Positions 1 through 58,025 of a DNA stretch of 58,025 bases are shown piece after piece (position 1 is the first letter of the stretch; each line of letters begins with the position of its first letter). The DNA comes from Gemmatimonadota bacterium. GTDB lineage: Bacteria; JBHIER01; G020348925. The notes beneath the pieces are model-generated. The model worked only from the letters and a program-made list of their open reading frames with translations. It was not told the DNA's origin and ran no database searches. The translations under genes and the position numbers were made by a program. Location: NCBI GenBank assembly GCA_020348925.1, contig CP070758.1:4038558-4096582 (forward strand), read 5' to 3'.

Positions 1-3000
1 GTCATCAGCATACCCTCCGGGGCCTTCAACGGCTCCTCCGCCAGCCTGGTCGACATCACCGGCATCAACATCAACGCCGGCACCTCGGTCACCGTCGTCT
101 TCAGGGTCACCGTGGACAGCGCCGTGCCGTCGGAGGTGACCGAGATCAGCAACCAGGGCCTCGTCGGAAACATCCCCCAAACCCCGGACGAACCCACCAA
201 CGATCCGGATACGCCCCAGGATGATGACCCCACTGACACACCCCTGGTGGCTGCTCCTCTCTTAGAGACTTTTAAAAGAGACGCACTTTTTATGGACAAT
301 GATGACAACGGTCTTTTCAGCCCGGGAGACGTACTGAGATATGATATTACGATTACGAATTCGGGAAACACCTCCGCCACCGGAGTCACGTTCGAGGATT
401 TCCCGGACATGTATACCAACCTTGTTGTGGGAAGTGTGACGACAACGAAGGGGTCAATCCTCACCGGAAACGGCGTCGGTCATACCTATGTTGAGATCGA
501 TATCGGAGAGATTGCAGGCGGAGGCGGAAGTGTGACCATCAGATTCCGGGTAATTATCGAGAACCCACTCCCACCCGGAGTGGACCAAGTGGAAAACCAG
601 GGAATCGTTGGCAGCAACGAACTGGACGACGAACCCACTGACGACCCGGACACGCCGGATGAAGACGATGAAACGGTGACACCGTTAACCGCCGCACCTG
701 TCATTGAAGCCACAAAAACGGATGTTCTCCATCAGGACAACGACGGGGATAGTGTTCCCAGTCCTGGCGACGTCCTCCGCTACGACATTACGATCACCAA
801 CTCCGGAAACCAGGCGGCCTCCGATGTTGTGTTCACTGACACGCCTGACCCATACACCGCTCTCATCGCAGGAAGTGTCACCACATCCCAGGGAACCGTT
901 ACTGAAGGCAACGGTGGAGGCGATACGAAAGTGACCATCGATGTGGGAACCGTCCCAGGAGGCGGGAGTGTGGACATTCGCTTTCGGGTTCTCATTGACA
1001 GTCCCTTTCCCACCGGTATCCCAGAGCGGGTTATCAATCAGGGGTTTATCAGCAGCAACGAGTTGCCTGATGAGCCCACCGACGACCCTGATACTCCTGC
1101 AGAGGATGATGAAACGATTACGGAGCTCTCGATTTCACCCAACTTGGAGGCCACCAAAAGGGATGTCCTCCACTCCGACGAAGACAGTAACGGTGTGCCG
1201 AGTCCGGGTGATATTCTCAAGTATACGGTCGTCATCACGAATTCAGGCAATGCCGCCGCTACAAATGTCCGCTTCACTGACACACCGGATGCCAACACGG
1301 AACTTGTCGTCGGAAGTGTCACAACGTCGGCGGGCACTATTGTCCGAGGCAACGGCAGTGGCCACACGTATGTCCGCGTTGATATCGGCTCCATCGGGGG
1401 CGCCGGAGGACAGGTCACCGTTACGTTTCAAGTCGTCATCGATGCTCCCTTACCGGCTGGCGTCGACGAGGTGGCCAATCAGGGTCTTGTGACGAGCAGT
1501 GGATTGCCTGATGAACCGACCGACGATCCCGACACGCCTGAGGATGACGACGAGACGATCACTCCCGTAGAGGCTTCCCCCATAATCGAGGCGCTCAAGA
1601 GGGATATCCTCGTTGGCGACAGCGACGGGAACGGCGTTGCCAGTCCTGGTGACACACTCCTCTATGAACTGACTATCGTCAACCTCGGAAACATGAATGC
1701 CAGCGACGTTCTCTTTAACGACACTCCGGATACGAACACGACTCTCGTTGTTGGAAGCGTCACGACGACTCAGGGTAATATCCTGAGAGGCAACCATCCG
1801 GGTCAGAGTGATGTCCGCGTTGACATCGGGACCCTCCAGGGTGGGACGAGTCTTTCCATTACATTTCTGGTTGTCATCGCTGACCCGTTTCCCGCCGGCC
1901 TCACTGAAGTATGCAATCAGGGATGGATTACGAGCGTTCAGGTCGATCCTGAACCGACGGACGATCCTGACGATCCGGCGGATGATGATGAAACCGATAC
2001 ACCGCTCGTGATTGCACCATTCATTGAGAGTTATAAGAGGGATAGGCTGCATGAAGATGTCGACCATGACGGACAGCCAACCCCCGGTGACGTTCTCCTC
2101 TACACGGTGACTATTATGAACTCAGGCAACACCGCAGCGTCAGGAGTCCTCTTTGAGGACACACCGGATCCAAACACCACTTTGGTCGTTGGAAGTGTCA
2201 CCACGAGTCAGGGAACCGTCACTTCAGGCAACAGTCAAGGAGACATGACGGTCGCCGTCACCGTCGGATCATTACCTGGGCGCGGAGGTCAGGTCGAGAT
2301 CGAATTTCAAGTGATCATTAATGACCCGCTTCCAATCGGTGTAACCTTCGTGGCCAACCAGGGAATCGTCACGAACGATCACACCGATCCCGAGCCCACA
2401 GACGATCCGGACACGCCTGAGGATGACGATCCGACTGTCACCCGGGCTTTTTGGATCATTTTTAAGCGGGGAAATACGTTTCCGCAAGCCATTGCCTCCA
2501 CATTCTGTCCCTATATTGACGTCGCCGATGGCTCCCCAGCCGATGGGGATACGTTGATTCAAGTGACGACATACACATACGATCCAGACTTTGATCTGTG
2601 GTGGGATCATCCGGACGCTGCGGGAAATCTCTATCCCGGGTCAAACCTGTATGTGACCTATCGCTTCAGGACCGGAAGCCCGGTCGACTCCATCTTCCTT
2701 CACATTCCCGCCAGGGGAAGCACCAATCCTGTTCGACATCCCATATTCCGAGCCGCTGGCCCGCGAACAGGGACCTGGGCGATTCATACTGCCGGGATGC
2801 ACGACTTTTACGGATACGATTGGAAAGTCTACGATGAGGCAGACCGAGATGACGGCGTGTGGTATCTTGTCTCCGAAATCTATCTCAGCTTCGATGGATC
2901 GACGACCTTCATAACCGATACGAGCTCTATTATTCTTGATTCGAAGGATCCGATCTATCACCTTACATATACAAAGGAGTCGGACGGCACACCGCTGCCC

Positions 3001-5319
3001 ACCATTCCACATCCGACCCTCGGAGATATTCCTCTGACGTGCCAACAAAAGGTGCTCATTACGACAACGGTCGATCAAACGCTGCCCGTGGTGGGCAACG
3101 GCCGTTTGTGGAGCTGGATGGATATCTTCATCTTTGCCCAGGGGGAGAGGATCGATATTGATGGCGTGCCGGCCTATGCAGACGAGTTGTGGGAGCAATC
3201 CCGATGGGTTAATGATAGACCGCCGAGCGCCGACACGGTGATGTACTTTTATACGTGGGATTTAATGAGTGCCGATTCCACCTGCGATGGCATCGCTGAG
3301 GTGCGGATTAAAGGTCGAGATACAGCGAGCAACCTGGTGGATATCGAGGACGGCGAGCCGAACACCGGTCTCCACGTTTTCGTCGATGTCACATCCCCTT
3401 CGCCACCGGATGCGTCAAAAATCATTATCACAGATGACGGCTCCGCCGTGGGAGATTTGGGAGCCGTCGGTCAGGATTGGTTTAAGCTCGGACTGACCGT
3501 GAATTTCTACAATGACGGAGCATTGACCACGCTCCTGGGATCAACGACCGCACTTGGAAATGGAAGCTTTACAACCGTCGTCTCGTCATTCATTAGTACA
3601 GGAGATGTTGTCCACGTGACAGCCCAGGATCGGGCCGGCAATGAGAGCAGCGCCGTCGAGGTGACTGTCCAAGAAACCGTCGTGATCTTGGAGGCTTTCA
3701 AACACGATACACTCCTCATCGATAATGACCACGACGGCTTACTCACTCCGGGAGATGTTTTGAAGTATACGGTGTCCGTGGAGAATATGAGCAACACGAT
3801 TGCCACAGATGTCACAGAAGTGTACCTCCTTGATGCTCCTGATCCGAATACGAATCTTCTCATCGGGAGTGTGACGACGAGCCGCGGCATCGTTCTCTCA
3901 GGCAACACGCCTGGCAATACTGAGGTAAGAGTCTATTTCGGAAATCTGCGAGGAATGAGGTCAGCCACTGTGACGTTCAGAGTGACGGTCAAAGACCCAC
4001 TCCCACCTGTCACAGAAATTGTCAATCAGGGAATTGTCACGAGCAATGAGGTCCCCTCCGAACCGACGGATGATCCGGAGACACCGGCCGAGGACGATCC
4101 GACGACCACTGCGGTCTCTTCCGGCGCTGTCCTCTTCCACTACGTTATGGAACCGGGCTGGAACCTCGTATCACTGCCCATCGTTCCGGGCACATTCGAC
4201 CTGTCCATTCTCTTTCCATTTGCAGTGGCATATTGGGAGTATGACGGCATGTATCAGGAGGCAGACCTTGGTGACAACGGCCGCGGATACTTCTTGCTGT
4301 ACAACCTTGGTAGACATCCCGAAATACTCGGATATCCTCTGGAGCGCTATACGATCACGCTCAACCCGGGCTGGAACCTCGTTGGATCCGTGGTTGAACC
4401 CGTCCCCGTATCGGACATTATCGATGTCAGTACCGGGCAGCCAGCCATGCTGAGCTGTATTGCAGCGAACTCAGTCTACGGCTATCAAGCAGGTCAATAC
4501 TACACCACGAACATCATCTGGCCGGGCGATGGATTTTGGATCTATGCACTGTACGAATGCACCATTGAGGTGCAGACCTCCGGTGCACTTCCGCTGAAAG
4601 GTTCTGTCTTGCCGGTTGAAGAACCTCAATGGATGGCTCACATTGGAATCACGCGGAACGAGCAGACACACGTACTCGAATTCGGTCAAGCTGCAACGGC
4701 CAGCAAGACCCATGATCCTCATCTTGATCTGCTCGCGCCACCGCCGCTGCCACAGGAGGATAACATAGCGGTTTTCACAGCGGATCTTGAGAGTGGTGGC
4801 CCGGAGCTTCTGCGAGACATCAAGAACGTCGGTCCCGCCCGCTGGACCATACGTCTTCATGCAGACGAAGGGGCATACATAACCTTAGACGTCTCAAACG
4901 TACCGAGTGATCTTTCGGTCAAAGCATCTCTGGCTGGAGGTTCCGTTGAAGTGCCGAACGGAGAACCCGTGTGGGTTGAAGGCAGCGTTGTGATCAAAAT
5001 CGAAGTGCAGCGGTTGCCCACGAGATTCACCTTGAGTCAAAACTATCCGAATCCGTTCAATCCGGCCACACGAATCGGTTTTCAGTTGCCAGTCATCGGT
5101 GATCAGTCCACACAATACACCACCTTGAAAATATTCAACCTGCTTGGCCGTGAGGTAAGGACGTTGGTGGATGAGGACAAAGAGCCCGGATATTATGAGG
5201 TGACCTGGGATGGTCGAGACACATTCGGAAACGAAGTTCCCAGCGGCGTGTACTTCTACCGGTTGTCAGGAAATGGCGGGCAACTGTCGGAGACGAGGAG
5301 AATGATTTTGATGAAGTAA
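1..5319 (+). CDS. Giant DUF11-repeat surface protein with C-terminal sorting domain (5'-partial)
   Basis: The reading frame is open from base 1, so the gene begins upstream. It encodes tandem DUF11-like beta-sandwich repeats. After a partial copy, repeats start at about nt 262, 703, 1144, 1585 and 2023, each opening with 'KRD' and an acidic 'DNDDNG'-like loop and closing with an Asp/Glu-rich 'DEPTDDPDTP' linker. The spacing is exactly 441 nt three times, then 438. A unique segment with Ig-like character follows (about nt 2449-3670), then one more DUF11 repeat (3688-4125) and a double 'PGWNLVS/PGWNLVG' module (4140-4590). The protein ends in the sorting domain (from 'NYPNPFN' near 5041 to 'RRMILMK'). 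The acidic loops suggest calcium-stiffened stalks, so a long adhesin or surface fibre is likely. The first roughly 250 nt are much richer in G/C-ending codons than the rest. Domain calls are by pattern recognition; the biological role is inferred. Confidence 0.85.
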   Translation, partial: VISIPSGAFNGSSASLVDITGININAGTSVTVVFRVTVDSAVPSEVTEISNQGLVGNIPQTPDEPTNDPDTPQDDDPTDTPLVAAPLLETFKRDALFMDNDDNGLFSPGDVLRYDITITNSGNTSATGVTFEDFPDMYTNLVVGSVTTTKGSILTGNGVGHTYVEIDIGEIAGGGGSVTIRFRVIIENPLPPGVDQVENQGIVGSNELDDEPTDDPDTPDEDDETVTPLTAAPVIEATKTDVLHQDNDGDSVPSPGDVLRYDITITNSGNQAASDVVFTDTPDPYTALIAGSVTTSQGTVTEGNGGGDTKVTIDVGTVPGGGSVDIRFRVLIDSPFPTGIPERVINQGFISSNELPDEPTDDPDTPAEDDETITELSISPNLEATKRDVLHSDEDSNGVPSPGDILKYTVVITNSGNAAATNVRFTDTPDANTELVVGSVTTSAGTIVRGNGSGHTYVRVDIGSIGGAGGQVTVTFQVVIDAPLPAGVDEVANQGLVTSSGLPDEPTDDPDTPEDDDETITPVEASPIIEALKRDILVGDSDGNGVASPGDTLLYELTIVNLGNMNASDVLFNDTPDTNTTLVVGSVTTTQGNILRGNHPGQSDVRVDIGTLQGGTSLSITFLVVIADPFPAGLTEVCNQGWITSVQVDPEPTDDPDDPADDDETDTPLVIAPFIESYKRDRLHEDVDHDGQPTPGDVLLYTVTIMNSGNTAASGVLFEDTPDPNTTLVVGSVTTSQGTVTSGNSQGDMTVAVTVGSLPGRGGQVEIEFQVIINDPLPIGVTFVANQGIVTNDHTDPEPTDDPDTPEDDDPTVTRAFWIIFKRGNTFPQAIASTFCPYIDVADGSPADGDTLIQVTTYTYDPDFDLWWDHPDAAGNLYPGSNLYVTYRFRTGSPVDSIFLHIPARGSTNPVRHPIFRAAGPRTGTWAIHTAGMHDFYGYDWKVYDEADRDDGVWYLVSEIYLSFDGSTTFITDTSSIILDSKDPIYHLTYTKESDGTPLPTIPHPTLGDIPLTCQQKVLITTTVDQTLPVVGNGRLWSWMDIFIFAQGERIDIDGVPAYADELWEQSRWVNDRPPSADTVMYFYTWDLMSADSTCDGIAEVRIKGRDTASNLVDIEDGEPNTGLHVFVDVTSPSPPDASKIIITDDGSAVGDLGAVGQDWFKLGLTVNFYNDGALTTLLGSTTALGNGSFTTVVSSFISTGDVVHVTAQDRAGNESSAVEVTVQETVVILEAFKHDTLLIDNDHDGLLTPGDVLKYTVSVENMSNTIATDVTEVYLLDAPDPNTNLLIGSVTTSRGIVLSGNTPGNTEVRVYFGNLRGMRSATVTFRVTVKDPLPPVTEIVNQGIVTSNEVPSEPTDDPETPAEDDPTTTAVSSGAVLFHYVMEPGWNLVSLPIVPGTFDLSILFPFAVAYWEYDGMYQEADLGDNGRGYFLLYNLGRHPEILGYPLERYTITLNPGWNLVGSVVEPVPVSDIIDVSTGQPAMLSCIAANSVYGYQAGQYYTTNIIWPGDGFWIYALYECTIEVQTSGALPLKGSVLPVEEPQWMAHIGITRNEQTHVLEFGQAATASKTHDPHLDLLAPPPLPQEDNIAVFTADLESGGPELLRDIKNVGPARWTIRLHADEGAYITLDVSNVPSDLSVKASLAGGSVEVPNGEPVWVEGSVVIKIEVQRLPTRFTLSQNYPNPFNPATRIGFQLPVIGDQSTQYTTLKIFNLLGREVRTLVDEDKEPGYYEVTWDGRDTFGNEVPSGVYFYRLSGNGGQLSETRRMILMK
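5083..5107 (+). repeat. Short-period CAGT-type repeat inside the sorting domain
   Basis: The segment reads CAGTTGCCAGTCATCGGTGA and continues TCAGT, with repeated CAGT/TCATC units. It lies between the 'NYPNPFN' box and the 'TLKIFNLLGREV' strand. It occupies the same place as the GATAT-type repeats of the downstream paralogues but has a different unit. Confidence 0.5.
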
Positions 5320-5384
5320 GCCAAAACGTCGAAAAGCACGCCGACCCCTCGAATGAACTTAGGGATCGTGAGCTGTGATGGGTA

Positions 5385-6068
5385 TCAGTCCTGTACCATC
5401 TCTTCGAGAAGCACTTTGAGAATCCGGACGAGTTTCCGCTCCTCGCGGTTCAGAGAAACGCCCACATCACTTAATTCAGATTTCAGACGGTGTCTGTCGG
5501 TCATATCTCGAACTAGCGCCAGGATAGTCGGTTTGCCTCCATAATGGACTGTTGCATAACACACCTTCACATTCTTTTCCGTACCATCCTTGCAGAGGAC
5601 GGTAAAAATATCGTGATCCGGCAAAATCCCAGTATGGTCAAACGTATCATAAATTCTTTTGATATGCTCTCGCTCTTCAGGAATAGCATGGAGTCCCGCC
5701 TCATACCCAATAAGTTCCTCAGCCGGATATCCCGTAATCTGTTCCATTGCTTTGTTGACAAATTTATAAAGTCCATCCTGGACAATCACAAGGCCCTCCT
5801 TCGTACCCTCAAGGATGGTGGAACACATTTTTTCCGACTCCCCGGTTCCGCGACGCATTTGGCCTTCTCCTGAGATAAGCCAATCTATAGAAAAACCCAT
5901 ATCGTAAATTTTCTTCAATATTTTATCCTCAGGCAACCGGCCCAACTCATAGTTGGAGACTGCCGGACCTGTCTTCCCGAAGCGATCACCAAATTCCCTC
6001 TGATTCATACCGAGACTTTTTCGAATCTGCCGTAACCGTTGTCCTCTGTCTCTGTCTCGTGCGGCCAT
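5385..6068 (-). CDS. XRE-family helix-turn-helix regulator with PAS sensor domain
   Basis: This 227-residue cytoplasmic protein joins an N-terminal XRE/Cro-type helix-turn-helix (about residues 8-65, with 'MNQREFGDRFGKTGPAVSNY') to one PAS domain (about 75-190, with 'VNKAMEQITGYPAEELIGYE' and the closing 'LVRDMTDRHRL'). A short helical tail follows, rich in Leu, Arg and Lys. The architecture suggests a DNA-binding protein whose activity responds to a small ligand or redox state sensed by PAS; the signal is unknown. It converges with the DUF11 gene. Nothing next to it points to a target. The upstream region holds an inverted repeat (6241-6268) that could be an autoregulatory operator, but that is a guess. 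An ATG start is preceded by AGGTGAGG. Confidence 0.85.
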   Translation of the reverse strand: MAARDRDRGQRLRQIRKSLGMNQREFGDRFGKTGPAVSNYELGRLPEDKILKKIYDMGFSIDWLISGEGQMRRGTGESEKMCSTILEGTKEGLVIVQDGLYKFVNKAMEQITGYPAEELIGYEAGLHAIPEEREHIKRIYDTFDHTGILPDHDIFTVLCKDGTEKNVKVCYATVHYGGKPTILALVRDMTDRHRLKSELSDVGVSLNREERKLVRILKVLLEEMVQD

Positions 6069-6555
6069 TTTCGTAACACCTCACCTTTACAATAAGTGCC
6101 TACCTGACGGTGAACAAATAAACGAACACCACGGTCATGAAGGACGGACCATCAGCCACCTCCCGAAATTTCGACGACTCTTACGCCCAATTGAAACCGG
6201 CAAACCTGTTCGCTCATCACTTCAATACCGCCTCATCCCACACTTATCATCCAGTGAGAAAATAAGTGGGACCCCAGCAAAATGCAACCCATAATTCTAC
6301 ACTCTGTTTCAGCACACTAAGGATGACGAGCCAGGAGAAAGAGTCTCACTCGCACAATGATATTTCTTCGTTTTGCCTTGTTTCACAAAGTGTCCCGCGT
6401 ACTAAGACTGGACATCACTGACCATACGGTATCGTCTGTTCGAACAGGGAAACTTCGAGACGTTCTCCGAACTCTTTCACAAAGGCGCATGACAAGGGAA
6501 GCACGCGACACTTCATAAAACATTCCAATTTTGCGGATCAAACAACTTCCGCACA
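6069..6555. other. Intergenic region with one inverted repeat
   Basis: I see no convincing gene here. A small open frame on the minus strand (6383-6604) runs into the acylphosphatase gene and has no recognisable features. A 7-bp inverted repeat, CACTTAT at 6241-6247 and ATAAGTG at 6262-6268, stands upstream of the XRE-PAS gene. A further AATAAGTG occurs near 6091, just before that gene's start. This would fit an operator, with low confidence. Confidence 0.35.
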
Positions 6556-6837
6556 TTAGAATTTTACATGAAACTCCTTGTACTCCCCTGTATACGATCC
6601 CCATTGAACATCGACAGCCGTTACCCTCGCCGCAGGAGTACCGACCCGCACTTCCTCGACAAAATCCAGGACAAGCCCTCTGTTCCCTTCGACCTCGATC
6701 TCCACACTTCCATCCGGCATATTCCGAACCCAGCCGCAGAGTCCATATTCATTGGCCAACCGGACCGTGAAGGACCGAAACCCAACCGTGTGAACGACTC
6801 CGGAGACTATGGCGTGGGCTCTGACGTTTTTAGACAT
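6556..6837 (-). CDS. acyP: Acylphosphatase
   Basis: This 93-residue protein matches the acylphosphatase fold in size and motifs. It has 'VVHTVGFRSF', holding the phosphate-binding loop and catalytic Arg, and 'GWVRNMPDGSVEIEVEG', holding the catalytic Asn. Such enzymes hydrolyse the carboxyl-phosphate bond of acyl phosphates in the cytoplasm. The loop differs from the usual VQGVGFR (Gln to His, Gly to Thr), while Arg and Asn are kept. I chose the ATG at 6837, which gives the family's usual length; the open frame extends 40 codons upstream into the end of the preceding gene. The gene starts 43 nt after the stop of the SLOG-family gene, so the two are probably co-transcribed. Confidence 0.85.
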   Translation of the reverse strand: MSKNVRAHAIVSGVVHTVGFRSFTVRLANEYGLCGWVRNMPDGSVEIEVEGNRGLVLDFVEEVRVGTPAARVTAVDVQWGSYTGEYKEFHVKF

Positions 6838-6880
6838 AGAACTCTTGATAAACAGGTACGGAGTGACGGGTAGATTTCCT

Positions 6881-7351
6881 CTATCTCTTTTCGAGCAATC
6901 GGTACACCAGATCAACAGCTTCAGAAGCCGTTGCGACATGATGCATACTTGATCCAATGTCCCATGTCTTCAGGCCCACGAGCGGCACACCCAGTTTGAG
7001 ACAAAAAGCAATCTCCGACAGTGTACCGGGACCGCCGGAGATCGCAATCACCGCATCTGCTGTTCGAACAATGATCACATTACGGGCTTCTCCCATCCCG
7101 GTGACTATGGGGATGTCAATATGCGGATTGGCATCGCGCGCATTTTCCCCGGGAAGGATACCGATGGTTGTGCCACCAGCTTTTTTCGCCCCTCTCGCTG
7201 CAGCCTCCATGACTCCTCCCAGGCCGCCACAGAGTAAAAGTCCGCCTCTGCGTCCAATGTGGTGCCCCACCTCCTCGGCCATGCGCCCGATAGTTTCATC
7301 ACAGACCCCGGCTCCAATCACACCAATTCTATAAACCCTCGGGGTGCTCAT
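6881..7351 (-). CDS. TIGR00725 / SLOG-superfamily Rossmann protein
   Basis: This 156-residue Rossmann-like protein resembles the TIGR00725 group, relatives of the LOG (cytokinin-activating phosphoribohydrolase) and DprA-like SLOG folds. Diagnostic segments are 'GVIGAG' at the N terminus, 'CGGLGGVMEAAARGA' in the middle and 'ISGGPGTLSEIAFCLK' toward the C terminus, which would form a nucleotide- or nucleoside-phosphate-binding pocket. The canonical LOG catalytic motif PGGxGTxxE appears only as 'GGPGTLSE', which is usual for this subgroup. The substrate is unknown. It sits directly upstream of the acylphosphatase gene on the same strand. Confidence 0.85.
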   Translation of the reverse strand: MSTPRVYRIGVIGAGVCDETIGRMAEEVGHHIGRRGGLLLCGGLGGVMEAAARGAKKAGGTTIGILPGENARDANPHIDIPIVTGMGEARNVIIVRTADAVIAISGGPGTLSEIAFCLKLGVPLVGLKTWDIGSSMHHVATASEAVDLVYRLLEKR

Positions 7352-7421
7352 GGAAAATCTCTCATCTCTCTCAAACGCGGAATGTCTTCAGTAGGTCTCA
7401 CGACGACTGACCGCCTTCGGT

Positions 7422-7697
7422 TCAGTGAATAGACTCACCTGTCCATCTCTCTCGACCCACCCAATACGGGCAGGCAGGGCAGGACTCACTTTCCGGATAA
7501 TCGATACCCACCTCATGGGGACAGCTGATATTGTCATTGCTCAGTACCACGGATTTGACCACATGGCTCTCAAGACAGTCTACGATGTCTGTCTTGATTG
7601 TTGCACCGTGGCGAATGTGCTTTGCTGGTATGAGACAAAGAATAGCAAAAGGGAAAATATGAATGGCACCTTCATTTTTATGAGCATCATCAATCAT
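7422..7697 (-). CDS. Small protein with C-terminal zinc-ribbon-like Cys cluster
   Basis: The frame encodes 91 residues. The C-terminal half looks like a genuine small metal-binding domain: 'IKTDIVDCLE' followed by 'SCPHEVGIDYPESESCPACP' and then 'YWVGRERWTGE'. The spacing C-P-H ... C-P-x-C-P is typical of a zinc knuckle, and the ending 'YWxGRxRWTGE' has the look of a conserved motif. Function is unknown. The first 35 residues are less convincing and the true start may lie further in. It is on the same strand as the SLOG gene, about 70 nt upstream of it. I do not recognise a named family with certainty. Confidence 0.5.
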   Translation of the reverse strand: MIDDAHKNEGAIHIFPFAILCLIPAKHIRHGATIKTDIVDCLESHVVKSVVLSNDNISCPHEVGIDYPESESCPACPYWVGRERWTGESIH

Positions 7698-8102
7698 CCA
7701 AATATTAGATATGATTCACTGAAAATCGATGAACAGATGTATTCTGTTTCGAATAATTTGAAATTCCTGTAAAAAGGTATCGTTGTAACAATGCCCACTC
7801 TATTGATCGCCCACATAATTTTTTCATTTTAAAGGTGAAACATACCTTGCATTTTAATTTTTCAGAGTGTTGTTTGCTTTCACAAAAAATGACTTTTGCT
7901 GCCCGTTAAAATTGAAATCTCAATGAAAAAAACCACTCCCTTTCATCACCTTGAACTCATAGAGTGTGTTATCGATATTGTCAAGAATAGTGTAATGTGA
8001 AGTATCTGTCAAGGGGAAATTACTGGTGACGACTCTTAGCGGTTTTATAGCCACAAAGCGTATCCCTTTGATGACAGGGCTCTGCACAACGCCACAATGT
8101 GC
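7698..8102. other. AT-rich intergenic region without a visible gene
   Basis: The stretch between the small zinc-ribbon-like gene and the tRNA-Pro terminator is AT-rich, with no frame that has codon structure, no recognisable RNA and no strong hairpin. Confidence 0.5.
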
Positions 8103-8140
8103 AAAAAATGGGAAATCAATCTCTCTGTCCCTGATTTCCC
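8103..8140 (-). terminator. Rho-independent terminator of tRNA-Pro(CGG)
   Basis: Read on the minus strand, a perfect 9-bp stem (GGGAAATCA with TGATTTCCC, plus-strand 8110-8118 and 8132-8140) is followed by A then six T. It lies 12 nt downstream of the tRNA 3' end. Confidence 0.8.
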
Positions 8141-8151
8141 TGAAAGTGTGT

Positions 8152-8229
8152 TGGTCGGGGCGGGCGGATTTGAACCGCCGACCTCATGCTCCCGAAGCAT
8201 GCGCGCTAACCGGACTGCGCTACGCCCCG
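8152..8229 (-). tRNA. tRNA-Pro (anticodon CGG)
   Basis: The minus strand folds as a cloverleaf. The acceptor stem is CGGGGCG with CGCCCCG, the D arm starts at TAGCGCAGTCCGG, the anticodon stem CATGC/GCATG encloses the loop TTCGGGA (anticodon CGG), and the T arm contains GGTTCAAAT. Discriminator A and an encoded CCA follow (plus-strand TGGT at 8152-8155). Confidence 0.95.
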
Positions 8230-8254
8230 ACGAAATAATATTCGAATTTGTACA

Positions 8255-8283
8255 AATATACTATAATTGCACTGCTTGAGCAA
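8255..8283 (-). promoter_or_regulatory. Sigma70-type promoter of tRNA-Pro(CGG)
   Basis: On the minus strand, -35 TTGCTC (8278-8283) and -10 TATATT (8255-8260) are separated by 17 nt. The -10 box ends about 25 nt before the tRNA 5' end. Confidence 0.6.
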
Positions 8284-8332
8284 GGTTAAGTTGCCCCATG
8301 CCGCTCTTTCTTTGAGTGACATTCAAAACCAT

Positions 8333-8842
8333 TCAGCCAGTAATACCGAACACTGAAATGATACCCAATGAAGCCAGTGTGACAACACAACCGGCAATAC
8401 AAATACCCGCAACGACGGCCGGCAAAGCATACCAGAACCGCACGCCGAAAATGAAGGCGGCTACGGTTCCGGTCCACGCCCCTGTTATTGGGAGCGGAAT
8501 GGCCACAAAGAGGATGAGACCGATGGCTTCATAGCGCTCCACAATTTTCCCCCGCCTCCGGGTCCTGGTAAAGAGCCACTCAAAAAATTTGTCGAAAACT
8601 GGATACCTCCGGAGCCGGTTCGAGGCGGGTTCCAAGAAAAGAAGAAGCGGAATAACCGGAATGAAATTCCCAAAGACTGCAAGGCTGTAAGCTTCAGACC
8701 AGGTCATCCCCCCTCCGAAAGGCGGAGGCGCCAGGGCCCACGGAATCGCTCCCCGCAATTCGGACACAGGCAACATAGCTATACATATCGTGACCAACTC
8801 TTTGGGTACTCCGGATAAAAAGTGCGCAATCTGGTCAACCAT
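8333..8842 (-). CDS. COG2426 / small multidrug-export-like membrane protein
   Basis: This 169-residue polytopic inner-membrane protein has four or more hydrophobic segments. It carries the signature 'LPVSELRGAIPWAL' near the N terminus and 'IPLPITGAWTGTVAAF' in the C-terminal half, which mark the COG2426 (Sm_multidrug_ex) family. Despite the Pfam name, the transport substrate is not established. I chose the ATG at 8842 rather than a longer frame because it gives the family's normal start and overlaps the pcm stop by 8 nt (8835-8842), implying translational coupling. A GGGAG sequence precedes it. Confidence 0.85.
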   Translation of the reverse strand: MVDQIAHFLSGVPKELVTICIAMLPVSELRGAIPWALAPPPFGGGMTWSEAYSLAVFGNFIPVIPLLLFLEPASNRLRRYPVFDKFFEWLFTRTRRRGKIVERYEAIGLILFVAIPLPITGAWTGTVAAFIFGVRFWYALPAVVAGICIAGCVVTLASLGIISVFGITG

Positions 8843-9479
8843 TCTCCCACCCCTGCTCGCCGATAAGAGGCACAAAGGTGCATCCACAGACCTCTTTGCG
8901 TTCGATCTTCTTCCCCTTTTTCTTGACGACAAGTAAGGTTTGCACATACGTATTTCCTATGGGAAGCACAATACGACCGCCATCGACCAACTGCTCGACC
9001 AAAGCGCTGGGTACATCCGGAGCGCCGGCCGTAACAACAATCCGATCGAAAGGGGCGAACTCCTTCCAGCCTAAGGTTCCGTCACCGGTTTTGATGATAA
9101 CGTTACCGTATCCCAGTCCATCGAGCACCTTGCGGGCCCGGGACGAGAGCTCGGGCACACGCTCAACAGAAAAGACTCGCCTCACCAGTTCCGCCAATAT
9201 TGCAGCCTGATATCCTGAACCTGTCCCTATTTCAAGAACCTTATTGGTTTTCTCCAATTGTAGTTGCTGTGTCATCAGGGCCACCATGTAGGGCTGGGAT
9301 ATGGTCTGGCTCTGACCGATGGGGAGCGGGTGATCTCCGTAGGCACGACCCCACAGCTCTTTCGGAACAAATTCATGGCGTGGCACGGTGCGCATGGCCT
9401 CCAAAACCTTTTCATTCGTAATCTTTCTCGCAACCAATTGGTTCTGGACCATGCGCTCACGGGCAATGGCATAATCCAA
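8835..9479 (-). CDS. pcm: Protein-L-isoaspartate O-methyltransferase
   Basis: This enzyme uses S-adenosylmethionine to methylate isoaspartyl residues in aged proteins, starting their repair. The 214-residue sequence has 'VPRHEFVP', the substrate loop 'IGQSQTISQPYMVALMTQQL', SAM motif I 'VLEIGTGSGYQAAILA', 'RIVVTAGAPDVP' and 'GGRIVLPIG'. The start is a TTG at 9479 (Leu-Asp-Tyr-Ala would be read fMet-Asp-Tyr-Ala). It is supported by AGGAGG seven bases upstream and by the lack of an in-frame ATG nearby. It lies downstream of surE on the same strand, the widespread surE-pcm pairing for stationary-phase survival, and is coupled to the membrane protein that follows. Confidence 0.95.
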   Translation of the reverse strand: MDYAIARERMVQNQLVARKITNEKVLEAMRTVPRHEFVPKELWGRAYGDHPLPIGQSQTISQPYMVALMTQQLQLEKTNKVLEIGTGSGYQAAILAELVRRVFSVERVPELSSRARKVLDGLGYGNVIIKTGDGTLGWKEFAPFDRIVVTAGAPDVPSALVEQLVDGGRIVLPIGNTYVQTLLVVKKKGKKIERKEVCGCTFVPLIGEQGWENG

Positions 9480-9561
9480 GAAGGTCCTCCTGTAAGTCTC
9501 TCTGTGAAATTTTCAAAATCAATCTCCTCACATTTCCGTCACGCGAGATGACAGCATTTCG

Positions 9562-10320
9562 TCAGAATTCCCACTTTCTCAAATGTTCCATGGCTTCGTA
9601 ATTGGTCAGATCAAGACGGAGAGGCGTGATTGAGATCATATTTCGGTCAATGACGCTCACATCGGAATCCTCACTCCCCTCCCAATCGGGGGCGTTCCCA
9701 CCAATGCGAAAATACGATTGCCCATCAGATCCCCTCTCGCGTTCGATGACATCCCGGTAGATGCGTTTTCCGAGACGAGTAATCCGCACCCCATCAATTT
9801 CGTCCCAGGAACAGTTGGGAACATTGACATTCAAGAGTGTCTCCTCCGGCATCCCCTCTTTCAGGATTCTTGAAACCAGTTGCCCTGAAAATCGAGCAGC
9901 GTCATCGAAAATATTGTGTCGATCGAAGGTCGGATTTCCTTTTTTGGGTACGGAGATAGCCACAGAGGGAATGCCCAGTAAGGTTCCCTCGATGGCAGCC
10001 GCAACAGTTCCTGAGTATGTCACATCATCGGCAAGGTTGGCTCCATGATTAATGCCCGATACAACGAGATCCGGTTTCCGAGGCAAGAGACTGTATACGG
10101 CAAACATGACGCAATCCGTGGGTGTCCCCTCGACGCTGAATACGTTACCGCCCAGATCACGATATCTGAGGGAACGATTGAGGGTCATGGAATGGCTCGT
10201 GGCACTCTGTTCCTGTGCCGGAGCGACAACAACCGTCTCCCATTTTTTCGAAAGGCCGGAATGCAGTGTCCGAAGACCTTTCGCCTCAATTCCATCATCA
10301 TTTGTTATGAGAATCAGCAT
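9562..10320 (-). CDS. surE: 5'/3'-nucleotidase SurE
   Basis: SurE is a metal-dependent phosphatase that removes phosphate from nucleoside monophosphates. The 252-residue protein begins 'MLILITNDDGIEAKGL', giving the metal-binding Asp pair. It also has 'VVVAPAQEQSATSHSMT', 'VEGTPTDCVMFA' and 'DLVVSGINHGANLADDVTYS', all standard SurE signatures. Length is normal. The ATG start has no strong Shine-Dalgarno. The gene lies between the tRNA-Pro(GGG) terminator and pcm. Confidence 0.96.
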   Translation of the reverse strand: MLILITNDDGIEAKGLRTLHSGLSKKWETVVVAPAQEQSATSHSMTLNRSLRYRDLGGNVFSVEGTPTDCVMFAVYSLLPRKPDLVVSGINHGANLADDVTYSGTVAAAIEGTLLGIPSVAISVPKKGNPTFDRHNIFDDAARFSGQLVSRILKEGMPEETLLNVNVPNCSWDEIDGVRITRLGKRIYRDVIERERGSDGQSYFRIGGNAPDWEGSEDSDVSVIDRNMISITPLRLDLTNYEAMEHLRKWEF

Positions 10321-10410
10321 GGCAGCATTTCATGAGGTGTTCAACGACCGCAGTCAACTCCGATGATGTTCCCCAAAGACATTTGAAAAGATTTCGGTGA
10401 GTGATAACTG

Positions 10411-10437
10411 AAAAAGGAGCAGATAAAAATCTGCTCC
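10411..10437 (-). terminator. Rho-independent terminator of tRNA-Pro(GGG)
   Basis: On the minus strand a perfect 8-bp stem (GGAGCAGA with TCTGCTCC, 6-nt loop) is followed by TTTTT. It separates the tRNA from surE. Confidence 0.8.
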
Positions 10438-10505
10438 CAAGAGCAATATCATCGAAAGAAGGCACGATGCGATCCCAACCTGTATCGGGTACGATCACCG
10501 CTTCC

Positions 10506-10582
10506 TGGTCGGGGCGACTGGATTTGAACCAGCGACCACCAGCCCCCCATGCTGGTGCGCTACCGGACTGCGCTACGCCCCG
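10506..10582 (-). tRNA. tRNA-Pro (anticodon GGG)
   Basis: Minus-strand cloverleaf with acceptor CGGGGCG/CGCCCCG, anticodon stem CCAGC/GCTGG around the loop ATGGGGG (anticodon GGG), and T arm GGTTCAAAT. Discriminator A and CCA are encoded (plus-strand TGGT, 10506-10509). The acceptor stem is identical to that of the other tRNA-Pro 2.3 kb away. Confidence 0.95.
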
Positions 10583-10591
10583 AACAGGCTC

Positions 10592-10620
10592 AATATACCA
10601 AAAAACGGGAGAGCGTGCAA
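10592..10620 (-). promoter_or_regulatory. Sigma70-type promoter of tRNA-Pro(GGG)
   Basis: Minus-strand -35 TTGCAC (10615-10620) and -10 TATATT (10592-10597) with a 17-nt spacer, placed just upstream of the tRNA. Confidence 0.7.
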
Positions 10621-10634
10621 GGGGAAAATAGCCT

Positions 10635-11015
10635 CTATCGCTCAGGAACGGCAGGTTGCCTCCGGTTCACCACCACCAGCAGCTCCTTCAATTCCTGACG
10701 GATGTGAAATAAGAGATCTCTGATCTGGAGTTCCTCGAATGATAGTTCCAGTTGATCTGCAAGTTCCTCGTGAGGTTTTTTCAATTTCTCTCGGGCACCC
10801 TCGATAGTATACTTTTCGGTATACAGAAGGCGCTTGATCAGGAAAATGAGTTTAATATCTTTAATCCGATAGGTCCTGTTCCCGGCTCGGTTTTTCCTCG
10901 GACGTAAAGATGGAAATTCCGTCTCCCAATAACGGAGTACGTGTTGTTTCAGACCAGTGAGCCTGCTCACTTCACTGATGGAGTAATACAATTTTGTCGT
11001 CGAAGGATCTGTCAA
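10635..11015 (-). CDS. MerR-family transcriptional regulator
   Basis: This 126-residue protein has an N-terminal winged helix of MerR type: 'YYSISEVSRLTGLKQHVLRY' continuing 'WETEFPSLRP', then 'AGNRTYRIKDIKLIFLIKRL'. A predicted coiled-coil helix follows (residues about 75-118). There is no obvious metal-binding Cys set or ligand domain. The likely start is a TTG at 11015 with AAAGGAG nine bases upstream, in the 16-nt gap after the gpsA stop, so it is probably the second gene of a gpsA operon. Its targets are unknown. MerR genes are often found beside surE-pcm in other bacteria, as here. Confidence 0.88.
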   Translation of the reverse strand: MTDPSTTKLYYSISEVSRLTGLKQHVLRYWETEFPSLRPRKNRAGNRTYRIKDIKLIFLIKRLLYTEKYTIEGAREKLKKPHEELADQLELSFEELQIRDLLFHIRQELKELLVVVNRRQPAVPER

Positions 11016-11031
11016 AGACGATTCTCCTTTA

Positions 11032-12075
11032 TTACCACATTTCAGCTTTTGCCGCCCGCATCATTAAATCATTTACGGCACGGGCGGGCTCTTTGTCCTC
11101 AAAAAGTACGGCATGGACTTCATTCGTAATAGGCATCTCCACTCGATACTGCTGGGCCAACTGGTACGCGGCTTTCGTGGTCAAGACTCCTTCAGCAACC
11201 ATCACCATGTTCTCAAGAACCTGCGATAACGTTTTCCCCTTACCTATCTCCTCGCCCACATAGCGATTGCGGCTGTAACGGCTCAAACACGTTGTTATCA
11301 GATCCCCAGTCCCGGAAAGTCCGGCAAATGTGGACGGCTCGGCACCCAGGGCAACTCCCAAACGAGTGATCTCGGCCAAACCGCGTGTTAAAAGAGCCCC
11401 CTTCGTATTGTCACCAAACCCCAAACCATCCGATATCCCGGCAGCAATGGCAATAATATTTTTGAGAGCCCCACCCAACTCAACACCTATTAAATCATGA
11501 TTCGTATAGACTCGAAAGTGGGGGGACATAAAAACCTTTTGGACCGTTTCAGCCACATCTTGTCTGAGAGAGGCCGCCACAACAGAGGTCGGAATCTGTC
11601 GACTCACCTCCTCTGCATGGCTCGGACCGGAAAGAACGGCAATACGGCTCTGAAGGCCATCGGGAAGCTCCTCTTCAAGAATTTCGGACATCCTTTTGAA
11701 TGTTCCGTTCTCGATCCCCTTCACAGCGCTGATGACATAAAGTTCACGAGTCATGAGTAGAGCGACCTTTTGCGCAACCTCCCTGAGAACATGGGATGGC
11801 ACGACGAAGACCAGCATCATCGACTGGTCCACCAACAGCTCCTCCAGTTGCGAAGAGACTTCAATAGATTCGGCCAACAGAATTTCAGGCAAAAGTTCCA
11901 GACTCCGGCGCTCCTGTTGTAACTTCTCTGCCACGTCTTCACGATACTCCCAAAGGGACACACCATAGCCACAACGATGCATATGACAGGCCAACGTTAT
12001 CCCCCAACTTCCCGCGCCAAGAATAACTATTCTCTGGAAATCGTTCCCCTCTGACACTATTCTACAACTCCCCAA
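11032..12075 (-). CDS. gpsA: NAD(P)H-dependent glycerol-3-phosphate dehydrogenase
   Basis: The enzyme reduces dihydroxyacetone phosphate to sn-glycerol 3-phosphate, the precursor of phospholipid backbones. Seen here are the Rossmann motif 'IVILGAGSWGITLA', 'SAVKGIENGT', 'AVLSGPSHAEEV', the catalytic-Lys segment 'VELGGALKNIIAIAAGISDG' and 'AGLSGTGDLITTC'. The start is uncertain. A TTG at 12075 sits 7 nt after AAGGAGG, but that Shine-Dalgarno is inside the 3' arm of the hairpin 12080-12106. A GTG at 12057 is preceded by GGGGAG at 10 nt and gives a more typical N terminus. MerR follows 16 nt downstream. Confidence 0.93.
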   Translation of the reverse strand: MGSCRIVSEGNDFQRIVILGAGSWGITLACHMHRCGYGVSLWEYREDVAEKLQQERRSLELLPEILLAESIEVSSQLEELLVDQSMMLVFVVPSHVLREVAQKVALLMTRELYVISAVKGIENGTFKRMSEILEEELPDGLQSRIAVLSGPSHAEEVSRQIPTSVVAASLRQDVAETVQKVFMSPHFRVYTNHDLIGVELGGALKNIIAIAAGISDGLGFGDNTKGALLTRGLAEITRLGVALGAEPSTFAGLSGTGDLITTCLSRYSRNRYVGEEIGKGKTLSQVLENMVMVAEGVLTTKAAYQLAQQYRVEMPITNEVHAVLFEDKEPARAVNDLMMRAAKAEMW

Positions 12076-12106
12076 TAAAAAACCTCCTTTTCTACAAAGG
12101 AGGTTT
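12076..12106 (-). terminator. Terminator hairpin of tRNA-Ala that also contains the gpsA Shine-Dalgarno
   Basis: A perfect 11-bp stem is formed by AAACCTCCTTT (12080-12090) and AAAGGAGGTTT (12096-12106) with a 5-nt loop. On the minus strand the 3' arm runs into TTTTTTA, an intrinsic terminator for the upstream tRNA-Ala. The same arm carries AAGGAGG at ideal distance from the TTG at 12075. Confidence 0.75.
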
Positions 12107-12159
12107 CATCTCTTACGGTCTTCCGGAACAAAATGGTTCCTTCCCTCAGTGCAAGCATT

Positions 12160-12236
12160 TGGTGGAGCTGACGGGGATCGAACCCGTGACCTCTTGTCTG
12201 CCAGACAAGCGCTCATCCCAGCTGAGCTACAGCCCC
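12160..12236 (-). tRNA. tRNA-Ala (anticodon GGC)
   Basis: Minus-strand cloverleaf: GGGGCTG ... CAGCTCC acceptor, D arm TAGCTCAGCTGGGA, anticodon stem CTTGT/ACAAG around CTGGCAG (anticodon GGC), T arm GGGTTCGATCC. Discriminator A and CCA are encoded at 12160-12163. Confidence 0.96.
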
Positions 12237-12288
12237 ACCTTCATTTTCAATTCAATGGGCTCATCGCTATACAACCCTTACATCTTAG

Positions 12289-12317
12289 AGTGTAATATGT
12301 TAAAACCTTTTTGTCAA
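12289..12317 (-). promoter_or_regulatory. Sigma70-type promoter of tRNA-Ala
   Basis: Minus-strand -35 TTGACA (12312-12317) matches consensus and -10 TACACT (12289-12294) lies after a 17-nt spacer, about 50 nt upstream of the tRNA. Confidence 0.7.
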
Positions 12318-12518
12318 GGGAAAAGTTAAGTTTTTCATGTTTTTTATTCAGCAGAATGACACATTTTGCGAGAGGCATAAACGGCTGAGGGATGACCGGT
12401 ATATCCCTATGCCTCAAAGATTTTGAGCTTGCAACCCCATAGAACTTCTCATATATTGAGGTGCGAAACAGAGAGGGAGGCTGGGAACACGTTGATGAAG
12501 CAGGAAAGGGAAACTCCT

Positions 12519-13502
12519 GTGAAAAGTATGATCTGTATCCTTACGATTACTCTCTTGGTTTTATGGGGATGTATACCTGATGCTGAACGTGACAATCCTT
12601 TTGATCCGAAATCTGACGGATATCGCGATGAGGGTGTGTTGACAGGAACGATTACAAGAAGAGCACAGCCTTCAGAAGGTATTGAAGGGGTGCTCGTGAC
12701 GCTCGATCCTCCTCAGGGGAGTGAGACAACCGATAGAGATGGTTTTTTCACTATGGACAACATACCCTCAGGAAACTATGTTGTGACTGCTTTTAAAACG
12801 GGTTATTCTCAGGACTCAGCCAGCGTTCAAATAATCGCCGGGCAACGAGATACCGTCCATCTTGCCCTCAATGGCGTGCCCCACTTTTCAAAAACCCGCG
12901 TTACGTCCGAGCACAACAAATCCTTTACTGGCGACGACGTCTATTTTTTTCACTTCGATGCCCAAGTGGAGGACGCTGATGGACTCTCCGACATCGATTC
13001 GGTTGCCGTCACCGTTGACGATCTCGAATTTTACAAACATCTCATTCGTGAGTCAAATACCAATCGGTTTTCGGTCACAATTTTTCCGGAGGAGATATCT
13101 GAGACATCTCTTGAAGCATTGGTGGGAAAAGAAACCATTTTTATCGTTACCGATAGAAACAGTTTCAAGACCGAATCCGATCCCCAGTATCTTGTCCGGA
13201 TCATCCATCAATCACCCTCAACGGTCTCCCCTGCTGACAGAGATCAGGTTGATCCCCAACCCCTTCTTGTCTGGAATCAATTCTCCGCCCCTTTTGCATA
13301 CACGTACTCGGTTGAGATCAGCGCCTTCCCTTCCGTGTGGTCCTGGTCTCGGGAAGGCATCTTGCCCTCGGACACAAGCATAACTGTGAACGACACCCTG
13401 GACAGTCGGTGGTCATACTTCTGGCTCGTGTCGATCGTTGATGAATACGGCAATTTCAGCCAGTCTCCACGTGTCGAGTTTTTTGTCACTGGGAGACGCT
13501 AA
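12519..13502 (+). CDS. Lipoprotein with carboxypeptidase-regulatory-like domain
   Basis: The product has about 327 residues and a short lipoprotein signal ('MKSMICILTITLLVLWGC', cleavage before Cys). It continues 'NPFDPKSDGY', a phrase common in FCB lipoproteins. Residues about 35-105 look like a carboxypeptidase-regulatory/CNA-B-like beta sandwich ('GTITRRAQPSEGIEGVLVTL', 'TDRDGFFTMDNIPSGNYVVT'). The rest is two Ig- or fibronectin-like segments. I prefer the GTG at 12519, which has GGAAAGGG eight bases upstream and puts the signal peptide at the N terminus; an ATG at 12495 would add eight residues. The stop TAA abuts the next gene's ATG, so it is the first gene of a signalling operon. Envelope sensing is a guess from context. 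Confidence 0.75.
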   Translation: MKSMICILTITLLVLWGCIPDAERDNPFDPKSDGYRDEGVLTGTITRRAQPSEGIEGVLVTLDPPQGSETTDRDGFFTMDNIPSGNYVVTAFKTGYSQDSASVQIIAGQRDTVHLALNGVPHFSKTRVTSEHNKSFTGDDVYFFHFDAQVEDADGLSDIDSVAVTVDDLEFYKHLIRESNTNRFSVTIFPEEISETSLEALVGKETIFIVTDRNSFKTESDPQYLVRIIHQSPSTVSPADRDQVDPQPLLVWNQFSAPFAYTYSVEISAFPSVWSWSREGILPSDTSITVNDTLDSRWSYFWLVSIVDEYGNFSQSPRVEFFVTGRR

Positions 13503-14978
13503 ATGGAGTATCCCCTACCCATGGAGAAAAACCACCTCGACGCACTATTAGCCATCAGCCAAGAGATCAACTCGATCCAAAAAATTGATCCCTTATTGAC
13601 CACCGTCATGGACAGGGCGATGCAGGCCTTACAGGCTGAACGAGGATTTCTTATTTTGCGTGACAGTGATTCGGGTGACATGGCTGTAAAAATTGCTCGG
13701 AACATTTCAGATGAATCGATCAAAGACACAACTGAGATTTCAACCAGTGTTGTCCAATCCATTCTCAAGAACGGACAACCTGTTCTCACCCACGATGCCC
13801 AGGAGGATCCGAGATTTAAAGGCTCTGAAAGCGTCGTCTTTCATGGAATTCTGTCAGTGGCGTGCGTCCCCCTGCGCATCAAAGAACAACTCATAGGGTG
13901 TATCTATGTCGACAGCCGAAGTCAACGCCGTATGTTCACGCAGGAAAGTCTCGCGTTTCTCACCGCCTTTGCCAACCAGGCAGCCATTGCAATAGAGAAT
14001 GCTCAATTGTATGAGAAACTGCGAGCTGAAAACATCAGACTCAAAAAAGAGGTTCGGGAAAAATTTCGATTTGAGGGCATTATCGGCCAAAGCAGCAAGA
14101 TGCGCCAAATCTTGGACATCGTCGAAAGAATTTCAGACTCCGATGTCTCCGTGCTGATTCAGGGTGAAAGCGGTACGGGCAAGGAACTCATAGCCCGGGC
14201 TATACATTATAACGGCAGTCGAAAAGAAGGTCCCTTCGTTGCCCAATATTGTGGCGCCCTCACTGAGACGCTTCTTGAAAGCGAACTCTTCGGGCATAAG
14301 AAGGGTTCCTTCACAGGAGCGGCAGAGGACAAAAAAGGGCTTTTCGAGGCGGCCGACAATGGAACATTTTTCCTCGATGAAATCGGTGATATCAGCCCGA
14401 ACATTCAGACGAAACTGCTCCGCGTACTCCAAGAGGGCGAAATCAAGCGCGTCGGAGAAACACAAACCCGTCGTGTTGATGTGCGCATCATCTCCGCCTC
14501 CAACAAAGATCTTGCACATGAGGTGAAAAAAGGGCTTTTTCGTGAGGATCTCTATTATCGTTTGAACGTGATATCCATCCACATGCCCCCCTTGCGCGAA
14601 CGCAAAGAGGACATCCCACTTTTAACCCAGCACTTTTTTGAAAAATATTGTCACACGAGCGGAAAACCCATCGAAAGGATTGCTTCGAAAACCATGGATA
14701 CACTTTTAACGTATCACTGGCCGGGGAATGTGAGAGAGCTCGAGAACACCATCGAGCGTGCCATTGTTCTGGCCAGAGGCAGCACTATTCGAAGCGAAGA
14801 TCTGCATATTCCTAAGTCCATCGACTATACGAATGAAGCGCAGACGCTCAGAGACGTGGAACGAAATTTCGTTTTAAAAGTGCTGGACGAATGTGACGGG
14901 AATAAAACGAAAGCCGCCAAAAGACTCGGTGTTTCACTTCGATGGCTCCATTACAGATTGCGAGAGTGGGAACAATGA
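13503..14978 (+). CDS. GAF-domain sigma54-dependent transcriptional activator
   Basis: This 491-residue protein is an enhancer-binding protein for RNA polymerase with sigma54. An N-terminal GAF sensor domain (about 15-165) precedes an AAA+ domain with Walker A 'GESGTGKE' (221-228), the sigma54-contact loop 'GSFTGA' (268-273; Ser replaces the common Ala), 'DNGTFFLDEIGDIS' (Walker B) and 'YYRLNV'. A Fis-type helix-turn-helix ends it ('GNKTKAAKRLGVSLRWLHYR'). It has no receiver domain, so control comes through GAF ligand binding or through the Ser/Thr kinase encoded next, whose start overlaps its stop by 4 nt. It begins immediately after the lipoprotein stop. Confidence 0.93.
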   Translation: MEYPLPMEKNHLDALLAISQEINSIQKIDPLLTTVMDRAMQALQAERGFLILRDSDSGDMAVKIARNISDESIKDTTEISTSVVQSILKNGQPVLTHDAQEDPRFKGSESVVFHGILSVACVPLRIKEQLIGCIYVDSRSQRRMFTQESLAFLTAFANQAAIAIENAQLYEKLRAENIRLKKEVREKFRFEGIIGQSSKMRQILDIVERISDSDVSVLIQGESGTGKELIARAIHYNGSRKEGPFVAQYCGALTETLLESELFGHKKGSFTGAAEDKKGLFEAADNGTFFLDEIGDISPNIQTKLLRVLQEGEIKRVGETQTRRVDVRIISASNKDLAHEVKKGLFREDLYYRLNVISIHMPPLRERKEDIPLLTQHFFEKYCHTSGKPIERIASKTMDTLLTYHWPGNVRELENTIERAIVLARGSTIRSEDLHIPKSIDYTNEAQTLRDVERNFVLKVLDECDGNKTKAAKRLGVSLRWLHYRLREWEQ

Positions 14979-16675
14979 TGGATCGCATCGACCAATTTGA
15001 ACTTATTGCGGAGCTCTCTCGAAGCAGCACAACCACCGTTTTCAAGGCGTATCAGAGCACTCTTGAACGGTTTGTCCTGTTAAAGCAGCTCCATCCGCAT
15101 CTGACACGGGAAGAAGATATCGTTCGACGATTCGAACGGGAAGCAAAAGCAGCGGCCCGCATCAAACACGAACATATCGTAGATGTGTACGACTATGGGA
15201 AGTGGCAAGATGTGTATTACATTGCCATGGAGTTCGTCGATGGTATCACCTTGAAAACCATCATAGATCGCGATGGACCTCTGCCACCTGAAATCGCCGC
15301 GACTATTTTACGAGGCACGCTGAAAGGCTTGGCTCATGCCCATTCGAAAGGGGTGTTCCACCGCGACATGAAACCGGCAAACATCCTTGTCTCAACACAG
15401 GGCGTGGTCAAGATAACCGATTTCGGTCTGGCCCTGATCACTGATTACCCTTCGATTACGGCCCAGGACGGAGTCGTCGGAACACCGGCCTATATGTCTC
15501 CCGAGCAAGCCAGCGGTGATGAGATAGACGGTCGGTCGGACATTTTTTCCTTGGGACTGACCTTCTTCGAAATGCTGGCAGGACGACGGGCATACGAGGG
15601 AGACTCCTTCTCCGCCTGCATCACACAACTGTTAACGGAAGACCCTCCAAAAATCAGAGACATCCGAAAAGACGTACCCCTCGACGTGGCAGACGTTTTG
15701 GAAAAAATGGTCACAAAATCGGTTTCGAAACGGTATCAAACGTGCGATGAAATATTGGAGGACATACATCGTTGTTCGAGTTTGCCAGAACAACTCGTCG
15801 GTAAGGAAGATCTGGCAGCCTATATCTCTTCTCCGCACAAAGGTCAGATCGTCGTAACGTCTCCCGCATCAAAACGGAGGCTGTCTAAAACGCGCCTTGC
15901 CGTAATCGGAATCGTTTGTATCTCCTTAGTCGCCCTTATCGCTGGCGGATTGATCCTGTTTCCAAAGGGCTCCGAAGACAGAACAGAAGAGCCTTTCACC
16001 TTTCACACCCCCGAAATTGAGGAACCGTCTCAAAACGAAGAACCGGACACAACGACTCCGACGCTCCCACAGGTTCAGACAATCACACAAGAAATGCCGC
16101 AAACCGGTCAAGAAAAGCCACCCGAGCAGTCTGCGACGGAAACCACTCCTGCTGGGATGGATACGGTGGAGATAGCCCCGAATGGGTTGAGAGAACATCA
16201 ATTCGAAGAGCCCCCCCTCCAAGAGCAACCGCTGGAAACCGGATATGGTACGTTGGAGATCAATTGCCTCCCGTGGGCCGACGTGTACATCGACGATCGC
16301 TATATCGACACGACACCACTTCAAAATGATATCTCTCTGGAAATCGGGTCCCATAAAGTTGCCTTGGTCAATCCCGATTTCCCTCCCTATTTTGAAAATG
16401 TCGAAATCGAATCCAACCAACGGACACGAATCGATGTCTCATTACTCACGAAGGTGGGCTTTCTCGATGTCAACGTCCATCCCTGGGCAACCGTAATCCT
16501 GGATGAAGATTCCATTGATACAACGCCCTTGGCAAAACCGATCATGTTGCGCGCCGGCACTCATACCCTTCGATTGGCAAATCCGCGCTTTGGAGTGTTC
16601 GAGGAGAAAATAGGGATCGTCGCAAGTGAAACCCTGAGGGTGAACCGGAATTTAACGGAACTTTTCATCGAATAG
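14975..16675 (+). CDS. Membrane Ser/Thr protein kinase with two PEGA domains
   Basis: This 566-residue protein has a Hanks-type kinase domain (about 8-270), one transmembrane helix (about 308-329), a Pro/Glu/Thr-rich linker and two C-terminal PEGA domains ('INCLPWADVYIDDRYIDTTP', 'VNVHPWATVILDEDSIDTTP') that would lie outside the cytoplasmic membrane. Catalytic residues are present: Lys37, Glu56, His129-Arg-Asp131, Asn136 and Asp149-Phe-Gly. The glycine-rich loop is not: the usual GxGxxGxV reads 'SRSSTTTV' (15-22). It may be a low-activity kinase, or use an atypical loop. The ATGATG start overlaps the activator's TGA. Phosphorylation of the sigma54 activator is a reasonable but untested guess. 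Confidence 0.9.
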   Translation: MMDRIDQFELIAELSRSSTTTVFKAYQSTLERFVLLKQLHPHLTREEDIVRRFEREAKAAARIKHEHIVDVYDYGKWQDVYYIAMEFVDGITLKTIIDRDGPLPPEIAATILRGTLKGLAHAHSKGVFHRDMKPANILVSTQGVVKITDFGLALITDYPSITAQDGVVGTPAYMSPEQASGDEIDGRSDIFSLGLTFFEMLAGRRAYEGDSFSACITQLLTEDPPKIRDIRKDVPLDVADVLEKMVTKSVSKRYQTCDEILEDIHRCSSLPEQLVGKEDLAAYISSPHKGQIVVTSPASKRRLSKTRLAVIGIVCISLVALIAGGLILFPKGSEDRTEEPFTFHTPEIEEPSQNEEPDTTTPTLPQVQTITQEMPQTGQEKPPEQSATETTPAGMDTVEIAPNGLREHQFEEPPLQEQPLETGYGTLEINCLPWADVYIDDRYIDTTPLQNDISLEIGSHKVALVNPDFPPYFENVEIESNQRTRIDVSLLTKVGFLDVNVHPWATVILDEDSIDTTPLAKPIMLRAGTHTLRLANPRFGVFEEKIGIVASETLRVNRNLTELFIE

Positions 16676-16808
16676 TCAAAATTAGATACAGTGAAATACC
16701 CTGCTGTCCATCATTTCTGAAGATTTTCAAAACCATCACGGAAATTCAATTTGTGAAGAGGTACGATTAAGTTTTCATAAAACTACAACACCAGTATCTA
16801 TCACTGCG

Positions 16809-17645
16809 ATGCACTTCTTTTCAAGGCAATTCAACAATCGAGTTCTTATTCTCCCAATCTTTCTGATGATTGTGATCTGGTGTCCCGTCCATTGCCAGGA
16901 GGAGACGCGGGAAAGCATAGACAAGATCATAGAAGCATATACACAATTTCAGTTCACTGACGTGATAACGTTAGCCCATCAAGCCCTCACAACCGATCCG
17001 CCACCATCGGAAGAAATCCGTGTTCAGATATATACGTACCTTGGTTTTGCCTATACCGCTCTGGGAGAAAACGACAAGGCCAAAGAGAATTTCGAGGAAG
17101 CCCTCACTTTGGACCCTTCCCTCACCCTTGATCCAATCTATGTTTCCCCAAAGATCATTGCCATTTTCAGCGAGGCGAAGGCGGCTGTTGAAACGAGCCA
17201 AGAAAAAATCGAAAGAGAGCCCGTGCAGCCTTTTCCAATCAGCATCACAAAAGATAAGCGATCCGGAGGGGCCTGGAGATCGCTCCTTGTCCCAGGATGG
17301 GGACAACTGTATAAAGGACAAAAACAGAAGGCCTTGGCAATTTTTACTGTGCACACGATCAACCTCGGCGCAACGCTCTATTTGCACTTGAAAATGGAAG
17401 ACGCGCACGACGAATATCGGCGTGCGAGAGATCCCGTCACTATCGAAGCGACGTACGATCGATACAACTCGTATCACAAAAAAAGAAATTACCTCCTAAT
17501 TTTCACTGCGCTTGTTTGGATATCCTCTCACATCGACGCCGCCGTCAGTCAACCGAAATCAGATGTGAGTGACGGAAAGAGTACTTCGTTCATTCCCGAA
17601 ATAACCCCCACTTCATTCAATCTCACATGTTCCATTCGTTTTTAA
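16809..17645 (+). CDS. Exported TPR protein with DUF5683-like membrane segment
   Basis: This 278-residue protein has an N-terminal signal or anchor ('VLILPIFLMIVIWCPVHC'). A TPR region follows (about 35-105, with 'IYTYLGFAYTALGENDKAKE' and 'FEEALTLDPSLTLDP'). A DUF5683-like part with 'SLLVPGWGQLYKGQKQKALA' and two hydrophobic stretches completes it. Proteins of this sort occur in FCB genomes beside protein kinases and PEGA proteins and are probably envelope-associated scaffolds. It lies 133 nt downstream of the kinase on the same strand. No clear Shine-Dalgarno precedes the ATG, so the start is provisional. Confidence 0.75.
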   Translation: MHFFSRQFNNRVLILPIFLMIVIWCPVHCQEETRESIDKIIEAYTQFQFTDVITLAHQALTTDPPPSEEIRVQIYTYLGFAYTALGENDKAKENFEEALTLDPSLTLDPIYVSPKIIAIFSEAKAAVETSQEKIEREPVQPFPISITKDKRSGGAWRSLLVPGWGQLYKGQKQKALAIFTVHTINLGATLYLHLKMEDAHDEYRRARDPVTIEATYDRYNSYHKKRNYLLIFTALVWISSHIDAAVSQPKSDVSDGKSTSFIPEITPTSFNLTCSIRF

Positions 17646-17879
17646 AGAGTGACAGGATCTCCAGTTCACGCATTTTTTGCAGTTTTCCCGTGAAAATGTT
17701 GCACAGTATCGTTTTTACCAGCATCTCTGTCTCATTTCTGACTGTGTGTATATCAATACAAATACTTGTTAATTATTTAATTATATTTTTTTTCATTATT
17801 TTTGCCAGCACATTGGCGTAGGCACACAAATTGCGTATCATTTTTTAGGGTTTAAGTATCTGAGATAAAGGAATTTACT

Positions 17880-20800
17880 ATGACAACACTGCCTTTCACA
17901 CAATCACCTGCGACTGCGGCTCTCAGACGATGTTTCGTACAATCATCTCTGATTCCGTTTCTCATGTGTCTCATCGTACTCTTCGGCGTAAGGAGAGCAA
18001 CCGCGTCAACTGGTGAGTGGACTCTCCAACGGTCCGTACCATACGATATCGATGTGATTCGTGATGTCTCTTTCACCCACGACGGGCGCACCGGCTGGAT
18101 TGTCGGATACAGTCAATATGGCCGTGACCATTTCGGTTCGACTATTTTAAAAACGACTGATGGAGGCACGACATGGTCGGAACGAGAGGTCGGTTTACCG
18201 AACATCAACGAAGCAATTCACTTCGTCGATGAATCCCACGGTTGGATCGTTGGGAGCAGGGGGGGAATTGCAGTGAGTACTGACGGGGGTGCCCTTTGGA
18301 CTGCTCAATCCAGCGGTACCGATGCACGCCTGAAAGATATTTATTGTATCAACGACACCCTTGGCTGGGCTGTTGGGGAGTACACGATTTTATATACTTC
18401 GAACGGTGGCCAATTATGGCAAGGAGCCGGAATCAGTTACGGACCACGATTCAATGCCGTGACGTTCCAAACAGAAAAAAACGGTTGGGTCGTAGGAAAT
18501 GGTGGTATAATACTCCACACTGCGGATGGGGGAAGTACCTGGACGTCCGTCTCCAGCCCGACAGCTGAAGATCTTTCTGATATCGCTTTTGTCAACCAGA
18601 CAAAAGGATGGGCGGTTGGAAAAAACGGGGTCATCCTTGTGACAGAAGATGGTGGTGCCACATGGGTGAACCAGCAAAGCGGCACAAATCGGTCGCTCCA
18701 AGCTCTTTCGTTTTCAGACGTCCAAACAGGCTGGGTCGCAGGATCCGGCGGTACGACCCTTCACACGACTGACGGTGGCAAGACATGGACCAAAATTTCC
18801 GTTCCTGCCAACGCAAACCTCTATGCCGTGCATTTCTCTGAAGAACACCGCGGCTGGGTTTTCGGGGCGGGTGGTGTTTTCCTTCATACTGAGGATAACG
18901 GGATAACCTGGAACCCTATCATGAACGGACCCAATGCCAATTTAACGGGCGTCTCTTTCGTCGACTCGAAAAACGGTTGGGCCTGCGGCTGGAACGGTAC
19001 CATTCTTCACACGGAAGATGGTGGCAGAAATTGGAGAACCCAGCGCTGCGGTCTGGATGCACTTCTCATGGGGATTGATTTTGTTCATATCGGTAAAGGG
19101 TGGATCATCTCGTATGAAGGGGGAATGCTCAAAACTGAGAACGGAGGAGAACAATGGTCCTCAATCCAAGCACCGGCTGGCACATTTCGAAATCTCGATT
19201 ATGTCGATGAAGACAATATCTGGGTCGTAGGTGAACATAACAATCTCGGAACCATCTTCCACGGACTATCTGATGGTGCGGAATGGTATATTGAAGCTCA
19301 AGTCCCTATAGGGGGACCGTTGTTCGATATCCAATTTGCCGACAGAAACAGAGGATGGGCTGTGGGAACCGGTGGAGCCATATTACACACTTCGAACGCG
19401 GGTGAAACGTGGACGCAACAGATCTCCGGAATTGACGAGGACCTGAACCAAATTCAAGCTGTCAACCACGCTGTTGCATGGGCCTCGGGAAACTTCGACA
19501 ATCTCCTCGTCACTGAAAATGGTGGCGAGGACTGGAACATCGTTCAACTCGATCCGGACTACACTTACGGGTCGATCACTTTCCAAAACCTTCAACAGGG
19601 ATGGGTCGTGGGAAGATCAAAGACCGACGGTTCGGTCGTCATTTTTTCGACGAGGGATGGAGGAAATTCGTGGGAAAGCACCCCCATGGCAGTGAAAGAA
19701 GGATTTCAGGCCACCAATTTTGTAAGTCTATACGAGGGATGGTCCGTGGGAGAGAAAGGAACGGTTTGGTATTACGCGGATAAAACTGGTTTTATATTTC
19801 ACTCTCTGTCCGGATATGTGTCCTATTGTGAAAATTTGAAACCGATTCCGAATGTCACATTGAACCTTTCAGGTTACACGACAGATACTGGAAATACGGA
19901 TGAGGACGGTACGTTTCGGTTCGACGGTCTACGTCAAGGTCGAACTTTCTGTCTCGAAGCCCACATGGTCGGTGCCTCCAAACAGGTCATCACCTCTTAT
20001 GACGCGTCCCTGGTACTGAGCAGCCTGGTTGGACAATATACTCTCAGTCCATGCGATTCAATAGCTGCGGATGTCACAGGAAACAATCAGGTCTCGGCCT
20101 TAGATGTATCCGCCATCTTGCGATATGTCGTCGGTTTGGAAACCGAGGAATTAACCGGAAATTGGAATTTTTTCCCTCAGCAATTCTGCTATACCGACCT
20201 CCCCTCCGACCAGTCGGATTTACTCTTCGAAGGGATCATCTATGGTGATGTCAGTCAAAACTGGCCAGGCATTCGCGATACGAATGTGCCGGACATTACT
20301 GTCAGCCTTCCTCATACCGGAGCAGCAGCAGGAACCGATTTTGTCATTCTCACTTTTGCATCCTCCATTTCGGACTCCATTGACATCTTCTCATATCAAG
20401 CGCAGATAGATTACGATCCTTCACTTCTGCAAATCGTTGCACTTTCCGACACCGGACTTGTCCCTGATGGCTGGGGTCAGATGGTGTATCGTATCGACAA
20501 CAATAACGGACATCTTTTTACTGCCAAAGCAGCAAGTTTCCCTCTTCAATGGAACGGAAGTCCATCTGCGCCATTGATGAGAATCCATATGCGTGTCAAT
20601 TCGCACGCCTCATCCGGAGCTACCAGTCCCTTAACATTGGCATCGATGATTTTTAATGAAGGCTATCCCTGGGCAGAAACCCAGGACGGGTTTTTTCAAG
20701 TATTGAAGCACACAATTTCGGGGACAGTCACTTACTGTTCGACAGCGATTGAAATCCCCAGCGTTGAACTCTCCTTATCCGGGGACGATACCTTGAACGC

Positions 20801-22892
20801 AACAACAGGTGAAAGTGGCTGGTATGGATTTCACGGTCTGAACCAAGGTGGAAACTACACCGTTTCGTCCCTCGTAAAGAACGATGTGTCGAAGGATATC
20901 ATCTCCTCTTTCGATGCATCCCTTATTCTTCGCCACCTGACTGGTACATACAAACTTGGAGCATGCGGAACCAGCGCAGCCGATGTCAATGGAAATTCAA
21001 TGATCGACCCCGGGGATGCCCTTCTCATCTCCCGATACACAGTCGGAGAACCAAATCAAGGCCATACGGGATCATGGGCCTTCTCTCCCGCAGGGACAAA
21101 TTACGAAGCGTTACCATCCGATCTGAGAGATCAGAACTATTCGGCTTTCGTCTTTGGCGACGTCAGTTTGAACTATCCGGAGAACAATGAACCTCCAGAA
21201 ACTCCCTGGGTTCACATCTGTCTGCCCCAAGATAGCATCGATCCTGGTGCCACCATAGGATTCCCTATTCTGATCGATTCTTTCTCTGAGGAAAACCTCG
21301 AACTCATGGATATATACTCGTGTGATATCAAACTAAGTTACGATCCCTCTGTTCTCACAGCCTTTCTCGTTTCCACCGACGGATTGGACAAGGATCATTG
21401 GGAAATTGTCTCCTCAAAGATTGATGACGAAACCGGTCTCGTAAAAATCAGCATGGCGAGCGCTTCACCTCTGAGCTGCAGTAAAACCACAAAAATCCCA
21501 CTCGTTCGAATCGAATTCTACGTCAACGAGGAAACTCCCCCCGGAACGAACAGTCCTATTCGCATCTCAAGCGTTCTGTTCAACGAAGGAATCCTCAACA
21601 CACGAAAAAATGACGGACTCCTGCATATCCAGGGAAAATCAATCTCCGGAGTTGTCCGTTATTATGATACGCAACAGGCCGTGAACGGTGTCGTGCTGCA
21701 AATTTACAGTTTCACGACCGAAAGAACAACGACGAACATCCAAGGCGAATATCTATTCCCAGATCTTCCCACAGGAGGACGATACTGCATCTTCCCCATA
21801 CGCGGAGAACAGTTACCTCCGAGCCAACAAATCATCAGCTCGTACGATGCTGCCCTCATTTCGCGCCATGTCATTCACCTTTTGCCTTTCAGCTCCGGTG
21901 ATTCCATTGCTGCCGACGTGAGCGGAGATGGAACCATCAGCGCCTATGATGCCTCTCTCATTCTTCAATACGTCGTGTGTAACAACTGCAATGGATCCTC
22001 AGCTTTTTCTCGACGCATAGGGACATGGCACTTCGAACCACCGCATCGGTGCTTCGAAAATCTTAGGCATAATGAAACTTCCGATTACAATGCAGTCGTG
22101 TATGGCGACGTGAGCCAGAACTGGCCTGGTTTTGCCCTGGCAAAACCTGCAGCCGATGATGGAATTCAGATCGATCAGGCCAAAGTGATCCCTCAATTCA
22201 ACAAAACCTTCACGCTTCCTTTACGAGTCAATAATCCGAAAGGGATTCTTTCGGCCGATATCACGCTCTCCTATAACTCAGAAGAGCTGAGTGCCAGACG
22301 CGCATCAACCACAGCGTTGACGAGTGACTGGGAAATTGCATATCACATTTACAAGAATGGCTCAATAAAAATCGCCATGGCAGGGTATCAAGAGCTTCAA
22401 AATTCCGGTCCGATTGTTGAGATCGAGTTTGAAGCCCGCTCAAACTTCGATTCGCCGTGCCCGTTGGAAATCTCAATCCTTTTCAATGAGGGGCGGATCC
22501 CTTCACCTCAGAATATTCGAGGATTTATCAAGCCCATAGTACACGCACCCTTAGTGTACGAACTCCGTCAGAACCATCCCAATCCTTTCAACTCCTCAAC
22601 CGAGATTCAATATACCGTTCCAGGGATCCGGAACACCGTCGCCGATGAGATCCCTTTTATTACCTTGACAATATATAACCTCCTGGGACAAGAAGTGATG
22701 ACGTTAGTCAAGGAACACCAGGAGCCAGGTCCACAGAGTGTCACTTGGGATGGTACAGATAACAACGGCTTTCCGGCAGCCAGCGGCATCTATTTTTATA
22801 AATTAAGGATAGACGGCCGTGACACCCCCGATGGAAATGTCCCGGTTGGGGAAGCCTGGATAGAAACGAAACGAATGGTGCTCCTGAAGTAG
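17880..22892 (+). CDS. Secreted propeller-cohesin/dockerin multimodular protein with sorting domain
   Basis: This is a 1,670-residue exported protein. After a signal peptide (about 1-43), residues 45-640 hold 14 YCF48/BNR-like repeats by my count ('GWVVGNGGIILHTADGG' type), enough for two seven-bladed propellers. Three long units follow at about 641-942, 943-1251 and 1252-1545. Each has a carboxypeptidase-regulatory-like beta sandwich ('PNVTLNLSG', 'TDEDGTFRFDGL'), a dockerin-like EF-hand pair ('ITSYDASLVL', 'AADVTGNNQVSALDVSAILR') and a cohesin-like domain ('YQAQIDYDPSLLQIVALS', 'IFNEG'). The last 110 residues are the sorting domain ('NHPNPFNSSTEIQY', 'WDGTDNNGFPAASGIYFYK', 'TKRMVLLK'). AAAGG precedes the ATG. 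It likely serves as a surface scaffold; the binding partners are unknown. Confidence 0.9.
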   Translation: MTTLPFTQSPATAALRRCFVQSSLIPFLMCLIVLFGVRRATASTGEWTLQRSVPYDIDVIRDVSFTHDGRTGWIVGYSQYGRDHFGSTILKTTDGGTTWSEREVGLPNINEAIHFVDESHGWIVGSRGGIAVSTDGGALWTAQSSGTDARLKDIYCINDTLGWAVGEYTILYTSNGGQLWQGAGISYGPRFNAVTFQTEKNGWVVGNGGIILHTADGGSTWTSVSSPTAEDLSDIAFVNQTKGWAVGKNGVILVTEDGGATWVNQQSGTNRSLQALSFSDVQTGWVAGSGGTTLHTTDGGKTWTKISVPANANLYAVHFSEEHRGWVFGAGGVFLHTEDNGITWNPIMNGPNANLTGVSFVDSKNGWACGWNGTILHTEDGGRNWRTQRCGLDALLMGIDFVHIGKGWIISYEGGMLKTENGGEQWSSIQAPAGTFRNLDYVDEDNIWVVGEHNNLGTIFHGLSDGAEWYIEAQVPIGGPLFDIQFADRNRGWAVGTGGAILHTSNAGETWTQQISGIDEDLNQIQAVNHAVAWASGNFDNLLVTENGGEDWNIVQLDPDYTYGSITFQNLQQGWVVGRSKTDGSVVIFSTRDGGNSWESTPMAVKEGFQATNFVSLYEGWSVGEKGTVWYYADKTGFIFHSLSGYVSYCENLKPIPNVTLNLSGYTTDTGNTDEDGTFRFDGLRQGRTFCLEAHMVGASKQVITSYDASLVLSSLVGQYTLSPCDSIAADVTGNNQVSALDVSAILRYVVGLETEELTGNWNFFPQQFCYTDLPSDQSDLLFEGIIYGDVSQNWPGIRDTNVPDITVSLPHTGAAAGTDFVILTFASSISDSIDIFSYQAQIDYDPSLLQIVALSDTGLVPDGWGQMVYRIDNNNGHLFTAKAASFPLQWNGSPSAPLMRIHMRVNSHASSGATSPLTLASMIFNEGYPWAETQDGFFQVLKHTISGTVTYCSTAIEIPSVELSLSGDDTLNATTGESGWYGFHGLNQGGNYTVSSLVKNDVSKDIISSFDASLILRHLTGTYKLGACGTSAADVNGNSMIDPGDALLISRYTVGEPNQGHTGSWAFSPAGTNYEALPSDLRDQNYSAFVFGDVSLNYPENNEPPETPWVHICLPQDSIDPGATIGFPILIDSFSEENLELMDIYSCDIKLSYDPSVLTAFLVSTDGLDKDHWEIVSSKIDDETGLVKISMASASPLSCSKTTKIPLVRIEFYVNEETPPGTNSPIRISSVLFNEGILNTRKNDGLLHIQGKSISGVVRYYDTQQAVNGVVLQIYSFTTERTTTNIQGEYLFPDLPTGGRYCIFPIRGEQLPPSQQIISSYDAALISRHVIHLLPFSSGDSIAADVSGDGTISAYDASLILQYVVCNNCNGSSAFSRRIGTWHFEPPHRCFENLRHNETSDYNAVVYGDVSQNWPGFALAKPAADDGIQIDQAKVIPQFNKTFTLPLRVNNPKGILSADITLSYNSEELSARRASTTALTSDWEIAYHIYKNGSIKIAMAGYQELQNSGPIVEIEFEARSNFDSPCPLEISILFNEGRIPSPQNIRGFIKPIVHAPLVYELRQNHPNPFNSSTEIQYTVPGIRNTVADEIPFITLTIYNLLGQEVMTLVKEHQEPGPQSVTWDGTDNNGFPAASGIYFYKLRIDGRDTPDGNVPVGEAWIETKRMVLLK

Positions 22893-22921
22893 GAACAAGA
22901 ATTCATGGTTTCGGAGAAAGT

Positions 22922-23026
22922 GGATATCGCTGAGCGGGTCCTAAGAAGAGATGACAGTCTTGTCACATGAAAGAATGCTACCCTCCTTCATGTCCCTCTT
23001 TCATAAAATGCCTGCCAGCGATATCC
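22922..23026. repeat. Structured 105-bp inverted repeat
   Basis: The ends are perfect 11-bp inverted repeats, GGATATCGCTG (22922-22932) and CAGCGATATCC (23016-23026). Two smaller hairpins lie within: TGACA-gtct-TGTCA (22952-22965) and CATGAA/TTCATG (22966-22971, 22987-22992). It fills most of the gap between two secreted-protein genes. It could be a miniature palindromic element or a structured 3' RNA end; there is no T tract. Confidence 0.65.
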
Positions 23027-23083
23027 TAATGAAATCAATCGAAAAATTTTGAACACACGACAGATAGGAAGTGAGGAGGTCAC

Positions 23084-24241
23084 ATGACCACAGGATCTTT
23101 TTCATTTTTTCGACTTTTTCTTATTGTTGTAATTGCATTCTCATCAACACAAGCCTCTGCCAAATCCAACAAAGCGACGACTTCTGACACGATAAATGTA
23201 AGCATTCCTGACATTGCGGCATTACCTGGAGAGACTATTCGTGTTCCCATTGTTACGTCCTTCGTCGAAATAGAGGACTCCATAACCTCCTTGGAAGGTT
23301 CCATTACGTGCGATACAACCATTTTTACGCTCCTTGATCTCGAAAGAGAACAGACATTGACGGAAACGTGGACACTATTGGATCCCATGTTCAACGTCAT
23401 TGGAAACTCAGCCCTCATCGCCTTCCCAGGCCTCTACCCCATCCAAGGAAGCGGTGCTTTGCTCCTTCTTGTCTTCCAGGTATCGGATGATGCCGATATT
23501 GGCCAGACAACGCTTCTCGAGTTCAACCGCTTCACCCTGAACGAGGGCCGCCCCGTCTCCATAACGCAGAATGCGCTGTTCACGGTTGGTGAAAGTCCGC
23601 TCATCGAGCTGTCGAACAGGGAGCACAACTTCGGTACAGTGGATATAGGGGATGCCAACGAATGGCCATTTTTAATCACAAATCATGGTTCGGCAGACTT
23701 ACATATTCTTGACATTCACTCCGACTTCACGCAATTCACCCTAAATCAAAATGTTCTTCCCATAATCCTTCAAACCGGAGAAAGCCAGGAATTTCGGACA
23801 GCGTTTCAACCGACGACAGAAGACACCCTTGAGAATCGTTTCCGAGTAACCTCTAATGATCCCCAGGAACCCATTGCAATCATAAGCCTCACAGGAGCCG
23901 GACGTGACACCGGAACGCCGGTACAGGAACATCTGGAGTTGAATCAACTTCCTGAAAGGTATGAGTTATTCCAAAATTACCCGAATCCCTTTAATCCATC
24001 CACTGTGATTCGATATCATATCCCCAATGTCGATTATCCTGTTCACACCTCTCTGAAGGTTTTCAATTGTTTGGGACAAAAGCTGAGAACACTTGTCGAT
24101 GGAATTCAAGAACCCGGATACTACGCCGTCACCTGGGATGCTCACGATGGACACAGCAACGCAATTCCGAGCGGCGTCTATTTCTACACACTCGAGGTCG
24201 GCGATTTTCTCGCCACGAAAAGGATGGTCTATGTCAGATAA
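23084..24241 (+). CDS. Secreted cohesin-like plus HYDIN-like protein with sorting domain
   Basis: This 385-residue exported protein has a signal peptide (residues 1-27). Residues about 35-165 form a cohesin-like beta sandwich ('ALPGETIRVPIVTS', 'LEGSITCDTTIFTLLDL', 'TLNEGRPVS'). Residues about 170-275 form a HYDIN/ASPM-SPD2-type Ig domain ('ELSNREHNFGTVDIGDA', 'FRVTSNDPQEPIAIISLTGA'). The C terminus is the sorting domain ('NYPNPFNPSTVIRYHIP', 'TKRMVYVR'). AGGAGG lies just upstream of the ATG. As a free cohesin with a surface-sorting tail, it could anchor a dockerin protein such as the one at 32977-34200; this is inference. Confidence 0.85.
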   Translation: MTTGSFSFFRLFLIVVIAFSSTQASAKSNKATTSDTINVSIPDIAALPGETIRVPIVTSFVEIEDSITSLEGSITCDTTIFTLLDLEREQTLTETWTLLDPMFNVIGNSALIAFPGLYPIQGSGALLLLVFQVSDDADIGQTTLLEFNRFTLNEGRPVSITQNALFTVGESPLIELSNREHNFGTVDIGDANEWPFLITNHGSADLHILDIHSDFTQFTLNQNVLPIILQTGESQEFRTAFQPTTEDTLENRFRVTSNDPQEPIAIISLTGAGRDTGTPVQEHLELNQLPERYELFQNYPNPFNPSTVIRYHIPNVDYPVHTSLKVFNCLGQKLRTLVDGIQEPGYYAVTWDAHDGHSNAIPSGVYFYTLEVGDFLATKRMVYVR

Positions 24242-24467
24242 GTAAAGGAGAAGATTTTTTCAGTTTTTTTCAGACCTTTCGTCTCAATGCTCTCACGAAG
24301 TCACTGAGAGTCGGTTTGTATTCGAGTCCGTTTGGTGGTGAGGGAAACATGACAGGCAAGGGGCTCACACCATCGAATCTGCACCAGACTGCCAGTAACT
24401 TCCCTCGGTACGCTTCCCGGGCGCGTTTTGCATAGCAGACACTTTTGCCCACAAGGGGGTGCGGGGC
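24242..24467. other. Intergenic spacer, possibly repeat-derived
   Basis: No gene is supported. The segment around 24330-24460 is GC-richer than its surroundings and its translation in one frame ('SNFPRYASRARFAKQT', 'LLPTRG') resembles the low-information phrases encoded by dispersed intergenic repeats of many environmental genomes. It may be a repeat relic. A second copy elsewhere in the genome would be needed to establish this. Confidence 0.3.
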
Positions 24468-26684
24468 ATGAGGACCGTTTTCATTGTTTCGTCGATTATC
24501 TTTGTACTGCTGTTTTGCAACACGAGCCACGCTTCAGAGGATCACATCGCCATCCTAAGACCGGGGGCCTTTCAGAATGATGTGTTTCCTCTTCCCCACT
24601 CTGAAAAAATCCAAGAATCAAAATCCAAAATCCAAAAAGAAGTGAGCTTCTCAAACGGAACCCTCGACACGTTGACCTGGAAAAACGATGCGGGAATTAA
24701 TCCTGTAATTTTTGGTTTTCTCAATCCCGGAGATTCAATGTTAGTCTGGCTCAAACCGGAAATGGCCTGCAGCCTCATCGCCATTCGTTTCAAGCCAATC
24801 AATTTTGAAGGGACAGTCATTCTTGACATATGGGATGCATCCCATTACGATCCTTTAATATATTCGTATGATAGCACCGATGCCCGTGGCTGGTTCGGCA
24901 CATACGAACCCATTTCCGACCCATCCGGATGGATACCCGGGAACATCATAGGCCATTCCCCTCTGGGATGGAGTGCCTCAGATCCCGAGCACCATCACTG
25001 GGGCCCATGCTCCTCCAATGTGACCGAAGAGGATGCCGATACGTGGGTCGAAATTCCTGCACGCTCCGGTCTCCAGGGAGTCGTCGATCTGGGTTCTAAA
25101 CCCTTCTTTATCGGGGCCGCTTTTTACATAAGCCAGGGATATGGATTTTACGCCCAATACGATTGGACTACTCCTTACAACCTCTTTAAGTTCTATTCTG
25201 CCTGCTGCGGTCCCGACAACGAACACAGCGGCTGGTTTCTCCGGTCGTACTTCATCTGGTTCGAAGCTATTGTCAAATATTATAAGAACACACCTCCTAC
25301 TTTCAGTAATCTGAAGATTCAAAACGACACGTATGCCCCAGGCCCTTTTCCCATAAGCGTGACTATTCAAGACAAAGATTCAGAGAACGAGACAAGAGCC
25401 GGTGTAGCCTTCGCTCAACTCGTTTACAAAATTCACGCAGTCACCCGCAGAGTATTCATGGAAGAATCCCCAGAAGTCGGACTTTTCACCGGACGTCTTC
25501 CGGAACTGAGTCCTGGCGATACTGTAACCTATTGGATCGAGGCAACCGATTTTGCCGGTGCTTCCTCTCAATCCAACAGGATCACCTTTGCCAGACTCGA
25601 ACCCCGGTATCCTGAAGCCGATATTCTCGTCATCTGGGACTATGCGGACGATCCGGATTTGGATACCTTCTTTGTCGATCTTTTTTCCAATTTAGATGTT
25701 CGATACGATCATGAGCTTTGGAATATTCCAAAACATCGTGGAATTGATGTCAGTGTGATCGACTGGGGTTGGAACACGATCTATATCTCAGGAATGGGGT
25801 GCAGACATACGCTGCCCGGGCGAGAGTATGCCGAAAATCCTTTCATCGACTGGCTCGAAGCAGGAACAGCTGATCGACCTCACAACCTTCTCTATGTCGA
25901 TCAGGACTATTACTGTTCTCACAGAAAAGAGTACGATTGCGATTGGGATGAAGAACACACCGAGGGAGAGACCATGTACAACTACTTCGGTGTCGCCCAT
26001 GCCATCAGCGACAATCATGGAACGGACGATGCCGGGTACGACAGTGTGGCCATCGGCCGAGGCGACTTCGCAGGCATTCGTGTCAACTTCCTGCCCGATG
26101 CCTGGGACCCAACCCATCCTGAATACAATCTCTGGCCCGATTGGCTGGTTGAATTGACGGAAGATGCGGAACAAATATTCGAATTCAAGGATTCCGGATT
26201 TGGAGCCGGAGTCCGCTTGGACAGAGGATACTACAAAACCGCCTACCTCCCCTGGCAGGACTTCTTCGCCGTCGATTCCCTTGAGAACGGAGATTTGATA
26301 CCGAGGCCGGGACTGATAGCAACAATTGAAAAAATCCTTGAATGGTTCGGAACAAAGACTGTTGTGCAACACACTGAATCCGAATTATCACTTCCAAATC
26401 AATGCCATCTCTTTCAAAACTATCCGAATCCGTTTAATATTACTACAGATATAAGATATCAGTTAGTAGAAAGTAGATGCCCCTCCCCCATCTCTCTTAA
26501 AATTTATAACATTTTAGGCCAAGAGGTGAGGACATTGTTCATTGCACATCAGGAGCCGGGAATGTACACAGCCCGGTGGGATGGGAAGGACGATCTGGGC
26601 AGAGACGTGGCAAGTGGCGTCTACTTCTATCAATTCAGAGTACATGATTCTATCGACTCGAAACACATGGTGCTCTTGAAATAG
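24468..26684 (+). CDS. Array family, long form 1: secreted N-module / Ig / Rossmann-like / sorting domain
   Basis: Long member of the seven-protein family (738 residues). After the signal peptide, the N-module (about 60-275) opens 'DTLTWKNDAG' and contains 'ACSLIAIRFKP', 'ILDIWDASHYDP', 'SPLGWSASDPEHHHWGP', 'VDLGSKPFFIG' and ends 'WFEAIVKYYKNTPP'. An Ig-like module follows ('NDTYAPGPFPISVTI', 'VTYWIEATDFAG'). A Rossmann-like region comes next ('ADILVIWDYADDPDLDTFFV', 'GMGCRHTLPGREY', 'LLYVDQDYYCSH', 'MYNYFGV'), reminiscent of degenerate amidotransferase-like folds of secreted proteins, though no catalytic set is evident. The sorting domain ends the protein ('NYPNPFNITTDIRYQ', 'SKHMVLLK'). I chose the ATG at 24468, with AAGGGGG eight bases upstream. 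Near residue 50 a 'KIQESKSKIQKE' linker is encoded by a CCAAAATC repeat. Confidence 0.85.
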   Translation: MRTVFIVSSIIFVLLFCNTSHASEDHIAILRPGAFQNDVFPLPHSEKIQESKSKIQKEVSFSNGTLDTLTWKNDAGINPVIFGFLNPGDSMLVWLKPEMACSLIAIRFKPINFEGTVILDIWDASHYDPLIYSYDSTDARGWFGTYEPISDPSGWIPGNIIGHSPLGWSASDPEHHHWGPCSSNVTEEDADTWVEIPARSGLQGVVDLGSKPFFIGAAFYISQGYGFYAQYDWTTPYNLFKFYSACCGPDNEHSGWFLRSYFIWFEAIVKYYKNTPPTFSNLKIQNDTYAPGPFPISVTIQDKDSENETRAGVAFAQLVYKIHAVTRRVFMEESPEVGLFTGRLPELSPGDTVTYWIEATDFAGASSQSNRITFARLEPRYPEADILVIWDYADDPDLDTFFVDLFSNLDVRYDHELWNIPKHRGIDVSVIDWGWNTIYISGMGCRHTLPGREYAENPFIDWLEAGTADRPHNLLYVDQDYYCSHRKEYDCDWDEEHTEGETMYNYFGVAHAISDNHGTDDAGYDSVAIGRGDFAGIRVNFLPDAWDPTHPEYNLWPDWLVELTEDAEQIFEFKDSGFGAGVRLDRGYYKTAYLPWQDFFAVDSLENGDLIPRPGLIATIEKILEWFGTKTVVQHTESELSLPNQCHLFQNYPNPFNITTDIRYQLVESRCPSPISLKIYNILGQEVRTLFIAHQEPGMYTARWDGKDDLGRDVASGVYFYQFRVHDSIDSKHMVLLK
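24607..24638 (+). repeat. CCAAAATC-type short repeat inside a coding region
   Basis: Three imperfect copies of AATCCAAAA/AATCAAAAT run in tandem at a period of about 8-9 nt, encoding a Lys/Ser/Gln linker. It sits between the signal peptide and the N-module of the long-form protein. The other family members do not have it. Confidence 0.55.
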
Positions 26685-26696
26685 GATTCACGAGGG

Positions 26697-27821
26697 ATGA
26701 AAAGAAAAAATAAGATACTCATCATTGTTCTTTTCATAGTCATGGTGTCGCTCTTCAATACAGTGCTTTTTTTAAGTCAGATATCATCGGTCCAACCGAA
26801 TCAATCGGGCTCTGAGGTCATTCCACTGAAGAACAACTTCATCAAAAAGATTAATATCCATAGTAGTATTGATACATTAACCTGGCGGAAAGAAGGTGCC
26901 TCGGAGATCGTGAATTTTCCGTTTTGTGATCCCGGTGATTCTTTGTTAGTCTGGCTTCAACCGGTTGCGGCCTGCAGTCTCATTTCAATTCGTTTCAAAC
27001 CGGTCAACTTTGTGGGGACTGTTATTCTTGATATATGGGATGCGAGCCATTACGAACCTCTCATATATTCAACGGACAGCACTGATATGAAAGGACGGTG
27101 GGGCACGTTCGAGCCCATCACCTGCGGCTCGTGTTGGTACCCCGATCTGTCAGATCACTCCCCCCTGGGCTGGAGTGAAACAGATCCTGATCGACATTTC
27201 TGGGGTCCGTGTTCCTGTCACGTGACACGATCAGATTCGAATTCATGGGTCGATATTCCCGCAACTTCAGCACCACAGGGGAATATAGATATAGGTGAAG
27301 ATCCTTTCTATATCGGCGGTTGTTTTTTTACAACAAGCGGATGTGGCTTTCATACCCAGGAAGACTATCCACGAAACGGGCCGTACAGCTTTTTCAAATT
27401 CTACTCAAGTCCCGGAGGCCCTGCTCCTAACGATGGATGGTTCCTTCGCTCATATTTTCCCTGGTTTGAAGTCATCGTAAAATACTACGAATCGCCAACC
27501 TCCATTCAGAATGATTCTGTTGAGCCTTTACCATCACATTTTCGGCTCTTTCAGAATTATCCCAATCCGTTTAATGTAACAACAGACATCAGATATCAGA
27601 TTGCAGATTATGGATCCCCCTACACCGCCTCCTTGAAGATCTATAACATTCTTGGACAGACGATAAAAACAATGGTCGACGAGGTGCAGGAAGAAGGCAC
27701 ATATTGTATTCAGTGGGATGCTAAAGACGAAGATGAAAATGATGTTGGCAGTGGAGTCTATTTCTATCGATTGATGGCAGGGGATTTTGTTGAAACAAGG
27801 CGCATGCTTATGCTAAAGTGA
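26697..27821 (+). CDS. Array family, short form 1: N-module joined directly to sorting domain
   Basis: This 374-residue relative of the preceding protein consists only of a signal/anchor segment ('ILIIVLFIVMVSLFNTVLF'), the N-module (about 55-265: 'ACSLISIRFKPVNF', 'ILDIWDASHYEP', 'SPLGWSETDPDRHFWGPCS', 'WFEVIVKYYES') and the sorting domain ('NYPNPFNVTTDIRYQ', 'TRRMLMLK'). The Ig-like and Rossmann-like middle of the long forms is missing cleanly: 'KYYE' is followed within about 20 residues by the sorting domain. It starts 12 nt after the upstream stop, so the pair is surely co-transcribed. Extra Cys pairs in the N-module ('CGSCW', 'CSC') are particular to this copy. Confidence 0.83.
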   Translation: MKRKNKILIIVLFIVMVSLFNTVLFLSQISSVQPNQSGSEVIPLKNNFIKKINIHSSIDTLTWRKEGASEIVNFPFCDPGDSLLVWLQPVAACSLISIRFKPVNFVGTVILDIWDASHYEPLIYSTDSTDMKGRWGTFEPITCGSCWYPDLSDHSPLGWSETDPDRHFWGPCSCHVTRSDSNSWVDIPATSAPQGNIDIGEDPFYIGGCFFTTSGCGFHTQEDYPRNGPYSFFKFYSSPGGPAPNDGWFLRSYFPWFEVIVKYYESPTSIQNDSVEPLPSHFRLFQNYPNPFNVTTDIRYQIADYGSPYTASLKIYNILGQTIKTMVDEVQEEGTYCIQWDAKDEDENDVGSGVYFYRLMAGDFVETRRMLMLK

Positions 27822-27825
27822 AGAC

Positions 27826-27892
27826 GGCTCGACAGAGTCTCGCTCTCCCAAACTTACATTCAAGGCCGGGAGGACGAGTGTCCTCACGAGCC
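27826..27892. repeat. REP-like imperfect palindrome
   Basis: GGCTCGACAGAGTCTCGCTC (27826 on) pairs imperfectly with its inverted counterpart ending CTCACGAGCC (27892). The element begins a few bases after a stop codon. It resembles dispersed palindromic intergenic repeats. Only one copy is visible in the window. Confidence 0.45.
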
Positions 27893-28016
27893 CGAATTGA
27901 AAACAAGCTTGAGATAAGAATAGTATTGAAAATGGTAAAAAGGATTCGAACATATGCCAAAAATACCTTTAGGAGGGTAGCCGCTCACCTTTATCACCCA
28001 AAAGGAGGTGGTGACG

Positions 28017-30287
28017 ATGAAAAAGGTGGCGGTTTTGGCAGTGGTCGTGTTGACCTTGTGTATCGGCCATACGGTACCGATACTGGCAGGTCAGAGGACG
28101 ACCTTGAAACCCGGAGGCTCTTCATCGGACGTGAGGCTCATCAAAAAGCCTTTCAAGATGAAGAGTGTGGCTGCCGACCGGTCCAATCTTGTATTGACCC
28201 AGCCTACCGGTATCATTGATACGCTCCGCGCTTACACTGGTATCGGTGGCATCAACTTCGGGTTCGATAATATGGACTCGATGCTCATCTGGTTCCAACC
28301 AACGGCGGCTTGCAGCCTTTTGGCCATCCGATTTTATGTCCTCGATTGGGAGGGGAACATGCTTCTCGACATCTGGGATGGGAGTCGATACGACGGGCAC
28401 ATCACGACCCAGGACAGCACAGACGCCAACGGCTGGATCGGGACTAACGTTCCGGTCATCAGTCCAGGACCGGTGATGGGCCCCAGGTACACTCCCCTCG
28501 GCTGGAACGCCACGGACCCGGAGCATCACTACTGGGGGCCTTTCCCCTTCACGGTGACGCAGAGCCACGCCGATTCGTGGGTCGAACTGCCGGCCTCCTA
28601 TGGTATTCAGGGCGAGGTCGACCTGGGACGTGAACCCTTCTATGTGAGCGCCGTCTTCTACAAGAAAGACGGCTGGGGCTTTCTGTGCGACGACCCAGAC
28701 TATCTCCCCTACAGTTTCTTTAAGTTTTACGCCCAGTGCTGCGGACCGGATGAGACTCACGACGGCTGGTTCATCCGAAGTTTCAGCCCCTGGATTGAGA
28801 CGATCGTGTGCTACTACGAAAACACGCCCCCGGATATCTCAGGCACAACCGTACAAAACGACACGTACGGTCCTGGCCCGTTCCCAATTCAAACCGAAAT
28901 TACGGACCAGGACGCGGAGAATCCGGCCAGCGCAGGCGTGGCCAGTGCGTATCTGGTATACACTCTCAACACCGTAACCGACAGCACGGCCATGGACGGT
29001 CCCTTTGAGGGTGGTACATTTACAGGAACAATCCCTGCCCTTGACCTGTGGGATACGGTTACCTACCACATCAGCGCATGTGATCCCCCAGGACTCTGCT
29101 CCCGCTCCCAGACGCACACATTCTCACGGATCGAGCCTGATCACAAAACAGCCGATCTCCTCCTCATCAACGACGGCATGCAGGTGGACAGCCTCTATAC
29201 ATATTTACTGGACAATCTTGTCTTAGACGAGGAAGGTAATCTGTATGAATACGAGTACTGGGACGTCGCTGCCCATAACGGCATCGATGCCTCGATCCTT
29301 GATCGGGGCTGGGGAACCATCATTGTGGCAGGCTGGGGTTGTCGCAACACTATGCCCGGTGGAGAGTATTCGCCTCAGGATCTTCTCATCTCCTTTCTCG
29401 AAGTGCAAACGTTCTCCTCACCTGACACGCACAACATTCTCTATATCGATCAGGATTACTTCTGCGTCCACGAAGAGGAGTACGGCTGTGCCTGGGATCA
29501 AGAGATGAGCCCGGGTGAGTTCATGTACGACTATTTCGGCGTAGCTTTCGCCATCAGTGACAACCACGGCGCAGATGATGGAGATTACGACAGTGTGGCT
29601 GTTGGCATTGAAGGCGATCCTATTACGGCGGAATTCGTTGATGCGCCCATTAACTTCCGCCCGGATGCTTTGACCGACACCCCGGAGCGCTGGAACTGGC
29701 CTGATTGGATCGAAAGCGAAGCACAGGGAGCGGCTCGCCTCTTTACATATCAAGATAACCGATTTGGGGCTGGTACTCGATACAACGGCGGTCATTTCAA
29801 AACTGTCTATATCCCCTGGCAGCTTGATTTCGCCGTTGACACGCTTGAATCCGGAGACATTGTCCCCCGTGCCGGTGTTGCCCGACTGATTCAAAACGTC
29901 CTCTGGTGGTTTGGAACGAAGAATCACACACTCGGAACGAATCCATCCGGAGATTCCCACACAATACCCGGGAAATTTGTACTATACCAGAACTCCCCGA
30001 ATCCGTTCAATTCGACTACAGAGATCAGATATCGGATACCGGATAGTAGATACCATGTCCACACCACCTTGAAGATCTGCAACATCTTGGGACAGGAACT
30101 GAAGACGCTCGTCAACGAACCACAAGATCCAGGATCATACATGGTTTCCTGGGATGGCCGGGCTGACAGTGGTGAAGAGGTGAGCAGCGGTATTTACTTC
30201 TGCAGGCTTGAGGTAACTGATGCGGTGAGGGTGAGACAGAGCCACAACAGTTCTGTCATAACCAGGAGGATGATTCTATTGAGGTAG
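28017..30287 (+). CDS. Array family, long form 2
   Basis: This 756-residue long form starts at the ATG of 28017, with AAAGGAGGTG at ideal distance; a GTG frame extends slightly upstream. Signal peptide, then N-module ('ACSLLAIRFYVLDW', 'LLDIWDGSRYDGH', 'TPLGWNATDPEHHYWGP', 'VDLGREPFYVSAVFY'), Ig-like module ('NDTYGPGPFPIQTEI'), Rossmann-like region ('ADLLLINDGMQVDSLYTYLL', 'GWGCRNTMPGGEY', 'ILYIDQDYFCVH', 'YGCAWDQE') and sorting domain ('NSPNPFNSTTEIRYRIPD'). The C terminus is extended and ends 'ITRRMILLR' instead of the usual 'TKRMILLK', a variation shared with the next gene. Its first kilobase is richer in G/C-ending codons than its neighbours. The shared Cys and Asp positions match the other long forms. 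Confidence 0.85.
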   Translation: MKKVAVLAVVVLTLCIGHTVPILAGQRTTLKPGGSSSDVRLIKKPFKMKSVAADRSNLVLTQPTGIIDTLRAYTGIGGINFGFDNMDSMLIWFQPTAACSLLAIRFYVLDWEGNMLLDIWDGSRYDGHITTQDSTDANGWIGTNVPVISPGPVMGPRYTPLGWNATDPEHHYWGPFPFTVTQSHADSWVELPASYGIQGEVDLGREPFYVSAVFYKKDGWGFLCDDPDYLPYSFFKFYAQCCGPDETHDGWFIRSFSPWIETIVCYYENTPPDISGTTVQNDTYGPGPFPIQTEITDQDAENPASAGVASAYLVYTLNTVTDSTAMDGPFEGGTFTGTIPALDLWDTVTYHISACDPPGLCSRSQTHTFSRIEPDHKTADLLLINDGMQVDSLYTYLLDNLVLDEEGNLYEYEYWDVAAHNGIDASILDRGWGTIIVAGWGCRNTMPGGEYSPQDLLISFLEVQTFSSPDTHNILYIDQDYFCVHEEEYGCAWDQEMSPGEFMYDYFGVAFAISDNHGADDGDYDSVAVGIEGDPITAEFVDAPINFRPDALTDTPERWNWPDWIESEAQGAARLFTYQDNRFGAGTRYNGGHFKTVYIPWQLDFAVDTLESGDIVPRAGVARLIQNVLWWFGTKNHTLGTNPSGDSHTIPGKFVLYQNSPNPFNSTTEIRYRIPDSRYHVHTTLKICNILGQELKTLVNEPQDPGSYMVSWDGRADSGEEVSSGIYFCRLEVTDAVRVRQSHNSSVITRRMILLR

Positions 30288-30295
30288 GTATAGAG

Positions 30296-30325
30296 GAGGG
30301 GGCAATCCTGCCGGGTTGCCCCCTC
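30296..30325. terminator. Strong hairpin after long form 2 (copy A)
   Basis: Perfect 10-bp stem GAGGGGGCAA (30296-30305) and TTGCCCCCTC (30316-30325) with the loop TCCTGCCGGG. There is no clear T tract; it may end or stabilise the transcript. A near-identical copy follows the next gene at 31436. Confidence 0.6.
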
Positions 30326-30353
30326 GACACCTTTACAATTACGGAGATTAACT

Positions 30354-31430
30354 ATGAAAACGGACAAAGGTCTGAAGCTAATACCAATTGTGGTTTTTCT
30401 CTGTACCCTTTCTTCGACTGCGGCTGGTCAGATTGAGGTGCTTCGACCCGACGCTATTCTCAACCAAGGCGACTATGACACCCTCACCTGGCGCAAACTC
30501 TCCGAACCCACGGTGAACTTTGGTCTTGATCGTGGGGATTCCTTGGCTGTTTGGTTCAGGCCCCAAGCCGCCTGCAGTCTGATAGCTATTCGATTCTATT
30601 CATATGATTATCAAGGTTCATCACTGACTGATGTCTGGGACGGCTCACGCTACGACGGCCACATTACGACCACTGATAGTACAGACAGTAACGGCTGGAT
30701 CGGCAACTTCCAGAATGGCCGATGGGTCCCTGGACACATCCTCGGCCATTCTCCCGTTGGATGGAGTGATACAGATCTTGAACACCACCTCTGGGGACCT
30801 CTTCCGTACACGATTACAGGGGAACATACCGGACTGTGGATTGAGATTCCCACAGCCTGGGCAATTCAAGGCGAAGTGGATTTGGGCATTAAACCCTTTT
30901 TTCTTTCCATTACGTTTTACAGAACAGAGGGCTGGGGGATAGCCGCAGAGAATGAGGGTACTACTCCGTATCATACATTCAAGTATCAGGCATCGGGAAG
31001 CGGTCCTGATGGTCAGCATACAGGATGGTTTCTTCACAGCGCCTCCGTGTGGATTGAAGCAGTGGTGAAATACTATCATACAACCAATGTTGAAGGGGAT
31101 GACAATGAAAAACCTCCAAGTGCGTTCATTCTTTATCAGAATTATCCAAATCCGTTCAATGCGACGACAGATATAAGATATGAGATATCAGATATGAGAT
31201 CCCCCCACCACACAACTCTCAGAATCTACAACATTCTCGGACAGGAGGTGACGACACTCGTCAATGAGCCTCAAAGAACAAGCTCTTACATCGTAACCTG
31301 GGATGGACGCGACGACAGTGGAGAGGAAGTAAGCAGCGGTATCTATTTCTACAGACTTGAGACAAACAATACGACCGAAAAGAACCACACCAGTTCATTC
31401 ATAACCGGGAGGATGATTTTATTGAGGTAG
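30354..31430 (+). CDS. Array family, short form 2
   Basis: This 358-residue short form has a signal peptide ('LIPIVVFLCTLSSTAAGQ'), the N-module (about 40-250: 'DTLTWRKLSEPTVNFGLDRG', 'ACSLIAIRFYSYDYQG', 'SPVGWSDTDLEHHLWGP', 'VDLGIKPFFLSITFY', 'WIEAVVKYYH') and the sorting domain ('NYPNPFNATTDIRYEI', 'WDGRDDSGEEVSSGIYFYR'). It ends 'ITGRMILLR', closely matching the end of the gene before it. Its 3' end and flanking hairpin are nearly identical to those of 28017-30287, so one 3' end was probably copied from the other. GGAG lies eight bases before the ATG. Confidence 0.83.
   Translation: MKTDKGLKLIPIVVFLCTLSSTAAGQIEVLRPDAILNQGDYDTLTWRKLSEPTVNFGLDRGDSLAVWFRPQAACSLIAIRFYSYDYQGSSLTDVWDGSRYDGHITTTDSTDSNGWIGNFQNGRWVPGHILGHSPVGWSDTDLEHHLWGPLPYTITGEHTGLWIEIPTAWAIQGEVDLGIKPFFLSITFYRTEGWGIAAENEGTTPYHTFKYQASGSGPDGQHTGWFLHSASVWIEAVVKYYHTTNVEGDDNEKPPSAFILYQNYPNPFNATTDIRYEISDMRSPHHTTLRIYNILGQEVTTLVNEPQRTSSYIVTWDGRDDSGEEVSSGIYFYRLETNNTTEKNHTSSFITGRMILLR
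31164..31202 (+). repeat. GATAT-type short-period repeat in the sorting domain (type copy of a set of eight)
   Basis: Here the motif AGATATAAGATATGAGATAT runs on into CAGATATGAGATC, a degenerate 8-10-nt period. Equivalent stretches occur at about 26446-26476, 27582-27612, 30017-30052, 32709-32745, 36178-36212, 38513-38550 and 40788-40826. All lie between the 'NPFN' box and the 'LKIYNILG' strand of the sorting domain. The encoded residues ('TTDIRYQIPDSRSP' and variants) change while the nucleotide pattern persists. Confidence 0.7.
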
Positions 31431-31435
31431 GTATA

Positions 31436-31469
31436 GAGGGGGGGCAATCCTGCCGGGTTGCCCCCTCTA
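31436..31469. terminator. Strong hairpin after short form 2 (copy B)
   Basis: Stem GGGGGCAA with TTGCCCCC (31440-31447 and 31458-31465), extendable by TAGAG/CTCTA around a G-run bulge, with the same TCCTGCCGGG loop as copy A. The flanking GAGGTAGGTATAGAGG is also shared with copy A. Confidence 0.6.
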
Positions 31470-31492
31470 CAGTTTTAAAACTTGGGAAAGTT

Positions 31493-32950
31493 ATGATGAA
31501 AACGCACATAGGATTTAAGCTTACATGTTTCGTAGTCTTTTTTTATTCACTCACTTCAACTGCGGTTGGTCAGGTTAAAGTCCTTCACCCAGGTGGCACT
31601 CAGAGAAGCAGTGGCTGCGAGACACTATCATGGCGGACATTACCCGAACCGACCGTCAATTTCTGGGAGGGACATGGCCGTATTGAAGATACTGTGGCAG
31701 TTTGGTTTCAGCCCCTGGCGCCATGTTCACTGCTCGCCATCAGGTTCTATTCTTACGATTATGAGGGCACATTTCTGTTGAACGTTTGGGATGGTTCACG
31801 CTACGACGGCCATATCACGACGACCGACAGTACAGATAGTAAGGGCTGGATCGGTGATTTTGAGGGTGGTAAGTGGATTCCAGGCCGAGTTATGAAGCGC
31901 TCCCCTATCGGCTGGAATAAGGACGATTCTGCCCGTCATTATTGGGGTTTATTTCCATTTACTGTAACCGGACTCCACACCGGACAATGGATTGAAGTCC
32001 CCACTGCCTATGGACTGCAGGGTGAAGTCGACCTGGGTAATAAACCCTTTTTCATCTCAATCACGCTGTACCAAACCTGGGGCGGTGGTCTGGCAGGAGA
32101 AAATGAGGGCACGACGCCGTACCATACCTTCAACTTTTTCAGTTATACCACGTGGGGAACCGGTCCTGATGGTGAACATTTCGGATGGTTCATTCACAGC
32201 ACCTCAGTCTGGATTGAGGCGGTGGTAAAATATTACGAGCCTATCCCCGGTCCCTATATAAGCAGTTCAATTGATTACAGCATTGACGATGATGAAATCG
32301 GAGAGAGTCAAGGAAACGGGAATGGATTCATTGAATATGATGAAATCATCGAATTGTCTCTCAGTCTATCAAATATCGGTAATACTTTGGCCTCAAATGT
32401 TACCGGAATTCTCAAGACTCTGAATGAATGCGCTGCCATCACCGACAGTTTTGCTTCCTTTGGTGACATAGCTGCAGGAGAAACAATCAAGAGCATCGAC
32501 AACTATGTTTTCTCTGTCTCGAATCTGTGCTCACCTGGGCCGCCTATCATCAATTTTTCTGTGGAAGTGAATCAAAACGGTCGAGAAGCGCAACACCTTT
32601 TCTTCAGCTTGGATATCACATTTATAGATTCTTTCGAAGAGAATGGGGATTCAAACCCACCAAGTTCATTCCGTCTTTTCCAAAACTACCCAAATCCATT
32701 CAATGAAACGACAGATATAAGATATGAGATACCAGATATGAGATCACCTACCCCAACGACCCTTACAATCTATAATATTCTGGGCCAGAAGGTAAAAACT
32801 CTGGTCGATGTGTCGCAAGAGGCAGGATCATACACAGTCACCTGGGATGGGCGGGATGAGTCCGGCGTGGAGGTTACCAGTGGTGTCTATTTCTGCACAA
32901 TCGAAGCTGGCAATTTCACGGCAACCAAGAAGATGCTGCTCCTGAAGTAA
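31493..32950 (+). CDS. Array family, intermediate form with CARDB/DUF11-like insert
   Basis: This 485-residue protein has the family's signal peptide, N-module (about 40-260: 'CETLSWRTLPEPTVNF', 'CSLLAIRFYSYDYEG', 'SPIGWNKDDSARHYWG', 'VDLGNKPFFISITLY', 'WIEAVVKYYEP') and sorting domain ('NYPNPFNETTDIRYEIPD', 'TKKMLLLK'). In place of the Ig plus Rossmann-like middle it carries one domain of about 110 residues ('GNGFIEYDEIIELSLSLSNI', 'GNTLASNVTG') of CARDB/DUF11-like character, common as a spacer in surface proteins. This shows module replacement at the same junction used by the short forms. Two consecutive ATGs (31493, 31496) can start it. Confidence 0.82.
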   Translation: MMKTHIGFKLTCFVVFFYSLTSTAVGQVKVLHPGGTQRSSGCETLSWRTLPEPTVNFWEGHGRIEDTVAVWFQPLAPCSLLAIRFYSYDYEGTFLLNVWDGSRYDGHITTTDSTDSKGWIGDFEGGKWIPGRVMKRSPIGWNKDDSARHYWGLFPFTVTGLHTGQWIEVPTAYGLQGEVDLGNKPFFISITLYQTWGGGLAGENEGTTPYHTFNFFSYTTWGTGPDGEHFGWFIHSTSVWIEAVVKYYEPIPGPYISSSIDYSIDDDEIGESQGNGNGFIEYDEIIELSLSLSNIGNTLASNVTGILKTLNECAAITDSFASFGDIAAGETIKSIDNYVFSVSNLCSPGPPIINFSVEVNQNGREAQHLFFSLDITFIDSFEENGDSNPPSSFRLFQNYPNPFNETTDIRYEIPDMRSPTPTTLTIYNILGQKVKTLVDVSQEAGSYTVTWDGRDESGVEVTSGVYFCTIEAGNFTATKKMLLLK

Positions 32951-32976
32951 CATCGTTCAAGAAGGGAATACTGAAT

Positions 32977-34200
32977 ATGCTTGACCATGACAGCACAAAC
33001 AAGAATCTGAAAATGTATCGAAATTACTTCATCATCGGCATAACACTCATTTCACTGGTTCCCATACTTTTCCGCGGCGCAGCGGGCCAGGTTACTCTTA
33101 TTGGACGATACGATACCCCAGGATGGGCCTATAAAGTTGCTGTAAGGGGAAACTACGCATACGTGGCTGATTGGAGTTCCGTGCAGATCATCGATATCTC
33201 CGACCCGACCTCGCCTTCCCTGGTAGGAAACTATGATGCTCCAAGAGTGTATGCCTACGATGTAGCAGTCTCCGATTCCTATGCGTATGTGGCGAGTGGT
33301 TATTCTGGTCTTCTCATTCTTGATATTTCGAATCCATGCTCCCCGACCCTTGTTGGAAGCGTTGGTACTTCTGATGAGGCTGTTGGTGTGGCAGTACTCG
33401 GAGACTATGCCTATGTGGCTTCCAGATTTTCCGGCCTTCACATCATCGATATATCAAACCCGGCTTCACCTTTCAGAACAGGAAGTTATAGATGTTATAT
33501 CTCCGCTGTTGCTGTGACCGGCAACTATGCTTTTTTAGGTGATCGCCCCCATGGACTTACGATCTTGGATATCTCCGACCCAACCTCACCTTCTCTGGTG
33601 GTCAGAGGCTTCGGTTCCTGCGGCCACATCGAGCGTGTAGTCGTCATAGGCGATTATGCGTATGTGGTCGATTTTGGATGCCATCTTCAAATTGTAGATA
33701 TTTCCAACCTAACCTCCCCATTTTTAGTCGGTTACCACTCCAACCAACTTGGCGGTGCCTGGGACGTGGCTGTCAAGGATGAATATGCATACGTAGCCTA
33801 TGGGTACGATACAGGCGGTATTTTGCGAATTGTGAACATATCTCATCCGGCTTCACCCACCCTCGTCTGGGAATACGATACCCCTGATTGGGCGTGCGGT
33901 GTATGTGTGGATGAAAATTACATTTACTTGGTCGACAAGCATCTCGGACTAAATATTCTGGAGTTCATATGTGAAGATAACGTAAAGGGAAACGTCAATA
34001 ACGATTGCGTCGTGGATGCTGCAGACCTCATTCGGACAGTGAACATTATTCTGAAGACCGGTCCAGATCCAACGTCGCATGAATTGTGGGCTGCCGATGG
34101 CAATGGTCTTCCAGGTAAGTGCGATGGCGATGAGGTGATTAATGTGTTAGATATTGTAAAAATTGTAAGATTGATTTTGAATTTGGAGAAATGTCCATAA
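32977..34200 (+). CDS. Secreted LVIVD seven-bladed propeller with C-terminal dockerin
   Basis: This 407-residue exported protein has a hydrophobic signal ('YFIIGITLISLVPILF'). Seven LVIVD repeats follow by my count ('VAVSDSYAYVASGYSGLLIL', 'DISNPCSPTLVG'), expected to form one seven-bladed beta-propeller. It has no sorting domain. It ends in a dockerin-like pair of calcium-binding loops ('GNVNNDCVVDAADLIRTVNI' and 'DGDEVINVLDIVKIVRLI'). Type I dockerins bind cohesins, and cohesin-like domains are encoded at 17880-22892 and 23084-24241, so it may be retained at the surface by non-covalent docking. The start at 32977 has AAGAAGGG some 12 bases upstream; an internal ATG at 33013 is possible. It lies inside the paralogue array, 26 nt after the previous gene. 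Confidence 0.85.
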   Translation: MLDHDSTNKNLKMYRNYFIIGITLISLVPILFRGAAGQVTLIGRYDTPGWAYKVAVRGNYAYVADWSSVQIIDISDPTSPSLVGNYDAPRVYAYDVAVSDSYAYVASGYSGLLILDISNPCSPTLVGSVGTSDEAVGVAVLGDYAYVASRFSGLHIIDISNPASPFRTGSYRCYISAVAVTGNYAFLGDRPHGLTILDISDPTSPSLVVRGFGSCGHIERVVVIGDYAYVVDFGCHLQIVDISNLTSPFLVGYHSNQLGGAWDVAVKDEYAYVAYGYDTGGILRIVNISHPASPTLVWEYDTPDWACGVCVDENYIYLVDKHLGLNILEFICEDNVKGNVNNDCVVDAADLIRTVNIILKTGPDPTSHELWAADGNGLPGKCDGDEVINVLDIVKIVRLILNLEKCP

Positions 34201-34232
34201 TTAACTCCATCCGTATCGAAGGAGGATTAGCT

Positions 34233-36419
34233 ATGAAGTACCTCGCATGTATTATTAGCCTTCTGGTGTTTTTGAGTACCTTGATAGTCCTATCACATGC
34301 ACAGCATTCGGAATGGATTATTTACAATGAGAAAATGGCCGGGATTCCTAATGATGACATTCTATGCCTGCACACCGATAACTTAGGAATCACATGGGTT
34401 GGAACCTCAGGGGGCCTGGCTATCTTTAATGGCAGAACCTGGTCTGTGTATAATTCGTATAACTCCGAACTCCCTGAGGATCATGTCACCTCTCTGGCCA
34501 CCGATCGCTACGGGAATCCATGGATTGGGACGATGGGAGGAGGACTGGCAATCCTCCGAGGAGTCAGTTGGACGGTTTACAACACATCCAACTCTGGGTT
34601 ATCCAGTAACGACGTGGAGTCTCTCACCATAAGTGAATCGGGTATAGCGTGGATTGGAACATATGGAAAAGGACTGGTCAGATACGACGGTCTGACGTGG
34701 ACCGTCTATAACAGTTACAATTCCGGACTGCCGAGCGATTGGATCACGTGCCTGACTATTGATTGTTCTGAGAACCTGTGGATTGGAACCTCAAGCGGCC
34801 TGGCTCGATTTGATGGCACAACATGGACCCTCTATAACACATCCAATTCAGGCCTACCGGCAAACTATATCGAATCGCTGACCTTCGACAGCTCTGGGAA
34901 TGCATGGATCGGTACGTGGGGAAAGGGCCTGGCTCTGTTCAACGGAACTTCCTGGAACGTATACAACACGGCGAATTCGGGAATACAGCATAACACAATC
35001 TATTGTGTGGCAAAGGACGACTCTGGTGCTATTTGGATGGGAACGTGGGGAGGCGGACTGGTCAAATTTGACGACGATACATGGACGAACTACAACACGA
35101 AAAACTCGGGGCTGCCCAATGATTTTGTTCTTACTCTCGCTGTGGACAAAGCCGGAAACATATGGTCAGGAACCTGGGGAAGAGGATTGGTGGAATTCGA
35201 TGGATCGAACTGGTGGCTCTATAGCACGAGTACACGACTCCCCAGCGACAACATTTGGGCCCTTGCTCCTACTCCATCGGGAGAGATCTGGATAGGGACA
35301 AGAGCCGGATTGGCCAGATTTTATGGAAAGAATTGGACGGCATACAACGAGGCAAATTCCGGACTTCCCGATGATTTCATCTACTCACTTGCCAGCGATG
35401 ATTCGTGCGCCGTGTGGATTGGCACACAAGATGGTGGATTAGCCAAGTTTGATGGCATGAATTGGAACGTTTACAACAGAGGGAACTCGGAATTGCCTCA
35501 CAACAACGTCAAAGCCCTTGCCATCGACGGATCAGGCGACATTTGGATTGGGACTTGGGGAGGAGGACTGGCCAAATTCGATGGACAGAGCTGGGACGTT
35601 TACACCCGTGGGTCCTTCAGTCTTCCAACCAATTACATCCGCGCCGTAGCCACAGACGAGTCCGGACAGGTTTGGGTTGGGACGAGCTACGGATTAGCTC
35701 TCTTTAACGGATCCTATTGGACAACATATTTCACATCAAATTCACCACTACCATCGGACGAGGTGCTTTCTTTAGTTACGGACCGTTCGGGAGATATATG
35801 GATTGGCACATCCGAGGGCGTAGCTACATATGATGGCAAAACATGGAGGGTTTACAAAGAAGCCAATTCGAGTACAGCACTCATCAATGTTTACTCCCTT
35901 GCGGTCGACAGCACCGGGAATATTTGGATCGGTACCCAAGGTGGTGTGGCGAAATTTAACGGAACTGATTGGGTGGTTTTCAAAAAGAGCAACTCCGAGT
36001 TGCCCAATAACTATGTCTACGCTCTTGCTATCGGCGACTCCGGTAAGGTATTCATCGGAACCCCGGGCGGACTGGCGATGTATCGTGAAGGCGGGGTACT
36101 TTCCGTGGAGGGATTTAATACAGCTCAGCCTGCCCAATGTGGTCTCTCTCAAAACTATCCCAATCCCTTCAATATACAGACAGATATTAGATATCAGATA
36201 TTTGATGGCGGATTCCCCCTACACACTACCCTTAAAATTTATAACATCCTCGGCCAGGAGGTACGAACATTAGTGGATGAAACGCAGATGCCTGGACAGT
36301 ACAATGTTTTCTGGGACGGTTTGGATAACAATGGTATCCAGATGTCCAGCGGACCCTATTTCTATCGATTACGATCACATTCTTTTTCAGAAACGAAGGG
36401 AATGATTTTACTAAAATGA
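34233..36419 (+). CDS. Secreted two-propeller protein (ligand-sensor-type repeats) with sorting domain
   Basis: This is a 728-residue exported protein. After a signal peptide come 14 repeats by my count of the two-component-regulator-propeller type ('WTVYNTSNSGLP' ... 'SGNIWIGTWGGGLAKFDG'), about 42 residues each, consistent with two seven-bladed propellers. In hybrid two-component systems and SusR-like regulators such propellers sense sugars, but here there is no kinase or membrane anchor. The C terminus is the sorting domain ('NYPNPFNIQTDIRYQIFD', 'TKGMILLK'). The ATG at 34233 is chosen for its AAGGAGG and because the signal peptide then begins at residue 1; a longer frame starts at 34191 within the end of the previous gene. 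Confidence 0.9.
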   Translation: MKYLACIISLLVFLSTLIVLSHAQHSEWIIYNEKMAGIPNDDILCLHTDNLGITWVGTSGGLAIFNGRTWSVYNSYNSELPEDHVTSLATDRYGNPWIGTMGGGLAILRGVSWTVYNTSNSGLSSNDVESLTISESGIAWIGTYGKGLVRYDGLTWTVYNSYNSGLPSDWITCLTIDCSENLWIGTSSGLARFDGTTWTLYNTSNSGLPANYIESLTFDSSGNAWIGTWGKGLALFNGTSWNVYNTANSGIQHNTIYCVAKDDSGAIWMGTWGGGLVKFDDDTWTNYNTKNSGLPNDFVLTLAVDKAGNIWSGTWGRGLVEFDGSNWWLYSTSTRLPSDNIWALAPTPSGEIWIGTRAGLARFYGKNWTAYNEANSGLPDDFIYSLASDDSCAVWIGTQDGGLAKFDGMNWNVYNRGNSELPHNNVKALAIDGSGDIWIGTWGGGLAKFDGQSWDVYTRGSFSLPTNYIRAVATDESGQVWVGTSYGLALFNGSYWTTYFTSNSPLPSDEVLSLVTDRSGDIWIGTSEGVATYDGKTWRVYKEANSSTALINVYSLAVDSTGNIWIGTQGGVAKFNGTDWVVFKKSNSELPNNYVYALAIGDSGKVFIGTPGGLAMYREGGVLSVEGFNTAQPAQCGLSQNYPNPFNIQTDIRYQIFDGGFPLHTTLKIYNILGQEVRTLVDETQMPGQYNVFWDGLDNNGIQMSSGPYFYRLRSHSFSETKGMILLK

Positions 36420-36502
36420 GTTCTGTTCACGTTGGATAATATCGACCGTATTATTCAATAAATTATGATACCAAAAAATACATCGTATCACAGGAGGAAA
36501 AG

Positions 36503-38755
36503 ATGAGAACAAATGGTGCACTCATAGTATTTTGCTTATTTCTCTATGGTTTAACTTCAACGACGTTACTGTCACATCACGATATTCTGGGGCCGGGGAG
36601 AACACCTCATGATCTCGATGCCAAAAGGATCAGTGGAAAGGGAAGGAAGGGGTTGGCCGCAGCATATTCCTCGGGAGCTGGATCAGCTGGAGTCTGGGGA
36701 TCTCCGGACATGAGAGACACAGTCACCTGGCGTTCAATTGAGGAGCCGGACGTCAATTTCGGTTTTCACAATCCAGGTGATTCCCTCTTGGTCTGGTTAA
36801 AGCCCGCTGCAGCCTGCAGTCTCATCGCCATTCGATTCTACGTGATGAATTGGGAGGGAGGTACACTTTTTGACGTGTGGGATGCTAGCAGATATGATCC
36901 TAAGGTTTCGTCTCACGACAGCGTCGATGCAAACGGTTGGATCGGAACGTTCGAGCCGATCACAAATCCAGCAGGTTGGATCTCTGGGCTGTGGGATAAC
37001 TCACCCTTAGGCTGGAGTGCCAAAGACCCTGAACACCATTACTGGGGACCGTTTCCTTTCACCATAACCAGGGCTCATACGCAGGCGTGGACCGAGATTC
37101 CCACCGCCTATGGGCTCCAGGGGGAAGTGGATCTGGGCAGAGACCCTTTTTACGTCAGCACCGTTTTTTATCAAAAAGCAGGGTGGGGATTTGGCACCGA
37201 ATATCCCTGGAGAACGCCCTACACCTTTTTCAAATTCTATACAGCCGGCACTGGCCCAGACGGAATACATGACGGCTGGTTTATCCGCTCGTACTTCATG
37301 TGGTTTGAAGCGATTGTTACATATTATGAGAATACTCCTCCCACGTTCCGTGATCTGAAGATCCAGAACTATACCTACGGTCCAGGTCCTTTCCCTATTA
37401 CGGTCACCATTACTGACAGAGACGCAGAAGATGAGACCAGAGCCGGTGTTGCCACTGCCGAGCTTGTCTATGATATCAACGGAATCATTGACAGAACAAC
37501 CATGGAAGGACCTGCGGTAGGAGGTCTCTTCAATGCACATATACCTGAACTGGCCACACAGGATGTCGTCACCTATTGGGTTGAAGCCACTGATTTCCAC
37601 AACGCCTCGTCCCAATCGAGAACCGTCACCTTTGCCAGACTCGAGCCGGAACATCCGGCTACGGATCTCCTCATCGTTTGGGATGATGTACGGTATGAGA
37701 AATTGGATACATTCTTCGTCGATTTGTTTGCCAGTTTAGAACCCCGGTTGCAGTTTGAAGTATGGAACGTCCAGAAGCGAAACGGTATCGATGCCAGTGT
37801 GATCAATTGGGGTTGGAATACTATCTACATCTCTGGCTGGGAATGCAGACACACACTCCCAGGTCGAGATTATTCCGGGAATCTCTTTGCCGAATGGCTC
37901 GAAGCTGGCACCAAAGAGGAGCCACGCAATCTCCTCTACATAGACCAGGATTACTTTTGTGCTCACGAAGAATACGGTTGCGACTGGGATGAGACCAAAG
38001 AAGAATTGGCACCTGGTGATTTCATGTACGATTATTTTGGGGTCATTGGAGCCGTCAGCGACAATCACGGATCCGACGAAGAAGATTACGATAGTGTGGC
38101 CATCGGTCTAGGAGATTTTGAAGATATTCGAATCAATTTTAAGCAGGACCTCTGGGACCCGGCTTGGTCGGAGAGGAACATATATCCCGATTGGATCGTG
38201 GACGTGACAGACGACGCAGAATATATATTCAAATATGCGGACCCTCCCGGCGGTTCGGGCTTTGGAGCTGGTGTACGCCTTGATCGAGAAAAGTACAGAA
38301 CCGTCTATATCCCTTGGCAGGACTACTTCACCGTGGATTCTTTGGAGAACGGTGATCTGGTGCCGAGGCCGGATCTTGTGGACATGTATGCCAGGATTCT
38401 GGAATGGTTTTGGCACTGGCCAACACCCGAAACTCTCAGTTGTGATGACGAATTTATGGGCACTGTAAAAGGTTTTCAGTTGGTCCAAAACTACCCCAAT
38501 CCATTTAATTCGACGACAGATATTAGATATCAGATAATAGATACAGGATTGCCAATCCCAACGACCCTAAAGATTTTCAACATCCTTGGTCAAGAAGTGC
38601 GGACGCTGGTAGATGAGGAGCAAACATCAGGGCAGTATACCGTGACGTGGGACAGGCGGGACATTAATGGGCTCAATGTATCCAGTGGCCTCTATCTCTA
38701 TCGTTTGACATCCGGACATTTCGCAGATACGAAGAGGATGATCCTTTTAAAATGA
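36503..38755 (+). CDS. Array family, long form 3
   Basis: This 750-residue long form has AGGAGG upstream of its ATG, a signal peptide, and a linker with 'HHDILGPGRTPHD'. The N-module (about 70-280) includes 'DTVTWRSIEEPDVNFGF', 'ACSLIAIRFYVMNWEG', 'SPLGWSAKDPEHHYWGP' and 'VDLGRDPFYVSTVFY'. The Ig-like module ('NYTYGPGPFPITVTI', 'VTYWVEATDFHNASSQS') leads to the Rossmann-like region ('TDLLIVWDDVRYEKLDTFFV', 'GWECRHTLPGRDY', 'LLYIDQDYFCAH', 'YGCDWDE', 'MYDYFGVIGAVSDNHG'). The sorting domain ends it ('NYPNPFNSTTDIRYQIID', 'TKRMILLK'). It is most similar to the next gene, whose frame it overlaps at ATGA, and the two form a tandem long-long pair. Confidence 0.85.
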   Translation: MRTNGALIVFCLFLYGLTSTTLLSHHDILGPGRTPHDLDAKRISGKGRKGLAAAYSSGAGSAGVWGSPDMRDTVTWRSIEEPDVNFGFHNPGDSLLVWLKPAAACSLIAIRFYVMNWEGGTLFDVWDASRYDPKVSSHDSVDANGWIGTFEPITNPAGWISGLWDNSPLGWSAKDPEHHYWGPFPFTITRAHTQAWTEIPTAYGLQGEVDLGRDPFYVSTVFYQKAGWGFGTEYPWRTPYTFFKFYTAGTGPDGIHDGWFIRSYFMWFEAIVTYYENTPPTFRDLKIQNYTYGPGPFPITVTITDRDAEDETRAGVATAELVYDINGIIDRTTMEGPAVGGLFNAHIPELATQDVVTYWVEATDFHNASSQSRTVTFARLEPEHPATDLLIVWDDVRYEKLDTFFVDLFASLEPRLQFEVWNVQKRNGIDASVINWGWNTIYISGWECRHTLPGRDYSGNLFAEWLEAGTKEEPRNLLYIDQDYFCAHEEYGCDWDETKEELAPGDFMYDYFGVIGAVSDNHGSDEEDYDSVAIGLGDFEDIRINFKQDLWDPAWSERNIYPDWIVDVTDDAEYIFKYADPPGGSGFGAGVRLDREKYRTVYIPWQDYFTVDSLENGDLVPRPDLVDMYARILEWFWHWPTPETLSCDDEFMGTVKGFQLVQNYPNPFNSTTDIRYQIIDTGLPIPTTLKIFNILGQEVRTLVDEEQTSGQYTVTWDRRDINGLNVSSGLYLYRLTSGHFADTKRMILLK

Positions 38756-38793
38756 CTATATGTAGGAAGATTGATTTTCAAAGGAAGGATGCG

Positions 38794-41031
38794 ATGAGAA
38801 AAGCGGTCATAGTCGTCTTGATATGTTTGGTGTCATACGTGCTAACTACCGTTGCTTTCGCCCCGGAGTATGACATTCTGAGGCCGGGTGGGACACACAA
38901 AGACCCCGATGTGAAATCAATCGGGTCGGTCAAACAAAAAATAATGGCTACAGAGGGAATTTTTCGAAATGACCCTGATAGACCTGTTGGATCGCACGGC
39001 ATTGTCGACACCATAACCTGGCGCTCAAAGAGACAACCCGATATCAACTTCGGTTTTCTCGATCCCGGTGATTCCCTGCTGGTCTGGTTCGAACCGCAGG
39101 CAGCCTGCAGTTTGGTTGCTGTTCGATTCTATATCGTAAATTATCATGGAAAAATACTCATCGATGTATATGATGGGAGCAAGTACAATCCGAAGATCTA
39201 CTCGCTGGACAGCGTTGATGCCAACGGATGGATCGGAACATTTGATCCGATTACAGATCCTGGAAACTGGGTTCCAGGACTCTGGGACCACTCCCCCCTG
39301 GGATGGAATCCCTTGGATTCGGAACACTACTTTGGGCGTTTTTTCACATTCAATAATATTGGACCTTACGATAATTCATGGGTTGAGCTTCCCGTGAGCT
39401 CAGTGTACATAGGAAACGTGGACTTGGGTCGTAAACCATTTTTCATCACTTCCCCTTTCTACCATGTCTCAGGATGGGGATTCGGTGCCGAATATCCCTG
39501 GACGACCCCCTACAACTTCTTCAAGTTCTATTCGGCCGGCACCGGCCCGGATGGAGTCCATGACGGCTGGTTCATCCGCTCTTATTTCATATGGTTTGAA
39601 GCCGTGGTCAATTATTACGAAAATACACCTCCCAGCATCAAGAGTATGAAGGTTCAGAACGATACATACGATCCGGGTCCCTTTTCAATCACTGCAACTA
39701 TTACTGACAACGATGCTGAGGACGCGACGAGGGCCGGCGTGGCTTCAGCAATGCTTGTGTACGATATCAACGGTACGGTGGATAAATTCAGCATGGAAGG
39801 TTCTCCGGAAGGAGGCCTCTTCAGGGCGGAGATCCCTGAACTGGCAACAGGAGATGTTGTCACCTATTGGATCGAAGCGACCGATCTGGTCGGCGATGCG
39901 GCCCAGTCCAGTAAGGTCACTTTTACCAGAACAGAGCCCGAACATCCCGAGGCGGATGTACTCATTATCTGGGACGATTGGAAGCGTCCTGATCTGGACA
40001 CTTTCTGCGTTGACCTTTTCGATTTCATAAAAAATGAAAACGGGGAGATGTATGAGTTTGAAGTGTGGAATAACCGGAAACATCAGGGTATTGATGCGAG
40101 TGTCATCAATTGGGGGTGGAGAACCATCATCGTTTCCGGATGGAATTGTAAACATACATTGCCTGGGCGGGATTATGCTGGTAACCCTTTCGTTGAATGG
40201 CTCGAAGCGGGTACAATTAATAATCCACACAACCTGCTTTACATCGACCAGGACTACTTCTGCGCCCATCCGGAGTATGGCTGCGATTGGCAAGGAGCGT
40301 TGGCCCAAGGTGATTTTTTACACGACTACTTCGGGGTGATCGGGGCGGTGAGTGATAACTGCGGGTCAGACCGAGCCGGCTACGACAGCGTGGCCATCGG
40401 TGAAGGCGACTTTGCAGGCATCCAGATAAACTTTCTTCCAAACGCATGGGATCCAACGTATCCTAAGTTAAATTTGTGGCCAGATAGACTCGTCGAGCTG
40501 ACAGAGGATGCCGAGCAGATTTTTCACTACAAAGATCACCCGGAATACGGAGCCGGGGTTCGTCTGGACAGAGGTCATTCGAAGACGGTCTATCTCCCCT
40601 GGCAGGACTTCTTCATCGTGGATTCGTTGGAGAACGGCGACCTGGTGCCAAGGCCGGATCTTGTGGAGATGTACGAGAGAATTCTTAAGTGGTTTGGAAC
40701 ATCAGTTTCCACGAGCACGGAAACAGAACTAAGTACCATGCCGATGCATTTTAACTTGAGTCAAAACTATCCCAATCCCTTCAATGCGACGACAGAAATC
40801 AGATATCAGATACCAGATAGTAGATCACCCATCCATACTACCCTCCATATCTATGATATTTTGGGACGGAGAGTGAACGTTTTGATGGACGATGTGATGG
40901 AATCAGGACAGTACATTGTCTCTTGGGACGGAAAAAATGGGTTTGGAAAGGACGTAGCAAGTGGCATATATTTCTATCAACTTAAAGCTGGTAAATTTAT
41001 CGCGACAAAACGAATGATTCTCCTCGAATAA
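38794..41031 (+). CDS. Array family, long form 4
   Basis: This 745-residue long form has the signal peptide 'RKAVIVVLICLVSYVLTTV' and then 'YDILRPGGTHKD'. N-module: 'DTITWRSKRQPDINFGF', 'ACSLVAVRFYIVNYHG', 'SPLGWNPLDSEHYFGRF'. Ig-like module: 'NDTYDPGPFSITATI', 'VTYWIEATDLVGDAAQS'. Rossmann-like region: 'ADVLIIWDDWKRPDLDTFCV', 'GWNCKHTLPGRDY', 'LLYIDQDYFCAH', 'YGCDWQ'. Sorting domain: 'NYPNPFNATTEIRYQIPDS', 'TKRMILLE'. I chose the ATG at 38794, with AAGGAAGG upstream and the signal peptide at the N terminus. An earlier ATG (38752) overlaps the previous stop as ATGA and would add 14 residues. It is the last intact member of the array. Confidence 0.85.
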   Translation: MRKAVIVVLICLVSYVLTTVAFAPEYDILRPGGTHKDPDVKSIGSVKQKIMATEGIFRNDPDRPVGSHGIVDTITWRSKRQPDINFGFLDPGDSLLVWFEPQAACSLVAVRFYIVNYHGKILIDVYDGSKYNPKIYSLDSVDANGWIGTFDPITDPGNWVPGLWDHSPLGWNPLDSEHYFGRFFTFNNIGPYDNSWVELPVSSVYIGNVDLGRKPFFITSPFYHVSGWGFGAEYPWTTPYNFFKFYSAGTGPDGVHDGWFIRSYFIWFEAVVNYYENTPPSIKSMKVQNDTYDPGPFSITATITDNDAEDATRAGVASAMLVYDINGTVDKFSMEGSPEGGLFRAEIPELATGDVVTYWIEATDLVGDAAQSSKVTFTRTEPEHPEADVLIIWDDWKRPDLDTFCVDLFDFIKNENGEMYEFEVWNNRKHQGIDASVINWGWRTIIVSGWNCKHTLPGRDYAGNPFVEWLEAGTINNPHNLLYIDQDYFCAHPEYGCDWQGALAQGDFLHDYFGVIGAVSDNCGSDRAGYDSVAIGEGDFAGIQINFLPNAWDPTYPKLNLWPDRLVELTEDAEQIFHYKDHPEYGAGVRLDRGHSKTVYLPWQDFFIVDSLENGDLVPRPDLVEMYERILKWFGTSVSTSTETELSTMPMHFNLSQNYPNPFNATTEIRYQIPDSRSPIHTTLHIYDILGRRVNVLMDDVMESGQYIVSWDGKNGFGKDVASGIYFYQLKAGKFIATKRMILLE

Positions 41032-41251
41032 CAATTTGAGTGAACGAAATGTAAAAAATCTATGATTTCAAGGAAAGAATATTGTGGACAAGCCTAAAAA
41101 AAAGATTCAAAAGCAAACCAAAGGATGGCTCTTGTATCTGTTAGCCCCACTACCCTGCCTCCCTGTTGTGATTTGTGCAACTGTTTCCAGTTTAGGGTTC
41201 TCAATGTCCGTGAAGGGACCTGTCTCTCAGTACCCGGATATCCGTCTTTCT

Positions 41252-41294
41252 GCGGATGGCTTACTATTTTCAGCAATGATCCAGACGAAGCGGA
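41252..41294 (+). repeat. 38-nt templated insertion flanked by GCGGA
   Basis: Bases 41252-41290 are identical over 39 nt to 41518-41556 in the same pseudogene. The insert lies between two copies of GCGGA (41252-41256 and 41290-41294). Removing 38 nt restores the frame 'PDIRLSADSLEWG'. Confidence 0.8.
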
Positions 41295-41517
41295 CTCTTT
41301 GGAATGGGGCGTTGTATGGATTAATCACGCATCTGATCAAACATTGACAATATATAACGACGGAGAGGGTATTTTACAAGTGAAAAAATATCTTCGAGTA
41401 ATCACGAATTTACTGCTTCAGCTGAATCTCTCATTGTGGAGGGATCAGACTCGACAGATGTAATCATTAATTTTGTACCAGGATTTTTCTCAGATACCCC
41501 CCCTTTCCCATCAGATA

Positions 41518-41556
41518 GCGGATGGCTTACTATTTTCAGCAATGATCCAGACGAAG
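41518..41556 (+). repeat. Source copy of the 39-nt direct repeat
   Basis: This copy is in its natural context, encoding 'GWLTIFSNDPDE', the usual closing strand of a HYDIN-like domain. It is therefore taken as the donor of the insertion at 41252-41294. Confidence 0.75.
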
Positions 41557-41921
41557 AGGTGTTGCATGTGCATCTGCATGGTAGCAGATTTTATTGGGGT
41601 TTAAGAGGCGACGTCAACGGTGATGGTAACATAAACATACTGGATGCCTTGGTAGTAATCAATCATATCCTTGGCACTAACTTTATCACGGATAGTGCTG
41701 CTCAATGAAGGGCGGACTGTAATGCCGATGGGTCCATCGACGTTCTGGATGTTCTGGGTATCGTCAATGAGATTTTGGGCATTAGCCAGTGCGTGTGGCC
41801 AACGTGTAAGATAGGCTCGAGATCACTTTCAGGCAATTGAATCCAGATAAGATGTATTAAATTAAATAGATAGAAAACATACAATCAAGAAGCATAAAGA
41901 GTGAAATTCTTCACTTTTTCG

Positions 41922-41950
41922 TTGACACGTTCACCCTTTTTGATTATAAT
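41922..41950 (+). promoter_or_regulatory. Perfect-consensus sigma70 promoter of tRNA-Leu
   Basis: TTGACA (41922-41927), a 17-nt spacer and TATAAT (41945-41950), 12 nt before the tRNA 5' end, match the consensus at every position. Confidence 0.9.
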
Positions 41951-41962
41951 TGAATATAACCT

Positions 41963-42046
41963 GCCGGAGTGGTGAAATTGGTAGACGCAGGGGACTCAAA
42001 ATCCCCCGGGGTTCGCTCCATGTCGGTTCGAGTCCGACCTCCGGCA
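41963..42046 (+). tRNA. tRNA-Leu (anticodon CAA)
   Basis: Class II tRNA with a long variable arm. Acceptor GCCGGAG/CTCCGGC, D arm TGGTGAAATTGGTAGACGC, anticodon stem GGGGA/TCCCC around CTCAAAA (anticodon CAA), and T arm GGTTCGAGTCC. Discriminator A is followed by TTTTTT, so CCA is not encoded, unlike the other three tRNAs in the window. Confidence 0.96.
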
Positions 42047-42129
42047 TTTTTTCATCCTCCGAGACAGCTCCCCCACCCCCCAAATATTCATGAAACACAC
42101 GGAAGCCGAAACTGTATTTCAGAGTCGTT

Positions 42130-42687
42130 CTACCGGATCAGTTTCGAAACCTCTTGAAACTCCTGGGTGCCCGCCCTCTCAAGCAGCTCGAAGAGGGCGG
42201 CTTCAAGTGTGGAAACAACAATCCCTGCTGACTGCATTCGCTGGAGAGCGGTTTCGAGATCGATTTCCTTGCGGGACGAAACACAATCCCTCAACACATG
42301 TACCTGGAATCCTTGAGCACGTAAATCCAGTGCCGTCTGTTGAACGCAGACGTGGGCTTCAATGCCGACAATGATGATCTGTTCAATATCACCTGCCCGA
42401 AATTGATCCACGAGTCCCTCAATGCCGCAGCAACTGAAGGTCAGCTTTGCCAGTGGACTCACTCCTGCCAGCGCTTCTCGAATGGCCGGTACCGTGGGCC
42501 CCAGTCCCTGGGGATATTGTTCGGTAATAAAAACGGGCACGTCCATCATGTGACATGCCCGAATGAGCTTCAGTGTATTTTCAATCACGGTGTGGCGATG
42601 GAGCATCACCGCAGAGATTTTCTCCTGGATATCAATAAAGAGAAGCCCTGCCCGCTTCCGATTCAATATTTCAGGGTGGCGCTCCAC
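42130..42687 (-). CDS. Isochorismatase-family cysteine hydrolase
   Basis: This 185-residue cytoplasmic alpha/beta hydrolase of the isochorismatase-like superfamily shows the catalytic triad: Asp19 ('LLFIDIQEK'), Lys81 ('PLAKLTFSC') and Cys114 ('VGIEAHVCVQQTALDL'). Members act on amides such as nicotinamide or ureidoacrylate, or on isochorismate; the sequence does not say which. 'FITEQYPQGLG' and 'HVLRDCVSSR' resemble the ISOC1/YcaC-like branch. The start is a GTG at 42687 with AGGA upstream. It follows the DUF4440-like gene on the same strand. Confidence 0.88.
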   Translation of the reverse strand: MERHPEILNRKRAGLLFIDIQEKISAVMLHRHTVIENTLKLIRACHMMDVPVFITEQYPQGLGPTVPAIREALAGVSPLAKLTFSCCGIEGLVDQFRAGDIEQIIIVGIEAHVCVQQTALDLRAQGFQVHVLRDCVSSRKEIDLETALQRMQSAGIVVSTLEAALFELLERAGTQEFQEVSKLIR

Positions 42688-42746
42688 TCGTCATTCCTGC
42701 AAAACCAGGCGCGTTCATCGCATACAGTTTCAGGTTGAAAGAAAGA

Positions 42747-43235
42747 TTATGAGCCCTGTCTTTCCTGACCCGTTTGGAGAGAGTTATGAACATGGACAAT
42801 GAGCCATTTCTTGCCCCGCTTTTCCAGTACAATTGTGGTCCGATAATCCATTTCGACCGTCTGAGTCCCGATCGTCCCGCGGACGTGATTGAGCGAGGAG
42901 ACCCAGGCAGCTTTGCCACCTTTTGATATCTTGGTCACTTGATCCGCCGGGTGCGTCTGCAGCCCTTCTACAGAATCCATCTGTCTCTGAAACATTCCCT
43001 GAACAGCCTCCCATCCCACAAGGCGTTCCTCCACTCCTATTCCGAAAACGACAAGATCAACGTCCTGGGCAAAAAGCGCTGAGAGAGCGGTCATGTCCTC
43101 CTTCTGCTGGGCAATGTAATAGCGATCGAGAACGACCTTAATTTCCGAAATATGGGTCAGAGGATCGATAGTATTGGAACAATTCACCACCATTGCTCCA
43201 ATCAGTAGAGCCACGAAACAAACAGAACGAACCAT
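42747..43235 (-). CDS. SnoaL/DUF4440-like lipoprotein
   Basis: This 162-residue protein starts with a probable lipoprotein signal ('CFVALLIGAMVVNC'; Asn before the Cys is unusual). The NTF2-like/SnoaL fold follows: 'VLDRYYIAQQKEDMTALSAL', 'FAQDVDLVVFGIG', 'GWEAVQGMFQRQM', 'MDYRTTIVLEKRGKKWLIVH'. Such domains bind small ligands or act as isomerases and hydrolases; the exact role is unknown. AAAGGAGATGACGT precedes the ATG. It lies between the dipeptidase and the hydrolase genes on the minus strand. Confidence 0.8.
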   Translation of the reverse strand: MVRSVCFVALLIGAMVVNCSNTIDPLTHISEIKVVLDRYYIAQQKEDMTALSALFAQDVDLVVFGIGVEERLVGWEAVQGMFQRQMDSVEGLQTHPADQVTKISKGGKAAWVSSLNHVRGTIGTQTVEMDYRTTIVLEKRGKKWLIVHVHNSLQTGQERQGS

Positions 43236-43283
43236 ACGTCATCTCCTTTCTTGGGTTGGATTCCTTTTCATGTTTGAAGGGAT

Positions 43284-44468
43284 CTAACCACACACTTTTT
43301 TAAACACACGTAAAAAATTCCCTCCGAGGATGCGCTGTATATCTTCCTCCGAATACTCGCGTTCGAGCAATTTCTTTGTTATGGCGGGCACTTTACTGCA
43401 ATCCTCCAATCCTTTTGGTAAGCTGGTTGTCCCATCAAAATCAGAACCCAAAGCCACATACTCAGAACCAACAAGCTTGACTATGTAATCAATATGATCG
43501 ACAGCCCGGTCAAGAGGCGGTCTGATCGACTGAAACTCGTTGCCTAATAGAGTATTTTTTTCCTCAACATACCGATCACGGTTCCCCTTGTAGACCTCCC
43601 ATAACGAATCGATTTCAGTCAGGTACTTTGTCTCAAGAATATCATACTTGCGGCCAAAGGTGCTGTCTAAAAAACTGGAACAGAAATTAATGCCGATCAC
43701 ACCTCCGTTCCGGGCTATCGCTCGGATCTGATTATCCGTGAGATTTCGAAAATGAGGACACAGATTATAAACACAAGAATGGGAAGCAATTATGGGATCC
43801 TCGGTAGTCTCGATAATATCCCAGAAGGTGCTTTCGGCAACATGGGAGACATCGATAATCACCCCGATCTCATTCATTGTTTTGATTATTTTCCTTCCGA
43901 AATCGGTTAATCCGCCGTGCTGCGGAGCCGTATCCGCGGCAGCATCAGCCCAATCGAGACTCTTGTTCCAGGTTATGGTCATATATCGTACGCCGCGATC
44001 TCGAAACGTTTTCAGTTTTTCAATACTGTTCTCTATCGCATGGCCACCTTCAATAGCAAGGACTGCCGCAATCTTTCCCGATGCGATGATCGCTTCGGCC
44101 TGAGTCCCGGTCCTGGCCACGGCTATCGATTCAGAATTGATTTCGAACTGATCGGACAGGACGTCTATCATTCTATGAATCTTCAAAGCAGAGCTTTCAG
44201 GCGGTACATGCTGGGGATGCACCCAGCAACAAAAAGCCTGTAAATCAATGCCTCCTTCTTTCATGCGGGGAACGTCTATATGTCCCCCCTGCCCTCTCAC
44301 CCCGAGGGGAACACCCTGAATGAGTCGCAGAACTGTGTCGCAGTGAAGATCACAGACGACAGCGCTCTTATGGAGAACTTGGTATTCAAAATTTTCTGAA
44401 ATCGTTGCGACGCAAAAAAAGAGCTCAAAAACAGGGATTAAAAACAGGAGTAAGAGACGCTGTAGCAT
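43284..44468 (-). CDS. Membrane dipeptidase (peptidase M19)
   Basis: This zinc-dependent dipeptidase of the renal-dipeptidase family has 394 residues. Metal-binding and active-site segments are visible: 'VVCDLHCDTVLRL' (His42, Asp44), 'AVLAIEGGHAIE' (bridging Glu), 'GVIIDVSHVAE', 'PIIASHSCVYNL' and 'YVALGSDFDGTTSLP'. An N-terminal hydrophobic stretch ('LLLLFLIPVFELFFCVA') suggests export to the periplasm or membrane anchoring. Likely substrates are dipeptides from peptidoglycan or diet. The ATG start lies just downstream of the terminator at 44491-44536, so the gene has its own transcription start and may lead the minus-strand trio. Confidence 0.92.
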   Translation of the reverse strand: MLQRLLLLFLIPVFELFFCVATISENFEYQVLHKSAVVCDLHCDTVLRLIQGVPLGVRGQGGHIDVPRMKEGGIDLQAFCCWVHPQHVPPESSALKIHRMIDVLSDQFEINSESIAVARTGTQAEAIIASGKIAAVLAIEGGHAIENSIEKLKTFRDRGVRYMTITWNKSLDWADAAADTAPQHGGLTDFGRKIIKTMNEIGVIIDVSHVAESTFWDIIETTEDPIIASHSCVYNLCPHFRNLTDNQIRAIARNGGVIGINFCSSFLDSTFGRKYDILETKYLTEIDSLWEVYKGNRDRYVEEKNTLLGNEFQSIRPPLDRAVDHIDYIVKLVGSEYVALGSDFDGTTSLPKGLEDCSKVPAITKKLLEREYSEEDIQRILGGNFLRVFKKVCG

Positions 44469-44490
44469 AGTTTTTTCTGTAAGCTTTTGA

Positions 44491-44536
44491 AAACAAAAAG
44501 GTTCCTAACCGAAATCCCAGGGTCGGGAACCTTCCA
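44491..44536 (-). terminator. Rho-independent terminator after the small membrane protein gene
   Basis: On the minus strand AAGGTTCC (complement of 44526-44533) pairs with GGAACCTT (complement of 44498-44505), with a partly paired inner GACC/GGTT step. The tract TTTTTGTTTT follows. Confidence 0.75.
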
Positions 44537-44562
44537 TCTTTTCCTCTGAAAACCTCAAACGA

Positions 44563-44751
44563 TCAGATTTCCTCCTCACCTTTTCTGATGAGAGTCAAAG
44601 CGCCCCAGGCGATTGCCACCCAGACGATGGTCCCCAGGTAAAACTTACCGATCAGTGTTGGAACGCCACCGTAGTAGTATGCGATTCCGGCAGGAACAAA
44701 AGAGAGAATTAAAAGGATGAGATAACCCAAAATACGTTTTACGATTCCCAT
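44563..44751 (-). CDS. Small two-helix membrane protein
   Basis: This 62-residue protein has two transmembrane helices ('ILGYLILLILSFVPAGIAYY' and 'FYLGTIVWVAIAWGALTLI') and an acidic tail 'RKGEEEI'. It is supported by a GAGGAG ribosome-binding site and by a terminator directly after it. I do not recognise the family. It stands alone, divergent from the promoter at 44914. Confidence 0.65.
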   Translation of the reverse strand: MGIVKRILGYLILLILSFVPAGIAYYYGGVPTLIGKFYLGTIVWVAIAWGALTLIRKGEEEI

Positions 44752-44913
44752 ATCTGCATAACTCCTCTACCGCAAAGTTGAACCAACTGTCTCCATATAA
44801 TCGGCGGTCATCAAATAAGATATTCTAAGACGTGCACAGTATACAACAAAAATGTGCCATTGTCAAAGGAAAAATGGACCTTTTTGTAAAATTTTTCTAT
44901 ACTCACTTTTTGT

Positions 44914-44942
44914 TTGACAACGGAAAGGGAACATACTATATT
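44914..44942 (+). promoter_or_regulatory. Strong sigma70-type promoter upstream of ecfT
   Basis: TTGACA (44914-44919), a 17-nt spacer and TATATT (44937-44942). Transcription would start near 44949, leaving a leader of about 200 nt before ecfT. Confidence 0.7.
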
Positions 44943-44948
44943 CAATGG

Positions 44949-45151
44949 GACTTACTGCCACTAAGATGTTATGGTATTCCTGAGATCCATTGAAGTGGGG
45001 TTTTGTGGCTCCGACGCTTCACCTCAACTGGAAGGCACAAGTCTCGCGAAGTCGGGGCGTTGGAATTACAGGCCGTCATACATGAGTTTTTACATGTTAA
45101 ATCATTAATAAACAAAATTTTGTAAAATTAACGTTTTTGAAGAATTGAACG
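44949..45151 (+). other. Long 5' leader of ecfT, possibly a structured RNA
   Basis: There is no open frame of note. The segment contains possible helices: TTGAAGTG near 44990 with CACCTCAA near 45028 (one mismatch), and CTCCGAC near 45010 with GTCGGGG near 45052. An AT-rich stretch then leads to the start codon. It matches no riboswitch motif I know. Possibilities are a novel regulatory leader, a separate small RNA, or an ordinary untranslated region. Confidence 0.3.
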
Positions 45152-45952
45152 ATGTTTTCTTTCAATGACATCACAATAGGCCAATACAGAGACACGCGAT
45201 CGATTGTTCATCGACTCGATCCTCGAACCAAATTTTTTATTTTGATTTTTCTCATGATCCCCATCCTGTGCACACAAACGCTCTATTCCCTGACAATAGT
45301 ATCACTCATATGTATGTTGGCGATTCTTTTTGCGAAACTTCCGGCAACAATGATACTGAGAAACCTGCGCCCATTTTTGTGGCTTTTCGGAATCACATGT
45401 GTCCTTCATCTCTTCCTTACTGCGGGCACATCGATACCCCCATTTCCGGTGAAGGGAGTCAATATCACCTTTGAAGGATTGGAAAGAGGTCTTTTCTTTT
45501 CGTTCCGGTTGGCCATTTTTATTGTAGCCGCGGCTCTCTTTTCTCTAACCACTTCTCCAACAGAACTCACTGACAGTGTTGAACATACGTTAAAACCATT
45601 ACGACGGTTCGGACTGCCTGCCCACGAACTGGCCATGATTATGAACATAGCCTTACGGTTCATTCCAACAATTATCGAGGAAGCTGACAGACTGCGAAAA
45701 GCGCAATTGGCCAGAGGTGCCCATTTCTGCGGCGGTTTGATTCGACGAATAAAAGCACTTATCCCGCTGACCGTCCCTCTGTTTCTCTCCGCTTTTCGCC
45801 GGGCCGATGAATTGGCGATAGCAATGGAAGCTCGCTGCTACCGAGGGGGGATAGGTCGTACTCATTTTCAAGTCCGTACGTTAAGTATAAAAGATTATCT
45901 GACAATCTTTTTTATAGGTATCCTGTGCAGTAGTGCCTTTGTGATTCATTGA
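45152..45952 (+). CDS. ecfT: Energy-coupling factor transporter transmembrane protein EcfT
   Basis: EcfT is the membrane coupling subunit of ECF-type vitamin or metal-ion importers. It links ATPase subunits (EcfA) to a substrate-binding S component. The 266-residue protein has several membrane helices and both cytoplasmic coupling motifs: 'RKAQLARGAHFCGG' (Ala-Arg-Gly) and 'AIAMEARCYRGGIGRT' (Ala-Arg-x-x-x-Gly-Gly). The order ecfT-truA is found in many bacteria, but here no EcfA or S-component gene is adjacent, so partners must be elsewhere. The leader is long and has its own promoter. Confidence 0.92.
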   Translation: MFSFNDITIGQYRDTRSIVHRLDPRTKFFILIFLMIPILCTQTLYSLTIVSLICMLAILFAKLPATMILRNLRPFLWLFGITCVLHLFLTAGTSIPPFPVKGVNITFEGLERGLFFSFRLAIFIVAAALFSLTTSPTELTDSVEHTLKPLRRFGLPAHELAMIMNIALRFIPTIIEEADRLRKAQLARGAHFCGGLIRRIKALIPLTVPLFLSAFRRADELAIAMEARCYRGGIGRTHFQVRTLSIKDYLTIFFIGILCSSAFVIH

Positions 45953-45987
45953 GGGAAATGAGAAACCTTCAATGAAAATGAGGTCGT

Positions 45988-46716
45988 ATGAGAACAATAA
46001 AATTACTCATTGAATATGATGGAACCGATTTTTTTGGCTGGCAAGTCCAGGCGGAGAAGCGGACAATTCAAGGAGAACTGGAAACTGCCCTGCGGACTTT
46101 AGTCAACAGAGACGTCAATCTTATAGGCGCGGGTCGAACCGATACCGGAGTCCATGCCTTGGGCCAAGTTGCCCATTTTAAGACGGATTCTGAACTCGAC
46201 GTCCTAACGATGTGCCGTGGGCTGAATAGCCTCCTTCCAGAAGATATTGTTGTTCATGATGTTCAAGAGGTACCGTCAGATTTTCACGCTCGCTTCGCTG
46301 CCAAATCCAGACGATACCAATATCGTATCTCTCGAGGGAGAAAGGCCCTCGGTCGGCAATTCAGCTGGTATCTCAACTATCAATTAAACGTTTCAACAAT
46401 GGCACAGGCCGCGGAGCTGCTTCGAGGAAAACATGATTTTCGTTCCTTCTGCTCAGCGGATACGGAAACAAGGGATTACACATGCACTCTGTTCAACATC
46501 AAATGGGCCTCGGAGAATAATACTCTGACTCTCGAAGTCGAGGCTGACCGGTTTCTGCAACACATGGTTCGGACCATTGTGGGAACATTGATTGAGATCG
46601 GACGGGGTCGGAAGGATCCCTCGGATGTGAACACAATTTTGCAGGCACAGGACAGACGGAAGGCCGGGCCGACTGCCCCGGCTCAAGGCCTCTGTCTCAT
46701 GGAGGTAACATATTGA
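45988..46716 (+). CDS. truA: tRNA pseudouridine(38-40) synthase TruA
   Basis: TruA converts uridines 38-40 in the anticodon arm of tRNAs to pseudouridine. The 242-residue protein has 'LLIEYDGTDFFGWQVQ', the catalytic-Asp motif 'GAGRTDTGVHALGQVAHF', 'RRYQYRI' and 'FLQHMVRTIVGTLIEIGRG'. Length is normal. It starts 36 nt after ecfT with GAGG upstream, in the same transcript. Confidence 0.96.
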   Translation: MRTIKLLIEYDGTDFFGWQVQAEKRTIQGELETALRTLVNRDVNLIGAGRTDTGVHALGQVAHFKTDSELDVLTMCRGLNSLLPEDIVVHDVQEVPSDFHARFAAKSRRYQYRISRGRKALGRQFSWYLNYQLNVSTMAQAAELLRGKHDFRSFCSADTETRDYTCTLFNIKWASENNTLTLEVEADRFLQHMVRTIVGTLIEIGRGRKDPSDVNTILQAQDRRKAGPTAPAQGLCLMEVTY

Positions 46717-46776
46717 AAAAACTCAGAAAAATCCAAACTCTCACTCAGAGCGGCCGTCTCCAAAGGAGGAAAATAG

Positions 46777-47430
46777 ATGAAAATCTTCATTGACACAGCA
46801 AATGTTTCTGAAATTCGCGAAGCCGTAAGCTTGGGTATCATCGACGGTGTCACGACAAATCCGACTCTGTTGTCCAAAGAGAAGGGAACGTTTCGTGAAA
46901 TACTGATCGAGATCTGCTCTCTCGTTGACGGGCCCATCAGCGCCGAGGTCGTCAGTGAGCAATCCGAGGGAATGGTTGAAGAAGCCAGAGAATTGGCAAA
47001 AATCGGAAAGAACATCACAATAAAAGTCCCCATGAGTACCGAAGGAATGAAGGCCGTCACAATCCTCAGCCAGGAGTCCATATGGACCAATATGACCCTC
47101 GTTTTTTCACCGAGCCAGGCCATTCTCGCCGCCAAAGCAGGGGCACGCTTTATCAGCCCCTTCGTCGGCCGCGTCGACGACATGAGTCACTTCGGCATGG
47201 ATTCCGTCCGCCAAATAGTGACCATCTATGAAAATTACGGATTTGATACCGAAATCATCGTGGCCAGTATCAGACATCCGCTTCATGTGGTGGAAGCAGC
47301 TCTTGCAGGGGCCCACATCGCAACCGTTCCCTTCAAGGTAATTCAACAGTTAGTGAAACATCCTTTAACTGATATCGGAATAAAACGTTTTCAGGAAGAC
47401 TGGGAAAAAGTAACAAAAAAAACCTCGTAA
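46777..47430 (+). CDS. fsa: Fructose-6-phosphate aldolase / transaldolase-like protein
   Basis: This 217-residue TIM-barrel protein belongs to the short transaldolase (TalC/MipB/FSA) group. '[13 protein letters not shown]' and '[12 protein letters not shown]' are at the N terminus, the Schiff-base Lys83 is in '[16 protein letters not shown]', and '[10 protein letters not shown]' and '[12 protein letters not shown]' follow. Such enzymes either transfer dihydroxyacetone units (transaldolase) or cleave fructose 6-phosphate; sequence alone does not decide. AAAGGAGG precedes the ATG. The htrA gene follows after 8 nt. Confidence 0.93.
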
Positions 47431-47438
47431 TCGAAACA

Positions 47439-48692
47439 ATGGAACAGAAGTCACATACACGATCATCAAGATTCAGAGTCCTCGTCTTCGGAATCATGGT
47501 CGTCCTGGCAATAATTCTCATCGGTCTGAATACTGTCGGACGTAAGCACGATACGGCACCGTCAAACCTTCGTTCAACCGGAGTGCCTCAAACCGTTCAC
47601 CTCGACTCCACTCATGTCAGGAAACCTTACCAAAGTGAAACCTTGCAATCGAATCAGGACGAGATTACGACGTCACGTCGGAATGCCATTGTCCGTGCTG
47701 TCGAAAAAGTGGAGCCGGCCGTCGTGAGCATTACGGTGACCCAGATCATTCGAACAAGGTTGTTTCCGTCCATTTTTGACGATCCTTTTCTGAGACATTT
47801 CTTCCCCGAATTCCGCAGGGAATATCAAAGAAAAGTGTACGGCATTGGATCGGGCTTTATCATCAGTGAGGATGGCTATGTCTTGACCAACGAACATGTG
47901 ATCAGTAGCGCTCAGGAGATCGTGGTCACCCTTACAGACGGGACGCAATCAAAGGGGAAAGTCGTCGGCTCTGATTCGCGGCTCGACGTCGCCTTACTCA
48001 AGATCGACGAAAGAAACCTCCCATATGTGACTCTCGGCTGCTCCGATGATCTCATTATTGGCGAATGGGCCATTGCGATTGGCAATCCCTTCGGATTCGT
48101 CTTGGACAAATCGAAACCGACCGTAACGATTGGCGTTGTCAGCGCCTTCCACAGGGATTTCGAATCTCATCCCGGAGAGAGAGTCTATAAAGACATGATA
48201 CAGACCGATGCCGCCATCAATCAGGGGAACAGCGGTGGTCCCCTGGTCAACTCAAACGGTGAGGTCATTGGAATCAATACGTTCATCTTCACCGGCGGAC
48301 AATATTCTGAGGGATCCATCGGGATCGGATTTGCCATTCCTATCAACAGAGCAAAAAAGGTTGCCGATGAGCTGCTCCAGTACGGCCGTATCAGAGATTT
48401 CTGGACCGGAATCTCCATTCAGAATATCGACTGGCTCATCGCTCAGAGCCTCGACTTACAATCAACGAATGGGGCCATCATCTCTCAAATAGAATCCGAC
48501 AGTCCTGGCGAGCTCGCCGGGCTTCAAATCGGCGACATTATTCTCAAAGTGAATACAAAAATCGTGCAAGATACCGATGACGTTATCGACGCATTCGCGG
48601 AGGGACAGGTTGGGGACATCTATAACTTGACTATTCAGCGACGGGGAAAAGAGATGAGCATCCCCCTCAAGTTGGAAGAGGTGACGCCATAA
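47439..48692 (+). CDS. HtrA/DegP-like periplasmic serine protease
   Basis: This 417-residue envelope quality-control protease has an N-terminal transmembrane anchor ('VLVFGIMVVLAIILIGL', about 14-30). A trypsin-like domain follows with the triad His153 ('YVLTNEHVI'), Asp183 ('SRLDVALLKI') and Ser265 ('INQGNSGGPLV'). One PDZ domain lies near the C terminus (about 325-415: 'GAIISQIESDSPGELAGLQI', 'GDIILKVN'). One PDZ and a membrane anchor resemble DegS or the Gram-positive HtrA more than two-PDZ DegP. It is closely linked to fsa, and purB follows after 63 nt. Confidence 0.93.
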   Translation: MEQKSHTRSSRFRVLVFGIMVVLAIILIGLNTVGRKHDTAPSNLRSTGVPQTVHLDSTHVRKPYQSETLQSNQDEITTSRRNAIVRAVEKVEPAVVSITVTQIIRTRLFPSIFDDPFLRHFFPEFRREYQRKVYGIGSGFIISEDGYVLTNEHVISSAQEIVVTLTDGTQSKGKVVGSDSRLDVALLKIDERNLPYVTLGCSDDLIIGEWAIAIGNPFGFVLDKSKPTVTIGVVSAFHRDFESHPGERVYKDMIQTDAAINQGNSGGPLVNSNGEVIGINTFIFTGGQYSEGSIGIGFAIPINRAKKVADELLQYGRIRDFWTGISIQNIDWLIAQSLDLQSTNGAIISQIESDSPGELAGLQIGDIILKVNTKIVQDTDDVIDAFAEGQVGDIYNLTIQRRGKEMSIPLKLEEVTP

Positions 48693-48755
48693 AGACAGCA
48701 GGACGACAGTATCATTCTTTCTGCAACGGAATTCATTCTTCAAGGAGTAGCAGGA

Positions 48756-50054
48756 GTGATTGAGCGTTACACACTCCCTCGCATGGGAGCTGTTTGGACG
48801 GCCGAAAACAGATTTCAAAAGTGGCTCGACATCGAGATTTTGGCCTGTGAGGCCCATGCAGAACTGGGAATCGTACCGAAGGAGATGGCGCAGGCCATAC
48901 GGCAAAAAGCCACCTTCAAGGTAGAGCGCATCAACGAGCTTGAGGAGAAAAAGACAAAACATGATGTGATTGCTTTTTTAACAAATGTTGCCGAAAGTTT
49001 AGGGGATGAATCCCGCTACCTCCATCTTGGCATGACCTCCTACGATGTGGTGGACAACGCTCTTGTGCTTCAAATTCGAGAGGCCTGTGATATTCTCCTT
49101 GAGGATCTCGCGGGGTTGAAAGAAGTTCTCAAGACAAAGGCGTTGGAACATAGGAAAACAGTCATGATGGGCCGTACCCACGGCGTTCATGCCGAACCCA
49201 TCACCTTTGGTCTCAAAATGGCATTGTGGTTCGACGAAACAAAACGAAACATCGAAAGGCTCAAGCAGGCCCGGGCGACCATTGCCTATGGCAAGATTTC
49301 CGGGGCTGTAGGGACCATGGCCCAAATTGATCCCTTTGTTGAAGAGTACGTCTGCCGTAAATTGGGATTGAACCCTGCGCCGGTCTCCTCCCAAATCCTG
49401 CAGCGAGATCGTCATGCTCAATACATGACGACCCTGGCCATCATCGCCAGTTCTCTGGAGAAGTTCGCCACCGAGATTCGCAATCTCCAGCGCACCGAAA
49501 TACGTGAAGTCGAAGAACCTTTCGCCAAAGGTCAGAAAGGATCTTCGGCAATGCCACACAAACGAAATCCCATCCTGTGCGAACGAATTTCGGGTTTGGC
49601 CCGGGTCATTCGCAGCAACGCCTTTGTCTCTTTGGAAAATGTGGCTCTGTGGCACGAGCGCGATCTTACCAACTCGGCAACGGAGCGGGTTGTTATCCCC
49701 GATAGTTCCATCCTCCTCAACTATGTTATCACGAAATTTACACATGTCATGAAAAATTTAACTGTGTATCCTGAGCGAATGCGACACAATATCGAAGCAA
49801 CAGGAGGTATTATTTTTTCCCAATCTATCCTGATCGAGCTGGTGAAGAAAGGTTTGACGAGAGAAGAGGCCTACGCGCTCGTCCAAGAGAATGCCATGAC
49901 ATCTTGGCAGCAGACCTCAAACTTTTTAGAGCTCCTCCTCGGGGACGAAAAAATTCGATCCTATTTATCCGAAGACGAGATTCGGGCCTGTTTCAATCTC
50001 GATCACCATCTTAAAAATATCGATTATCTTTTCAAACGTACTGGATTAGGATAA
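48756..50054 (+). CDS. purB: Adenylosuccinate lyase
   Basis: PurB cleaves SAICAR to AICAR plus fumarate and adenylosuccinate to AMP plus fumarate in purine synthesis. The 432-residue protein starts at GTG 48756 with AAGGAG upstream. It contains 'KHDVIAFLTNVAE', 'RYLHLGMTSYDVVDNAL', 'MMGRTHGVHAEPITFGLKMA', the signature 'KGSSAMPHKRNPILCE' and 'SSILLNYV'. Length and motifs are typical. It is followed after 26 nt by a PurC-like gene, a functionally expected neighbour. Confidence 0.96.
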   Translation: MIERYTLPRMGAVWTAENRFQKWLDIEILACEAHAELGIVPKEMAQAIRQKATFKVERINELEEKKTKHDVIAFLTNVAESLGDESRYLHLGMTSYDVVDNALVLQIREACDILLEDLAGLKEVLKTKALEHRKTVMMGRTHGVHAEPITFGLKMALWFDETKRNIERLKQARATIAYGKISGAVGTMAQIDPFVEEYVCRKLGLNPAPVSSQILQRDRHAQYMTTLAIIASSLEKFATEIRNLQRTEIREVEEPFAKGQKGSSAMPHKRNPILCERISGLARVIRSNAFVSLENVALWHERDLTNSATERVVIPDSSILLNYVITKFTHVMKNLTVYPERMRHNIEATGGIIFSQSILIELVKKGLTREEAYALVQENAMTSWQQTSNFLELLLGDEKIRSYLSEDEIRACFNLDHHLKNIDYLFKRTGLG

Positions 50055-50080
50055 GAAGAATTACCGAAAGGAGGCACTTT

Positions 50081-50779
50081 GTGGACAAAAAGGAGTTAAT
50101 CTGTGAGGGACAATCGAAGAAAGTCTATGCCACCTCAGATCCAAGCATGTGCATCCTCGAATTTCTCGATAAGATCCCTGCCGGGAAAAAAAAGAAAACG
50201 GTGAAGAAAAGGGCAACGAGCAGCACCCAGATCTCTGCACGGCTCTTTCTCTATCTCAAAAGTTTTCGAGTTTTAAACCATTTCTTTAAAACTCTCAATG
50301 ACAAAGAAATGTTGGTGAAAAAGCTGGACATGTTTCCTTTCCGGGTCGTGGTTCGAAACATAGCCACTCCCGATTTTGCGAAAAGATACGGCTTCGAAAA
50401 GAACAGTCCCTTGACACCACCGATTTTCGAATTTTACCCGAAAGCGTCGGATCTCAAAGAAGTGGCTATGAACGATTCCCATGTTTCCGCTCATGGTTTG
50501 GCCACGCAAGAGGAACTCAGACGGATAAAAGCGATTTCGACCCGTATCAACGCAGTCTTGGTCCCCTTCTTTCTTCGCCGGAAGCTCCGCTTGATCGAGT
50601 ATTACCTTGAATTTGGGAAAGCCGAGGATAAGATTGTGCTTGGTGACGAGATCTCTCCCGATACAATCGTCTTATGGGACATCACAGACGATCCTGAGGC
50701 GAAAAAAGACATATTCAGTATCTTTTCGAAAACTCCTGAGAAAGGGTACACTGAAATTTTAAAGAGAGTTACCCAATAG
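50081..50779 (+). CDS. PurC-like (SAICAR synthetase family) protein with altered active-site residues
   Basis: This 232-residue protein follows the SAICAR synthetase fold along its whole length: 'EGQSKKVYAT', 'MLVKKLDMFPFRVVVRN', 'PPIFEFYPKASDL', 'YYLEFGKAEDKIVLGDEISP' and 'DTIVLWD'. Several normally conserved positions differ. GKAK reads GQSK, the VVRNxxAGSxxKR loop reads VVRNIATPDFAKR, LVDFKLEFG reads LIEYYLEFG (Lys lost), and SPDxxRLWD reads SPDTIVLWD (Arg lost). Its place directly after purB suggests a purine role, but it may be a paralogue with another substrate. The start is GTG with AAAGGAGG upstream. Confidence 0.85.
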   Translation: MDKKELICEGQSKKVYATSDPSMCILEFLDKIPAGKKKKTVKKRATSSTQISARLFLYLKSFRVLNHFFKTLNDKEMLVKKLDMFPFRVVVRNIATPDFAKRYGFEKNSPLTPPIFEFYPKASDLKEVAMNDSHVSAHGLATQEELRRIKAISTRINAVLVPFFLRRKLRLIEYYLEFGKAEDKIVLGDEISPDTIVLWDITDDPEAKKDIFSIFSKTPEKGYTEILKRVTQ

Positions 50780-50902
50780 AAGCTCACTGGAACTTTGGAA
50801 AAAGTCACTCAATGGAATCTCACTGTGATTTTGGGAACATAGCCTGCGAAAGGTTTACGTGGCCTTGGGAAAAAAGTCACAGAGGAGATGTGAGATCGAG
50901 CA

Positions 50903-51544
50903 ATGGCCAATAATCGTTCCGTATTAACAATGATCCTCGTTGGTTTGGCGATCCTTTTGTTCGTTCTCACTATGCTTACTCGTCATCTTGTTCTGTTGTG
51001 CATTTTTTCACTGTATATTGGTGTTTTACTCTTCGTTCGATGGTCTCTTCGAGACCCGGAGCGAACCATTCCCCGCGGAAGCGGTCTTATCCTTTCGGCT
51101 GCAGACGGACGTGTGTGCTCTCTGGAACGGGTGAACGAACACCTCTTTCTGGGAGGAAATGGAATTGCCGTGGGGGTCTATCTGTCCCTCCTCGACGTCC
51201 ATATCAACCGAAACTCCGCGTCAGGGGTTGTTGCATTTCTTTCGCATAAACCGGGGAAATTCTTACCGGCTTTTCGAAAGAAATCCTCTGAATACAATGA
51301 ACAACAGATCATCGGTATCGAAAGTGATCGCGGTCGAATACTCATTAAACAAATTGCTGGTTCTTTTGCCAGACGCATTGTCTGCCGCCTGTGCCTGGGA
51401 GATATTGTACAGGCCGGAGAGCGTTTTGGTATGATTACTTTCGGTTCAAGAGTAGAACACTTCCTCCCAGTCGACACAGAGATCAAAGTGAAGATCGGTG
51501 ATAGAGTGAGAGCTGGTGAAAGTATCATCGGGGTGTTGTCATGA
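50903..51544 (+). CDS. psd: Phosphatidylserine decarboxylase (short, archaeal-type proenzyme)
   Basis: Psd converts phosphatidylserine to phosphatidylethanolamine at the membrane. The 213-residue form has one or two N-terminal membrane helices ('ILVGLAILLFVLTML', 'LVLLCIFSLYIGVLLFV'). Also present are 'RDPERTIPRGSGLILSAADG', 'YLSLLDVHINRNSASGVV' and the self-cleavage region 'GMITFGSRVEHFLP', where the Gly-Ser bond would yield the pyruvoyl group. Length fits the short Psd class. Its TGA overlaps the pssA ATG by 4 nt, coupling the two consecutive pathway steps. Confidence 0.93.
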   Translation: MANNRSVLTMILVGLAILLFVLTMLTRHLVLLCIFSLYIGVLLFVRWSLRDPERTIPRGSGLILSAADGRVCSLERVNEHLFLGGNGIAVGVYLSLLDVHINRNSASGVVAFLSHKPGKFLPAFRKKSSEYNEQQIIGIESDRGRILIKQIAGSFARRIVCRLCLGDIVQAGERFGMITFGSRVEHFLPVDTEIKVKIGDRVRAGESIIGVLS

Positions 51545-52278
51545 AAAAAACAGGCTGGGCACTCCCGTATTTTTTTACCGTATCCAATCTCTTCTGCGGA
51601 TTCTTGGCCGTAGCCTATAGTCTCAACGAACAATATGTCGCTGCCTCGTGGCTCATTATTGCTGCTGGTTTTCTGGATGGTCTCGACGGAAAGATTGCTC
51701 GTTTTACAGGATCTTCAACGCGATTTGGTGTCGAGTTTGATTCGATGGCCGACCTCATATCTTTCGGGGTCGCCCCGGCTGTCCTTCTCTACAAATATCA
51801 GTTTTATCGATTGGAGTTTTTGGGTTGGATTCTCATGTTCTTCTATATTGCAGCCGGAGCGTTTCGCCTGGCCAGATTTAATCTCCACTTCAAAGGAGTT
51901 CGCGAGGGATATTTTCGAGGGATACCCATCACCATGGCGGGCATGACGATTGCCGCACTCATCATTTTTACAAGCAACGGCATTACGATAGTCGGAACTA
52001 TTGGTACAACAACCGTACTCACGCTTCTTCTCTCCATCCTCATGATAAGTACCATTCGCTACGAGGGACTGCCCGGATTTGCTCTGACGACCCGCAAGGA
52101 AAAAGCCAAGGTTCTTATTCTAACACTCAGTGCTGTCGTGATCGTGATAAACCCCACCTTCACTTTTTTCCCTCTGATGGTCTGTTACATTCTTTGCGGT
52201 ATCTTCGAATGGAGCTTCAGTATCGTCAAGAGAACCGTAAAGCCTTACATCCATAGCACTCGAAATCGAAATCTTTGA
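51541..52278 (+). CDS. pssA: CDP-diacylglycerol--serine O-phosphatidyltransferase
   Basis: PssA makes phosphatidylserine, the substrate of the Psd encoded just upstream. The 245-residue polytopic membrane protein carries the CDP-alcohol phosphotransferase signature: 'DGLDGKIARF' followed by 'GVEFDSMAD', that is D-G-x2-A-R-x8-G-x3-D-x3-D in form. 'SNLFCGFLAV' lies at the N terminus and about seven hydrophobic segments follow. It overlaps psd and is followed after 9 nt by the DUF4321 gene. Confidence 0.94.
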   Translation: MKKTGWALPYFFTVSNLFCGFLAVAYSLNEQYVAASWLIIAAGFLDGLDGKIARFTGSSTRFGVEFDSMADLISFGVAPAVLLYKYQFYRLEFLGWILMFFYIAAGAFRLARFNLHFKGVREGYFRGIPITMAGMTIAALIIFTSNGITIVGTIGTTTVLTLLLSILMISTIRYEGLPGFALTTRKEKAKVLILTLSAVVIVINPTFTFFPLMVCYILCGIFEWSFSIVKRTVKPYIHSTRNRNL

Positions 52279-52287
52279 GGAACAACC

Positions 52288-52575
52288 ATGCACTATAAAA
52301 AAAGCAACTTAAGTATTCTTCTCATTTTCATCATCGTCGGACTCATCATTGGCAGCGCAGTAGGTGAACTCTTGGCCTTCATCCTCCCTCAGGGGAGTGT
52401 CGTCGAGATGTTTTTCACACATCCTATCATCCGCCCTGAATTTGGTCCGGCCACACTCAATCTCATTGTGGCCACAATCACTTTCGGATTCTCCCTGAAG
52501 GTGAATAGTATTAGTGTATTGGGTGTTATTTTTTCTGTTGTTTTGTTGAGAAGATATCTTTTCTTTTATAGATGA
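52288..52575 (+). CDS. DUF4321-family small membrane protein
   Basis: This 95-residue protein has two transmembrane helices ('ILLIFIIVGLIIGSAVGEL' and a C-terminal 'ISVLGVIFSVVLL') enclosing 'FGPATLNLIVATITFGFSLK'. That pattern is typical of the DUF4321 family, which often lies beside tatA and cell-wall genes; its function is unknown. It is tightly linked to pssA upstream and to tatA downstream. Confidence 0.8.
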   Translation: MHYKKSNLSILLIFIIVGLIIGSAVGELLAFILPQGSVVEMFFTHPIIRPEFGPATLNLIVATITFGFSLKVNSISVLGVIFSVVLLRRYLFFYR

Positions 52576-52607
52576 AAAAAACTGTTTTGAAAAAGGAGGT
52601 GTACACA

Positions 52608-52808
52608 ATGTTTGGTGGTGCCATTGGACCAGGTGAATTGATTATAGTCTTACTCGTGATTCTCCTTCTCTTTGGCGCGAAACGCCTCCCGGAACTCGCT
52701 CGTGGTATGGGTAAGGGGATCCGGGAGTTTAAAAAAGCGACGAGCGGCATCGAGGAAGAGATGAAGCTGGAGGAGAAGACGGAGGAGAAGGAAAAGAAGG
52801 CCGGCTGA
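52608..52808 (+). CDS. tatA: Sec-independent protein translocase subunit TatA/E
   Basis: TatA forms the pore of the twin-arginine pathway, which exports folded proteins. The 66-residue protein has the short membrane helix 'PGELIIVLLVILLLFGAKRL' then 'PELARGMGKGIREFKKA', the classical amphipathic helix, and a charged Glu/Lys tail. The ATG at 52608 is chosen because AAAGGAGGTG stands upstream and the protein then starts 'MFGGAIGPGE' as in other TatA proteins. An upstream in-frame ATG at 52572 overlaps the DUF4321 stop. No tatC is in view. Confidence 0.93.
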   Translation: MFGGAIGPGELIIVLLVILLLFGAKRLPELARGMGKGIREFKKATSGIEEEMKLEEKTEEKEKKAG

Positions 52809-52837
52809 AGAACTCACCACTGAGAGCATTCGATAGC

Positions 52838-52880
52838 GCGGGTTGGATATAACATGATTTTGCCATGTTTTCCAACCCGC
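52838..52880. terminator. Large hairpin after tatA
   Basis: A perfect 10-bp stem, GCGGGTTGGA (52838-52847) with TCCAACCCGC (52871-52880), encloses an inner ACATG/CATGT pairing. There is no T tract, so it may be a transcript-end hairpin of another kind. It marks the end of the core-gene run. Confidence 0.6.
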
Positions 52881-53575
52881 AAAGTCGGACGGTTCTGTGG
52901 ATGATCCCGCATCTTCCGCATCACCGCTGAGAGAAGGATTTTTCCTTTCAACACTCTTTTTTCAACAGGTCATAGAGATTCACAAAAAAGCAGCCAGTCT
53001 CCTTTTTGCGATCTCACTCTCCTCTTACTCAGGGAGTTAAAAAATAAGCGCATGAAGCCATACCTGTTCGGGGATTCTGAAATGGCTCAACATCTCTAAT
53101 TTTTTTTGCAACAATTTTTCTCGTTTTATTTCATTCACCGACTGTCAAAAAGCTTATCAGTTTTTAATCCAATTGTAATTGAAGCAATAAGCTGCGTAAC
53201 GACGCCAACACAAAGCAACCTTTCGTCTGGTTCCGAACATAGTGCCATACCGGCTCCCGCTATGGCTAATGTCGCAAGCGAATTGATCAAAATATCACCT
53301 TGTTTTTTTATTAGCTTGCTTTATTCATGAACTGTCATTTCGGCCGAAGTGCCGGAATCTCCTCGATTGGTGTAACGGATCCAAAACTCAGGAGATTCCG
53401 GTATAAATCCGGAATGACATAGTCTTCATTTGTGGAAGATATCGTGGTAAAAAGTTCAAATGCAGTGTTTATTTTAACTATATAAATTAAATACGTTACG
53501 TCGCTGTTGCATTGATTGTATGAATAATCCAGGTTAGCAAGATGCACACCGAGTGACATTCCGCGGGATTCTCCA
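52881..53575. other. Intergenic region between tatA and the envelope-protein cluster
   Basis: Apart from the palindromic repeat at 53333-53419, I see no supported gene. A frame at 53106-53330 (plus) has no start signal or recognisable features. On the minus strand 53420-53570 has an open stretch ('SRGMSLGVHLANLDYSYN') that could be debris of an outer-membrane protein, since it runs straight into the repeat. Confidence 0.4.
53333..53419. repeat. VIPDL-type palindromic repeat
   Basis: Ends TGTCATT (53333) and AATGACA (53419) are inverted. The arms GCCGGAATCTCCT and AGGAGATTCCGG also pair, so the whole 87 bp can fold on itself. The minus-strand translation 'YVIPDLYRNLLSF' is the hallmark of a class of dispersed palindromes often mis-annotated as protein in bacterial genomes. 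Confidence 0.75.
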
Positions 53576-53791
53576 TTAACAACCTTGTAATATGGGCAAA
53601 ATCACCGAACCAAAATTGTTAATGGCTTGAAGTGAATAGAACCTGTTTCTCCCCTTCACATCAATCACCTCACCCACCCGCTCGCTGATGACAACGATTT
53701 TTCCTCCCTCTTCCTGGGCATGAAGTTTACGAAAAAAGAGGCAAATAATGCTCATAGATAACACTATCAGAAAGGGTATTCTCGGAAACAT
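53576..53791 (-). pseudogene. Truncated copy of the glycine-zipper envelope family (N-terminal part only)
   Basis: The 71-residue frame has a signal peptide ('FPRIPFLIVLSMSIICLFF', then 'AQEEGG') and 'GKIVVISERVGEVIDVKGRN'. This matches the start of the full-length protein at 56508-57488 ('GEIVVISERVGESIDVEERN'). It stops soon after 'GSVILPILQGC', and the remaining 230 residues of the family are absent. The ATG at 53791 has AGAGGAAG upstream. It may be a decayed duplicate or, less likely, a short functional secreted peptide. Confidence 0.6.
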
Positions 53792-53813
53792 GATACACTT
53801 CCTCTGAACCTTT

Positions 53814-54504
53814 TTAAAAGGCAAGCAAAGACAAAAATGAAAAGCCATTCTCACTATTGGGCACGATACCTATTTGAATTTTTTCTAACGGTACCTCCTC
53901 CCAGTACTGGCCCCACCCAAACAGCTGGGCAATAGCACCGAGGATCAAGCCGATTTCCCCGAAGAGTCCAGCCCCCAGAAGAATTGCGTCACGCATGGCT
54001 AAATCTCCTTCCCGAGTGCTCCCACCTATGAATCCTCCTATCACCATTCCCGCCACAAAGCCATAGGTTGCATTTCTCCCAGTTGCTCCAATAATAGCAC
54101 CATTAACAGTGCCGCCAATGGCTGCACAGAGTTTCGCGAGGGGGTCAACGTCAACGAATGTTCCGACGAGATAACCTCCGGCAGCACCAACCAGAAGACC
54201 AATGCCTGCACCCTTCAATCCGTTCTTTGTATTTATCCCCTATCCACGACTCCGACTCATATCAAATCTCTCCACCAAAGTGATCGGCACAACAATCGAA
54301 GCCGATAAGGAATCAGTTTTTCAACTGAAGGGTGTCGGCATCTAAGGATACAAAGGACTCAATAATTTCTCCACTCTGAGAGATAGGTGTCGAAATCCGG
54401 ATCCGGGAGCCTGGGGCAAGTTCCAACTCTTCTTGAGCATCGAGATCAACAAAGAATGTAAAAAGGAGCATAATAATTGGTAAAATGACAGTTGAAATTC
54501 TCAT
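53814..54504 (-). pseudogene. Frameshifted copy of the glycine-zipper envelope family
   Basis: The first part (54504 to 54313) encodes a signal peptide and 'APGSRIRISTPISQSGEI' with 'SLDADTLQLK'. The second part (to 53814) encodes 'NGLKGAGIGLLVGAAGGYLV', 'IGATGRNATYGFVAGMVIGG' and 'EEVPLEKIQIGIVPNSENGF'. Together they align with the central and C-terminal parts of the protein at 56508-57488. They are separated by one extra A in the run at 54317-54321 and by an in-frame TAG at 54240-54242. Reading through both restores 'TDSLSASIVVPITLVERFDM'. The 'IVVISERVGE' section is missing in this copy. AAGGAG precedes the ATG at 54504. Confidence 0.75.
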
Positions 54505-54562
54505 TTCTTTCTCCTTCCAACACATTATCAATAATAAATTCGAAGATGAGTGTTTTCCCTTG

Positions 54563-56404
54563 TCAATTCGAACTGATTAGAAGCGAAATAATTGAAACGT
54601 CTGTTAAGCCAATTTGTGTCCAACTCTCCCCATTGTCAGTAGAGCAAAAGATCCCACCTCCTAAAATGCCAGTACCAGCAAAGATATGCCCGCTTGAATT
54701 GATGGTAAGCGAAAGAACATAAGTGCCCGTTGGGCCATTCGTAAGTTCCGTCCATTCTTCACCGTTGTTCGTTGAACGAAAGATGACGAAACTGCCCACA
54801 AAGATATGTCCGCTCGAATTTACGGCAAAAGAAAAAACAGGATGATCAGATAAGCCAATCTGAGTCCAGTTGTCTCCGTTGTCTGTGGAACGAAAGACAC
54901 CATCCAACTCGGTACCGACAAAAAGATGTCCCTCCGAATTAATTGCAATTCGATCGACATCATCATCATAACCGGTCAATTCCCATAAATTACCATCGTC
55001 AGTTGAGCGAAAAACACCTGAGCGAGTCCCAACGAAAATGTAGCCACTTGTATTGAAAACAATAGAACGGGTATCTCTTCCTGTTATACTGGTTTGCTCC
55101 CAACTTTCCCCGTTGTCAATGGAGCGAAAGAGCCCCGCATCATCCAACCCAGCAAATATGTCCCCACTCGAATGAATAGCGATAGTTAAGATATCTTCCA
55201 TTGTACCGTTCGTGGTGGGCAAACCGTTAATCAACTGTGTCCAGTTATCCCCATTGTCTGTAGAACGAAAGATGCCCCAACGAGCAGTTCCGGCAAAGAT
55301 GTCTCCGATGAAATTGACAGCCAGAGTAAAAACAGAAACTATTGGTAGACCAATATTATTCTGTGTCCAACTCTCTCCATTGTCAGTGGAGTTAAAGATA
55401 CCTTTGCCATCGGTCCCTGCAAAGATATCCCCGTTTGAATTGGAAGCAAAACAGAGTATATCTATATCTGGCAATCCGTCATTGATTTGTGTCCAACTAT
55501 CTCCATTGTCAGTGGAGCGAAAAACTCCACCCTCAGCACCAGCAAAAATGTTATCACGTGAATCAATGCAAAGAGTTCGAACATTATAGGCATTTGACAG
55601 GTTGATCTGCGACCAGTAAGCACCGTTATTCGTGGAGCGATACACACTATTATAAGCCCCGGCAAAAATGTGTCCGTGAGAGTTGATAGCAAGAGACCAG
55701 ACAGATCTACTCAAAGCGGTTCTCGTCCAACTGTCCCCATTATCAGTAGATAGATACACACCGCTGCCCCAAGTTCCGGCAAAGATATCCCCTTCTGAAT
55801 TGACAGCAAAAGATTCAACACTGTCAAACATTGGCAAGGCCGCTACCAAGTGGGTCCAGTTATCTCCATTATCAGTGGAACGATAGATACCATCCCCATC
55901 AGTTCCTGCAAAGATGTCCCCATTCGAATTAATGACCAAGGAGTTAATATTATATCCGGTTGGTTGAGTTCCCCTCCAGCTCTCCCCATTATCAGTAGAG
56001 CGAAAGACACCGCCACCATTTGTCCCAGCAAAGATGTTCCCAGCTGGATTAATGGCAAGTGTAAAGACAAAAGAAGGTGCCATACCGTAATTAATCTGAG
56101 TCCAACTATTTCCATTATCTAAGGAACGATAAACACCCTTCCCAGATGTTCCGGAAAAGATATGCCCACGCGAATTTATGGTCAGTGTATTGACCACAAT
56201 ATACTCTGGTAAACCATTATTGCATTGTTTCCAGTTATCACCATTGTCAGTGGATCGTAGGACACCCTCTTCACCAGTACCGGCAAAGATAGTCTCGATC
56301 AAACTTCCATTAGAATATGTCGGATTTTTGTTGCATCCTGAAGTCACAAAGGTGAGAGCAAGCAATACGACTATCAACACCGATTGATACATGGTACGTT
56401 TCAT
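54563..56404 (-). CDS. Lipoprotein of 14 BNR/YCF48-like repeats
   Basis: The 613-residue protein starts with a lipoprotein signal ('VLIVVLLALTFVTSGC', lipobox Thr-Ser-Gly-Cys). The rest is 14 repeats by my count of about 40 residues with the core 'IFAGTDGDGIYRSTDNGDNW', as in BNR and sortilin-like propellers. This would give two seven-bladed propellers or one large ring. It has no sorting domain; attachment is through lipid. I chose the ATG at 56404 because AAAGGAGG lies eight bases upstream; the ATG at 56410 is too close to it, and a longer frame extends into non-coding sequence. Ligand and role are unknown. It sits within the glycine-zipper cluster. Confidence 0.88.
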   Translation of the reverse strand: MKRTMYQSVLIVVLLALTFVTSGCNKNPTYSNGSLIETIFAGTGEEGVLRSTDNGDNWKQCNNGLPEYIVVNTLTINSRGHIFSGTSGKGVYRSLDNGNSWTQINYGMAPSFVFTLAINPAGNIFAGTNGGGVFRSTDNGESWRGTQPTGYNINSLVINSNGDIFAGTDGDGIYRSTDNGDNWTHLVAALPMFDSVESFAVNSEGDIFAGTWGSGVYLSTDNGDSWTRTALSRSVWSLAINSHGHIFAGAYNSVYRSTNNGAYWSQINLSNAYNVRTLCIDSRDNIFAGAEGGVFRSTDNGDSWTQINDGLPDIDILCFASNSNGDIFAGTDGKGIFNSTDNGESWTQNNIGLPIVSVFTLAVNFIGDIFAGTARWGIFRSTDNGDNWTQLINGLPTTNGTMEDILTIAIHSSGDIFAGLDDAGLFRSIDNGESWEQTSITGRDTRSIVFNTSGYIFVGTRSGVFRSTDDGNLWELTGYDDDVDRIAINSEGHLFVGTELDGVFRSTDNGDNWTQIGLSDHPVFSFAVNSSGHIFVGSFVIFRSTNNGEEWTELTNGPTGTYVLSLTINSSGHIFAGTGILGGGIFCSTDNGESWTQIGLTDVSIISLLISSN

Positions 56405-56507
56405 TTTCATTCCCTCCTTTTCTTGCCGTAATGGCATCAGAATATTAGAACAACCACATACCTCTTCATTTGCAAAATTGATTTTTATCTTCAGGTGTCT
56501 TGCTGCG

Positions 56508-57488
56508 TTAAAAGGCAAACGACGCCGAAAGTGAAAAACCTTTCTCACTATTGGGAGCGACACTTATTTGAATTCTGTCCAATGGTACTTCTTCCCACCT
56601 CTCACCAGAGCTTGTAGCTCCGACGATGGCACCAAAAATCATGCCGATTTGGCCAAAAAATCCTGCTCCCATAAGGGATAGAGACCCTTCAGGTAAATCT
56701 GCCTCCACATCCGAGCCCACAGACCCTATTATAAATCCTATTAAAGCACCAGCAAGGAAACCATAGGTCGCATTCTTCCCAGTTGCCCCAATAAGGAAAC
56801 CGTCAAGACCGCCGATGCCTCCCCCAACAACCCCATAAATCAACCGTGGGTCGTCGCTCATAGCTGCGACGGTAAAGGTACCGGCACCACCTATAAGAAA
56901 CCCGATCCCGGCGCCTTTCAGCCCGTTTTTGCCACGATGAACCCGACCACGACTAATGTAAAAACTCTCCACCAAACCGAGCGGTATTGCCATTCGATCC
57001 GGTGAAATATCAGTTTTCAATATGAGAGTGTCGGATTCCAGCACCACAACAGTTCCCTCAAGCTTTCTCACATATAAATTTGGAGCTGAGATGCGAACAC
57101 GGGTGCCCGGAACGATGGGTCGTTTTTTCTTATATAGATATTTCTTTGTTTGTATCTCCTCGAAGTGGTCAATATGTTCTATGTAATTCTCTATTCTCGA
57201 TTCTACCTCGGGTATTCGCTTGACCTTTTCTTCACCCGTTGTTTCATCGAGATAGGTTATCTTCAAGATGTAACTCTCGTCAGGTAACCTGAGCAAAACC
57301 GCTGATTGGAATCCTTCAAAGGTTGGGAACAGACCGTACGTGTTTCTCTCCTCCACATCGATTGACTCGCCCACACGCTCGCTGATGACAACGATCTCGC
57401 CTTCCTCTTTCTGAGCACAAACACGCTCAGAGGACAGAACAACTATGCTGATAAACAGCAATACGTGGAAAAGAAGTCTTTCAAACAT
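56508..57488 (-). CDS. Exported glycine-zipper protein, full-length family member
   Basis: This 326-residue protein has a signal peptide (about 1-25, ending 'ERVCAQ'). A soluble domain follows with 'GEIVVISERVGESIDVEERN', 'FPTFEGFQSAVLLRLPDESY' and 'ILKITY', a form seen in hypothetical envelope proteins of FCB bacteria. Next come an OB/SH3-like 'PGTRVRISAP ... ESDTLILKTD' segment and a C-terminal half rich in Gly with glycine-zipper helices ('GLKGAGIGFLIGGAG', 'GFLAGALIGFIIGSVG'). The end is 'EEVPLDRIQISVAPNSEKGF'. Membrane insertion of the zipper part is likely. AAAGGAGG is nine bases before the ATG at 57488. Function is unknown. Confidence 0.78.
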   Translation of the reverse strand: MFERLLFHVLLFISIVVLSSERVCAQKEEGEIVVISERVGESIDVEERNTYGLFPTFEGFQSAVLLRLPDESYILKITYLDETTGEEKVKRIPEVESRIENYIEHIDHFEEIQTKKYLYKKKRPIVPGTRVRISAPNLYVRKLEGTVVVLESDTLILKTDISPDRMAIPLGLVESFYISRGRVHRGKNGLKGAGIGFLIGGAGTFTVAAMSDDPRLIYGVVGGGIGGLDGFLIGATGKNATYGFLAGALIGFIIGSVGSDVEADLPEGSLSLMGAGFFGQIGMIFGAIVGATSSGERWEEVPLDRIQISVAPNSEKGFSLSASFAF

Positions 57489-57526
57489 ACCATCATACCT
57501 CCTTTTAACTTCTCCAAGAGGCAAAA

Positions 57527-58025
57527 TCAAAATTGCACATTCACCAACGTAATCTTGCACTCCCATGTAACTTCACCTTCTGGTAACGAAATAGGCCTGA
57601 ATGTAAAAGAAGGGATTCCGGCTCTCAGAGTTTTATCCTCCTCAATACGGAATAATGACCCTGTCTCGGAAGCCTGCGGACGTCGGAATATGTTGTATCC
57701 TATGGTTGCACCAAGAGGAGAAAACATGGATCCAAAGAAAGCATGGCTCCACACGTCCCAACTACTATCGTTCCCTTCCTTCGACGTGGCCACGAGTATT
57801 CCAATACATGGAGGAACCAAAGCACCAGAAAACGCTCCTACCAATAATCCATTGTCTTTATATTTCTTACCCGCCAACCACACACCCGCTGTACTGCCAA
57901 GAGTGGATCCTACTACAAATCCGATTAAGCCTTCCGGTGGATCATCATGATCACGATTTTTAAATTCGTCCCCTATCACTGCGCCCAATACACCAAATAA
58001 GACGGCACCGACCACACCAACACCA
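57527..58025 (-). CDS. Glycine-zipper envelope protein (5'-partial)
   Basis: The frame is open to the window edge and continues beyond it. The visible 160-odd residues contain glycine-rich, zipper-like helices ('VGAVLFGVLGAVIG', 'GFVVGSTLGSTAGVWLAG', 'GLLVGAFSGALVPPCIGILV') and a C-terminal soluble part ('FRPISLPEGEVTWECKITLV'). It is distinct in sequence from the neighbouring family but similar in style, 38 nt upstream of it on the same strand. Probably an integral or peripheral envelope protein; no function can be given. Confidence 0.65.
   Translation of the reverse strand, partial: GVGVVGAVLFGVLGAVIGDEFKNRDHDDPPEGLIGFVVGSTLGSTAGVWLAGKKYKDNGLLVGAFSGALVPPCIGILVATSKEGNDSSWDVWSHAFFGSMFSPLGATIGYNIFRRPQASETGSLFRIEEDKTLRAGIPSFTFRPISLPEGEVTWECKITLVNVQF

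Follow-up and report, generated by a model that had tools for sequence, protein, structure and literature searches.

The locus and its genes

The gene considered here, purC', lies at positions 50081..50779 (+) of the window, by which we mean the whole 58,025-nucleotide stretch of DNA that was analysed. It encodes a SAICAR-synthetase-like protein of 232 residues with an eroded CAIR/aspartate site; the start codon is GTG, and a Shine–Dalgarno-like sequence (AAAGGAGG, 50067..50074, +) can be read 6 bases before it. As a sequence-only reading of this DNA had pointed out, the gene comes directly after purB (48756..50054, +; adenylosuccinate lyase, Pfam Lyase_1 and ADSL_C), from which it is separated by 26 bases. 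After a gap of 123 bases follow psd, for phosphatidylserine decarboxylase (50903..51544, +; PF02666, 135.6 bits), and a pssA-like gene for a CDP-alcohol phosphatidyltransferase (51541..52278, +; PF01066, 78.4 bits), these two ORFs overlapping by 4 bases. The final syntenic gene of the operon encodes a DUF4321 protein (52288..52575, +; PF14209, 36 bits), and has the same place in the order of locus L078, there with purQ in between. Upstream of purB lie a gene for a degP-like serine protease with a PDZ domain (47439..48692, +; Trypsin_2 and PDZ; syntenic in relatives) and two ORFs that serve as syntenic markers: one at 46777..47430 (+), which we take to be fsa/transaldolase-like and whose syntenic copies are 59–69% identical, and one at 45988..46716 (+), presumably truA-like, which is likewise syntenic with relatives. 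No Rfam element was found in positions 44000–54500 of the window. Beyond the operon, a 666-residue ORF on the opposite strand (54563–56563, −) is made up of repeated RSTDNGxxWT units, and presumably encodes something like a BNR-type beta-propeller exoprotein.

The operon order in the window is degP-purB-purC'-psd-pssA, and in other bacteria a canonical purC is found at the same place. The fuller arrangement, truA-(fsa)-degP-(purB)-purC-psd-pssA-(purQ), is seen in many genomes and also on the KSB1 contig L046, where purC is canonical, which indicates that the window gene occupies the ancestral place of purC. By synteny, purC' is the original purC of the operon, displaced by a long-type PurC, and not a fresh duplicate. 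On codon usage it scores 0.049 bits per codon, second lowest among the seven operon genes.

The protein matches Pfam PF01259 over nearly its full length (171.4 bits), but against the NCBIfam equivalog for purC, TIGR00081, it scores 123.2 bits, under the cut-off of 189.9. A structural model built from four sequences (mean pLDDT 88) has the PurC fold, superimposing on 3nua_B with Z 31.0 and rmsd 2.1 over 228 residues and on 2ywv_A with TM 0.89. Comparison with solved PurC structures, which had been suggested as a check, thus gives a close fit (Z 30–31).

Dismantling of the active site

The sequence-only reading had recognized the gene as a member of the PurC family that has lost conserved active-site residues, and each of its substitutions is present in the translation: GKAK has become GQSK, VDFKLEFG is IEYYLEFG, SPDTCRLWD is SPDTIVLWD and the xAxGS that follows VVRN is IATPD, while GDEISPD is retained. 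The observation therefore stands, and the extent of the loss is larger than was first described. The glutamate of the PxEVVxRN motif is arginine, the aspartate of DPMxN is glutamate, D133 is serine, the KG..N motif reads RA..S, the arginine of DKDRFR is serine, and in the alignments the DATAFNG loop (T40 to N43) lacks two residues. Residue numbers were carried over to the family motifs by way of the human and E. coli PurC sequences. In human PAICS numbering the substitutions include E97R, D137E, K191Y, R215V and R232S. According to a study of human PAICS (PMC9376930), E97 and D137 are ligands of Mg, and Thr40, Lys191, Lys228 and Arg232 are ligands of aspartate; only Lys228 of the latter four is retained in purC'. 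Similarly, among the CAIR contacts given for E. coli PurC in PMC3261824 (Arg94, Ser100, Asp175, Arg199 and Arg215, E. coli numbers), Arg94 alone remains. Over 33 site residues purC' agrees with a canonical reference, the KSB1 protein of L046, at 13, the corresponding range for canonical proteins being 28–33.

With its fold retained and its catalytic-site residues lost, purC' has the features by which a pseudoenzyme is recognized, and we infer from its residues that catalytic activity has been lost. The likeliest reading is of a pseudo-SAICAR-synthetase whose retained role is not catalysis and probably involves nucleotide binding.

A complete PurC elsewhere in the genome

PF01259 genes occur at two places of the genome, a single contig, namely 117553 and 4088656. 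The first, at L001, is the second, canonical purC that one alternative of the sequence-only reading had called for: a 305-residue long-type PurC within purN-purC-purH, which scores 422.9 bits against PRK13961 (cut-off 251) and aligns lengthwise with yeast SAICAR synthetase, its motifs intact. It belongs to the same Pfam family as purC', but to another subfamily (Ade1 type) with a complete site. A purB query gave a single match in the genome, the purB of the window; no dedicated second purB accompanies purC'.

A class of eroded short PurC proteins

Searches of the phyla of five of our genome handles (40, 7, 9, 39 and 5 genomes) showed that weak short copies alongside another PurC are common there. 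In 329 of the 386 genomes searched there is a PF01259 match and in 22 there is more than one among the matches listed, which indicates that two copies are uncommon. The table of short-type PurC proteins holds 114 entries, from a sample that was enriched on purpose for genomes with eroded copies, is no census and includes a subset of the weak copies. By our own cut, 60 are eroded (at most 23/33 site residues; three of them are fragments), 46 are canonical (at least 28/33), three are intermediate (G321, G456 and G469) and five form a separate third type. The recurrence of a dismantled site in 60/114 short PurC proteins is no chance pattern. Glu97 and Asp137, the Mg B/C ligands, both replaced in the window protein, are retained together with K191 and R232 in 46/46 canonical proteins, and the eroded proteins keep none of these four (30 proteins), one (26) or two (4); the 33-residue list used for the split contains the four residues themselves. 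The replacements are varied, 13 different residues being found at E97 and 14 at D137 in the eroded proteins. We found no earlier report of an eroded PurC paralogue in the open-access literature, which was the scope of that search, subscription papers lying outside it.

A separate observation concerns the arginine of VVRN that contacts CAIR (E. coli Arg94), at which 30/60 eroded proteins have an aromatic residue or histidine (Y 14, W 9, H 7). The change appears in more than one lineage and looks convergent.

Another PF01259 copy is present in 47/60 eroded genomes and in 10/42 canonical ones (Fisher p 6e-8, on related sequences that are not independent). For the 42, three named contigs were set aside, as was the second copy of G436, and the three intermediates, each with another copy, were left out of the test; labels were assigned by hand, a small number of these additional copies are truncated by contig ends, and that of G422 is fused to a regulator. 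An independent-pairs test of erosion against the presence of another PurC on the tree gave no significance, there being too few pairs. Among the 13/60 eroded genomes in which no second PurC was found, nine are less than 90% complete, three are 90% complete, and G045 is 97% complete; the protein of G045 retains E97 and D137. In the family f267 a long copy is present in 6/7 genomes while the short copy is still canonical (28–30/33), an arrangement that looks like the first stage of the process.

What is retained and what is lost

Among the 51 eroded operon-lineage proteins, loss is unevenly distributed over the site. The ATP-side residues K19, H74, K131, E193 and D207, a set picked after the table had been viewed, are kept at 0.92–1.00 (mean 0.96), and the 14 residues on the CAIR/aspartate/MgB/C side are kept at a mean of 0.23; 43 other conserved columns are kept at 0.68, from which the substrate side differs with Mann–Whitney p 1.3e-5. 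The window protein follows this division, with 5/5 ATP-side and 3/14 substrate-side residues, and by this pattern purC' would be expected to bind ATP. H74 (L046 numbering) is, by motif, the counterpart of the adenine-binding histidine of Mycobacterium abscessus PurC (PMC6501894). Y65, R158 and R173 (L046 numbering), residues characteristic of the operon lineage and rare in canonical PurC proteins from elsewhere (0.06–0.23), persist in 0.88–1.00 of its eroded proteins. The window protein has R173 and Y65, but Ala in place of R158 and Phe in place of Y69, a further position conserved in the lineage. In clade i, six proteins encoded behind purB in G119, G257 and their kin, the ATP side is mostly lost as well, so that ATP binding is not universal; this clade may represent a different story.

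The eroded genes in relatives are not decaying and are under strong purifying selection. Usable estimates of dN/dS (NG86) came from ten pairs of eroded copies within a genus, at 0.029–0.126, and from three f52 pairs, at 0.19–0.25; six further pairs were saturated and left out. Where purB could be compared (nine of the ten pairs have both values), the eroded gene has the lower dN/dS in 5/9, as in G215/G073 (0.043, against 0.082 for purB) and G430/G431 (0.041 against 0.071), while in three G119/G384/G426 pairs it lies above purB (0.11–0.13 against 0.05–0.10). A peptide-pattern search of the genome contigs found no close relatives of the window protein, whose end branch is long (0.8–0.87). From the dN/dS of its relatives we infer probable purifying selection on the window copy also; its ORF is intact and has a ribosome-binding site.

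History and neighbourhood of the eroded genes

Two trees were built without the site columns, one quick and one careful (66 rows). The window protein falls inside an all-eroded group of 26–27 rows in both (SH-aLRT 99 in the quick tree; 97/98 in the careful one), and in the careful tree a group of f153 and f268 is sister to the canonical f267 (98/97). Membership of the groups differs between the trees, f247 being placed with f52 in one and with the window group in the other. An AU test rejected a single clade for these two main eroded groups, A and B (p 0.006), which implies two or more losses of catalysis within the operon lineage. Monophyly of operon groups A, B and C together with G045 could not be rejected at the 0.05 level (p 0.053), nor could that of A with C (p 0.37), and the claim is therefore limited to at least two origins, A and B. 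Clade i would be one further loss if its separate place in the quick tree holds.

The most constant neighbour of the eroded gene is psd/pssA, with purB next. Downstream psd is present in 50/60 eroded loci, the remaining ten being made up of the six clade i loci and of four close to contig ends; upstream purB is present in 45/60, the 15 without it comprising four f52 loci and eleven of f247 (one at a contig edge). In G393 (f247) no match to the window-type PurB was found anywhere in the genome at E 1e-20, and in G051 and G193 the only match is a divergent PurB located elsewhere. The eroded gene thus stays beside psd when purB departs.

A probable displaced enzyme with a proposed second function

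We consider it probable, at about 0.6, that purC' is a pseudo-SAICAR-synthetase, probably able to bind ATP, that remained when another PurC took over catalysis and has been kept for a non-catalytic role. A long-type PurC, probably obtained by horizontal acquisition, would have taken over SAICAR synthesis, and the takeover would have freed the CAIR/aspartate site from selection. What would have preserved the old protein is a task other than catalysis that it was already performing and that needed the fold, probably with ATP or ADP bound, such as that of a nucleotide-responsive partner of, or scaffold for, an operon product. Loss of the site, presence of a normal PurC elsewhere and selection on eroded copies across phyla together suggest that such a second job probably exists.

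We propose, more tentatively, a bolder version. SAICAR synthetase is generally regarded as a single-purpose enzyme of purine synthesis. Possibly the operon PurC moonlighted while it was still an enzyme, responding to ATP/ADP and so linking the purine state to phospholipid synthesis; on arrival of the other PurC the CAIR/aspartate half would have been discarded and the moonlighting half kept, independently in several lineages.

Rather doubtful, in our view, is a special form of the displaced pseudoenzyme, in which purC' would be an inactive subunit that joins the active long-type PurC, or PurB, in a complex and modulates it. This would account for the co-occurrence of an active PurC and for the purB upstream in 45/60 loci. 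Such behaviour is ascribed to prozymes, paralogues that have no catalysis of their own but activate a partner, as with trypanosome AdoMetDC, and purC' resembles them as a dead homologue retained beside an active one. Prozymes have a partner, however, and for purC' this is only putative: the active PurC varies in subfamily from genome to genome (PRK13961 type, PRK12607 type or PurC–PurE fusion), and would be a poor constant partner, while f247 and f52 have no adjacent purB.

Alternatively, though we think it unlikely, purC' might be a neofunctionalised enzyme, an ATP-dependent ligase or kinase for some other substrate. The retained K19, H74, K131, E193 and D207 and the strong purifying selection on relatives would suit it, and there is a precedent in PrfC, a SAICAR synthetase homologue that acts in pyrazofurin biosynthesis (PMC8724604); the PurC homologues of that pathway use a pyrazole substrate. 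There, as in the window, a divergent PurC accompanies a PurB; but the formycin and pyrazofurin sets are extra ones, belong to antibiotic pathways and have a proposed substrate (PMC8724604), whereas the window has the genome's only purB in a housekeeping operon, with no second purB or biosynthetic cluster beside purC'. Most eroded proteins have neither Mg ligand at the phosphoryl-transfer site, and the varied replacements at E97 and D137 do not suggest one new substrate. As the substrate-side positions vary between families, lost substrate binding is the better fit. Of the alternative raised in the sequence-only reading, a paralogue with a different reaction beside a normal purC elsewhere, the divergent protein and the normal purC are borne out, but the different reaction seems unlikely.

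Two further readings ranked low. That a displaced purC is slowly becoming a pseudogene is improbable: erosion is indeed centred on a site no longer needed, to the point of 13/33 residues in the window copy, and f267 and the intermediates G456, G469 and G321 resemble early stages, but 57/60 eroded ORFs have 219–295 residues (the other three being short or cut by contig ends), they span whole families and phyla, close pairs have dN/dS of 0.03–0.13, similar to or under that of purB in most, and the ATP side and many core columns are retained. Least probable is that the site is rearranged and the protein still a working SAICAR synthetase, a reading that would explain the 13/60 eroded genomes with no second PurC found, the 97% complete G045 included, but has against it the complete normal PurC in the window genome and the replacement of all of E97, D137, K191 and R232, Mg and aspartate ligands (PMC9376930). 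A clade sharing the losses, which the sequence-only reading had said would overturn its view if the clade were proven active, does exist, but any SAICAR synthetase activity in it is hypothetical and 47/60 of the genomes have another PurC.

In these families a gene assigned to SAICAR synthetase by Pfam can hardly encode that enzyme, although its conservation is roughly as strict as that of purB, and the data suggest that PurC has a second function which has gone unnoticed. The repeated, independent loss of catalysis would isolate that function, the residues common to all eroded copies being those that it needs. It also follows that a purC match is unsafe for calling purine prototrophy in these phyla.

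Relation to other PurC proteins

Short bacterial PurC (TIGR00081/PF01259; 2ywv, 3nua, 2gqr) shares with purC' the whole-chain fold (Z 30–31, TM 0.89), the length, the operon position beside purB and the ATP-side residues; purC' differs in lacking Mg, CAIR and aspartate ligands, in scoring under the NCBIfam cut-off and in having another PurC in the genome. In Thermococcus species, as described in PMC3261824, there are two purC-like genes near purine genes, one copy being suspected inactive. The window genome is similar in having a second purC-like gene, but the doubt in Thermococcus concerns truncation, whereas purC' is a full-length ORF in which the site has been replaced residue by residue across families.

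Other forms of PurC were also seen. In five genomes (G119, G384, G257, G423 and G424) the third type, of approximately 265 residues, is found (L074, 6477–7277; L076, 5874–6674; L080, 3510–4298), with fixed changes (A for the G of the KG motif, R for the N of the RN motif and G for D212); it retains E97, D137, K191 and R232, and is probably active. In L135 (G422:C1:575100-579800) an ORF at 943–2739 encodes 598 residues, a sigma-54-activator-like N-terminal half being joined to a PurC without its first ~70 profile positions; this may be a real fusion, a deletion or an assembly fault. A bacterial PurC–PurE fusion is encoded at 1395–2780 of L134 (G345:C1:3778900-3783700), with a PRK12607-like part at residues 3–298 and PurE at 307–457; the domain order is that of animal PAICS, and ORFs of similar length are common in f247. 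Finally, L137 (G400) and L099 (G328) encode PRK12607-like proteins of ~350 residues that score 134.1 and 128.1 against a cut-off of 371, and in family f261 a protein of this type is the sole PurC found.
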